Shown in pieces: positions 1 through 39,034 of a stretch of 39,034 nucleotides of DNA. Origin of the DNA: Verrucomicrobiales bacterium (GTDB lineage: Bacteria; Verrucomicrobiota; Verrucomicrobiia; Limisphaerales; UBA9464); NCBI GenBank assembly GCA_027483345.1, contig JAIXUV010000216.1:1-39034 (forward strand), in the 5' to 3' direction. The translations under genes and the position numbers were made by a program. How positions within the stretch are numbered: the first letter of the stretch is position 1; each line of letters begins with the position of its first letter. The notes below the pieces were generated by a model that had not been told where the DNA came from, searched no databases, and worked only from the letters and a program-made list of their open reading frames with translations.

Positions 1-11
1 CGGCTCCCGGA

Positions 12-37
12 CGGCGGAGGCCTTTCGGTCTCCGCCG
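12..37 (-). terminator. Hairpin downstream of flagellin gene 1
   Basis: A perfect 8-bp stem (CGGCGGAG/CTCCGCCG) lies about 20 nt past the flagellin 1 stop codon. Read on the minus strand, two further pairs close on a GAAA tetraloop after one mismatch. No clear T-run follows before the window edge, so it may be a weak or factor-assisted terminator, or an RNA 3'-end stabiliser. Flagellins 2 and 3 have hairpins in the same place. Confidence 0.5.
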
Positions 38-56
38 CCGGAAGCGGTTTGTTTCT

Positions 57-860
57 TCAGCCGAGCAGGCGGAGAGCCGACTGCGGGCTGGCGTTGGCCT
101 GGGCCAGCATGGCGGTGCCTGCTTGGACCAGGATGTTGTACCGGGAGAACTGGGTGCTCTCCTCGGCGACGTTCACGTCCTTGATGCGGCTGTTGGCGGC
201 GCTGAGGTTGTCCTTCAGCACGCCGAGCTGCTCCGAGTACATGCCGAGCGAGGCCTGGTTGGCACCCACGGTGGCACGGTCGGCAGCCAGCTGGCTGATC
301 GCCGTCTTCACCTCGGTCAGCGCGCTGGCCGCGTTGGCCGTGGTGGTCAGGTCGGATCCGGTGGCGCCGGTGTAGCTGGTGGAACCCAGGTCGATGCCGG
401 TGACGGCGGTGGTGTTGCCGTCGCTGTCGGTGGTGACGGCCAGGTCGGACCCGGAGAACAGACTGACCCCGTTGAAGTCCTTCGTCGCCGTGTTGGTGAT
501 GAAGGTCCCGAGGTTCTGGAACTCCTGGTCGTAGAGGGCGCGGTCGGCGTCGCTCTTGGTGACATCCTGGGCGAGGATCGACAGCTCGCTCATCCGGTCC
601 AGGGACTTGGCGACCTTCTTGAGGAAGCCGTCCTGGGTCTGGGTGAACGAAACCGCGTTGCCGACGTTGTCGTTGGCCGCCTGGGTGCGGTTGATTTGTG
701 CGTCGAACCGGGTCGCGACCGCGAAGCCCGCCGCGTCGTCCGCCGGATTCACCAGCTTGGAGCCGGTGGACAGGCGTGCGAGCGAGCGGTTCAGCATTGC
801 GCTGGATTCGCCGAGGTTCCTCGACGCGGTGAGCGCCGAGTAGTTGGTGTTGATGACCAT
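57..860 (-). CDS. Flagellin (copy 1)
   Basis: Flagellar filament subunit, exported through the flagellar type III apparatus and polymerised outside the cell. The start (MVINTN) was chosen because the D0 helix of flagellins begins there and AAGGAG lies 4 nt upstream; an open frame continues 47 codons further but only through leader sequence. Length is 267 residues, a short flagellin: the conserved N-terminal D0/D1 region (about 1-140) with the typical LARLSTGSK and DDAAGFAVATRF segments, a small variable centre (about 140-185), and the C-terminal D1/D0 region ending in ALRLLG. It differs from copy 2 at about 22 of 267 positions (about 92% identity by eye), concentrated in the centre and the two ends, and is less like copy 3. 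It has its own leader and downstream hairpin, so it is probably monocistronic. Confidence 0.96.
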   Translation of the reverse strand: MVINTNYSALTASRNLGESSAMLNRSLARLSTGSKLVNPADDAAGFAVATRFDAQINRTQAANDNVGNAVSFTQTQDGFLKKVAKSLDRMSELSILAQDVTKSDADRALYDQEFQNLGTFITNTATKDFNGVSLFSGSDLAVTTDSDGNTTAVTGIDLGSTSYTGATGSDLTTTANAASALTEVKTAISQLAADRATVGANQASLGMYSEQLGVLKDNLSAANSRIKDVNVAEESTQFSRYNILVQAGTAMLAQANASPQSALRLLG

Positions 861-926
861 ATGACTCCTTCCGTGAAGTCGCCCCGTTGCCGGGGCCTTC
901 CTTCTGAACGCGGCATCCTTGCCGCG
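861..926 (-). promoter_or_regulatory. Structured flagellin leader 1 (three-hairpin element)
   Basis: On the minus strand three hairpins occupy the 66 nt before the AUG. Hairpin A (909-926) is CGCGGC-AAGGAT-GCCGCG. A 12-nt linker follows. Hairpin B (881-896) is GCCCCG-GCAA-CGGGGC. Hairpin C (863-880) is GACTTC-ACGGAA-GGAGTC and holds the Shine-Dalgarno sequence in its loop and 3' arm, 2 nt from the AUG. The loop and closing bases of A read CAAGGATG, an exact match to the CARGGAUG core of the E. coli CsrA consensus. CsrA binding is an inference. Upstream, 975-988 is the palindrome GGCGGCCGGCCGCC and two small hairpins sit at 989-1000 and 1001-1016. No sigma-28 or sigma-54 promoter could be assigned with confidence. 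Confidence 0.65.
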
Positions 927-1112
927 GGGTGGTATGTTCGACGGGAACCACCCGTTTCCCGATCCGGCTTTTCCGGCGGCCGGCCGCCTGGTTTGCACCA
1001 CCCGTCACACGACGGGGAAAATCGTTGTCATGGTCTCGGTTGGGGAGGCGTCGGAGCCGGGGCTTGGCTTCCGCCGCTTGTTCCGGGGCCGTTTGGCCCT
1101 CGGGAAGGCCTG

Positions 1113-1144
1113 CCCGGGCGTCGGCGTCTCGGCCGACGCCCGGG
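1113..1144 (-). terminator. Strong hairpin downstream of flagellin gene 2
   Basis: A perfect 12-bp GC-rich stem (CCCGGGCGTCGG with its complement) and 8-nt loop begin 15 nt after the flagellin 2 stop. No T-run follows. Its place between two flagellin genes suggests that it ends or protects the flagellin 2 transcript and separates it from the flagellin 1 leader. Confidence 0.65.
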
Positions 1145-1159
1145 AGGGTTTGCCTGTCT

Positions 1160-1963
1160 TCAGCCGATCAGTCGGAGGGCCGCCTGCGGGCTGGAGTTGG
1201 CCTGGGACAACATCGCCGTTCCGGCCTGGACCAGGATGTTGTAGCGGGCGTACTGGGTGCTCTCCTCGGCGACGTTCACGTCCTTGATGCGGCTGTTGGC
1301 GGCGCTGAGGTTGTCCTTCAGCACGCCGAGCTGCTCCGAGTACATGCCGAGCGAGGCCTGGTTGGCGCCCACCGTGGCGCGGTCGGCGGCCAGCTGGCTG
1401 ATCGCCGTCTTCACCTCGGTCAGCGCGCTGGCCGCGCCGGTCGTGGTGCTGATGTCCGAGCCGGTGGCGCCGGTGTAGCTGGCGGAGCCCAGGTCGATGC
1501 CGGTGACGGCGGTGGTGTTGCCATCGCTGTCGGTGGTGACAGCGAGGTCGGATCCGGAGAACAGGCTGACCCCGTTGAAGTCCTTCGTCGCGGTGTTGTC
1601 GATGAAGGTACCGAGGTTCTGGAACTCCTGGTTATAGAGAGCGCGGTCGGCGTCGCTCTTGGTGACATCCTGGGCGAGGATCGACAGCTCGCTCATGCGG
1701 TCCAGGGACTTGGCGACCTTCTTGAGGAAGCCGTCCTGGGTCTGGTTGAACGAGATGGCGTTGCCGATGTTGTCGTTGGCGGCCTGGGTGCGGTTGATCT
1801 GCGCGTCGAACCGGGTGGCGACGGCGAACCCCGCCGCGTCGTCCGCCGGGCTGACCAGCTTGGAGCCGGAGCTGAGGCGTGCGAGCGAACGGTTCAGCAG
1901 TGCGCTGGATTCGCCGAGGTTTCTGGCCGAGGTGAGGGCCGAGACGTTGGTGTTGATAACCAT
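1160..1963 (-). CDS. Flagellin (copy 2)
   Basis: Filament subunit of 267 residues, the same length as copies 1 and 3. The start at MVINTNVSAL is supported by AAGGAG just upstream and by the flagellin N-terminus. The D0/D1 helices at both ends are intact and the central region is small. About 35 residues around positions 76-110 are identical to copy 1, and the upstream region is also strongly conserved between the two, so copies 1 and 2 derive from a recent tandem duplication or are kept alike by gene conversion. Copy 2 ends ALRLIG. No flagellar chaperone, cap or hook gene is in the window. Confidence 0.96.
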   Translation of the reverse strand: MVINTNVSALTSARNLGESSALLNRSLARLSSGSKLVSPADDAAGFAVATRFDAQINRTQAANDNIGNAISFNQTQDGFLKKVAKSLDRMSELSILAQDVTKSDADRALYNQEFQNLGTFIDNTATKDFNGVSLFSGSDLAVTTDSDGNTTAVTGIDLGSASYTGATGSDISTTTGAASALTEVKTAISQLAADRATVGANQASLGMYSEQLGVLKDNLSAANSRIKDVNVAEESTQYARYNILVQAGTAMLSQANSSPQAALRLIG

Positions 1964-2119
1964 ATGACTCCTTCCGTGAAGTCGCCCCGTTGCCGGGGCT
2001 TCTCTTCTGAACGCGGCGTCCTTGCCGCGGGGTGGTGTGTTTAAAGGGGACCTCCCATTCCCCACTCCGGCTTTTCCGGCGGCCGGCCGCCTGGCTTTCG
2101 CCACCCGCCACACGGCGGG
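1964..2119 (-). promoter_or_regulatory. Structured flagellin leader 2
   Basis: Same architecture as leader 1. Hairpin A at 2012-2029 (CGCGGC-AAGGAC-GCCGCG), 12-nt linker, hairpin B at 1984-1999 (GCCCCG-GCAA-CGGGGC), hairpin C at 1966-1983 (GACTTC-ACGGAA-GGAGTC), then ATATG. Further upstream: palindrome GGCGGCCGGCCGCC (2078-2091), small hairpin TGGC-GAAA-GCCA (2092-2103) and CCCGCC-GTGT-GGCGGG (2104-2119). The last two pair like their counterparts in leader 1 but with base-pair-preserving changes. The 306-base gap between flagellins 2 and 3 holds only this leader and the flagellin 3 end hairpin. Confidence 0.65.
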
Positions 2120-2222
2120 GAAAAATTGGTTTCACTTCATCGGAGGCGCACCGCGGTTCCTCCTGGTTGCTCCTGCAACGGTGCCTTTGCCGCCATCCGC
2201 CGGACTCCGCCGGCGTCGGATC

Positions 2223-2260
2223 CGCCTCCAGTGCCCGGTCACCCGGGCCGCCCGGAGGCG
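2223..2260 (-). terminator. Two-part hairpin downstream of flagellin gene 3
   Basis: An outer 7-bp stem (CGCCTCC/GGAGGCG) encloses an inner 6-bp stem (GCCCGG/CCGGGC, loop 2239-2242), about 10 nt past the flagellin 3 stop. It sits where hairpins follow flagellins 1 and 2. No T-run is visible. Confidence 0.5.
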
Positions 2261-2269
2261 CGTCTCAGA

Positions 2270-3073
2270 TCAGCCGAGCAGTCGCATGACGGCCTGCGTG
2301 GACTGGTTCGCCTGCGTCAACATCGCGGTGCCTGCCTGCACCAGGATGTTGTAGCGGGCGTACTGGGTGCTCTCCTCGGCCACGTCCACGTCCTTGATGC
2401 GGCTGTTCGCGGCGCTGAGGTTGTCGGCGAGCGTGCCGAGGTTGTCCTTGTAGGAGTTCAGGGAGGCCTGGTTGGCGCCGATCGTGGCGCGGTCCGTCGC
2501 GAGCTGGGAGATCGCGGTCTTCACGTTCGTCAGCGCCGAGGCCGCCGCCGTGGTCGTCGAGATGTTCGAACCCGTGGCGCCGGTGTAGCTCGTCGAGCCG
2601 AGGTCCAGGCCGGTGACGGACACCGTGGCACCGTCGCCGTCGGTCGTGACGGCCAGGTCAGTCCCGGAGAAGAGGCTGACCCCGTTGAAGTCCTTCGAGG
2701 CGGAATCCGTGACGAACGTGCCGAGGTTCTGGAACTCCTGGTCGTAGAGGGCGCGGTCGGCGTCGCTCTTCGTGATGTCCTGTGCGAGGATCGACAGCTC
2801 GCTCATGCGGTCCAGGGCCTTGGAGACCTTCTTTAGGAAGCCGTCCTGGGTCTGGGTGAACGAGATGGCGTTGGCGAGGTTGTTCGAGGCCGCGTTGGTG
2901 CGGCTGATCTGCGCCTCGAAGCGGGTCGAGACGGCGAGGCCCGCGGCGTCGTCCTGCGGCGACGTGATCTTGGACCCGGAGCTGAGGCGCGCCAGGGAGC
3001 GGTTCAGCATCACCGAGGAATCGTTGAGGTTCCGCGCGCTGACCTGAGCCGAGATGTTAGTATTGATGACCAT
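2270..3073 (-). CDS. Flagellin (copy 3)
   Basis: Filament subunit of 267 residues starting MVINTNISAQ and ending MRLLG. The frame is open for 306 codons upstream, but only the last part is flagellin, so the start is set at the family N-terminus. It is the most divergent copy: the centre and many D1 positions differ from copies 1 and 2, yet length is identical and D0 helices are conserved. Its ribosome-binding site is weak (CGGACAGAG before the ATG) compared with AAGGAG in the other two, so it may be expressed at a different level and could be a minor or basal filament subunit (inference). It lies divergently from the ThuA-like gene. Confidence 0.95.
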   Translation of the reverse strand: MVINTNISAQVSARNLNDSSVMLNRSLARLSSGSKITSPQDDAAGLAVSTRFEAQISRTNAASNNLANAISFTQTQDGFLKKVSKALDRMSELSILAQDITKSDADRALYDQEFQNLGTFVTDSASKDFNGVSLFSGTDLAVTTDGDGATVSVTGLDLGSTSYTGATGSNISTTTAAASALTNVKTAISQLATDRATIGANQASLNSYKDNLGTLADNLSAANSRIKDVDVAEESTQYARYNILVQAGTAMLTQANQSTQAVMRLLG

Positions 3074-3226
3074 AACTCTGTCCGTGAGTTCGTCCCCTTC
3101 CGGAGACACTTGTACTGATCGCGACGTCCATGTCGCGGATGGCACCATTCCCGTCCATGGGGGGCGTCCATCGTGCTCCCCTCCGAAGTTTTTCCCGGCT
3201 TCCGGCCGCCGGTGTCTTGCGACACC
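3074..3226 (-). promoter_or_regulatory. Structured flagellin leader 3
   Basis: Sequence has drifted from leaders 1 and 2 but the fold is kept. Hairpin A (3120-3137) is CGCGAC-ATGGAC-GTCGCG. A 12-nt linker follows. Hairpin B (3092-3107) is GTCTCC-GGAA-GGGGAC, a GNRA loop on a stem changed at three pairs including one G-U. Hairpin C (3074-3090) is AACTC-ACGGACA-GAGTT, directly touching the AUG. ATGGAC occurs twice more on the minus strand at 3153-3158 and 3166-3171. A 6-bp GCAA-loop hairpin (3211-3226) matches the small GNRA hairpin upstream of leaders 1 and 2. The same 249-base gap must also hold the promoter of the divergent ThuA-like gene, which I cannot pinpoint. Confidence 0.6.
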
Positions 3227-3322
3227 AAAGTGATCGGAGCCCCACCACGGAACTTGAGCGGAATCTGGACTCCCTTCTCCTTCCGTTGACCGGCGGAGGT
3301 GCCTCGAACCAGTCTCGGCCCG

Positions 3323-4090
3323 ATGAAACCTTCCATCCTGGTCCTGCTGCTCGCGGCGTTGTCGTGGGGCGGTTGTTCCCATCGCGATCCGGCCGCACGG
3401 CCGCTGAGGGCGCTGCTGATCACCGGCGGCTGCTGCCACAACTACGCCTTCCAGACCCAGGCCCTCACCAACGCCGTCGCCCGGCATGCCCTCGTGGATT
3501 GGACGATCGTGAACGAGGGTGGGAACGGCACGAAGGCGGAGATCCCCCTCTACTCCCGCAAAGACTGGGCGAAGGGCTACGACGTGGTGGTCCACAACGA
3601 GTGCTTCGCCGACACCACCTCGCCGGACTACATCCGTTCGATCACGGCGGTCCATGAAGCCGGGGTGCCGGCGGTGGTGATCCACTGCGCGATGCACACC
3701 TACCGCGCGACTTCGATCGACGATTGGCGACGCTTCCTCGGCGTGACCAGCCGGCGCCACGACCACCAGAGCCGGTATCCGGTGAAGAAGGTCCTGCCCG
3801 GACATCCGATCGTGAAGGACATGCCCGATGACTGGCGCACGCCGAAGGACGAACTCTACGTGATCGACAAGGTCTGGCCTGGAGCCACGCCGTTGGCCAC
3901 CTCGGTGAGCGAGGCCGACGGGAAGACCTATCCGGTGGCCTGGATCAACCAAGCCGGGAAGGCGAGGGTCTTCGGGACCACCTTCGGGCACTCCGACGAC
4001 ACCTTCCGCGATGCGGTCTACCTCGACATGGTCAGCCGCGGGCTGGTCTGGGCAGCGGGTGGCACGCCGATCCGGGTCTCAGCTCTGTGA
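3323..4090 (+). CDS. ThuA-like domain lipoprotein
   Basis: Secreted protein of 255 residues with a glutamine-amidotransferase-like fold of the ThuA family, often found in sugar-use contexts of Verrucomicrobiota and Planctomycetota; the reaction is unknown. Start ATG 3323 gives a signal sequence MKPSILVLLLAALSWGGC; the Cys at 18 could be lipidated, though Trp at -3 is not a standard lipobox. A GTG at 3299 in frame has GGAG immediately against it, too close to serve. Family features: LLITGGCCHNY after the signal, YDVVVHNECFAD, PAVVIHCAMHTYR, and a late ARVFGTTFGHSDDTF segment. Its last 12 bases overlap the end of convergent thiD. Confidence 0.88.
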   Translation: MKPSILVLLLAALSWGGCSHRDPAARPLRALLITGGCCHNYAFQTQALTNAVARHALVDWTIVNEGGNGTKAEIPLYSRKDWAKGYDVVVHNECFADTTSPDYIRSITAVHEAGVPAVVIHCAMHTYRATSIDDWRRFLGVTSRRHDHQSRYPVKKVLPGHPIVKDMPDDWRTPKDELYVIDKVWPGATPLATSVSEADGKTYPVAWINQAGKARVFGTTFGHSDDTFRDAVYLDMVSRGLVWAAGGTPIRVSAL

Positions 4091-4882
4091 CCGGAGCCGG
4101 TGCAGCGGGTCGAGCGCGGTGTGGCCCGCGATTCGGACGCTGTGCCGGATGCTGCCGGTGATGAATTCCTTGGCTGCCTTCACCGCCGCCGGCAGCTCCA
4201 TTCCCTGCGCGAGAAAGGCCGCGATCGCCGCGGAGTAGGTGCAGCCGGTGCCGTGGGTGGCGACCCCGCGGACGAAGGGGGCCGAAAGGATCTCCTCGAC
4301 GGAGCCGTCCCACAGGATGTCGGTGGCCAGTTTCGAGTCGCGGAGGTGTCCGCCCTTCACCAAGGCGGGGACGCCCCACCGGCCATGGATGGCGCGCGCG
4401 GCGAGTCGCAGGTCGTCGATGCTTCCCAGCGCGCGCCCCAGCATCTCCACGGCCTCGTCCAGGTTCGGCGTGACGATGGCCGCCGCCGGAACCAGCCGGT
4501 CCAGGAGGGCCCTGCGGGCATCCGGACGCAGGAGCCTCGCACCCGAGGTGGCGATCATCACCGGGTCCACCACCACGGGGATGCCGGGGTTGGCCTTCAT
4601 CCAGTCGGACACGGTCCGGATGATCCCCGCGTTGAAGAGCATGCCGGTCTTCGCCGCGGACGCGGGCAGGTCGCGGGTCAGCACGTCCAGTTGGGATCGC
4701 ACGAAGGCCGCGGGGCACGGTTTCACGGCGGTCACGCCGACCGGCGACTGAGCGGTGAGGCAGGTCAGGGCCGTGGTCCCGTGTGCGCCCAAGGCGGCGA
4801 AGGCCTTCAGGTCCGCCTGGATGCCGGCGCCGCCGCCGCTGTCGGAGCCGGCGATGGTGAGGACGATGGGAAGCCGCTTCAT
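4079..4882 (-). CDS. thiD: Hydroxymethylpyrimidine / phosphomethylpyrimidine kinase
   Basis: Phosphorylates HMP and then HMP-P to give HMP-PP for thiamine synthesis, in the cytoplasm. The protein is 267 residues, normal for ThiD. It starts [21 protein letters not shown], the family's substrate-binding N-terminus, has [16 protein letters not shown] in the middle, [10 protein letters not shown], and the anion-hole/catalytic [20 protein letters not shown] near residue 210. ATG 4882 was chosen; a GTG directly before it (4885) would add one residue. No clear Shine-Dalgarno is visible. No other thiamine genes are nearby, and I see no TPP riboswitch in the short upstream gap. Confidence 0.95.
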
Positions 4883-4920
4883 CACGGGGAGAGGTTAGTC
4901 CCGTCCGGCCGAAGCCGAAA

Positions 4921-4953
4921 CGAAAACGCCGTCCAGCGTATGCCGGACGGCGT
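4921..4953 (-). terminator. Rho-independent terminator of the Calx-beta gene
   Basis: A perfect 9-bp stem (ACGCCGTCC/GGACGGCGT) with a 10-nt loop is followed on the minus strand by TTTTCGTTTC. It lies 23 nt beyond the stop codon of the large secreted protein and before thiD. Confidence 0.8.
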
Positions 4954-4975
4954 GGTCGGTGTGGATTCGGTCCGA

Positions 4976-7900
4976 TCAGTTCCGGCCCACGCGGTAGTAC
5001 CGCACCGTGTGGTCGGCGGCATCGGCATCGACATGGGTGGCTCCGAACGCCGTGCCCGGGATTTCGCCGATCCGGCGCCAGTTCACGAGGTCGTCCGAGC
5101 ACTCCAGGAAGGAGACGCCCGGGGCGGTCGTGTCGGAATCGTCCACCACCACGACCTGGACCGCGCCGTCGTTGCGTCGCTCGACCGAGGCGATGCGGGG
5201 CCTGGAGTCGTCCGTGGATTGCGACCGGCTTTCCCCGATGCGGATCCGGACGTCGCGCCCGTCGAACGAAGCGGATCCGGAAAAGGCCGTCGCGGCGACC
5301 CCGGTGACCGTCGCGGTGACCCGTCGGTTGGCGTCGTCCGTGAACGGCCCGAACCGCAGCATCCCGGCGGCGGCGTCATGGACGGCGTTGTCGCTGAGGT
5401 TGGTCACCGACAGTCCTGGTCCGATGAACAACTCCGCCACCTGGCACAGGGTTCCGGTGGCCGGCAGCAGGCGCAGGGTCAGGTCGACCTCGTTGGTCCG
5501 ACCGGCCACACGCCGCATCTCCAGCACCGCAAAGCTCAACGGATCGCGTTCCGGCATCCCCTCGGGCCACAGCGAAGGCAGGTCGAGAACCGAGTTGTCG
5601 ACGAATCCGGACAGGGTCGTCTCCGCGAGGGAGACGAGGACCGGCTTCGTCGACTCGTCCTTGGCGAGGGTGAGCCCGGTGACGTTGGTCGTCGGCTCCG
5701 CAGGAATCCACGCGAGCGGCTCACGGACTCCGTCGCGCCAGGTGTAGTGTCCGCCGGCGGCGACGAGGAAACCGGCGCGGGAGACGTACGACGCCGGTAT
5801 CCGCCCCGTGGCGCCGGCCCAGGCGGTGCCGTTCCTCCAGGCATTGGCGTAGTCGAGGAATTCCTGCTCATCCAACTTGGACGAAGGTGTCGCGACATCC
5901 GCGGGGTGCAGCCGTGACGGGGAGTTGGTCGGAGCGGGAACCACGGCGATCTCCACCGTCTCCGAGCGGACGACGGTTCCGCGGACGTCCGCCCTGGCAT
6001 GGAGCCGGTGGGTTCCGGCCGGCGGGTTCGTCCAGGCCCATTCGTGGATCCGCGGTGCGCCTGGGATCACGGCGTCCCGGGTGAGGTGTTCGGATACCCC
6101 GACGACCACCTCGCCGTCCAGGAACTCGACCCGGCGGATGTCCGCTGCGAGGTCCACGGCGAAGGCCCGGAAGGAAACCGCGGCGGGCTGGGTGAAGCGC
6201 GCGCCGTCCACCGGACTCAGGAGGCGGATCCAAGCGGTCGGATCCGGTTCGGAGACGGCGTCATGGATCACGACGGTCGCCGGCCCTGCATCGCCCACCA
6301 GGTAGTGGCGGTCCGGCGCGAGGGTCAGCACCACGGTCTCGTCGGATTCGACGCGTCGATCCGGAAGCGGCACAAGTCGGATGGAAGTCGAGTCCGCGCC
6401 CGCGGGAAGGATGATGTCCCCGTCGAGGTAGACGAAGTCGCGACCGTTGGAGGCGGTGCCGGAAACGGTGTATCGGACCTTGAGAGGAGAGCTGGTGGAT
6501 CCGCTGCGGGAGAGGAGGAAGGAGCCGATCGAGGCGGCCGATCCCGCGACCGGTTCCCGGACCTCGGCCACCGAGGCGACGAGCCGGACCGTCGGCCTCT
6601 CACCCTCCGTCGCCGGCGTGTCGCGGATCAGTCCACGGGCCGATTCCGGTCGGCCGACCTCGTAGGTGGGACGCATACGGACATACGGCAAGGGTTCGGG
6701 TTGGACGAGGGTGACCACGACCGTTTCCTCGCCTTCGACCCGAACATCCGGCAGCGCCTCGAGGTCGAGGAGCACATTGGTCTGACCGGCTGCAAGCTCC
6801 AGGACCAGCGGGGCCGGAAGGAACAGGGAGGGATCCGTTCCGAAGGCTTCGCCAATCCTCCGGAAGTCGGCGAGATACCGAGCGGAACCGGAGAAGCGGT
6901 AGTGGACCGACAGAGCCGAGGCGGCCGGCCCGGAACGGCGGACCTCGAACCGGAGGCCGTCGGCGGCGTTGGTCTCGGTGGCGACGCCATCCAGGGTGTG
7001 GAGGGTCACGGTCGGAAGGTCGGTGGCGGGATCTGCGTCCTCGATCGAGGCCCTTGCGACCGAGGAGTTCTCGTCGATCCGGTAGGGTGCATCGCGGTCG
7101 AGCGCGGGCTCGAGGTGGAGTTCAACGGTCTCAACTCCCTCGGATTCCCTATCCGTCACGGCGGAGCCGCCCACGCGGATGGAACGGACGCCGGGGGCGA
7201 ATTCGATCCAATCCTCCCTCAGAAGGATCGTGGGACGCGCGCACAACGGGCAGGGATCCTTCTCCAGATGGTAGTCGGAGCCGCGGGTGGCGGACCCGGA
7301 CACGGAAAACCGGACCTTCAAAGGGCCATCGGCGGAACCATCCCGTTCGATCCGGAAGACGAAGGCGGATTCCGGCACGGCCTCGGAGGCGGAAGAGACC
7401 TCGGTGTTAACCCGCACCCGCGGTGCCTCCCCGGATGGAACGGCGACGAGGAGCAGGTCTGGGGAAACCACGGGGACGCCACCGGCGGTCGTGGCCAAGG
7501 CCCGGATCCGGTTGATGCCGGCGAAGGCGTTGGTGCTTTGCCAGGTCAACGAGTGGCCAATCGGGGTCCCGTTGGTGGGGGCCACGAAGAAGCGGATCGA
7601 GCTTTCGCCGATCTTCCGAGTGTTCCGACCGTCCGAGTCGGACACCACGTACTCGACGTCGGGCAGGTAGCCGGAGGGATCCGTCGCGATGACGTCGAGG
7701 ACGACCGGACCGCCGGGGACGAAACCGGAGCCCTGCGCCGGGCTGACCCAGGCGATCGAGGCGGGCCGCGCCATGTCCCGGTCGCGGATGGCCGATTCGG
7801 CGCGGCCGGGGTTGCCGATGACGTAGGCCTCGGCGCCGGTGGGTGGCAGGATGGAAAGCGTGACCGACTCCGAACCTTCGGCGAGCGCGTCGCCGACGGG

Positions 7901-8554
7901 TCTCAGGACCACGGACACGGAGTCCTCGCCGGCCGGGAACTCGACTGCCAATGCACCGAAGGGAATCGCGTAGTCCGCCGTGTTCGAGGCGTCGCCACCC
8001 ATCTGGAATCCCACCCTGAGACGTCCGCCGAGATGCCCGGTCCGGTGTAGTTCGAAGACCTCGACTGGGCCTTCGGCCTCCGTGATGGAGGCTCGCAGAG
8101 TCCTAACGGAGACGATGGGCACGGAGTTCGTCGGAGAATTCGCCGGGGTCACGACGAGGACGACCGGTGCGCTTCCGACTAGTTCGCGGCCCGGCTGCGT
8201 CGGGCGTTGGATCAGCGCGACCGCCTCGACGGCGTGTGTTCCCGAAGGTGGCCGGGACCAGAGGAAGGCAAAGCGGGCCGGCGGCGGCGGAAAGATGGCG
8301 GCCTGGGGAAGGGCCTGCGCGACGCCCAGGAACTGGTTTCCGGCGTAGACGGTCACCGGACCAATGGCAGTGTCGGCCGGCGATTCCAGTTCCATGAGGA
8401 AGGAGACCGGCGTCCCGAGTTGGACCTCGGTCGGGCTTGCCGGTTGGAGGATTCGCAGGGTGGCGGCGGCGGAAGTCGCCTGCGCCCAGGCCGTGAGGGC
8501 GAATGCCAGCAGGCCGAGGAGGAATCTGGATGGCGTTGCAACGAGGGGGTTCAT
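4976..8554 (-). CDS. Large secreted Calx-beta / Ig-like repeat protein
   Basis: A 1192-residue exported protein of unknown function. Start ATG 8554 was chosen because a signal peptide follows (MNPLVATPSRFLLGLLAFAL, cleavage probably in the Ala-rich stretch to about 31); the frame stays open far upstream but overlaps real genes on the other strand. Domains by eye: Ig-like (about 33-136), Calx-beta (146-258), Ig-like (265-375), Calx-beta (379-506), Calx-beta (514-645), Calx-beta (653-765), Ig-like (772-872), then an unassigned region (885-1192) ending in a fibronectin-like stretch. Calx-beta units show the expected DY or DF segment, V.F..G and EGxExVxL motifs, which often bind calcium. One carries CPLC (435-438). 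No outer-membrane anchor or C-terminal sorting signal is evident. It is divergent from the nucleotidyltransferase gene and has its own terminator. Confidence 0.88.
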   Translation of the reverse strand: MNPLVATPSRFLLGLLAFALTAWAQATSAAATLRILQPASPTEVQLGTPVSFLMELESPADTAIGPVTVYAGNQFLGVAQALPQAAIFPPPPARFAFLWSRPPSGTHAVEAVALIQRPTQPGRELVGSAPVVLVVTPANSPTNSVPIVSVRTLRASITEAEGPVEVFELHRTGHLGGRLRVGFQMGGDASNTADYAIPFGALAVEFPAGEDSVSVVLRPVGDALAEGSESVTLSILPPTGAEAYVIGNPGRAESAIRDRDMARPASIAWVSPAQGSGFVPGGPVVLDVIATDPSGYLPDVEYVVSDSDGRNTRKIGESSIRFFVAPTNGTPIGHSLTWQSTNAFAGINRIRALATTAGGVPVVSPDLLLVAVPSGEAPRVRVNTEVSSASEAVPESAFVFRIERDGSADGPLKVRFSVSGSATRGSDYHLEKDPCPLCARPTILLREDWIEFAPGVRSIRVGGSAVTDRESEGVETVELHLEPALDRDAPYRIDENSSVARASIEDADPATDLPTVTLHTLDGVATETNAADGLRFEVRRSGPAASALSVHYRFSGSARYLADFRRIGEAFGTDPSLFLPAPLVLELAAGQTNVLLDLEALPDVRVEGEETVVVTLVQPEPLPYVRMRPTYEVGRPESARGLIRDTPATEGERPTVRLVASVAEVREPVAGSAASIGSFLLSRSGSTSSPLKVRYTVSGTASNGRDFVYLDGDIILPAGADSTSIRLVPLPDRRVESDETVVLTLAPDRHYLVGDAGPATVVIHDAVSEPDPTAWIRLLSPVDGARFTQPAAVSFRAFAVDLAADIRRVEFLDGEVVVGVSEHLTRDAVIPGAPRIHEWAWTNPPAGTHRLHARADVRGTVVRSETVEIAVVPAPTNSPSRLHPADVATPSSKLDEQEFLDYANAWRNGTAWAGATGRIPASYVSRAGFLVAAGGHYTWRDGVREPLAWIPAEPTTNVTGLTLAKDESTKPVLVSLAETTLSGFVDNSVLDLPSLWPEGMPERDPLSFAVLEMRRVAGRTNEVDLTLRLLPATGTLCQVAELFIGPGLSVTNLSDNAVHDAAAGMLRFGPFTDDANRRVTATVTGVAATAFSGSASFDGRDVRIRIGESRSQSTDDSRPRIASVERRNDGAVQVVVVDDSDTTAPGVSFLECSDDLVNWRRIGEIPGTAFGATHVDADAADHTVRYYRVGRN

Positions 8555-8749
8555 GGTGACGGTGTTCGCGGTGACAGGGTTGTCGGTGCGGATTCGTCGT
8601 TGGATGGCCGTCCGAGACGGGAACCGGACCCTGCGTCGGCTGCCTTCGGCCATTCCCAGACGGATCCGCACCACCGAGACCTCCACCGAACTTCCACCAA
8701 ATTGTGGGTGTGCTGTCGAAAAGGGAATCCGTATCCTTACAACCATACG

Positions 8750-9499
8750 ATGAAGGTTCTGATCCTCGCCGCCGGTTATGCGACCCGGCTCTATCCGCTG
8801 ACCCTGACCCAGCCCAAGCCCCTGTTGCCGGTGGCTGGAAAGCCGATGGTCGACCATGTGCTCGACAATCTCTCCACCATCCCGGGCATCGACCGCGTCA
8901 TCGTGGTGACCAACGCCAAGTTCGCCGGCCATTTCGAGCAATGGGCGTCCGCCTATCGGGCGGCCAAGTCGCCGACCCTCGACTTCACCATCGTCAACGA
9001 CGGTTCCACGGACGACACCAACAAGCTCGGAGCCATCGGCGACCTGAACCTGGTGCTGGAGCGCGAGCAGTTGGACGACGACCTGATCGTGGTGGCCGGT
9101 GACAACCTCTTCAGCCAGAGCCTTGCCGGGTTCGGCGAGTACTGCCGTTCCCAGACCGGACCGGTGCTCGGCGTGTACGATGTCGGCAGCCTGGAGCAGG
9201 CCCGAAAGTACGGAGTGGTCGACGTGGACGCGGCCGGCAAGATCACGAGCTTCGTCGAGAAGCCCACGGACCCGGCGAGTACCTTGATCGGCATCGCCCT
9301 TTATTACTACCCGAAGGCGTTCCTCGGCCATGTCCGCCGCTACCTCGCCGAGGGCAACAATCCCGATCAACCCGGACGTCTGGTGCAGTGGCTGTACCCG
9401 CAGACCCCGGTGATGACCTGGAGCGTTCCCGGCATCTGGTACGACATCGGATCCAAGGAGACCTTGGAGGAGGCGAACCGGATCTTCGGTCGCCGCTGA
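8750..9499 (+). CDS. Sugar-phosphate nucleotidyltransferase family protein
   Basis: Cytoplasmic enzyme of 249 residues expected to join a sugar 1-phosphate and an NTP into an NDP-sugar; the sugar cannot be told from sequence. The N-terminal signature is LILAAGYATRLYPLT, with Tyr-Ala where classical RmlA-type enzymes have Gly-Thr, followed by PKPLLPVAGKPMVDHVL. VVAGDNLF holds the metal-binding Asp; KYGVVDVDAAGKITSFVEKP and a late IWYDIGSKETLEEAN complete the family pattern. It lacks the C-terminal left-handed helix domain of larger enzymes. No strong Shine-Dalgarno precedes the ATG. It faces away from the Calx-beta gene across a 195-base shared promoter region. Confidence 0.9.
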   Translation: MKVLILAAGYATRLYPLTLTQPKPLLPVAGKPMVDHVLDNLSTIPGIDRVIVVTNAKFAGHFEQWASAYRAAKSPTLDFTIVNDGSTDDTNKLGAIGDLNLVLEREQLDDDLIVVAGDNLFSQSLAGFGEYCRSQTGPVLGVYDVGSLEQARKYGVVDVDAAGKITSFVEKPTDPASTLIGIALYYYPKAFLGHVRRYLAEGNNPDQPGRLVQWLYPQTPVMTWSVPGIWYDIGSKETLEEANRIFGRR

Positions 9500-9530
9500 T
9501 CCTGAGTCATCAACGGGAGCGGGAAGGGGC

Positions 9531-9555
9531 CTCACGCTGAAACGCCAAGAGGCCA
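9531..9555 (+). repeat. Half-copy of a dispersed repeat
   Basis: The segment CCTCACGCTGAAACGCCAAG resembles 25762-25781 (CCTCACGCTAAAACGCCAAG), one base different in 20. It sits in the 168-base gap between the nucleotidyltransferase and acyl-CoA ligase genes. No inverted partner is obvious here, so this may be a decayed copy of the paired element at 25.8 kb. Confidence 0.55.
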
Positions 9556-9667
9556 ACTGGGAGCTGTATCCGGAGTCGAATTGGCAACCGTCGATCGGCT
9601 CCGTTTTTTGCCCCCGCTTCGCCCGCGTTGACGTGACTGCGCCCGCGGACGCAAGCTTCGGGATCCC

Positions 9668-11146
9668 ATGGAAAACCTCGCCACGGCCTTCCTCGGCAGC
9701 GCAGCCGTCAACGCGTCGAAGCCAGCCCTCTTCTGGGCCGAGGCGGAATTCAGCTACGCCCACTACGCAGGCCAGGTGGCCTGGGTGGCCGACCGTTTGG
9801 CGAAGCTGGGCGTCCGTCCCGGCGACCGCGTGGCTTTGTGGCTGAGGAACTGCCCGGAGTTCGTCGGAGGTCTTTTCGGCATCTTCGGCGCGGATGCCGT
9901 CGCCGTGCCGATCAACAACTTCCTCAAGCCCCAGGAGGTCGGCTACATGTTGGACGACTCGGGGGCGACGGTCGTGCTCGCGGAGCGTTCCAACCCGGCG
10001 TTGGCCGAGCTCCTTGCGGCCCGACCGGGACTGCGTTCCATCGAGGTGGAGGACTTCGGCGATTCCGGTCCCGCCCCCAAGCCGGTCCGCACCCGCGCCG
10101 ACCTCGCCGTCCTGATCTACACCAGCGGCACGACGGGGCGTCCAAAGGGTGCCATGCTCACACATGGCAACCTGCTCCACAACGTGGAGTCGTGCCGCGT
10201 CATGCTCGGGGTGATCCCGGACGACCGGCTGATCGTGCTGCTGCCGATGTTCCACAGCTTCATGCTCACCGTGGGACTCCTGCTGCCGCTGCTCAGCGGA
10301 GCCTCGATCCTCGCGGTGAAGGGGCTCAATTCCCCGAAGACGATGGTGGGTGAGATGATCCAGCGGGGAGGCACATTGCTGCCGGCGATGGCGGCGTTGT
10401 TCCGGGCCCTTTCCCAGCTGCCACCGGGCGTGGACTTCGCCTCGCTGCGGCTGTGCGTCAGCGGCGCCGGCCCGCTGCCCCTGGAGATCCTCCGGGGATT
10501 CAACGAGCGGCATCCCAAGGTTCCGCTCATCGAGGGATACGGACTCAGCGAAGCGAGCCCGGTGGTGACCGTGAATCCTCCGGCCGGGCCCGCGATCGCC
10601 GGCACCATCGGGATCCCCATTCCTGGAGTGGAGGTCACCGTGCAGGACGATTCCGGAGCCATGTTGCCGGATGGAACCGACGGGGAGATCTGCGTGCGCG
10701 GCGGCAATGTGATGCTCGGCTACTGGAACGCTCCGGAGAAGACCGCCGAGGCGCTCCGGAACGGATGGCTCCTCACCGGAGACATCGGCCATCGGCGTCC
10801 CGACGGCTGGTTCGTCATCACCGACCGCAAGAAGGACATGCTCAAGCCGAACGGGATGAACGTGTACCCGCGCGAGATTGAGGAGGTGATCTACCGTTTC
10901 CCCGGGATCCGGGAGGCCGCGGTGGTCGGTGAGCCATGCGACCGGCGGGGCGAACGTCCGGTCGCCTTCGTGGCCATGGACGAGGGACGCCAGCTCGACG
11001 AACCCGCCCTGATCGCCTTCCTGCGCGACCAACTGGCGGACTACAAGGTCCCGCGTCGCGCGGTGGTGCTGCCGGCGTTGCCGCGCAACGCGACGGGCAA
11101 GATCCTCAAGACCGCGTTGCGCGAGATGGTCGCCTCCGGCCGCTGA
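9668..11146 (+). CDS. AMP-dependent acyl-CoA ligase (FadD-like)
   Basis: Adenylate-forming enzyme of 492 residues that would activate a carboxylic acid, probably a fatty acid, with ATP and transfer it to CoA. Motifs: the P-loop-like LIYTSGTTGRPKGAMLTHGN (near 143), GYGLSEASPVV (near 294), WLLTGDIGHRRPDGWF with the ribose-binding Asp, DRKKDMLKPNGMNVYPREIE hinge, and the C-terminal catalytic Lys in NATGKILK. It is a little shorter than E. coli FadD and lacks a signal or membrane segment. It follows the nucleotidyltransferase by 168 bases and converges on the dGTPase-like gene. Substrate chain length cannot be judged. Confidence 0.92.
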   Translation: MENLATAFLGSAAVNASKPALFWAEAEFSYAHYAGQVAWVADRLAKLGVRPGDRVALWLRNCPEFVGGLFGIFGADAVAVPINNFLKPQEVGYMLDDSGATVVLAERSNPALAELLAARPGLRSIEVEDFGDSGPAPKPVRTRADLAVLIYTSGTTGRPKGAMLTHGNLLHNVESCRVMLGVIPDDRLIVLLPMFHSFMLTVGLLLPLLSGASILAVKGLNSPKTMVGEMIQRGGTLLPAMAALFRALSQLPPGVDFASLRLCVSGAGPLPLEILRGFNERHPKVPLIEGYGLSEASPVVTVNPPAGPAIAGTIGIPIPGVEVTVQDDSGAMLPDGTDGEICVRGGNVMLGYWNAPEKTAEALRNGWLLTGDIGHRRPDGWFVITDRKKDMLKPNGMNVYPREIEEVIYRFPGIREAAVVGEPCDRRGERPVAFVAMDEGRQLDEPALIAFLRDQLADYKVPRRAVVLPALPRNATGKILKTALREMVASGR

Positions 11147-11171
11147 CCAAGGCGCCGGCGGGAAGGGAAGT

Positions 11172-12329
11172 TCAACGGTCCAGGTTGAGGCCGAAGAGAC
11201 GGTGGTGCTCCTGGATCAGGTACCGATCCGTCATGCTGGCGATGTAATCGCAGGCGGCGCGCTGCAGGCCATCCACGGCGATGCGCCGGCGTGCGGTTTC
11301 GCCGAGCTCTTTTGGATGCTGGATGTAGGTGTTGAAGACCTCGGCGAGCATCCGGATGGCCCGGTTGTTCGGTTCGGCCACGACCGGGTGGTAGTAGAGG
11401 TTGCGGTAGAGGTATTTCCTCAGCTCCCGGTTCTGAAGCCGTCGTTCCGGACTGTATTGGACCAGCGGCTTCCTCTGGGACCGCACCTCGTCGGCGCTGG
11501 CGACACTGGCGGCGGCGATCCGCTCCTCGGTGGTCGACACCACGTCGGACACCTGCTGGTCGATGATCTGGCGGATGGTGTAGTAGCGCCGGCTTTCATC
11601 CGGCAATGCGCCGAACTTCCGTTTCACCACCCGTGCCGCCTTGCTCCAGACCTCCACCTCCCGCAGCAGCCTTTTCTCGTCCAGCAAACCGCTGTCCAAG
11701 CCGTCGTCGAGGTCGTGGCTGTAGTAGGTGATCTCATCCGCCAGGTTGGCGATCTGGGCTTCGAGGGAGGACTGGCGGTGGGGAAACCGTGAGCCTCCCG
11801 GCGGGACGTCGTACGCGGTCTCGTGCTTCGCCAACCCCTCACGCACCTCCCACGTCAGGTTCAGTCCCTCGAACCGCGGATACTTCCGCTCCAGCACCTC
11901 AACCACCCGGAGGCTCTGCCGGTTGTGCTCGAACCCCCCGTGGTCCTTCATCAGGCGGTCGAGCATGTGCTCCCCTTTGTGCCCCACGGGCGAATGGCCG
12001 AGGTCGTGGGCGAGGGCGATCGTCTCGGCCAGGTCCTCGTTCAGCCGCAGCGCCCTCGCGATGTTCCGCGAGATCGCCGCCACCTCCATGGTGTGTGTCA
12101 GTCGTGTCCGCAGGTGGTCGCCGGAACCATTGAGGAAGACCTGCGTCTTGTACTCCAACCGGCGGAACGCACGGCTGTGGATGACCCGGTCGCGGTCCCG
12201 TTGGAACTCGGTCCGCCAATGGGGCGGTTCCTCGGTGTGGACGCGTCCCCGGCTGTCGCCGCTCTTCTGCGCGTAGGCCGCAAGGAACAGCCGTTCGCGC
12301 TCCTCCAGATCCGATTGTGTCACCGGCAT
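11172..12329 (-). CDS. dgt: Deoxyguanosinetriphosphate triphosphohydrolase-like protein
   Basis: HD-domain hydrolase of 385 residues that splits dNTPs to nucleoside and triphosphate, helping set dNTP pools. Start ATG 12329 is preceded by AGGA at suitable spacing. The N-terminus has HSRAFRRLEYKTQVF, then RLTHTMEV (first metal His), LAHDLGHSPVGHKGE (HD pair) and DEITYYSHDLDDGLDSG (final metal Asp). Length fits the shorter non-enterobacterial dGTPase-like class, whose substrate choice varies. It is divergent from the dehydrogenase gene with about 100 bases between starts. Confidence 0.93.
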   Translation of the reverse strand: MPVTQSDLEERERLFLAAYAQKSGDSRGRVHTEEPPHWRTEFQRDRDRVIHSRAFRRLEYKTQVFLNGSGDHLRTRLTHTMEVAAISRNIARALRLNEDLAETIALAHDLGHSPVGHKGEHMLDRLMKDHGGFEHNRQSLRVVEVLERKYPRFEGLNLTWEVREGLAKHETAYDVPPGGSRFPHRQSSLEAQIANLADEITYYSHDLDDGLDSGLLDEKRLLREVEVWSKAARVVKRKFGALPDESRRYYTIRQIIDQQVSDVVSTTEERIAAASVASADEVRSQRKPLVQYSPERRLQNRELRKYLYRNLYYHPVVAEPNNRAIRMLAEVFNTYIQHPKELGETARRRIAVDGLQRAACDYIASMTDRYLIQEHHRLFGLNLDR

Positions 12330-12433
12330 GTGGGAATCCTGCCCGGGAGCCTGTCGGAAACCAACCGCCCGGAAGCCGGGGAGCCCGGAAATCTTGCGCC
12401 CGCCGGATCGCGGTCCACGTTTCCACCAAGCCC

Positions 12434-13690
12434 ATGGAGATCTACAACCACCCCACCTTCGCGATGGCCTGCCAGCAGTTCGACACGGTGGCCGACCTGC
12501 TCGAGATCCCCGCATCGGACCGCGACCGCCTCAAGTTCCCCAAGCGTTCCTTCACCGTGGCCGTCCCGGTCCGTCGAGACGACGGCTCGATCACCGTCTT
12601 CCCGGGGTATCGCGTCCAGCATCACCTCTCCCTCGGTCCGACCAAGGGCGGAATGCGCTTCCATCCGGACGTCACCCTCGGAGAGGTCGCCGCGCTGGCC
12701 ATGTGGATGAGCTGGAAGTGCGCGCTGACCGGCCTTCCCTACGGCGGCGCCAAGGGCGGGGTCGCCGTGGACCCGCGGCTCCTTTCGCCCGGCGAGCTGG
12801 AGCGGTTGACCCGTCGTTTCACCCAGGAACTGATCCCGTTCATCGGTCCGCAGGTGGACATCCCTGCCCCGGACGTCGGAACCAACGAACAGGTGATGGC
12901 CTGGATGGTGGACACCTACTCCGCCCATGCCGGACACCACGTCCCCGCCGTGGTCACGGGCAAACCGGTGGTGCTCGGTGGTTCGCTCGGACGCCGCGAG
13001 GCCACCGGCCGCGGTGTCGCCTATCTCGTCGGCCGTGCCATGGACACGCTTTCGATGGACGCCTCGAAGTGCACGGCCGTCGTCCAGGGCTTCGGCAACG
13101 TGGGTTCGGTGGCGGCCCACTCCCTCCAGAAGCAGGGCGTCCGCGTGGTCGGTGTCAGCGACGTCGGCGGAGGTCTCCACAATCCCGCCGGGATCGACCT
13201 GGTCGCGTTGGAACGCCATCTGGCCACCCACAGGACCCTGATCGGTTTCCCCGGCGCCGAACCGGTGACGAACGCCGAGTTGCTCGAGCTTCCGTGCGAC
13301 GTCCTCGTGCCCGCCGCGTTGGAACGTCAGATCACCGCGGAGAACGCGGGACGTCTGCGCTGCCGGATCCTGGCCGAGGGCGCGAACGGCCCGACCACGC
13401 CCGATGCAGACGAGATCCTGACGCGCCGGGGCGACGTCTTCGTGATCCCGGACATCCTCTGCAATTCCGGCGGCGTGGTGGTGAGCTACTTCGAATGGGT
13501 ACAGGACCTCCAGAGCTTCTTCTGGAGCGAGTCGGAGATCGTCGACCGCCTGCATCGGATCCTTGAAGGGGCCTTCGTGCAGACGCTCGGCCTCTCCCGG
13601 CGACAGGGGATCCCGATGCGCCTCGCGGCCATGAGCCTCGGCGTGAAACGGGTCTGGGATGCGCGTCGGCTCCGCGGAATCTTCCCATGA
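12434..13690 (+). CDS. gdhA: Glu/Leu/Phe/Val dehydrogenase
   Basis: Cytoplasmic NAD(P)-dependent amino-acid dehydrogenase, most likely glutamate dehydrogenase, interconverting glutamate and 2-oxoglutarate plus ammonia. 418 residues, like NAD-type hexameric enzymes. Motifs: KGGMRFHPDVTLGEV, the catalytic Lys in PYGGAKGGVAVDP, DVGTNEQVMAWMVDTY, the dinucleotide fold GFGNVGSVAAH, and ILAEGANGPTTPDAD. ATG 12434 was chosen by homology to family N-termini; in-frame codons upstream (to 12317) overlap the dGTPase-like start and look non-coding. The stop overlaps an ATG (ATGA at 13687) in frame with the following protease gene. Confidence 0.93.
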   Translation: MEIYNHPTFAMACQQFDTVADLLEIPASDRDRLKFPKRSFTVAVPVRRDDGSITVFPGYRVQHHLSLGPTKGGMRFHPDVTLGEVAALAMWMSWKCALTGLPYGGAKGGVAVDPRLLSPGELERLTRRFTQELIPFIGPQVDIPAPDVGTNEQVMAWMVDTYSAHAGHHVPAVVTGKPVVLGGSLGRREATGRGVAYLVGRAMDTLSMDASKCTAVVQGFGNVGSVAAHSLQKQGVRVVGVSDVGGGLHNPAGIDLVALERHLATHRTLIGFPGAEPVTNAELLELPCDVLVPAALERQITAENAGRLRCRILAEGANGPTTPDADEILTRRGDVFVIPDILCNSGGVVVSYFEWVQDLQSFFWSESEIVDRLHRILEGAFVQTLGLSRRQGIPMRLAAMSLGVKRVWDARRLRGIFP

Positions 13691-13755
13691 AGTTTTCCGC
13701 GGTTTTCCGGGGGCGGGCACCTCGACAGCGGGAGGACGCCTTGTACCCTCCGGCC

Positions 13756-15141
13756 ATGCTGAACTTCCGGATGTTGGCGGTGGCGGTCCCCGCCTTCGCG
13801 ATCCTTGGCGGCTTCCCCGGGGCGGTCGCGCAGGAGGACAACCTCCGCGGTTTGGACCAGCTCGATTTCCGGCGTGTGGTGAAGGGGGCCAAGGAGCGGG
13901 TCTTCCCCGCGGTCGTGTTCATCAAGTGCCTCCGCGAGGACATGCAGGGCGGCAAGCGCCAGTCGCAGGAGGTCTCCGGATCCGGAGTGCTGATCTCCGC
14001 GGATGGCGAGCTGCTCTCCAATTGGCACGTCGTCGACAAGGCCACCGAGGTCCGATGCCTGCTTTCCGACGGGCAACCCTACAACGCCAAGGTGCTGGGC
14101 AGCGACAAGGACACCGATGTCGCGCTGTTGAAGCTGGAGCGTCCCGCCGGTGCGCCACCGCTGCCGTTCGCCCGCCTGGGTTCCTCCACGAACCTCACCG
14201 AAGGCGATTTCGTCATGGCCATGGGCGCCCCCTACGGCCTCTCCCGTTCCGTCTCCATCGGCATCATCTCCTGCACGCAGCGCTATCTTCCGGGCGCCAG
14301 CGAGTACAGCTCCTGGCTCCAGACGGACGCCTCGATCAACCCCGGAAACTCGGGTGGCCCGCTGGTGAACACCGCAGGCGAAGTGGTCGGCCTCAACACC
14401 CGCGGCATGATGGGCGGCGGCGGCGACCTGGGCTTCACGGTCCCCATCGAGGTGGCCCGCGTGGTGGCGGACCAGATCCGGCAGCACGGACGGATGGACT
14501 GGAGCTGGACCGGCATCCAGCTGCAGCCGCTGAAGGACTTCAACCGGAGCGTCTATTTCCCGGAGAATGAGGGCGTGGTGGTGGCCGAGACCGACCCGGA
14601 AAGCCCGGCCCGGCGCGCCGGGCTCCAGGCTGGCGACCGCATCGTGCGGATCAACGGCGAGGCCATCACGGGCATGACCCACGAAGATCTGCCGGCTGTG
14701 CGCCGGCATCTCGGCCTGCTGCCGAAGGGACGCCCCTCTTCGATCGAGTACGTCCGCAAGGGCGACACCCTCAAGACCGAGTTCGTCCCCCGGGCCAAGG
14801 GCCGCGTCGAGGGCGAGGAGGTCGAATGCCCCCGGTGGGACTTCACGGTCAAGGCCATCAACCAGTTCGACAACCCCGACCTCTACTTCCAGCGGAACGA
14901 AGGCGTGTTCATCTATGGAGTGAAGTTCCCCGGCAACGCAGCCCAGGCTGGCCTGTCCCAGCAGGACATCGTGCTCAAGATCGACGGGCGTGAGGTGAAG
15001 AGCCCCGCCGACGTCCAGACGATCCACTCCGAGGCGATCCGCAACGTCGCCAGCAAGCACCGGGTCATCGTCGTCCTCCTGCGTAACGGCGAGCAGCGGC
15101 AGGTCGTGCTCGACTACAGCCGCCAGTACGACAAGGAGTGA
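13756..15141 (+). CDS. HtrA/DegP-like serine protease with PDZ domains
   Basis: Exported trypsin-like protease of the S1C group, probably periplasmic protein quality control. 461 residues from ATG 13756, which starts a clean signal peptide (MLNFRMLAVAVPAFAILGG to AVAQ). An ATG at 13687, overlapping the previous stop as ATGA, would add 23 residues rich in Arg; that start cannot be excluded. Catalytic triad: His in SNWHVVDK, Asp in DKDTDVALLKL, Ser in NPGNSGGPLV. Two PDZ-like regions follow, around residues 265-350 (PARRAGLQAGDRIVRINGE) and 370-450 (AAQAGLSQQDIVLKIDGRE). It is probably co-transcribed with gdhA. Confidence 0.92.
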   Translation: MLNFRMLAVAVPAFAILGGFPGAVAQEDNLRGLDQLDFRRVVKGAKERVFPAVVFIKCLREDMQGGKRQSQEVSGSGVLISADGELLSNWHVVDKATEVRCLLSDGQPYNAKVLGSDKDTDVALLKLERPAGAPPLPFARLGSSTNLTEGDFVMAMGAPYGLSRSVSIGIISCTQRYLPGASEYSSWLQTDASINPGNSGGPLVNTAGEVVGLNTRGMMGGGGDLGFTVPIEVARVVADQIRQHGRMDWSWTGIQLQPLKDFNRSVYFPENEGVVVAETDPESPARRAGLQAGDRIVRINGEAITGMTHEDLPAVRRHLGLLPKGRPSSIEYVRKGDTLKTEFVPRAKGRVEGEEVECPRWDFTVKAINQFDNPDLYFQRNEGVFIYGVKFPGNAAQAGLSQQDIVLKIDGREVKSPADVQTIHSEAIRNVASKHRVIVVLLRNGEQRQVVLDYSRQYDKE

Positions 15142-15157
15142 GGGACTTCCTGGCCGG

Positions 15158-15649
15158 TCAGGTCGAGGCCGGTCCCAGGATCCGGTCGATCAGTACCTGC
15201 CAAGCCGGCTCCGGCTTCCAGAACGAAGCCAGGTCGTCGAGAGCACGCCCACGTTCCCAGCCGAGTCTCCGGACTCGATAGAGCGCGAGGAAGGCGGAGG
15301 CCCTGAAATTGAGGGCGCAGTGAACGAGCAGGCTCTTCTCGTTCCTCCCGTCCATGGCCTGCTCGAAGGCGAGGTAGTCCGCTTCGGTGGGCGCCTCGAA
15401 CACGACCGGGATGGCGACGTATTCCATCCCGGCCGCCTCGACCACGGCTCGTTCGTCGGGCAACGCCCGCGGTGACGTCGGGAGCGCGAGGTTGATCACG
15501 CAATCGACGCCAGCCTTGGCGATCTCGGGGAACTGGCCGGTGTCCGGCTGGCCCGAGGACCAGATCCGTTCCGCCGTCCGCCGCGCCGCCGGCAGGGAAG
15601 CCAGGGCGGGGTGCGGCGTGGCGGGCGGATCCGGATCCGGTCCGTTCAT
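15158..15649 (-). CDS. Protein tyrosine phosphatase-like protein
   Basis: 163-residue cytoplasmic protein of the phosphatase-like superfamily often annotated near DUF442. It has WSSGQPDTGQFPEIAKAGV at the start of the fold and the putative P-loop LLVHCALNFRAS. The Cys-to-Arg distance is one residue shorter than the classic HCX5R loop, as in other HCxxNxR proteins, so phosphatase activity is uncertain. The start ATG follows GAGGGAG, and the zwf stop is only 7 bases upstream, so the two genes form an operon. A regulatory or metabolite-repair role next to glucose-6-phosphate dehydrogenase is a guess. Confidence 0.8.
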   Translation of the reverse strand: MNGPDPDPPATPHPALASLPAARRTAERIWSSGQPDTGQFPEIAKAGVDCVINLALPTSPRALPDERAVVEAAGMEYVAIPVVFEAPTEADYLAFEQAMDGRNEKSLLVHCALNFRASAFLALYRVRRLGWERGRALDDLASFWKPEPAWQVLIDRILGPAST

Positions 15650-15656
15650 GGCTCCC

Positions 15657-17213
15657 TCAGTCCCGGCGCTGCGGGTTCTTCCATTCGTGCCCGCTCTTGG
15701 CGAGCAGGTCGTCCGCCGCCGCGGGGCCCCAGGTGCCGGCCGCGTAGAACTCGCGGTTCGTGAGCGGCTTCCCGATCCACGCGTTGCGGATCGCGTCGAC
15801 GATCTTCCATGCGGTCTCCACCTCGTCGCTGCGGATGAACAGGGTGGCGTCGCCGGCCATGGATTCGAGCAGCAGGCGTTCGTAGGCCTCCGGTGTGTAG
15901 GCCCCGAACTCCGAGTCGTAGCTGAAGTGCATCCGCACCGGGCGCAGCTCGGCGGCGCCGCCGGGGACCTTCCCGTTGAAGCGGAGCGTCATGCCCTCGT
16001 CCGGCTGGAGCCGGAGGGTGAGCGAGTTCGCGTCGAGGTGGTCCTTCGCGGCGAAGAGGATGTTCGGGGCGCTCTTGAACTGGATCCGGACCTCGCTGGC
16101 GCTGAGCGGCAGGTTCTTGCCGGTCCGCACGTAGAACGGGACGCCCGACCAGCGCCAGTTGTCGATGTGCAGGCGCATCGCGAGGAAGGTCTCCACGTTC
16201 GAGTTCGGCTTCACCTTCGGCTCGCTGCGGTAGGCCGGACGCAGCTCCCCGTCGACCTCGCCGGCGAAGTATTGGCCGCGCACCACGTTCTCGGCCACCT
16301 GGGCCGGCGTCATGAGCCGGATCGACTTCAGCAGCTTCACCTTCTCGTCGCGGACGTTCTCGGCCTGGAGCGAGACCGGCGGCTCCATGGCGATGAGCGA
16401 GAGGACCTGCAGCACGTGGTTCTGGACCATGTCGCGGATCGCACCGGCCTCCTCGTAGTAGCCGCCGCGCGAACCGACGCCGAGCTTCTCGGCGACCGTG
16501 ATCTGCACGTGGTCGATGCACTCGCGGTTCCAGAGCCGTTCCCAGATCGCGTTCGAGAAGCGGAAGGTCAGGATGTTCTGGACCGTCTCCTTCCCGAGGT
16601 AGTGGTCGATGCGGAAGATCTGCTTCTCATGGGCGAAACGGGTGAGCTCCCCATTGAGTTCCTCGGCGCTCCCGAGGTCGTGGCCGAACGGCTTCTCGAC
16701 CACGATGCGCTCGCTCGTGAGCCCGCCCTCCGCCTTCTGCAGGAGTCCCACCGCGCTCAGGTGCGCGGTGACCTCGCCGAACTGGCTGGGGTTCGTGGCC
16801 AGATAGAAGAGCAGGTTGCTGCGAAGCTTCTCGTGCGGGAACGCCGACACCATGCCCTTCAGCTTCTCGTAGCCCGCGGCGTCGGACATGTCGGCTTGGC
16901 AGTAGTGGATGTTCTCCGCGAAGGCGGACCACACGTCGTCCTTCACCGGCTTGGTGCGGGAGAACTTGTCCAGCGCCTCGCGCAGCTCCGCACGCCACGA
17001 TTCGTCGGTCTTCTCCCGACGGGCGAAGCCGATGATCTTGAAGGGCTGCGGCATCAGCTTCTCCAACGCGAGGTGGTAGAGGGCCGGGATGAGCTTGCGG
17101 GCGGTCAGGTCGCCGGAGGCGCCGAAGATGACCACCGTGCTCGGTTCCAAGGGACGCCGGGCCTGGTCCGAACGGGAGGCCAGCAGTTCGTCCAGGTGCA
17201 ACGAATCGTTCAT
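15657..17213 (-). CDS. zwf: Glucose-6-phosphate 1-dehydrogenase
   Basis: First enzyme of the oxidative pentose phosphate pathway: glucose 6-phosphate + NADP to 6-phosphogluconolactone + NADPH. 518 residues, close to the bacterial norm. Motifs: nucleotide-binding VIFGASGDLTARKLIPALY, VEKPFGHDLGSAEELN, and the active-site RIDHYLGKETVQNIL with catalytic His. ATG 17213 was chosen (MNDSLHLDELL); further in-frame upstream codons overlap the divergent FG-GAP gene's start region. gnd, pgl and edd are not in the window. It is followed by the phosphatase-like gene in the same operon. Confidence 0.97.
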   Translation of the reverse strand: MNDSLHLDELLASRSDQARRPLEPSTVVIFGASGDLTARKLIPALYHLALEKLMPQPFKIIGFARREKTDESWRAELREALDKFSRTKPVKDDVWSAFAENIHYCQADMSDAAGYEKLKGMVSAFPHEKLRSNLLFYLATNPSQFGEVTAHLSAVGLLQKAEGGLTSERIVVEKPFGHDLGSAEELNGELTRFAHEKQIFRIDHYLGKETVQNILTFRFSNAIWERLWNRECIDHVQITVAEKLGVGSRGGYYEEAGAIRDMVQNHVLQVLSLIAMEPPVSLQAENVRDEKVKLLKSIRLMTPAQVAENVVRGQYFAGEVDGELRPAYRSEPKVKPNSNVETFLAMRLHIDNWRWSGVPFYVRTGKNLPLSASEVRIQFKSAPNILFAAKDHLDANSLTLRLQPDEGMTLRFNGKVPGGAAELRPVRMHFSYDSEFGAYTPEAYERLLLESMAGDATLFIRSDEVETAWKIVDAIRNAWIGKPLTNREFYAAGTWGPAAADDLLAKSGHEWKNPQRRD

Positions 17214-17368
17214 AAAGCGGGCGGAGGATGGGGAAAGCCGGGGCCGCTCGGCAACGCCCCTTTGGTGGGTCGCCTGCAATGCAGCTTCCCGAATCCCCCC
17301 GATTCCGCGCCCGCATGCCCCTGTGGCATTGTTCCCGGAAACGCTTTCCACCACCTTGGAGACCTCCC

Positions 17369-18547
17369 ATGAATCCCCGTCGCCTCGTCGCCCTCGCGCT
17401 GTCGGCCGGCATCGGCCTCCACGCCCTCGCCCTTCCCATCGAGCCGCGTTTCAAGGCGGTGACCGTGGATTCCAATGTCGGCGTTGGCTACGGCGTCACC
17501 ACCGCCGACGTGGACGGCGACGGCAAGCTGGACATTGTCCTCTGCGACGCCAAGCAGGTCGCCTGGTACCGGAATCCCGGCTGGGAGAAGCACGTGATCG
17601 CCGAGAACCTCACGACCCAGGACCACGTCTGCGTCGCCGCCGCGGACATCGACGGCGACGGCCGCGCCGAGATCGCGGTCGGAGCCGGCTGGAATCCGGG
17701 CGACACGACCGGGAGCGGGGCGCTCTTCTACCTGTTGCCCGGTGAGGATCGGACCGCCCGTTGGGAACCCGTCCGTCTTCCCCATCTGCCCACGATGCAC
17801 CGCATCCGCTGGGTCAAGGAAGTCGCCCGGGGTTGGACGCTCTGGTCGGTGCCGCTCCATGGCGTCGGCAACAAGGACGCGAAGGGCGAAGGAGTGCGGA
17901 TCCAGCGGTATCTGCCGCCGAAGGACCGTCGCGGCACCTGGGCGGTCGAGACGGTGGCGGATGCCTGGCACAAGACCCACAACTTCGATCCGAGGCCGGA
18001 CTTCGAGGGCACCGTCCGCAGCGTCTTCGTGGGATCGGCCGAGGGCGCCTTCGAGCTGATGCTGGATCCGGTCCGCGAACGGGCCGCCATCCGGTCGGTC
18101 GGCGGCCCGGAGAATGGGGGGGTGGGGGAGATCCGCCTGCTATCGGAAGCCACGGGAACGGTCGCCGCGATCTCGCCGATGCACGGAAACGAACTCGTCG
18201 TGTTCCATCCGCCGGCTTCGGGAACCGCCGGTCCGGGACGGAGGGAGGTCGTGGACGATTCCCTCATCGACGGCCATGCGTTGGCCTGTGGCGACCTGCT
18301 CGGGCAGGGGCGACCGCAGATCGTCGCCGGTTGGCGGGCCATGGGACGTCCGCGGACGGTGAAGGTCGGCGTCGCCCTCTACGTCGAGGCCGGGGGACGT
18401 TGGATCAAGCACCGGATCGACGACGACCAGATGGCCTGCGAGGACCTGTGCCTGGCGGACCTCGACGCCGACGGTCGGCTCGACATCGTGGCGTCCGGCC
18501 GTTCCACGCGGAACCTGAAGATCTACCTCAACGAGACGCCGCGTTGA
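17369..18547 (+). CDS. FG-GAP / VCBS repeat exported protein
   Basis: Exported 392-residue protein with a signal peptide (MNPRRLVALALSAGIGLHAL) and GGAGA 6 nt before the ATG. It carries FG-GAP-type repeats with calcium-loop motifs: ADVDGDGKLDIVLCD (near 48), ADIDGDGRAEIAVGAGW (near 93) and ADLDADGRLDIVASGRS (near 367). Such proteins fold as beta-propellers and are abundant in Verrucomicrobiota and Planctomycetota; no enzymatic role can be assigned. It is divergent from zwf (156 bases between starts) and its last 20 bases overlap the convergent methyltransferase gene. Confidence 0.88.
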   Translation: MNPRRLVALALSAGIGLHALALPIEPRFKAVTVDSNVGVGYGVTTADVDGDGKLDIVLCDAKQVAWYRNPGWEKHVIAENLTTQDHVCVAAADIDGDGRAEIAVGAGWNPGDTTGSGALFYLLPGEDRTARWEPVRLPHLPTMHRIRWVKEVARGWTLWSVPLHGVGNKDAKGEGVRIQRYLPPKDRRGTWAVETVADAWHKTHNFDPRPDFEGTVRSVFVGSAEGAFELMLDPVRERAAIRSVGGPENGGVGEIRLLSEATGTVAAISPMHGNELVVFHPPASGTAGPGRREVVDDSLIDGHALACGDLLGQGRPQIVAGWRAMGRPRTVKVGVALYVEAGGRWIKHRIDDDQMACEDLCLADLDADGRLDIVASGRSTRNLKIYLNETPR

Positions 18548-19280
18548 AGTGAGCGGTCGGCACGCCGTCTTCGCCGCGTTCCAGCGCGATGAGGATGCCG
18601 TAGGAGGCGCTTCCAAAATCGACGTCGTAATCCCATCCGCCCACCCGTTCGAAGAAGAGGCGGACCGGATTGTCGGTGAGACCCATCCGGTAGAACGGCC
18701 AACTCAGCCAGTCCATCAGCGGATACAGGACCAGGCCGCCGCGTTGGACGGCGTGCCAGCGCCATCCGGGGCCGACGAGCGACTCCAGCTCCGCGAGGGT
18801 GAAGTGGTGGTGCCATTCGACCGTGCGGCCCTTGGCGTCGTAGTTCGCGTCGCGACGTCCGCGTCCGACCAGCGTCCGGTAGAGGCCCGGGAGCCGGTAA
18901 CGGACGTTGTTGGAATCCAGCCAGTCGAACCATCCGGCGTGGGGCACGGTCATCAGGAGTCGACCGCCGGGCTTCAGCACGCGGCGCATTTCCTGGAACG
19001 CGGCGGGACGCAGGGAGGCGGGCAGGTGTTCGAGCACCTCGACGCAGGTGACCACGTCGAAGGTGGCCTCGGGAAACGGGATGTTCTCGGCGCCGGAATG
19101 CCGGAGATCGGCCTTGGGGTGGTTTCGACGGGCGACTTCGAGGGCGGCCGCGTTGATCTCGACACCGGCGACGAAGGCGTCGGGATGGCGGCGGAGCAGT
19201 TCCCCGACGAGGGCGCCGACGTTGCAGCCGACGTCGAGGATCGCCGCGGCGTCCGGTTTGATGAAGGGATAGACTCGCAT
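18528..19280 (-). CDS. Class I SAM-dependent methyltransferase
   Basis: 250-residue methyltransferase of the Methyltransf_11 type. SAM-binding motif I is ILDVGCNVGALVGELL (near residue 16), then VAGVEIN, the conserved Asp in TFDVVTCVEVLEHLP (motif II/III), and MRRVLKPGGRLLMTVPHAGW. The start ATG 19280 (MRVYPFIKPD) leaves only a short lead before motif I, so the N-terminus is unusually brief. The substrate is unknown; the long aromatic C-terminal half (WHHHFTLAELE, WLSWPFYRMG) resembles methyltransferases acting on cell-surface or lipid intermediates, but this is weak evidence. Confidence 0.87.
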   Translation of the reverse strand: MRVYPFIKPDAAAILDVGCNVGALVGELLRRHPDAFVAGVEINAAALEVARRNHPKADLRHSGAENIPFPEATFDVVTCVEVLEHLPASLRPAAFQEMRRVLKPGGRLLMTVPHAGWFDWLDSNNVRYRLPGLYRTLVGRGRRDANYDAKGRTVEWHHHFTLAELESLVGPGWRWHAVQRGGLVLYPLMDWLSWPFYRMGLTDNPVRLFFERVGGWDYDVDFGSASYGILIALERGEDGVPTAHFNAASR

Positions 19281-19402
19281 CCGGGGATCCTTGCCGCACG
19301 GGGCGCGGATTCCTCCCCGTGGTATCGGGGGCAACCGGGGCCGACTCAAGCGGGAAGCGCCGGAGTGGGCGAAACGGCCGGAGTTCCGTCGGGTTGGGGC
19401 AA

Positions 19403-19432
19403 CAAAAAACCCCTCCCGAAACCGGGAGGGGT
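19403..19432 (-). terminator. Rho-independent terminator of the porin gene
   Basis: A perfect 10-bp stem (ACCCCTCCCG/CGGGAGGGGT) with a 4-nt loop, followed on the minus strand by TTTTTTGTTG. It starts 21 nt after the porin stop codon and is the clearest intrinsic terminator in the window. Confidence 0.93.
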
Positions 19433-19453
19433 CTGTCATCGACCGGAGTCGAA

Positions 19454-20596
19454 TCAGAACTTGTAGATGATGTTCGCCGAGAGGCTCAGATCGTTCTTCT
19501 GGCCGTTGTCGAACGCGCCCAGGCCGTCGACGGCGCGGTCCCAGCGGAACTCGGCGCGGGTGACGACGTTGGCCCAGAGGGCGTAGTCGAGGGTGACGGT
19601 CTCGCCGAGGACCTTGTCCGCGGTGCGGCCGGGCAGGAACGCGCCGTAGCCGGAGTTGGCGTACTCGAGGCGGTTGTTCAGCTTGAGCTTCTCGGTCAGC
19701 TGGAAGCCGGCGTAGAGGGCGTACGCGTTGGCGTAGCTGCCGTCGAACGTGGCGTTCAGGAGGATGTCGGCGCTGGCGCCGATGGAGAGGGCCTTGACCG
19801 GCGTGGCGAGCGACGCGCCGACGTAGAGCAGGGTCGGATCAGGGGCGGCGCCGGAGCGGTCGCCGTTGACGACGCCCGCGTACAGGGAGCTGCCGGCGAG
19901 CCAGCCGGTGGACTCCGGAGCCTTCACGACGAGCCCGGCCATGTAGACCTTGGAGGACTCGGCGAGGGCGCCGCGGGTGCCCTGAGCGGTCAACGCGCCG
20001 CCCTGGAGCAGGCCGTCGTCACCGTTGGCGACACCCAAGGTGACACCGATGATCTCGGTGGCCTGGTAGCTGGCGAGCACGCCGGTGTGACCGAACGGCT
20101 CGAGGTTGTTGAAACCGAAGCTGCGGGAGAAGTTCGGGTTGGCGTAGCTGTCGGTGACTTCGTAGCCGACGATCGGGTCGAACTGGCCGATCTTGAAGTC
20201 GATGCCGTTGCCGACCGGGGCGCGGAGGGCGACGTAGGCCTGCTTCAGGGCGATCTGGCTGTTGCCGAGGCGACCCGGCATCACGACGGCGTCGGGGCCG
20301 AACATGGTCTCAACCTTGTAGCCGGCGCTCCAGGTGCCCTCGTCGATGGGCTTCTCGAGCTGCAGCTTAACGGTGTTGAGGTTGAAGCCGTCCTGACGGT
20401 CGGAGCCGGTGTTGGCGAAACGGTTCGCGACCGTGGTGCCGGTGCCGAAATTCCAGATCGCCGAGGTGTCCACGTAGCCGCTGAGGGTCGTGGCGCTGAG
20501 GGCCGTGTTGACCGGGTGCTCGTCCGCCTGAACGGCGGAAGCCAGGCTCACCACACCGGTGGCGGCCAAAGCGACTGTCCACTTGTTGAACTTCAT
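19454..20596 (-). CDS. Outer-membrane beta-barrel porin
   Basis: Outer-membrane protein of 380 residues, probably a diffusion pore of the putative beta-barrel porin-2 type. Start ATG 20596 follows an excellent AGGAGGA and gives a signal peptide MKFNKWTVALAATGVVSLAS with cleavage near AVQA-DE. The mature part is a succession of alternating amphipathic strands (for example GYVDTSAIWNF, NTVKLQLEKP, NGIDFKIGQFDPIVGYE, LKLNNRLEYANS) and ends with the outer-membrane-type terminal Phe in NIIYKF. Strong ribosome-binding site, own terminator and long upstream region suggest a highly expressed monocistronic gene. The solute is unknown. Confidence 0.9.
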   Translation of the reverse strand: MKFNKWTVALAATGVVSLASAVQADEHPVNTALSATTLSGYVDTSAIWNFGTGTTVANRFANTGSDRQDGFNLNTVKLQLEKPIDEGTWSAGYKVETMFGPDAVVMPGRLGNSQIALKQAYVALRAPVGNGIDFKIGQFDPIVGYEVTDSYANPNFSRSFGFNNLEPFGHTGVLASYQATEIIGVTLGVANGDDGLLQGGALTAQGTRGALAESSKVYMAGLVVKAPESTGWLAGSSLYAGVVNGDRSGAAPDPTLLYVGASLATPVKALSIGASADILLNATFDGSYANAYALYAGFQLTEKLKLNNRLEYANSGYGAFLPGRTADKVLGETVTLDYALWANVVTRAEFRWDRAVDGLGAFDNGQKNDLSLSANIIYKF

Positions 20597-20704
20597 CTGT
20601 GTTCCTCCTGAGTTGTGCGTTGTGTTGTACTGCAAGAATACACCGACCAGAAACGGCCCGGATACGGTCCGGTCCGCCCGCCGAAATGGCGCAAATTACG
20701 GGCG

Positions 20705-20734
20705 ACATTAGGAATCGTGTCGTCGCTGTGACAA
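20705..20734 (-). promoter_or_regulatory. Possible porin promoter
   Basis: On the minus strand TTGTCA and TAATGT are separated by 18 bases, about 110 nt before the porin start, in the only AT-richer part of this gap. This is a weak match to a sigma-70-type promoter. Confidence 0.25.
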
Positions 20735-20789
20735 CAAGTTTTTTGATTCCCCAACCGCCGATTCCGAGACGATTGGTGCTCGCCGAAAT

Positions 20790-23561
20790 TCACTGCTTGT
20801 GGGCCACCCGACGCAAGGCGGACCCGATTTCCGCCTGCCGCTCCCCGTCGACGATCGAGCTCCCGTCGACCTCGGTGACGTAGAAGGTGTCGATCGCCGC
20901 CCCCTTCTCAGTGACGACCTTGGCCAGCACCACGTTGAGCCCCAGCTCGTTGAGCGTGGAGGACAGCGCATAGAGGAGACCGGCCCGGTCCTCCGCCTCG
21001 ATGTCGATGATGGTCGGTCCCGGGGCCCCGGACGCGTCGAACCGGACGGAAGGCACCAGGCACTCCCCGGCCAGCGCCTGGTAGAGCGGCCGGGCGTTCG
21101 CCGCCGCCCTCGCCACCGCGGGTCCGATGTCCACCCCGCGGGCCAGGACATCCCGGATCAGCTTCTCCAGCCGGTCCCGCACCGCCGCCTCGGGCGCGGC
21201 GCCGGTCCGGGCGTCGGTCACATGGAAGCTGTCCAGGACCACCCCGTCGGTCCGCGTGAAGATCTGGGCCGAAAGGATGTTCAACCCCGCCGCCGCCAGG
21301 GCTCCCGTGAGCTTGGCGAAGAGCCCCGTCCGGTCCCAGGTGCAGAAGTGGACGAGGGCGCAGCCACGGTCCTTTTCCTCCTGCCAGAGGATGGCGGGCT
21401 CCAGCGCCCGTTCCTCCTCGGTCAGCTGGAGGTGGATGAATTGGTGCACCAGGGTGAGGTCGCGGGCGATTTCCCGGGCGTCGTGGATCAGGAAGTACCG
21501 GGGCGGCAACCCGTCGAAGTGGGCCCCCAATTCGTCCTCGGCGAAGGTCCGTGGCAGGAGTCCCCGCACCTGTGTGCGCAGCATGTCCCTCTGCCGCTTC
21601 TCGGCTCGGATGAACTCGGTTCCCCCCTTCAGGGCCTCCGCCGCCTTCCTGTGGAGCTGCCAAAGCAGGGAATCCTTGAAGCCGTTCCACAGCGTGTCGC
21701 TCGTTCCCATCGAATCGGCGAACGTGTGCAACGAAAGCAGGTCCAGGTTCTCCTGCGTCTCCATCTGGCCCGCGAAGGTCTGGATCACCGTCGGATCGTC
21801 TAGGTCCCGACGCTGGGACACCTGCACCATCGTCAGGTGGTGTTCGATGATCAACGAGAGCGTCTTCGTCGTCCGTTCGTCGAACCGGAAACGTTTCGAC
21901 GCCTTCTTGGCGAGTTCGGCGCCGATGATCTCATGCCGGCCGCCCGGGATCGCCTTCCCGCAGTCGTGCAGCAGCAGCGCGAGGTAGAGCACGTACGGGC
22001 GCTCCACCCGGTGGAACAGCTCCACGTAGTTGGAGAACGGCGGCTTCTCCGCGTCCCACACCTGGTCCAGCTTGGCCACGCAGGTCAACGTGTGCTCGTC
22101 CACCGCGTACTGGTGGTAGAACTCGTGCTGGACGAGGTTGGTCAGCTTGTCGAACTCGGGCAGGAACCGCCCCAGCAGCCCCACCTCGTGCATGGCCCGC
22201 ACGTACGGCGCCACGTTGCCCCGTTGGTTCAGGATCTCGAGGAAGGTCGCCTGGTGGTGGACGTCGGCGATGAACGGGCGGTCCACCATCGACACCTGCT
22301 GCCGGAGCTGCTGCGCCAGGTCGGGGTGGATCTGGATGCCGCGCTTCTGGGCCTCGAGGAACGCCCGCAGGATGCGGCCTCGGTCCTGTCTCAGGGTGGA
22401 ACGGTCGGCGAGGTGGAGCTGTCCGTCCCGCAGCACGAACCCGTCGAACTCCTCCGACTTGGCACCGCCGCCCTTGGCCGCCACCCGGGTTCCGCGGACC
22501 TTCCCGTAGGCCCGCGTCGGGGACGGGACCAGCGCCAGGCGCTGTTCCAACGTGCGGGTCGTGATGTAGAGGTTCCGGGTGTGGGTGTAGTACTCCCGCA
22601 TGAACGCCTCGGTCCGGGTCCGCGGTGAACGTTCCGTGAAGCCCAGCCCCGTCGCGACCGACGGCTTCAGCGCTGGGGTCAGGGTGTCCACCGCCCGCCC
22701 CGCCGTGTAGTGCAGTTCGTTCCGGACCCGCAGCAGGTAGTCGTAGGCGGCCTCCATCTGCTTGCGCTCGGAAGCCCCCAGGAACTCCGACCGCTGCAGG
22801 TCCATCAGCGAGCGCGTCCCGTGCTTGAAGAACGCCATCCAGAGCAGGTTCTGGAAGTCGCGGAGGCCGCCGACGCCGTTCTTCACGTTCGGCTCCTGCA
22901 TCGCCGGCGAGTTGCCGTACTTGTTGCGTCGCGCCGCCTGGTCGGCCAGGCGCTGCTGGATGTACTCGTCCTCGTGCCCCCGCACGCACTGCCGCACCAC
23001 CGCCTTCTGGAGCAGCCCATGCAGGGCCGCGTCCCCGGTGATCAGCCGGGCCTCGATCAGGGCCGTCTTCGCCTGCATGTCCCCGTTCGCCACCGCCACG
23101 CAGTCGTCCACCGTCCGCACGGCGTGCCCGACTTTCAGCCCGATGTCCCACAGGGTGTAGAGGAGGCTGCTCGTCCACTCGCCCAGCACCTTGAAGGCCG
23201 GGCCGCCCGATTCGAGCTGGGCCTCGTGCAGGAACATCAGGTCGATGTCGCTGAAGGGATTCAGCTCCTCCCGTCCGTAGCCGCCGAATGCCACGAGCGC
23301 GATCTTCGGGCCCTTGCCCTGGGCCGGGTACACCCGCTGGATCTCCTCCCACAGATGGCGGATGAGCACGTCCAGCACCGTGGATCGCGCCTGGCACACC
23401 TCGATCCCCCCGGCGCCGCCGCGGTGTAGGATCTGCAGACGATGCGTCTCGACCTTCAGGAAGCGCTTGTACCGCGGCAGCTCCTCCGCCGGCTTGCTCA
23501 ACGGCGGCAGGACGAGCTGCTTCCGCGCGCTCTCCTCGATCTTGGCGATCAGCGACTTCAT
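20790..23561 (-). CDS. glnD: [Protein-PII] uridylyltransferase / uridylyl-removing enzyme
   Basis: Nitrogen-status sensor that adds UMP to PII proteins when glutamine is low and removes it when high. 923 residues, similar to E. coli GlnD. Domain order by eye: nucleotidyltransferase (GGYGREELNPFSDIDLMF, residues 93-110), helical linker, HD hydrolase (YLALLLHDCGKAIPGGRHE, about 520), and two C-terminal ACT domains, the first with CTWDRTGLFAKLTGALAAAG (about 735) and the second with EAEDRAGLLYALSSTLNELG (about 850). All catalytic motifs for both activities appear intact. The start lacks a visible Shine-Dalgarno. No glnB/glnK or glnA lies in the window. Confidence 0.94.
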   Translation of the reverse strand: MKSLIAKIEESARKQLVLPPLSKPAEELPRYKRFLKVETHRLQILHRGGAGGIEVCQARSTVLDVLIRHLWEEIQRVYPAQGKGPKIALVAFGGYGREELNPFSDIDLMFLHEAQLESGGPAFKVLGEWTSSLLYTLWDIGLKVGHAVRTVDDCVAVANGDMQAKTALIEARLITGDAALHGLLQKAVVRQCVRGHEDEYIQQRLADQAARRNKYGNSPAMQEPNVKNGVGGLRDFQNLLWMAFFKHGTRSLMDLQRSEFLGASERKQMEAAYDYLLRVRNELHYTAGRAVDTLTPALKPSVATGLGFTERSPRTRTEAFMREYYTHTRNLYITTRTLEQRLALVPSPTRAYGKVRGTRVAAKGGGAKSEEFDGFVLRDGQLHLADRSTLRQDRGRILRAFLEAQKRGIQIHPDLAQQLRQQVSMVDRPFIADVHHQATFLEILNQRGNVAPYVRAMHEVGLLGRFLPEFDKLTNLVQHEFYHQYAVDEHTLTCVAKLDQVWDAEKPPFSNYVELFHRVERPYVLYLALLLHDCGKAIPGGRHEIIGAELAKKASKRFRFDERTTKTLSLIIEHHLTMVQVSQRRDLDDPTVIQTFAGQMETQENLDLLSLHTFADSMGTSDTLWNGFKDSLLWQLHRKAAEALKGGTEFIRAEKRQRDMLRTQVRGLLPRTFAEDELGAHFDGLPPRYFLIHDAREIARDLTLVHQFIHLQLTEEERALEPAILWQEEKDRGCALVHFCTWDRTGLFAKLTGALAAAGLNILSAQIFTRTDGVVLDSFHVTDARTGAAPEAAVRDRLEKLIRDVLARGVDIGPAVARAAANARPLYQALAGECLVPSVRFDASGAPGPTIIDIEAEDRAGLLYALSSTLNELGLNVVLAKVVTEKGAAIDTFYVTEVDGSSIVDGERQAEIGSALRRVAHKQ

Positions 23562-23786
23562 CTGGGAGGGGCAACCCTGCGGTCATCCGGTCCCGGGGGC
23601 AAGACACCGCCCAACCGGGGCTCAACCACGTCCAGATCGGAGGAGACGCGCGACAACGGGCCAAGCCGCGAGGAGGCAGAGACGGTGGCGGGACCGGTCA
23701 ACGGTCGTCGGTGCTTTGTCGTTTGCGCGGCAGGCCCTGCTTCGCTCCCTGCATTGGATCCCGGTTCCAACCCGACTGTCCGCGGA

Positions 23787-24380
23787 TCACTTGCCGACGT
23801 ACCGCACGCAATGGGCGCGGTGGTGGACCCAGTTCCCCACGTACTTTCCGGCGAGGACTTCGTCGCGCAGCACCAGGAGGTTCTCCGCGTTGGACTCCTC
23901 CGCCGACTTGGTGAAGTTGAAGGAGCCGGTCAGCACCGTCTTCCCGTCGACGACCACCACCTTGTCGTGCGCGATCGCGTGCTTCGCGTCGATGTAGGTG
24001 GGGATGCCCGCATGGGTCAGGAAGTCGGCGACGGTGTACTTCTCACGCCGCTGGCTCTTGTCGAGCAGCACCTCGACCTTCACCCCGCGCCGATGGGCCT
24101 CCACCAGGGCCTTGGCGATCGGCGCCGAGGTGAACGAGTAGGCCTGCATCCGGACCGTCTTCCGCGCCTTGCCGACCTCCCGCACCACGGCGTCGGTGCA
24201 TCCGCCGTCCGGTGAGAAGTAGACCTCGATCCGGGGTTCGGGAACCGCCGGGGCGCTCTTCGGAATCGGGTTCGGGCGGGCTTTGGGAGGAACATTCCTC
24301 GAATCCACCGCGCCGGTGAGCAGAGCCAGCGTTCCCGCCAGAAGGAACAGGCAGGCGACGTTGCGGAGCAGGGGGCGCAT
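23787..24380 (-). CDS. Phospholipase D-like protein with one HKD motif
   Basis: Exported 197-residue protein: signal peptide MRPLLRNVACLFLLAGTLAL, then a Pro-rich spacer, then a PLD-like domain starting IEVYFSPDGGCTDAVVREV. The single HKD motif is AHDKVVVVDGKTVLTGSFNF (His, Lys and Asp all present) followed by SAEESNAENLLVL. Single-motif members such as the Nuc endonuclease dimerise to form one active site, so a non-specific nuclease or phosphodiesterase in the periplasm is the best guess. It is 225 bases upstream of glnD on the same strand; that gap shows no gene. Confidence 0.9.
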   Translation of the reverse strand: MRPLLRNVACLFLLAGTLALLTGAVDSRNVPPKARPNPIPKSAPAVPEPRIEVYFSPDGGCTDAVVREVGKARKTVRMQAYSFTSAPIAKALVEAHRRGVKVEVLLDKSQRREKYTVADFLTHAGIPTYIDAKHAIAHDKVVVVDGKTVLTGSFNFTKSAEESNAENLLVLRDEVLAGKYVGNWVHHRAHCVRYVGK

Positions 24381-24452
24381 CTCGGATTCCCGATGGGGCT
24401 TCCCCGCGGATCCCGGGCTCCGGCCGGGTCCGCGGAAGGCGTGGCGCGCGGC

Positions 24453-24848
24453 TCAGCGCGCGGTCTGCATCTTCTCGTACTGGGCCACGGCCGCCTTGGC
24501 CTTGGGGTCGCCCTGCTCGGCCAGGGCGTAGATCTCGGCCACCACCGCCGCGATGCTGTCCTGGAGCGCCATCCGCTGCTCCGGGGTCAGCGCCGTCTGC
24601 GACCGCAGCAGCTGGAGCCGCGTCACCGCGTCCTCCATCTTGCCGGACTTCAATTCGGTGATCGCTTCCTTCACCTGCTGCACCGGGGTCATCCCGGCCT
24701 CCGCAGGGGCCGCCTCGGCCGGAGGAGCCGCCTTCTCCATCGCAGCCGCCGCCTTTTCCAGTTCGGCGGCGGGGTCCTGCTTGGAGCAAGCGGTCAGGAA
24801 CGTCGCCGCCAATGCGGGCAGGACGAGGGTGCGCAGGGGGGAGTTCAT
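24453..24848 (-). CDS. Small Ala-rich lipoprotein
   Basis: 131-residue predicted lipoprotein: MNSPLRTLVLPALAATFLTAC has a standard lipobox (LTAC, Cys 21). The mature part begins with an Ala/Glu/Lys-rich helix (coiled-coil-like, about 28-50) and continues as a mostly helical region with PVQQVKEAITELKSGKMEDA and LTPEQRMALQDSIAAVVAEI. No enzymatic motif. It lies between the PLD-like and prepilin-like genes, same strand. Confidence 0.78.
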   Translation of the reverse strand: MNSPLRTLVLPALAATFLTACSKQDPAAELEKAAAAMEKAAPPAEAAPAEAGMTPVQQVKEAITELKSGKMEDAVTRLQLLRSQTALTPEQRMALQDSIAAVVAEIYALAEQGDPKAKAAVAQYEKMQTAR

Positions 24849-24876
24849 CCGGGTTGGGTTGGACGTTTCCGTGCGA

Positions 24877-25641
24877 TCAGCGGCCGTTGGCGGAGCCCGG
24901 GCTGCACCACAGCCGGTTCTTGGTCGGGATGTTCCCCTCGGCGTAGAAGCGCACCGTCTTCAGGTACTCGGTGTGACCGTCGACCACGCCCACGGTGGTG
25001 CCGACGGTGTGGACCTTGGTGATGCCTTCCGCGGGGCTGCTGGAGCCGTCGTTGAAGTCGCCCGGATTCGTCTCCAGGGCCTGCCAGAAGATGATGGCGT
25101 CGGCCTGGAACTGGGTGGACTTGTAGGAACCCGGCGAGACGCCGCCGAATCCGCAGACCGCCCCGTTCATCAGGTAGCTCGACATCTTCTGCGACCGGCT
25201 GCGCCAGACGGGCTTGTTCGTGCGGTCGACGGGGCAGCGGAAGACGGCCGGGCTGCCGATGTACTGATAGAGCAGTCCCGATCCGTAGGCCCCGGGCAGG
25301 TTGGTCGCCCAAGGATTGCGGGTGATGTCCGGCGGGGTTCCGAGGGCGCCGTCATACAGCCAGCCCTTGCGCGTCCACGGCGCGTTCCAGTTCGGCTCCG
25401 GGAGGAAGTCGGCCGAGTCACCGATGTACATGTGCATCCCCAGCGTGATCTGCTTCACGTTGTTCTGGCACTGGATGGTCACCGCCTTCTCCTTCGACTT
25501 GGCCAACGCCGGCAGGAGCATGCCGGCCAGGATCGCGATGATCGCGATCACCACCAGCAGCTCGATGAGGGTGAAGGCCGCGTTCCGGAAGACGGATCCA
25601 CGGGCCTGGGAATGGGGGGAGATCGGGGATTGTGGGCTCAT
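24877..25641 (-). CDS. Prepilin-like protein with H-X9-DG motif (first)
   Basis: 254-residue type II secretion/pilin-like protein. The type III signal is [20 protein letters not shown] with Ala rather than Gly before the processed Phe, and the first Glu at +5. The C-terminal part contains [16 protein letters not shown], the H-X9-DG motif of this very expanded Verrucomicrobiota/Planctomycetota family; function is unknown, perhaps minor pseudopilins. Start ATG 25641 (MSPQSPIS) was chosen; the frame is open 78 codons further, but that stretch contains an inverted repeat and is not family-like. A prepilin peptidase is not in the window. Confidence 0.88.
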
Positions 25642-25760
25642 GCGCGGGTCGGGCTCAGGCCGGCGGTGGGCGGACCGGCTGGGGGTAAAGCGTCCGCGCA
25701 CCCCCCTGCAGGGGCAAGGCGTTTCTCGTGTCGACCCCGGCGAATCCACCCGGAAGGGAA

Positions 25761-25903
25761 CCCTCACGCTAAAACGCCAAGCCGCGAAGCACCGGACGCG
25801 GAACTTCGGACTCGAGGTGTCATATCGGGAAGCCTTCCAGTTGCGGCCATTCCCATTCCGAATCCGCCCCCCCACTTGGCGGCTTGGCGCTTTTGCGTGA
25901 GGT
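25761..25903. repeat. Paired inverted-repeat element
   Basis: The left arm 25761-25791 and the reverse complement of the right arm 25873-25903 align over 31 bases with about 25 matches; both contain CCTCACGC, then CGCCAAGCCGC. About 80 bases lie between them. The element fills much of the 289-base gap between the prepilin-like gene and yaeQ. A related half-copy is at 9531-9555. It looks like a small dispersed intergenic palindromic element rather than an insertion sequence: no transposase is present. Confidence 0.6.
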
Positions 25904-25930
25904 CCCTATCTCTTTCTCAACGCGGCCGGT

Positions 25931-26494
25931 TCAGCGTGGAAGTTCGCCGCGAAGCCGCTGCGGAGTCACCTCCACCGAACGCCGGTCGTCGCTCAGCCAG
26001 ATCACGCCGTCCTGGACGGTCATCTGCAATTCCATCGTCCGCTGCGCCAGTTCCCCGAGGGCCCGGGCCTGCTCCGACGGAATCTGCCAGACCGTGAGGT
26101 TCGAGAGGCGGGTGACGCGGTGGGCCAGTTCCTGCCACCAGACGGCGGTCGTGGCGTGGTAAGCGTAGACCGTGAGCCGATCCACGCGGGACGAGGTCCG
26201 CAGCAGCCGCCGTTCGTCCGGTTGGCCGATGTCGATCCAGTGGACAATGCGTCCGGTGAGGTCCTTCTGGAAAAGGCTGGGTTCGTCCGGTTCCCACAGG
26301 TCCTTGCCCAACTCCAGCGGCCCCGCCTCCGGATCCTCGGGGGCCTGCAGGGCGAGGACCAGCAACCGGACCAGGAGCCGGTCGTCGGTCTCCGAGGGAT
26401 GCCTCGCGATGGTGGCCGAGTGGTCCCGGTAGACGTTGCGATCCATGTCGGCGAGCTGGATGCGGGCTTTGTGGATCGTCGCTTTGAGGGCCAT
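25931..26494 (-). CDS. yaeQ: YaeQ family protein
   Basis: 187-residue cytoplasmic protein, the size of E. coli YaeQ. The N-terminus MALKATIHKARIQLADMDRN and the following ARHPSETDDRLLVRLLVLAL are diagnostic, with later HWIDIGQPDERRL and VWQIPS. The family has a PD-(D/E)XK nuclease-like fold; the Glu, Asp-Ile-Gly and Gln/Arg positions expected there are present, but its biochemical role is not established. It follows the small His/Cys-rich gene by 172 bases. Confidence 0.94.
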   Translation of the reverse strand: MALKATIHKARIQLADMDRNVYRDHSATIARHPSETDDRLLVRLLVLALQAPEDPEAGPLELGKDLWEPDEPSLFQKDLTGRIVHWIDIGQPDERRLLRTSSRVDRLTVYAYHATTAVWWQELAHRVTRLSNLTVWQIPSEQARALGELAQRTMELQMTVQDGVIWLSDDRRSVEVTPQRLRGELPR

Positions 26495-26666
26495 GGGTGG
26501 ACTTTCGAAGTGAAGCCTAGCCGTTTGCCTCCTCCGGGGACATCCCCTTCACGACCCGATTGCGTCCGCCACCCGGACAGGCGCGAAATCGAGGGCTCCC
26601 TAGATGGCCCAAGCCGGATTGGCCCCTCTGGTTTCGTTGCCGGAAAACCAGCCGGACTACGGCCTG

Positions 26667-27176
26667 CTACTTCTTCTTTTCGTGGTCGTGCTTCTCGGCG
26701 CCCTTGTGGTCGTGCGCGTCGCTCTTCTTTCCCTCCTTTTCGGAGGAACACGTGCAGAGCCATTCGGGGTTCTTGCAGGCGGAACAGATGGCCGCGTCGA
26801 ATTCGATGCGGGCCGTGATCGCCTTGGACGCCGGGTTCTCCCGGAACTGAAGTACCAACAGGTAGTCGTCGCCTTTGAGTGCGGAGAAGACGAACCGCCC
26901 GCCTTGGACCTCCACCTTGGGCTTCTCCGGCTTGGCGCGGTCGCCACCGGTGACAACCAGCGATTGCTCCGTCACAGCCACGGGCTTCATGTCCTTGTCC
27001 AGGATCGAGATGTGGAATTGGCCGTTCGTCAGCGTGACTTCGCCGTGAACCGTTTCGTTTTTGCTGAACTCCACGATACGCCCGCCGTTCGGCCCGAGTT
27101 CGACGCCCCCATGGCCAAGGGTGCGGATGATGCCGAGCAACAGCATGGCGGCGAGGGTGAGGAGGGATGTCTTCAT
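26667..27176 (-). CDS. Small exported His/Cys-rich protein of the metal-efflux locus
   Basis: 169-residue protein with signal peptide MKTSLLTLAAMLLLGIIRTL and AGGAACACC before the ATG. The body looks like a compact beta-domain (GEVTLTNGQFHISILDKDM); near the end are CSACKNPEWLCTC (four Cys in 13 residues) and a His/Asp/Lys tail ending HDHEKKK. Both are plausible metal ligands. It is the last gene of the RND locus, 61 bases after the pump gene. A periplasmic metal carrier or sensor for the pump is an inference; I do not recognise a named family. Confidence 0.78.
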   Translation of the reverse strand: MKTSLLTLAAMLLLGIIRTLGHGGVELGPNGGRIVEFSKNETVHGEVTLTNGQFHISILDKDMKPVAVTEQSLVVTGGDRAKPEKPKVEVQGGRFVFSALKGDDYLLVLQFRENPASKAITARIEFDAAICSACKNPEWLCTCSSEKEGKKSDAHDHKGAEKHDHEKKK

Positions 27177-27237
27177 GGTGTTCCTGTCGTTTGCAGTGGC
27201 TTCTATGGCCGAGCCCGCCATCGCGGCGGAGAGATTT

Positions 27238-30200
27238 TCAGTGGGACGCTCCGGCTTCGCTTTCGATGGCCCGGGCGGCGGCCTTCCGGCCGAAGGTGTA
27301 GAACACGGTCGGTGTGACCCCGAGGCCCAGCAACGTGGAGGTGATGAGGCCGCCGACGATGACCACGGCGACCGGGTGGAGGATCTCCTTGCCGGGCTGA
27401 TCCGCGGCCAAGACGAGCGGGATGAGGCCGATCCCGGCGGCCAGCGCGGTCATGAGGACGGGCACCAGCCGCTCCTTGGTCCCGCGGATGACCATCGCCT
27501 GGGTGAAGCTTTCGCCCTCGTGCTGCATGAGGTGCAGGTAGTGCGAGATCAGCATGATGCTGTTGCGCGCCGCCACGCCTGCCACGGCGATGAAGCCGAC
27601 GAGCGTGGCGATGCTGATGTTGTTCAGCATGAACCAGGTCAGGGTCAATCCGCCCACCAGTGCCAGCGGGATGTCGAACAGCACCTGGAAGGCGAAGAAC
27701 GGCGTGCGGAAGTGGCCGTAGAGGAGGAACGCGATGACCACGAAGACCACCGCGCTCAGGATTCCGATGCGCCGGGCGGCCTCCTTCTGGGCCTCGAACT
27801 CGCCTTCGTAGCGGATGAAGTAGCCCTCGGGCAGCTTCACCTTGGCGGCGACCTCCTGCTGAAGCCTCGGGACGAGCGACGAGACGTCGCGCACGGTGGG
27901 CTTGATGGCGAGGGCGAAGCGACGCTGGCTGCCTTCGCGGAAGATGACGTTCGGTCCCTTCGCCTCGCGCACCTCCGCGATCAGCCGCAGCGGAATCCGC
28001 TGGGCGGCCGTTTCGCCGTCATGGACCTCGATGGGGATCTGTCCGATGACCCCAGGCGAATCGCGCCATTCCGGCGGCAGGCGGATGACCAGGTCCACGG
28101 ACCTCTGACCTTCGCGCAACTCGGCCACGACCTTGCCGCCGACGAGCATCGAAAGCGTCTCGTTGAGCTTGCCGGGCGTGACGCCATAGGCCGCGGCGCG
28201 GTCCCGGTCGGCTTCGATGCGGAGCTGCGGGATGGTCGACTGCTGGTCCAGCCGGCAGTCCTCGAAGCCGGGAATCTTCTTGGCGACCGCCTGGATCTCC
28301 ATTCCGAGTGCGCGGAGCCGGTCGAGGTCCGGGCCGAAGACCTTGACCGCAACGGGCGCGGACACGCCGCTGAGCATGTGGCCGATGCGATCGGCCAGCG
28401 GGCCGGTCACCACGCTGAACGTGCCCGGCACGGCGCGGATCTTCTGGCGGATGGCCTCCAGGATCTCCGCCCGGGACCGCGTGTTCCCACCGTCTCCGGT
28501 CTTGCGGAAGTCCACGTCGAACTCGGCGGTCGAGACGGGCACGACATGGTCGCCCCGCTCGGCGCGCCCCAGGCGACGGCCCACCTTGCGGACCTCGGGG
28601 ATCTTCAGGAGTTCCTGTTCGATCACGTCGGAAATCCGGTTCATCTCCTCGAGCGAGGTGCCCGGCGCCGAGGTCGAGGAGATCAACGCCGTTTCCTCGC
28701 GGAAGGCGGGGAGGAAATCCTTCCCCATCTGCGGGTAGAGCGAAAACGCACCCAAAACCGCCATGGCCGCCAGTCCCAGCAGGAGATAGGGCTGGCTCAG
28801 TCCGAAGCGCAGGAGCGTGTGCTCGAGAAGCCACTGGAGGCCGCGGACCAGACGGCCATCCCGGTGTTCGCCGCCTTCCTTGGGGCGAAGCAGCAGGGAA
28901 CACAGCACGGGTATCACCGTGAGCGAGACGACGAACGAGGCGACCATGCTGATGATCGTGGCGACGGCGATGGGGGAGAAGAGCCGGCCCTCGACCCCGC
29001 TCAGGCCGAGCAGCGGCAGGAAGACCAGGATGATCAGCAGCGTGGCGTAGAGGATCGAATTCCGAACCTCGCCCGAGGCACGGGCAATGACTTCCAGGCG
29101 GGGGCGCGGCTTCGGCAGGACGGCGTTCTCCCGCAACCGCCGGAAGACGTTCTCCACGTCCACGATCGCGTCGTCCACGACCATGCCGATGGCCACGGCC
29201 AGGCCGCCAAGCGTCATCGAGTTCACCGAGATGCCGAACCCCCGGAAGGTGAGCAGCGTGATGGCGAACGACATCGGCATGGCCATCAGCGTGATGAACG
29301 TGGTGCGGAAGTTCAGGAGGAAGAGGAAGATCACGAGGGTGACCATGGCCGCGCCCTCGACGATGGCGCCCTTGAGGTTGTCGATGGCGTTGGTGATGAA
29401 GTCGGCCTGCCGGAAGAGGACCACCGTCTCGACGCCCGCCGGCAGCGTGGGCTGCAGATCCCGCAGCGCGGTCTCGATCTTCCCGGTCAGGGCCAGCGAA
29501 TCGAACCCCGGGGCCTTGGTGATGCTCATGATGACGCCGCGCACGCCGTTGACGCTGCCGTCGCCGCGCATCGGCTCGATGCCCCATTCCACCTTGGCCA
29601 CGTCCGAGATGCGGATGGCCCGGTCCTGGACGCGCTTCACGACGGAGCGGGCGATGTCGTCGAGCTGCACGGTCATGGCCAGGTTGCGGACCATGACCTC
29701 GGTCGAGCCGGAGTCCAGGAAGCCGCCGGTGCTGTTGCCGGAGGCCTCCTTGGCGGCGCCCTCCAGCTGCTCGTAGGTCACGCCGTGGGCCTGCATCCGC
29801 ATCGGGTCGGGCTGGATCTGCACCTGCTTGATGCCGCCGCCCATGTTCAGGATCTCGGCGATTCCGGGGATGCCTTGCAGGCGGGGCCGGACCACCCAGT
29901 CGGCAAGCGAGCGGACTTCGCGGGCCGGAACCGCGGCGTTGGTGCTGCGAAGGCCCACCAGGAGGATCTCGCCCATGAGCGACGCCACCGGGGTGAGGAA
30001 CGGCTCGACGCCATCGGGCAGGCCGCCGCGAACGCCCTGCAGCCGCTCCTGAACCAGTTGGCGCGCGCGGTAGATGTCGGTGCCCCAGCCGAACTCGGCG
30101 TAGACCAGCGACAGGCTCACGTCGGAGTTCGAACGCAGTCGGGTGAGACCCGCGACTCCCATCAGGGAGCGCTCGATCGGCTGGGTGACGTTGACCTCCA

Positions 30201-30381
30201 CCTCTTCGGGGGCGAGTCCCGGTGATTCGGTCAGGATGATGACCGTCGGCTTGGTCAGGTCGGGGAGCACCTCCACTGGCAGTTCCCGCACGGCCTGGGC
30301 GCCGGCCAGGATCAGGATCAGGGACAACCCGAGCACGATGGCCCGGTTGCCCAGGGCGAGGCGGATCAACCTATTGAGCAT
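27238..30381 (-). CDS. RND efflux pump, CusA/CzcA-like (heavy-metal family)
   Basis: Inner-membrane proton-driven pump of 1047 residues that would export a metal ion or other solute through a tripartite complex. N-terminal TM1 (MLNRLIRLALGNRAIVLGLS) leads to the LPVEVLPDLTKPTV periplasmic entry region typical of the heavy-metal (HME) group; twelve TM segments are expected. The TM4 proton-relay region reads GLAVAIGMVVDDAIVDVEN: two adjacent Asp as in drug-type RND pumps, unlike the single Asp of CusA or the DFGxxxD of CzcA, so the substrate cannot be assigned. Its start overlaps the adaptor stop by 11 bases, indicating coupled translation. Confidence 0.93.
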   Translation of the reverse strand: MLNRLIRLALGNRAIVLGLSLILILAGAQAVRELPVEVLPDLTKPTVIILTESPGLAPEEVEVNVTQPIERSLMGVAGLTRLRSNSDVSLSLVYAEFGWGTDIYRARQLVQERLQGVRGGLPDGVEPFLTPVASLMGEILLVGLRSTNAAVPAREVRSLADWVVRPRLQGIPGIAEILNMGGGIKQVQIQPDPMRMQAHGVTYEQLEGAAKEASGNSTGGFLDSGSTEVMVRNLAMTVQLDDIARSVVKRVQDRAIRISDVAKVEWGIEPMRGDGSVNGVRGVIMSITKAPGFDSLALTGKIETALRDLQPTLPAGVETVVLFRQADFITNAIDNLKGAIVEGAAMVTLVIFLFLLNFRTTFITLMAMPMSFAITLLTFRGFGISVNSMTLGGLAVAIGMVVDDAIVDVENVFRRLRENAVLPKPRPRLEVIARASGEVRNSILYATLLIILVFLPLLGLSGVEGRLFSPIAVATIISMVASFVVSLTVIPVLCSLLLRPKEGGEHRDGRLVRGLQWLLEHTLLRFGLSQPYLLLGLAAMAVLGAFSLYPQMGKDFLPAFREETALISSTSAPGTSLEEMNRISDVIEQELLKIPEVRKVGRRLGRAERGDHVVPVSTAEFDVDFRKTGDGGNTRSRAEILEAIRQKIRAVPGTFSVVTGPLADRIGHMLSGVSAPVAVKVFGPDLDRLRALGMEIQAVAKKIPGFEDCRLDQQSTIPQLRIEADRDRAAAYGVTPGKLNETLSMLVGGKVVAELREGQRSVDLVIRLPPEWRDSPGVIGQIPIEVHDGETAAQRIPLRLIAEVREAKGPNVIFREGSQRRFALAIKPTVRDVSSLVPRLQQEVAAKVKLPEGYFIRYEGEFEAQKEAARRIGILSAVVFVVIAFLLYGHFRTPFFAFQVLFDIPLALVGGLTLTWFMLNNISIATLVGFIAVAGVAARNSIMLISHYLHLMQHEGESFTQAMVIRGTKERLVPVLMTALAAGIGLIPLVLAADQPGKEILHPVAVVIVGGLITSTLLGLGVTPTVFYTFGRKAAARAIESEAGASH

Positions 30382-31555
30382 GGTCGGAGCCTCCCGTCGT
30401 GGGGTTCTTCGGCGGCGCCTCCGCCTTCGGTCCGCCGCGCACGGTGGCGACCACCAGCAGCACCAGCAGGACGCCGTTCCCCAGGAGCGAGAAGAGCGTC
30501 AGCCCGGAAAGCCCCGCTCCGCCTGGGGTGCCGTGGTCGTGTCCATCGTCCTCCGCGTGGCCGGCCGCCTTCTGGCCCTGGACCCTCTCGCTGCCGTCCT
30601 CGTTGTGCTCGTGGCCATGCGCGGCATCCAGCGCCTCCTTGAGCGAGACGCTGCCCTTGCCCGCGAAGGCCAGGGAATAGGCACCGGTCGTCACCACCTT
30701 GTCCCCCGGAAACAGACCCAGGGTGATCTCGGCCAGACGGTCGTTCACCGCGCCGACCACGACCGGCACGCGGACGAACGCGTTTGGAATGCTGTCGTGC
30801 GCGACGAAGAGGAAACGGTCGGCGCCATCGCCTTGGACCGCGGTCCGCGGAACCGCCATGACGTCGGTCCGCCTCCCGGTGATCAGGTGGAACTCGACCG
30901 GCATGCCCGGACGCAGCCAGACGCCTTGGTTGTCGAGATGGCAGGCCACTTCCAAGGTCCCGGAAACCGGATCGGCCAGCGCCCCCAGGTGCTCGACCTT
31001 CGTCTCCCAGGTTTCCCCAGGCCACCCGGAGGAGGTCACGCGGACACGCAGTCCCGGCCTCATCCGGCTGGCCAGATGCACGGGCACCCGTGCGAGTGCG
31101 TACACAGTGGAGAGGTCGACGACGGCGAGCAGCGCCTTGTCCGGGCTGACCGGGTCTCCCTCGACGACGTCCAATTCCGCGATCAAGCCGTCCATGGGCG
31201 CCGTCAGGACGACTTGGGGCGGTGGGTCTCCCGCCTGGCGGCTCTCGACCACGACCAGCGGGTCCCCCGCCTTGACGGCATGGTCCGGGCGGGCCTTGAC
31301 CTGCACCGCCCTTCCGGGAATGCGGCTGCTGACGACCGACTTTCTGCCCGGGAGCACCTCGATGCGTCCGAGCGCAAAAACGGTCTCCTCGAAGACCTGT
31401 TCCTCCACTTCGACGGTCTCCAGACGCAGGTTTTTGACGCCGATCTCGTCGAGGAAGACGGTGTTGGCGAGGCGCGCCGCCTTGGCCGAGTCGGCCGCCT
31501 GGGCGGTGCCGATTGCGGCGGCCAGCAGCAGGCACCGGGTGAGAAGTCGGATCAT
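30371..31555 (-). CDS. RND efflux periplasmic adaptor with His-rich C-terminus
   Basis: 394-residue membrane-fusion protein linking the RND pump to the TolC-like channel. Signal peptide MIRLLTRCLLLAAAIGTAQA. Barrel-sandwich and beta-barrel regions: GRIEVLPGRKSVVSSRIPGR (about 60), VVLTAPMDGLIAELDVVEGD (about 120), LRPGMPVEFHLITGRR and AVPRTAVQGDG. Unusually, residues about 312-342 are rich in His, Asp and Glu (AHGHEHNEDG, GHAEDDGHDHG), followed by a hydrophobic span (about 349-372, LTLFSLLGNGVLLVLLVVAT) and a short tail. The frame is open to an ATG at 31738 that overlaps the TolC-like stop (ATGA) and would add 61 residues; the signal peptide favours 31555. Confidence 0.88.
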   Translation of the reverse strand: MIRLLTRCLLLAAAIGTAQAADSAKAARLANTVFLDEIGVKNLRLETVEVEEQVFEETVFALGRIEVLPGRKSVVSSRIPGRAVQVKARPDHAVKAGDPLVVVESRQAGDPPPQVVLTAPMDGLIAELDVVEGDPVSPDKALLAVVDLSTVYALARVPVHLASRMRPGLRVRVTSSGWPGETWETKVEHLGALADPVSGTLEVACHLDNQGVWLRPGMPVEFHLITGRRTDVMAVPRTAVQGDGADRFLFVAHDSIPNAFVRVPVVVGAVNDRLAEITLGLFPGDKVVTTGAYSLAFAGKGSVSLKEALDAAHGHEHNEDGSERVQGQKAAGHAEDDGHDHGTPGGAGLSGLTLFSLLGNGVLLVLLVVATVRGGPKAEAPPKNPTTGGSDHAQ

Positions 31556-31734
31556 GTTGGAAGGGGGAACTTCGGAGTGGGACTCCGGCCGTCTTGGAAA
31601 GCCGCAGCGCGAGGAAGCAGGGCAGGGCGGTGACGGCAATGCCGGCCGCGAACGCCAACCCGATACGCCAGCCCATTTGAGAAACATCGGCAGCCGAAGG
31701 AAGAAGCGCATGGCCGGCGGGTAAATCGGTTGGT

Positions 31735-32988
31735 TCATCGGGTCTTCGAGGGTTGTCCGACGCCTCCGACCGCGGTCTGGAGGCGCACTGCGGCGAGATG
31801 ATATCCCGCCAGGGCGTCGATGCGGGCCGACTCCAGCTCCAGGCGTCGATCACGGGCGCGGAGAAGGTCGGTGAACGACGCCTGGCCTGCGTCCCGTGCG
31901 TTTCTGATCCGATCCTCGATCACCCGTGCCTGCGGCAACAGGGAGTCGGTGATCCCGCGCAGGGTCGCGAAGGCGCCGCGCATCTCGGAGTCCGCGGCCG
32001 CGATCTCGGACCTCACCCGTCGGTCCAGCGCTTCCGCCTCCATGGCGACCCGCCGGACGGTGGCCGAGGCCTCGTCGATCCGGCCGCGGTTCCGGTTCCA
32101 CAACGGCAGTGGCACGCTGAGCCGGATTCCCACGCGATGGTCGGTCTGCAGGCCGAAGGGACCATCCTCGTTGCGGTCGATCTCGCCGAAGAATCCGAGG
32201 CCCGCGTCCTCCCACTTTCCTGCGCGGGCAAGCCGGACGGCCTCCTGGGCCGCGCCGGTTCGGGCTGCGGCCGCAACCTGATCCGGACGGCGGTTCTCCA
32301 GGGGTTTCGGCACCGGCGGAGGAGCTTGGGGTTCCGAGAGCGAGCCGGAGAACGACAGTTCCTCCGTGTCGGACATTCCCAGCAGCGGACGCAACTGGGC
32401 CCGCAACACGTTGGCCTCGGCCTCCAAGGCGTTCAGCCGGATCGCGTGTTGGGAGGTCTCCAGGTCGAATTGCAGCGCATCGATCCCGGGACCCTCGCCG
32501 GCGGCCGCGGTCTTTCGGGCGAACTCCGCCAACTCGACGCTGTTGGATTGCAGGCGCCGGCGGAGGTCCATCCGTGCGGCCAGCACCAGCATCTGCGTCA
32601 CGGCCGTGCGAACCTCGCCGGCCAACCGGCGCTCCGCGTCCGCGACCTCGGCCTCGGCGGCGGCGAGTTCCAGCCTCGAGACGTCCTTGGCGAGGCGAAG
32701 CCGGGCGGTCAGTGGAAAGCGTTGGGTGATGCCGAACTCGCCGAGACGCTCGCGGCCGTTCGCATGCGGCAGGATCGCCGCCTCGACCTCGGGATTCGAA
32801 AGGCGGCCCGCCTGGACCCGCCGTCCCCGCGCTTCGGCCACGGTGATGCGTGCCGCGTCCAGATCCGCGTTGTGCGCGAGCGCCTGCGCCACCGCCTGAT
32901 CACAGGAAAGAACGGCGGCCCTGACCGGTTGGAAGATCCAACCGGCCAGTGTCAGGACGAGAATCAGGGATGGAAAAACACGCTTCAT
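31735..32988 (-). CDS. TolC/CusC-like outer-membrane efflux protein
   Basis: 417-residue outer-membrane channel of the RND complex. Signal peptide MKRVFPSLILVLTLAGWIFQ to PVRA. Two long helical OEP repeats are visible: the first with AVAQALAHNADLDAARITVAEARGR then the strand GEFGITQRFPL, the second with QEAVRLARAGKWEDAGLGFF and the strand VGIRLSVPLPLWNRNRGRI, the most family-typical segment, ending in a long coiled helix. It is the first large gene of the operon; the adaptor begins 180 bases downstream. Confidence 0.9.
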   Translation of the reverse strand: MKRVFPSLILVLTLAGWIFQPVRAAVLSCDQAVAQALAHNADLDAARITVAEARGRRVQAGRLSNPEVEAAILPHANGRERLGEFGITQRFPLTARLRLAKDVSRLELAAAEAEVADAERRLAGEVRTAVTQMLVLAARMDLRRRLQSNSVELAEFARKTAAAGEGPGIDALQFDLETSQHAIRLNALEAEANVLRAQLRPLLGMSDTEELSFSGSLSEPQAPPPVPKPLENRRPDQVAAAARTGAAQEAVRLARAGKWEDAGLGFFGEIDRNEDGPFGLQTDHRVGIRLSVPLPLWNRNRGRIDEASATVRRVAMEAEALDRRVRSEIAAADSEMRGAFATLRGITDSLLPQARVIEDRIRNARDAGQASFTDLLRARDRRLELESARIDALAGYHLAAVRLQTAVGGVGQPSKTR

Positions 32989-33090
32989 GGACGGACTGCG
33001 GACGGGGAGACGGGACGGATCCCGGGATGAACCGAACCAGGCGGGCAAAGGAGGCCCGTGAAGGAATGCGACCCGTTTGGACAGGGGCGC

Positions 33091-33486
33091 CTACGAAGCG
33101 AGGGAAGGCGCGCGCACCGGAAGCGACGTGCGCGAAGTCAGCAGACAGACGTGTGGCAGGACGGAGTCACCCGCGTGTGGCGAAGGGGTTATCTGCGGTG
33201 ATTCAATCGGAGCGAAGCCGTGAACGCACGATGGCGGCCACGGAGACAAGACGGCCACGAACGCCGGCTTGAGATCGCCCAGCTTGATCCTGAACTGCGG
33301 ACCGACCTTGGCCGACTGGCACAGGGAGCAGTCGTCGCAGCCGGCGTCGTCCGAATCCGATGCGTGGTCCGTGTCGGCGTGATGGCAGAGCTCCACGTCG
33401 ATCAGCCTCTCGATCTCGCAATGCGCCGCCAGCGGCACCCAGAGGAGTGCGAGCACGACGGACAAGAACCAACGCCAAGCGATCAA
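33091..33486 (-). CDS. Small Cys/His-rich exported protein upstream of the efflux genes
   Basis: Probable 131-residue protein. Hydrophobic N-terminus (LIAWRWFLSVVLALLWVPLAA) followed by HCEIERLIDVELCHHADTDH and an acidic CDDCSLC cluster, suggesting metal binding. No ATG is in frame near the hydrophobic segment; TTG 33486 is the best start and a GTG at 33459 is an alternative. The nearest ATG (33756) would add 90 low-complexity residues that do not look coding. Proteins of this type often precede CusCBA-like genes. Existence as a gene is likely, the start uncertain. Confidence 0.6.
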   Translation of the reverse strand: MIAWRWFLSVVLALLWVPLAAHCEIERLIDVELCHHADTDHASDSDDAGCDDCSLCQSAKVGPQFRIKLGDLKPAFVAVLSPWPPSCVHGFAPIESPQITPSPHAGDSVLPHVCLLTSRTSLPVRAPSLAS

Positions 33487-34220
33487 CGTGGGGCGGACAT
33501 AACGGCCGAGGCCGTCGGGATCAAACAAATACTCGGCTGCGGGTGGGACGTCACCGCTCGGCACCGCGACGTGGACGGCCGGATGGGAGCCGCGATCCTG
33601 CCGAGACAGAGCGCGAGGCTGAGGATTCGCCGCAGCAATCAGTGGGTGTGGATCCCTCCGGGGAAGAGGGCATGCAGGGAGTCGGAACCGCTGGTTTCGC
33701 CAAGTCGCCGTTTTCGTCAGGTGGCCAACGCCGGATCCTGGGGGGTTCGTCTCCACTCTCCCGATCCGATTTCTGTCTCCAGGAGAAAAGTGGCATTTCC
33801 AGGCATTACGCCCGCAATGGGGATACGTCCCGGGTCGCTTGCCTGAATTCCATCTGTGCCGATCTGTGAAATCTACGGAAGCAAACGTCTGCGGATTGGG
33901 AGTTCGGGAATTTCATCCACAGATGTCGTAGAGGGACACAAATATGGAAGTGGTGGGAGATCGGGGGAACCCTTGGTCTGGTTCGATGGGGTCGATGCTT
34001 TCGGCAGTTCGCTGACCGGCATTTTTGCCGATGGACCCGTATGGCATCTCAGACGCACAAGATTCATCGAGGGACCCACTGGAAACGGCAAGCACCCCAG
34101 CCACCTTGCTACCACCTCTCAGACCAGTAGCCTACGGACGTGCCCCCAGTCGCCATCTCTTGAGACATCGCATTCCCTGAAACCCATGCGGGCGCTTCGG
34201 ACCGGACGAAACGACCTGCC
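33487..34220. other. Long gene-free stretch before the LRR gene
   Basis: 734 bases with no convincing gene. Its right half is less GC-rich than the rest of the window, and open frames here lack family features or codon bias. It must contain the promoters of the leftward efflux locus and of the rightward LRR gene, but I cannot place them. GGGGATACGTCCC at 33819-33831 has an inverted near-copy at 35934-35946. Confidence 0.6.
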
Positions 34221-35762
34221 ATGAAAACCAAAACCACTATGGCGAGTACCACCGGGCTGATGGCGATGGCCAGGCGTTTACGAACCTCCGGTGCCACGCA
34301 GTTCGTGCCCCTGCTCCTCCTGCTGGCGCCGTCCCTCGTGGTGCAGGCCCAGGACTACAGTTACACGACCGGCAACGGCCAGATCACCATCACCGGATTC
34401 ACCGGCCCCGGCGGCGCTGTGGCCATCCCCAGCACGATCGATGGCCTGCCGGTCACCACCATCGGGAGCGGCGCGTTCTATGGCATTTCCAGCCTGACCG
34501 GTGTGACGATCCCCGACAGCGTCACCGGCATCGGAAACTATGCGTTCTCCGGCTGCACCAGCCTTACCCGCGTGACGATCGGCAACGGCGTCACCGCCAT
34601 CGAGGAGGGGGTGTTCAATCGCTGCACCCGCTTGGCCGGCGTCATTATTCCGAACAGCGTCACCAACCTCGGGAGCGGGGCGTTCTATGGCTGCTCCGGC
34701 CTGACCGGCGTGACGATCGGAAACAGAGTCACAGGCATCGGGAACTCGGCGTTCTCCGGCTGCACCAGCCTGACCGGCGTCTCCATCCCCGACAGCGTCA
34801 CCAGCATCGGAAGCGGGGTGTTCTACGGCTGCTCCGGCCTCGCCAACGTCACCATTCCGGACAGCGTCACGGGAATCGGGGACCATGCGTTTGCCGACTG
34901 CTCCGGCCTGACCGGCGTGACGATCGGCGACAGCGTCACCCACATCGGAGGCTACGCGTTCAACCGCTGCACCAGGCTGGCCGCCGTCATCATCCCCAAC
35001 CGCGTCACCAGCATCGGGAACGGGGCATTCTACGGCTGCACCAGCCTGACCGGCGTCTCCATCCCCGACAGCGTCTTCGGCATCGGGGACTATGCGTTTG
35101 CCGATTGCTCCATCCTGACCGGCGTGACGATCGGCGATAGCGTCACCAGCATCGGGAACTCTGTGTTCTCCGGCTGCCCCGGCCTGACCGGCATCATCAT
35201 CCCCGACAGCGTCACCAGCATTGGGAACGGGGCGTTCTATGGCTGCACCAGCCTGAACAACGTCTCCATCCCCGGCAGCGTCACAGCGATCGGGGACCAT
35301 GCGTTTGCCGACTGCTCCGGCCTGACCGGCGTGACGATCGGCGACAGCGTCACCCGATTCGGGGACGGGGTGTTCCGCAACTGCACCGGGCTGACCGGAG
35401 TCTATTTTCAGGGAAGCGCCCCCGGCGTTGGTTCGTTGGCGTTCCAAGGTTCCAACCGAGCGGTCATCTACTACCTGCCAGGGACCACGGGCTGGAGTTC
35501 GTCATTTGGCGGCCGCCCAACCGTGTTATGGAACCCGCGGATTCTAACCACTGTTGGCAGTTTCGGCATGGAGGCAGGTCGATTCAGCTTCACCATCACC
35601 GGGACCAGCAACCTGGTCATCGTAGTTCAAGCCTCCCTGGATCTGGGCAATCCCGTCTGGACTCCGGTGGGAACCAACACCCTCACAGGAGGCTCGTTCC
35701 ATTTCAGCGATCCGCAGTTGACCAATCATCCCACTCGCCTCTACCGCCTTCGCTCGCCGTGA
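34221..35762 (+). CDS. BspA-type leucine-rich repeat (LRR_5) exported protein
   Basis: 513-residue exported protein. N-terminus has a polar lead and hydrophobic run (FVPLLLLLAPSLVVQAQ) as signal peptide. Residues 78-399 are fourteen tandem 23-residue repeats of the form VTxIGxxAFxxCxxLTGVxIPDS. The end (about 400-513) is a non-repeated beta-rich region ending HPTRLYRLRSP. BspA-like repeats are surface or secreted binding modules in host- and polymer-associated bacteria; ligand unknown. Repeats 7-13 show a repeating order of three variants. It stands alone between two long gene-free stretches. Confidence 0.9.
   Translation: MKTKTTMASTTGLMAMARRLRTSGATQFVPLLLLLAPSLVVQAQDYSYTTGNGQITITGFTGPGGAVAIPSTIDGLPVTTIGSGAFYGISSLTGVTIPDSVTGIGNYAFSGCTSLTRVTIGNGVTAIEEGVFNRCTRLAGVIIPNSVTNLGSGAFYGCSGLTGVTIGNRVTGIGNSAFSGCTSLTGVSIPDSVTSIGSGVFYGCSGLANVTIPDSVTGIGDHAFADCSGLTGVTIGDSVTHIGGYAFNRCTRLAAVIIPNRVTSIGNGAFYGCTSLTGVSIPDSVFGIGDYAFADCSILTGVTIGDSVTSIGNSVFSGCPGLTGIIIPDSVTSIGNGAFYGCTSLNNVSIPGSVTAIGDHAFADCSGLTGVTIGDSVTRFGDGVFRNCTGLTGVYFQGSAPGVGSLAFQGSNRAVIYYLPGTTGWSSSFGGRPTVLWNPRILTTVGSFGMEAGRFSFTITGTSNLVIVVQASLDLGNPVWTPVGTNTLTGGSFHFSDPQLTNHPTRLYRLRSP
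34452..35417 (+). repeat. Fourteen 69-bp tandem repeats encoding LRRs
   Basis: Each unit encodes 23 residues. From repeat 7 (34866) to repeat 13 (ends 35348) units follow the order TIGDS, IIP, SIP, TIGDS, IIP, SIP, TIGDS, a 207-bp higher-order period. Repeats 7 and 13 match at 66 of 69 bases, much closer than adjacent units. Confidence 0.85.
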
Positions 35763-36277
35763 GTTTCGGGAAATGGGTAAGTCCTCGCTTTTGACACTCC
35801 GAGGTTGGGTAAAGCGCTCAGGGGATGGGTCGTTCATCCCTGCCAACCCCGATCGGCCAAGACCGACCGGGAAGAAGTCAGAGTCTCGTGACCTGGTCCC
35901 CTACGGCGTGCAAACCGACACCGAGTGCGCAGTGGGACGTGTCCCCAAAGTGGGTAGGGAAAGCTGATGGTGGTTCAAGACGGGAGGTCTTGTCCGGCGG
36001 TGGGCCAGCGTCGTCGGATTTGGTTGGTGTTCGCCGGCTGAAGCCGGGACTCCAAGCCTACTGACACCGGAACCTGCACGGTGCTCCAAGGAGGACCCGG
36101 TCGTTGATGGGGATCGGGGAACGCCGGGCCGGGTGCATGGCCTAGAGACGGCAGCAGCGGAGTTGGCTGGGCTGGAACATCGGCGGCGGCCCGGATCGCG
36201 GATCGGGGCCGGTTTCGGGCACGACGATGCCTAATCAGGAGGGAAGGGGTTCCGGACGGTGGGGGAGCCTGGGAAGA
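35763..36277. other. Gene-free stretch between the LRR gene and tRNA-Asn
   Basis: 515 bases with no supported gene. It holds GGGACGTGTCCCC (35934-35946), an inverted near-copy of 33819-33831, and a small palindrome CCGGCTGAAGCCGG (36034-36047) inside CGCCGGCTGAAGCCGGGACT, which resembles short dispersed palindromes common between genes in this phylum. No terminator with a T-run is seen after the LRR gene. Confidence 0.55.
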
Positions 36278-36352
36278 TGGCTCCAGAGGTAGGGCTCGAA
36301 CCTACAACCCATCGGTTAACAGCCGATTGCTCTACCATTGAGCTACTCTGGA
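36278..36352 (-). tRNA. tRNA-Asn (GTT anticodon)
   Basis: On the minus strand a full cloverleaf is visible. Acceptor stem TCCAGAG (36352-36346) pairs with CTCTGGA (36288-36282). The D-arm is GCTC/GAGC with an AATGGTA loop, the anticodon stem ATCGG/CCGAT has loop CTGTTAA (anticodon GTT at 36320-36318), and the T-arm is GTAGG/CCTAC with loop TTCGAGC. Discriminator G is followed by an encoded CCA (36280-36278). Confidence 0.96.
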
Positions 36353-36603
36353 TCCGTCAGGGGCGCGGAAATTAGCGGGGCCTGCTTTTAACCGTCAACG
36401 GCATTTTCCAAAATCGCGATCGATTTTCGGGACGGCTCGCCGCAGGGGACTTCGGTTTGTCCGGTTTTCCCCGGTTTCCCATGGGGCACGGTCTGACGTC
36501 CGCATTTCGTCTCCGGTTCGTTGCTGTTCACCGTCGGGTGGAACCGCTAGTTGTGGTCTCGCCGAGGGTCCGGTTCCCCTGCCGATTCGACCTCGCAATT
36601 CCC

Positions 36604-37464
36604 ATGACGCTTTCTCCGCTCTGTCCGACGAACTCCTCCACAGGCCTCTCGAGGGCAGCGGCTGCCAACCGAGGTGCCCAGCAGTCCGGTTTCACCCTCA
36701 TCGAACTGCTGGTGGTCATCGCCATCATCGCCATCCTGGCCGGCATGCTCCTGCCGGCGCTGGGCAAGGCGAAGGCCAAGGCAGTCGGCATCCAGTGCAT
36801 GAACAACGGCAAGCAGCTGATGACCGGCTGGCAGTTGTACGTGGACGACAGCGCCGACCGGTTGCCGCAGTCCTACGGTCCGAACGAATGGGTGCACGGC
36901 TCGTTGAACTTCGACCCGGGCAACACCAGCAACTACTCCGACCGCGACCTCACCAACGGCCTGCTCTGGAAGTACGTCGGCGCGGCCAAGGCCATCTTCA
37001 AGTGCCCGGCCGACCTCAGCACGGTCACCGTCGCCGGCGTCAAGCGGCCCCGCGTGCGCAGCATGGCCATGAACGGGTGGTTCGATTCCACGGACGTGCA
37101 GGGCTTCGGGCAGAACTGCCGGATCTACAAGAAGGGTTCCGATCTCACCGACCCGGGACCGTCCATGACCTGGGCCTTCATGGATGAACGCGAGGACAGC
37201 ATCAACGACGGCGAGATGATCGTCGGCATGACCGGTTGGCCCGACCAGCCGCAGCTCTGGAAGATCGTCGACTACCCCGCCGGCTACCACAGCCGGGCCG
37301 GCGGCCTGTCCTTCGCGGACGGCCATTCCGAGATCAAGAAGTGGCTCGATCCGAGGACGGTACCGGTGCTGCGTCGCGGGACGGAGATCCCGCTGAACGT
37401 GGGCTCCGCCAACAACAAGGATGTGTACTGGCTGATGGAGCGGTCCACCCGCCCGATACGGTAG
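36604..37464 (+). CDS. Prepilin-like protein with H-X9-DG motif (second)
   Basis: 286-residue pseudopilin-like protein. Start ATG 36604 (MTLSPLCP); earlier in-frame codons are not family-like. A 32-residue leader precedes the classical cleavage site [17 protein letters not shown], an unusually long prepilin leader. The mature protein keeps [18 protein letters not shown], a CPAD segment, and [19 protein letters not shown], an exact H-X9-DG. It shares the N-terminal 40 residues and overall plan with the gene at 24877-25641. Substrate or partner unknown; such proteins are dispersed singly through these genomes. Confidence 0.9.
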
Positions 37465-37539
37465 GCGTCGGCGTCGGATCTTCCTCGACCCCGTCGACCG
37501 ACGGCCTTGATTCCCGGCCGTGCCGGGACAGGTTCGAAG

Positions 37540-38814
37540 GTGGACGTCGATCGTTTCCCTGCGACCCGGGAATCCGCCCTGCGAAGGCTGGCGGACTTCC
37601 TGCCGGCCTGTGCCCGCTATTCCGGAACCCGCAACCGGGTCCTGACGGGCCATGACGACGTGTCCCGGCTTTCCGCGGCCATCCGGGCCCGGCTGGTCAC
37701 GGAGGAGGAAGTCGTCCGGGAGGTGCTCGCGACCCATCCGTTCGGCCCGGTGGAGAAATTCATCCAGGAGGTGTTCTGGCGCTCCTACTGGAAGGGATGG
37801 CTCCAGCTGCGGCCCGCCGTGTGGACCACCTTCCGCCGGCGTGTGGAGCACCTGCGTCGCGAGGCCCCGGAGCCGGTCCGCCGGCGCGCCGAGGAAGTCG
37901 CCGCGGGCCGGAGCGGGGTCGCGGTCATGGACCGTTTCGCTCGGGAACTCCTCGGGACCGGCTACCTGCACAACCACGCCCGGATGTGGTGGGCCTCGTT
38001 CTGGATCCATGTCGAAGGGCTTCCTTGGGAACTCGGCGCCGACCACTTCCAACGGCACCTGCTCGACTTCGATCCGGCCAGCAACACGCTTTCGTGGCGT
38101 TGGGTCGCCGGGTTGCAGACACCGGGCAAGACCTACCTCGTGCGGCGTTCCAACCTGGAGAAGTTCGCCGCGCCCGAACTGCTCGCCGATGCCTCCGGAA
38201 TCGGACGTCTCGACGACGACCGGGTCCGCGCGGTCGTCGTCGAGGAACACGCCGACACCCGGCCGAGCTCCCTGGCGGAACGACCGGGGCATCCCGGGGA
38301 ATCGGACGTCGCCACCGGCTTGTGGATCCATGAGGAGGACGGCTCGGTGGAACTCTCGTCCTTGGCCGCGTTGAGGAATCCGATCCTGTTGCACATCGGG
38401 ATCCCGCCCGCGGACGCCGACGACGAACCGGGGCCGGTGGCGAGGGCTTGGCGGGACCGGGCCGTAGGCGACGCCTGGGGTCGTGCGAATGCGCACTTCG
38501 ACCCGGACCGGTGGGAGAACTGCGCCGGCGACGGCGGAGACTCCCTGGCGCAGACCTTGGCCGGCTTGGCCGGGGAGCATGGCTTTCGCCGACTGGTCAG
38601 CGCCGAGTTGGCGGTGGGGCCGCTGGCGGATCAGCGGGACGAGATCCGAAAGGCCCTGGCCGACGAGGGCGTCGAGTGGATCGAGGTCCGGAGGCCGTGG
38701 GACGCGGCGCTGTGGCCGCTCGCCCGGAAGGGCTTCTTCGACTTCTGGGACCGCGTCGGACGACGCCTTCGCAAGACCGGCGAGGGGACTTCCGTCCTGG
38801 AGGTCCTCCGATGA
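37540..38814 (+). CDS. Photolyase/cryptochrome-like protein, FAD domain first
   Basis: 424-residue flavoprotein-like product. GTG 37540 is the preferred start, preceded by GGGACAGG; a TTG at 37507 would add 11 residues. Residues 1-220 are the photolyase FAD-binding domain: [33 protein letters not shown], and [18 protein letters not shown] followed by [13 protein letters not shown]. The usual N-terminal alpha/beta antenna domain is absent. Instead about 200 residues follow that read like an alpha/beta domain ([49 protein letters not shown]). It is translationally coupled (ATGA) to a DUF2256 gene, a common partner of photolyase/cryptochrome genes. DNA repair versus light sensing cannot be decided. 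Confidence 0.85.
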
Positions 38815-38963
38815 ATAAGTCCCATCTGCCTTCGAAGGACTGTGTCGCGTGCGGACGCCCGTTCGTCTGGCGCAAGAAGTGGGAGCGCGATTGGGAATCC
38901 GTGAAGTACTGCTCCGATGCCTGTCGTCGAGGCGTCCATCCTCTGGCCCGTCTGAAATCCTGA
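38811..38963 (+). CDS. DUF2256 zinc-ribbon-like small protein
   Basis: 50-residue cytoplasmic protein starting [20 protein letters not shown], with CVACGRPF and YCSDACR forming a four-Cys zinc-binding pair, and [16 protein letters not shown] between them; this is the DUF2256 pattern. Its ATG overlaps the stop of the preceding gene (ATGA). The family is repeatedly found beside photolyase/cryptochrome genes, but its function is unknown. Confidence 0.92.
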
Positions 38964-39034
38964 GCGGCATCCGTTGGAACCTGCGTGCGATTCCTCCCGG
39001 ACGGACCACGCAACTGGACGCCGACGCCACGTTC

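Follow-up and report, generated by a model that had tools for sequence, protein, structure and literature searches.

The window (the whole stretch of DNA analysed, 39,034 nucleotides) carries three flagellin genes on the minus strand, at 57..860, 1160..1963 and 2270..3073, each encoding 267 amino acids. The initial annotation had read them as flagellins and described three hairpins, A, B and C, in front of their start codons at 860, 1963 and 3073. Both readings hold; all three reading frames match Pfam Flagellin_N and Flagellin_C, and the positions and folding of the hairpins agree. In leader 1 (all leader features are likewise on the minus strand), hairpin A (909..926) has the loop AAGGAU (920-915) closed by a C-G pair, hairpin B (881..896) has a GCAA loop, and hairpin C (863..880) pairs GACUUC with GGAGUC around the loop ACGGAA (874-869), with the Shine-Dalgarno sequence within its 3' arm. 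Leader 2 is highly similar in sequence, with A at 2012..2029 (loop AAGGAC), B at 1984..1999 (GCAA) and C at 1966..1983 (ACGGAA). Leader 3 has A at 3120..3137 (AUGGAC), B at 3092..3107 (GGAA) and C at 3074..3090 (AACUC and GAGUU around ACGGACA). Folding yielded the hairpins, and covariance model mapping also placed A in all three leaders and B in leader 2. The genome's further flagellin, on contig C144 behind fliW-csrA, has neither the leader hairpins nor a clear Shine-Dalgarno sequence.

The hairpins are real, but the element is longer than the three originally described, as two H-type pseudoknots precede hairpin A. The full order, 5' to 3', is PK1, PK2, A, B, C and AUG, and the two-pseudoknot region spans 988-927, 2091-2030 and 3211-3138 in leaders 1 to 3. 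In leader 1, model mapping and covariation place PK1 at 964..988 (S1 988-986/977-975; S2 983-979/968-964). PK2 lies at 927..961 (stem P 961-958/945-942; stem b 953-947/933-927), its columns mapped from the model, its exact register set by eye and the covariation of b drawn from relatives; stem b ends where hairpin A starts, the two directly abutting. Leader 2 has PK1 at 2067..2091 (model mapping) and PK2 at 2030..2063 (P 2063-2060/2049-2046; b 2056-2050/2036-2030, with a single A-A mismatch; register by eye plus model mapping). In leader 3, PK1 (3183..3211, model mapping) has an interrupted S2, and PK2 (3138..3181) comprises P 3181-3178/3164-3161 and b, GAUGG 3172-3168 with CCAUC 3142-3138; the by-eye register is used here, the model's placement of b being off by one base.

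Folding energies of the three leaders gave z-scores against dinucleotide shuffles of -3.1 (leader 1, where the stretch folded cut into hairpin A), -4.5 (leader 2) and -2.0 (leader 3, for which 11 of 200 shuffles fold as well or better). The minimum-energy fold of the whole of leader 1 contains PK2-b, A and B, while C is replaced by a different pairing, which counts against reading the leader as an operator of the kind proposed below. This fold points to a competing interaction that leaders 1 and 2 both permit, in which GAAG of the linker pairs with CUUC of hairpin C.

The compensatory changes originally listed are present in the three window copies, and selection on the RNA structure of the leader, well beyond these copies, is supported by family-wide pairing and covariation. 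Under a tree-based null (our own version of that in R-scape, run on part of the order-wide leaders), eight column pairs covary significantly, all within the proposed helices of PK1, PK2 and hairpin A. Hairpins B and C show no significant covariation under this null; both vary little, and C is nearly invariant among leaders. Helix cells are paired in 91.7% of cases, compared with 39.5-46.4% in slid controls, and two-sided changes occur at 30 of 35 pairs. The tandem leaders could in principle be recent, functionless copies of one another, and leaders 1 and 2 are indeed very similar. However, the family contains 110 distinct leaders with two-sided changes in 578 cells (165.9 in shuffles), and this, with the eight helix pairs, makes copying almost certainly the wrong explanation. 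Two further details of the initial annotation are true of the window copies but not of the family; the 12-nt linker between A and B varies in length among relatives, and the GNRA loop of B occurs in only 51 of the 110 distinct leaders.

A sequence-only control alignment of the same 110 leaders (MAFFT) gave just two significant pairs, one in PK1-S2 and the other scored outside the helices; this second pair joins columns of both PK2-b arms, which are correctly in register in 31 rows at most. We also compared the complementarity of each leader's own PK2-b arms with that of swapped arms, after merging duplicates and dropping 19 of 181 entries (no hairpin A passing the search, or a short stretch). 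Own arms were more complementary in 111 of 125 distinct regions, although the sequences are related and the p-value of 3e-19 is therefore too small. The result was reversed in window leader 2 (own 12.5 vs swapped 13.3), and own fell below swapped in four of the seven leaders without hairpin B. These belong to a subgroup in which B is missing, as judged by eye (L040, L044, L045, L049, L052, L078, L084).

Across the order, the covariance model matches 135 of 320 genomes, 101 of them strongly, and several leader copies per genome are common among the matching genomes. Of the 140 readable matches at the loci retrieved, 136 stand before a flagellin-type N-terminus, and the model itself stops at the AUG, leaving the flagellin coding sequence outside it; the other four have no flagellin behind them. 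In a phylum-wide sample, 37 of 387 genomes pass an E-value of 0.01. However, no match exceeds 25.3 bits except in the genome itself, and a flagellin match is present at just 2 of the 29 loci retrieved, so the remaining matches look like chance and we do not claim a phylum-wide spread.

Among unpaired columns, conservation of at least 90% is confined to the ANGGA motifs of A and C, the start region and a single A in PK1. The hexaloop of hairpin A is exactly C-ANGGAN-G in 101 of the 110 distinct leaders, its closing C-G pair is present in all 110, and all three window leaders carry this upstream GGA. GGA occurs in loop A of 108 leaders, loop C of 109 and loop B of 6, and is absent from A or C in three. 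In loop C it adjoins the Shine-Dalgarno sequence, again in all three window copies. Where loops A and C both carry GGA, as in 107 leaders, the two motifs are 28-49 nt apart, and a single leader falls outside 35-49 nt; these distances lie inside the 10-63 nt over which CsrA bridging is reported in the available part of PMC7652899. The same part describes most selected CsrA ligands as having at most four contiguous pairs; hairpin A has five or six in most leaders, and this longer stem counts against a CsrA operator. The GGA loops and the pseudoknots were absent from the initial annotation.

We consider it very probable that the leaders are CsrA translational operators under FliW control, a prediction made from sequence. 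One CsrA dimer would anchor on loop A and bridge to loop C, a path that hairpin B would shorten, and so keep hairpin C shut and block the ribosome. Completion of the hook and export of flagellin would then free FliW to take CsrA, and the flagellin mRNAs would be translated. Hairpin C might instead need no CsrA and work by itself as a switch or thermometer that masks the ribosome-binding region; its near invariance and the pairing of the Shine-Dalgarno sequence in its 3' arm would suit this, but it leaves unexplained both the link to csrA and the ANGGA of loop A, which is just as conserved, and we regard it as highly improbable.

This link is seen in gene content. In the genome itself, csrA and fliW are adjacent, and their products match solved structures by sequence, including entry 5dmb, which holds both proteins. 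We found csrA in 93 of the 101 strong-leader genomes vs 41 of 219 others, and, among 157 flagellin-bearing genomes, in 91 of 99 with a strong leader vs 36 of 58 others, a co-occurrence that partly reflects motility, as csrA, fliW and flagellin travel together anyway. Genomes with weak matches only show no such link (15/34 vs 119/286). In 8 of the 101 strong-leader genomes csrA was not found, and in 7 neither csrA nor fliW; several of the csrA-less genomes, not all, are low-completeness drafts. Flagellin loci listed as without a full leader have csrA upstream in 28 of 31 cases. The genome's own csrA start carries ACGGAAGG, and csrA autoregulation through it was discarded as a candidate since it is not kept in the relatives examined.

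Allowing up to two mismatches, 96 of the 128 distinct upstream regions contain a sigma-28-like promoter, vs 3 of 128 shuffles. With up to three mismatches 109 regions do, and in 100 of these it lies 129-157 nt ahead of the AUG; in most relatives examined a sigma-28-type promoter lies directly 5' of PK1. Flagellin 3 has one at 3231..3257 on the minus strand (TCAAG 3257-3253, CCGATCA 3237-3231; by eye), and the copies L133_1 and L135_1 of relatives have the same boxes, identically placed. For flagellins 1 and 2 no sigma-28 promoter was found by eye, nor was one found for their counterparts L133 and L135, which counts against the operator reading.

The pseudoknots thus presumably close the 5' end of the mRNA. 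There, covarying and in tandem, they might form a ligand-binding aptamer, making the leader a flagellin riboswitch with the CsrA sites downstream. We think this very unlikely. A single unpaired column of PK1 and PK2 reaches 90% conservation, which does not resemble the pocket for a small molecule, and the Rfam riboswitch models find nothing even at lax thresholds. Hairpin A also persists at two flagellins from other orders of the class, with AAGGA at the Shine-Dalgarno sequence, where no clear pseudoknot was found; its persistence there counts in favour of the CsrA reading. Strings like GCAAACC and AAAGCC around PK1 of leader 1 are reminiscent of the c-di-GMP riboswitch; that candidate was rejected, with no Rfam match and the first string absent from leader 2. 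Rfam covariance models, including riboswitches and TwoAYGGAY (RF01731), gave no match in the window at gathering score, and neither riboswitches nor TwoAYGGAY matched in lax searches at E up to 5 (window positions 850-3350) or up to 3 (11 loci). Sub-threshold matches such as Cis2_sRNA over leader 1 (19 of 50 bits) fall far below gathering scores and are put down to chance. An anti-Shine-Dalgarno switch was likewise dismissed; the 3' arm of PK2-b reads ACCUCC in the L009-L016 group, but varies freely outside it, as judged by eye.

Within the CsrA operator that we favour, PK1 and PK2 may stack on hairpin A, and most likely they stabilise the RNA and hold A in shape, which is the weakest step of the mechanism. 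More tentatively, the leader could be a distinct RNA class in which the tandem pseudoknots are an active part of the switch, such as a clamp or a sensor. As a clamp, they would preform the CsrA anchor and shield the 5' end, making flagellin mRNA a long-lived CsrA sink; as a sensor, their opening would alter hairpin A. Compatible with the operator, though rather unlikely as the leader's main job, is titration of CsrA, with flagellin mRNA, in abundance and shielded by the 5' pseudoknots, acting as a sponge. The Campylobacter flaA leader titrates CsrA (PMC4894983, in the portion available), many genomes here hold multiple leader copies, and an orphan copy without a flagellin exists in two species. 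However, masking of the Shine-Dalgarno sequence by hairpin C argues for control in cis, and the two species share 94% identity over the stretch that contains the orphan, whose conservation therefore says little.

Our literature search found no description of two pseudoknots before a CsrA-type flagellin switch and no report of CsrA-FliW flagellin control in Verrucomicrobiota, to which such control would be extended if the prediction is right. The leader also offers RNA databases an order-wide, covariation-supported family, and raises the question of why a CsrA operator would need a knotted 5' end.

Among known systems, the closest parallel is the flaA leader of Campylobacter jejuni, where, in the available text of PMC4894983, CsrA binding is proven; it too has ANGGA in the loops of two stem-loops (SL1 and SL2), the second over the ribosome-binding site, in a sigma-28 gene with FliW as antagonist, and compensatory changes between species are reported. 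It differs in having a 45-nt leader, a 21-nt GGA spacing and only two stem-loops, with no pseudoknot described in that text, whereas here CsrA binding is predicted, promoter and AUG are about 130-155 nt apart, the spacing is mostly 37-49 nt, and hairpin B and two 5' pseudoknots are added. The hag leader of Bacillus subtilis similarly binds CsrA at two sites, of which one covers the Shine-Dalgarno sequence, and has FliW as antagonist, but the available portions of PMC7652899 and PMC8523840 describe no pseudoknot or third hairpin. In E. coli glgC, one CsrA dimer bridges a high-affinity hairpin to a Shine-Dalgarno site, although the gene is not a flagellin; in Gammaproteobacteria small RNAs antagonise CsrA and fliW is absent (both from the accessible part of PMC7652899). 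TwoAYGGAY RNA likewise matches the CsrA-binding hairpin motif twice, but is proposed, in the part of PMC4333381 available, to be a CsrA-sequestering small RNA of Clostridia, and its model is unmatched here. The initial annotation was right that no named family covers the element, as far as Rfam goes, but its A/C layout is of a known kind, that of flagellin leaders in which CsrA has a two-site operator (flaA/hag type); what is new is that an RNA with tandem 5' pseudoknots, and with no counterpart in Rfam, occurs across the order.

The minus strand of the window carries three flagellin genes in tandem (AUGs at 860, 1963 and 3073), and reading and folding of the sequence bear out the initial annotation, which had placed hairpins A, B and C before each of them. 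In leaders 1, 2 and 3, the RNA leaders of flagellins 1 to 3, the loop of hairpin A reads AAGGAU, AAGGAC and AUGGAC and that of hairpin C reads ACGGAA, ACGGAA and ACGGACA; the Shine-Dalgarno sequence sits in the 3' arm of hairpin C. GGA in such hairpin loops is the CsrA recognition element, as described in two papers (PMC7652899, PMC4894983). The layout had also been said to belong to no named RNA family, and indeed the only Rfam match at gathering score in the window was one tRNA, away from the leaders; around the leaders and in the loci of 11 relatives, matches were far below threshold. Elsewhere on the minus strand are a tRNA gene (36281-36352) and a reading frame of 2018 residues whose product has Calx-beta and bacterial Ig domains (4976-11032).

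The same architecture lies upstream of the flagellins of many relatives. A flagellin scan of GTDB genomes gave 80 loci, 79 of them titled as Verrucomicrobiota or one of its subgroups (the remaining locus, L056, is labelled Euryarchaeota). On the 5' side of hairpin A, many of the relatives' regions have an H-type pseudoknot (PK2), in which stem P is crossed by a stem b that ends at hairpin A, and a second pseudoknot (PK1) lies in front of it. By eye, leaders 1 and 2 show more small hairpins 5' of PK1 (992-1060 and 2095-2150, minus strand). A covariance model of 31 leaders, holding a nested subset of the helices, found four copies in the window's own genome (112.5, 110.9, 77.1 and 61.1 bits; next match 15.2). 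Across the order, it matched 135 of 320 genomes at E 0.001, 101 of these at E 1e-10 or better (strong leaders). Taking 100 further regions among the matches listed, mostly best first and roughly one to two from each genome, brought the loci to 129, in which a sequence profile built on those 31 leaders gave 141 matches, some places being counted twice. A flagellin-type N-terminus follows 136 of the 140 matches with readable downstream sequence (the other, L251, ends at a contig edge), the exceptions being L146_1, L149_1, L249 and L253.

Three of these copies (L146 2593-2720, L149_1 and L249) precede reading frames unlike flagellins. The 61-bit copy of the own genome (contig C92:6824-6955; minus strand of L091, about 1501-1632) has no AUG or flagellin behind it, and L253, from a second genome of the genus, is the same orphan. 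This copy may be a relic or act as a CsrA sponge; with 94% identity between the two genomes over the stretch compared, its conservation is uninformative. At a contig edge of the own genome (C209:1-60) are the last 20 codons of a flagellin, which encode the same residues as in flagellin 1; they may belong to an additional copy or reflect overlap in the assembly.

We aligned 110 distinct leaders, drawn from 115 matches in 100 sources; the window and GTDB-scan loci account for 10 of these sources. Standard pairs fill 91.7% of 3800 cells, against 39.5-46.4% when partners are slid, and 30 of 35 pairs show two-sided changes (578 such cells vs 165.9 in shuffles). The initial annotation had seen compensatory change in all three hairpins. 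Under a tree-based null modelled on that of R-scape (own script, 100 null alignments), eight pairs were significant (E <0.05), all in proposed helices: five in PK2-b, two in PK1-S2 and one in hairpin A, but none in hairpins B and C, nor in PK1-S1 or PK2-P. Because the model used to fit the alignment included PK1-S2, PK2-b, A, B and C, the test is biased in favour of these helices. With a sequence-only alignment, two pairs remain significant: the first belongs to PK1-S2, and the second connects the two arms of PK2-b, in a register that is right in at most 31 of 110 rows. A swap test favours PK2-b in 111 of 125 distinct regions, with no support from leader 2 of the window. One subgroup (L040, L044, L045, L049, L052, L078, L084) has hairpins A and C and no B; in several of its leaders a possible PK2-like knot can be read by eye, and in the swap test the leader's own arms scored below swapped ones in 4 of the 7.

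When columns with few gaps are considered, conservation of at least 90% at unpaired positions is confined to the ANGGA of hairpin A, the ANGGA of hairpin C, a single A in PK1 and the start region. GGA occurs in loop A of 108 of the 110 distinct leaders, in loop C of 109 and in loop B of 6. In the 107 leaders with both GGAs, the two lie 35-49 nt apart, except for one at 28.

A promoter of the TAAAG-CCGATAA type, with at most two mismatches, precedes 96/128 distinct leaders, vs 3/128 after one mononucleotide shuffle per region. Allowing three mismatches, 108 of 109 regions share a single spacing, and in 100 of 109 the end of the -10 element lies 129-157 nt upstream of the AUG. This position predicts an mRNA 5' end a few bases upstream of PK1. 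Flagellin 3 has such a sigma-28-type promoter, found by eye at 3257-3231 (minus strand). None was found at the usual place and distance for flagellins 1 and 2, whose transcripts may start further upstream.

Of the 320 genomes, 134 have csrA, 133 fliW and 132 both; csrA is present in 93/101 genomes with a strong leader vs 41/219 without, and genomes with weak matches only show no link (15/34). Among the 157 flagellin-bearing genomes the figures are 91/99 vs 36/58, and a strong leader occurs in 2 of the 163 genomes that lack a flagellin match. In the own genome, csrA adjoins fliW and then a fourth flagellin, which lacks an A-B-C type leader upstream. Upstream of the flagellin, csrA is present in 28 of 31 GTDB-scan loci without a full leader; these were picked by eye, leaving out matches without an N-terminus and five with an unusual start or at a contig end (L055, L066, L072, L073, L074), of which L055 has csrA and fliW further upstream. 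The three loci without csrA are L018, L058 and L065, the first two with GGA hairpin remnants still visible. The order therefore appears to retain flagellin genes of two types, a leaderless operon copy behind fliW-csrA and free-standing copies with the leader. Some of the leaderless flagellins behind fliW-csrA (L001 556-1359, minus strand, and 28 scan loci) also have no clear Shine-Dalgarno sequence. Their lack of these elements suggests a different control, perhaps through coupling to csrA.

Two genomes from other orders of the class have weak model matches (about 21 bits) before flagellins (L102 1500-1560, minus strand; L103 1535-1587, plus strand). As read, these leaders keep only hairpin A, with CAAGGAUG or CACGGAAG, and AAGGA at the Shine-Dalgarno, with no clear pseudoknot or hairpin C. 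Theirs is possibly the ancestral form; the two CsrA sites would then be the older core, to which the pseudoknots would have been added in this order.

The sequences themselves show the leader's anatomy, its conservation and covariation, the partner genes and where the promoter lies. From these we infer that CsrA would bind and bridge loops A and C and repress translation, with FliW relieving it; the pseudoknots may also have a role. Set beside the CsrA-repressed type of flagellin leader, the sequence features tested were found and the promoter only in part, CsrA binding being putative. Our literature search, thin for subscription papers and perhaps also for large structured-RNA screens, found no description of the leader. 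New here are the phylum, the extent, hairpin B, the two 5' pseudoknots and the absence from Rfam, in a leader that would work like those of Campylobacter flaA and Bacillus hag.
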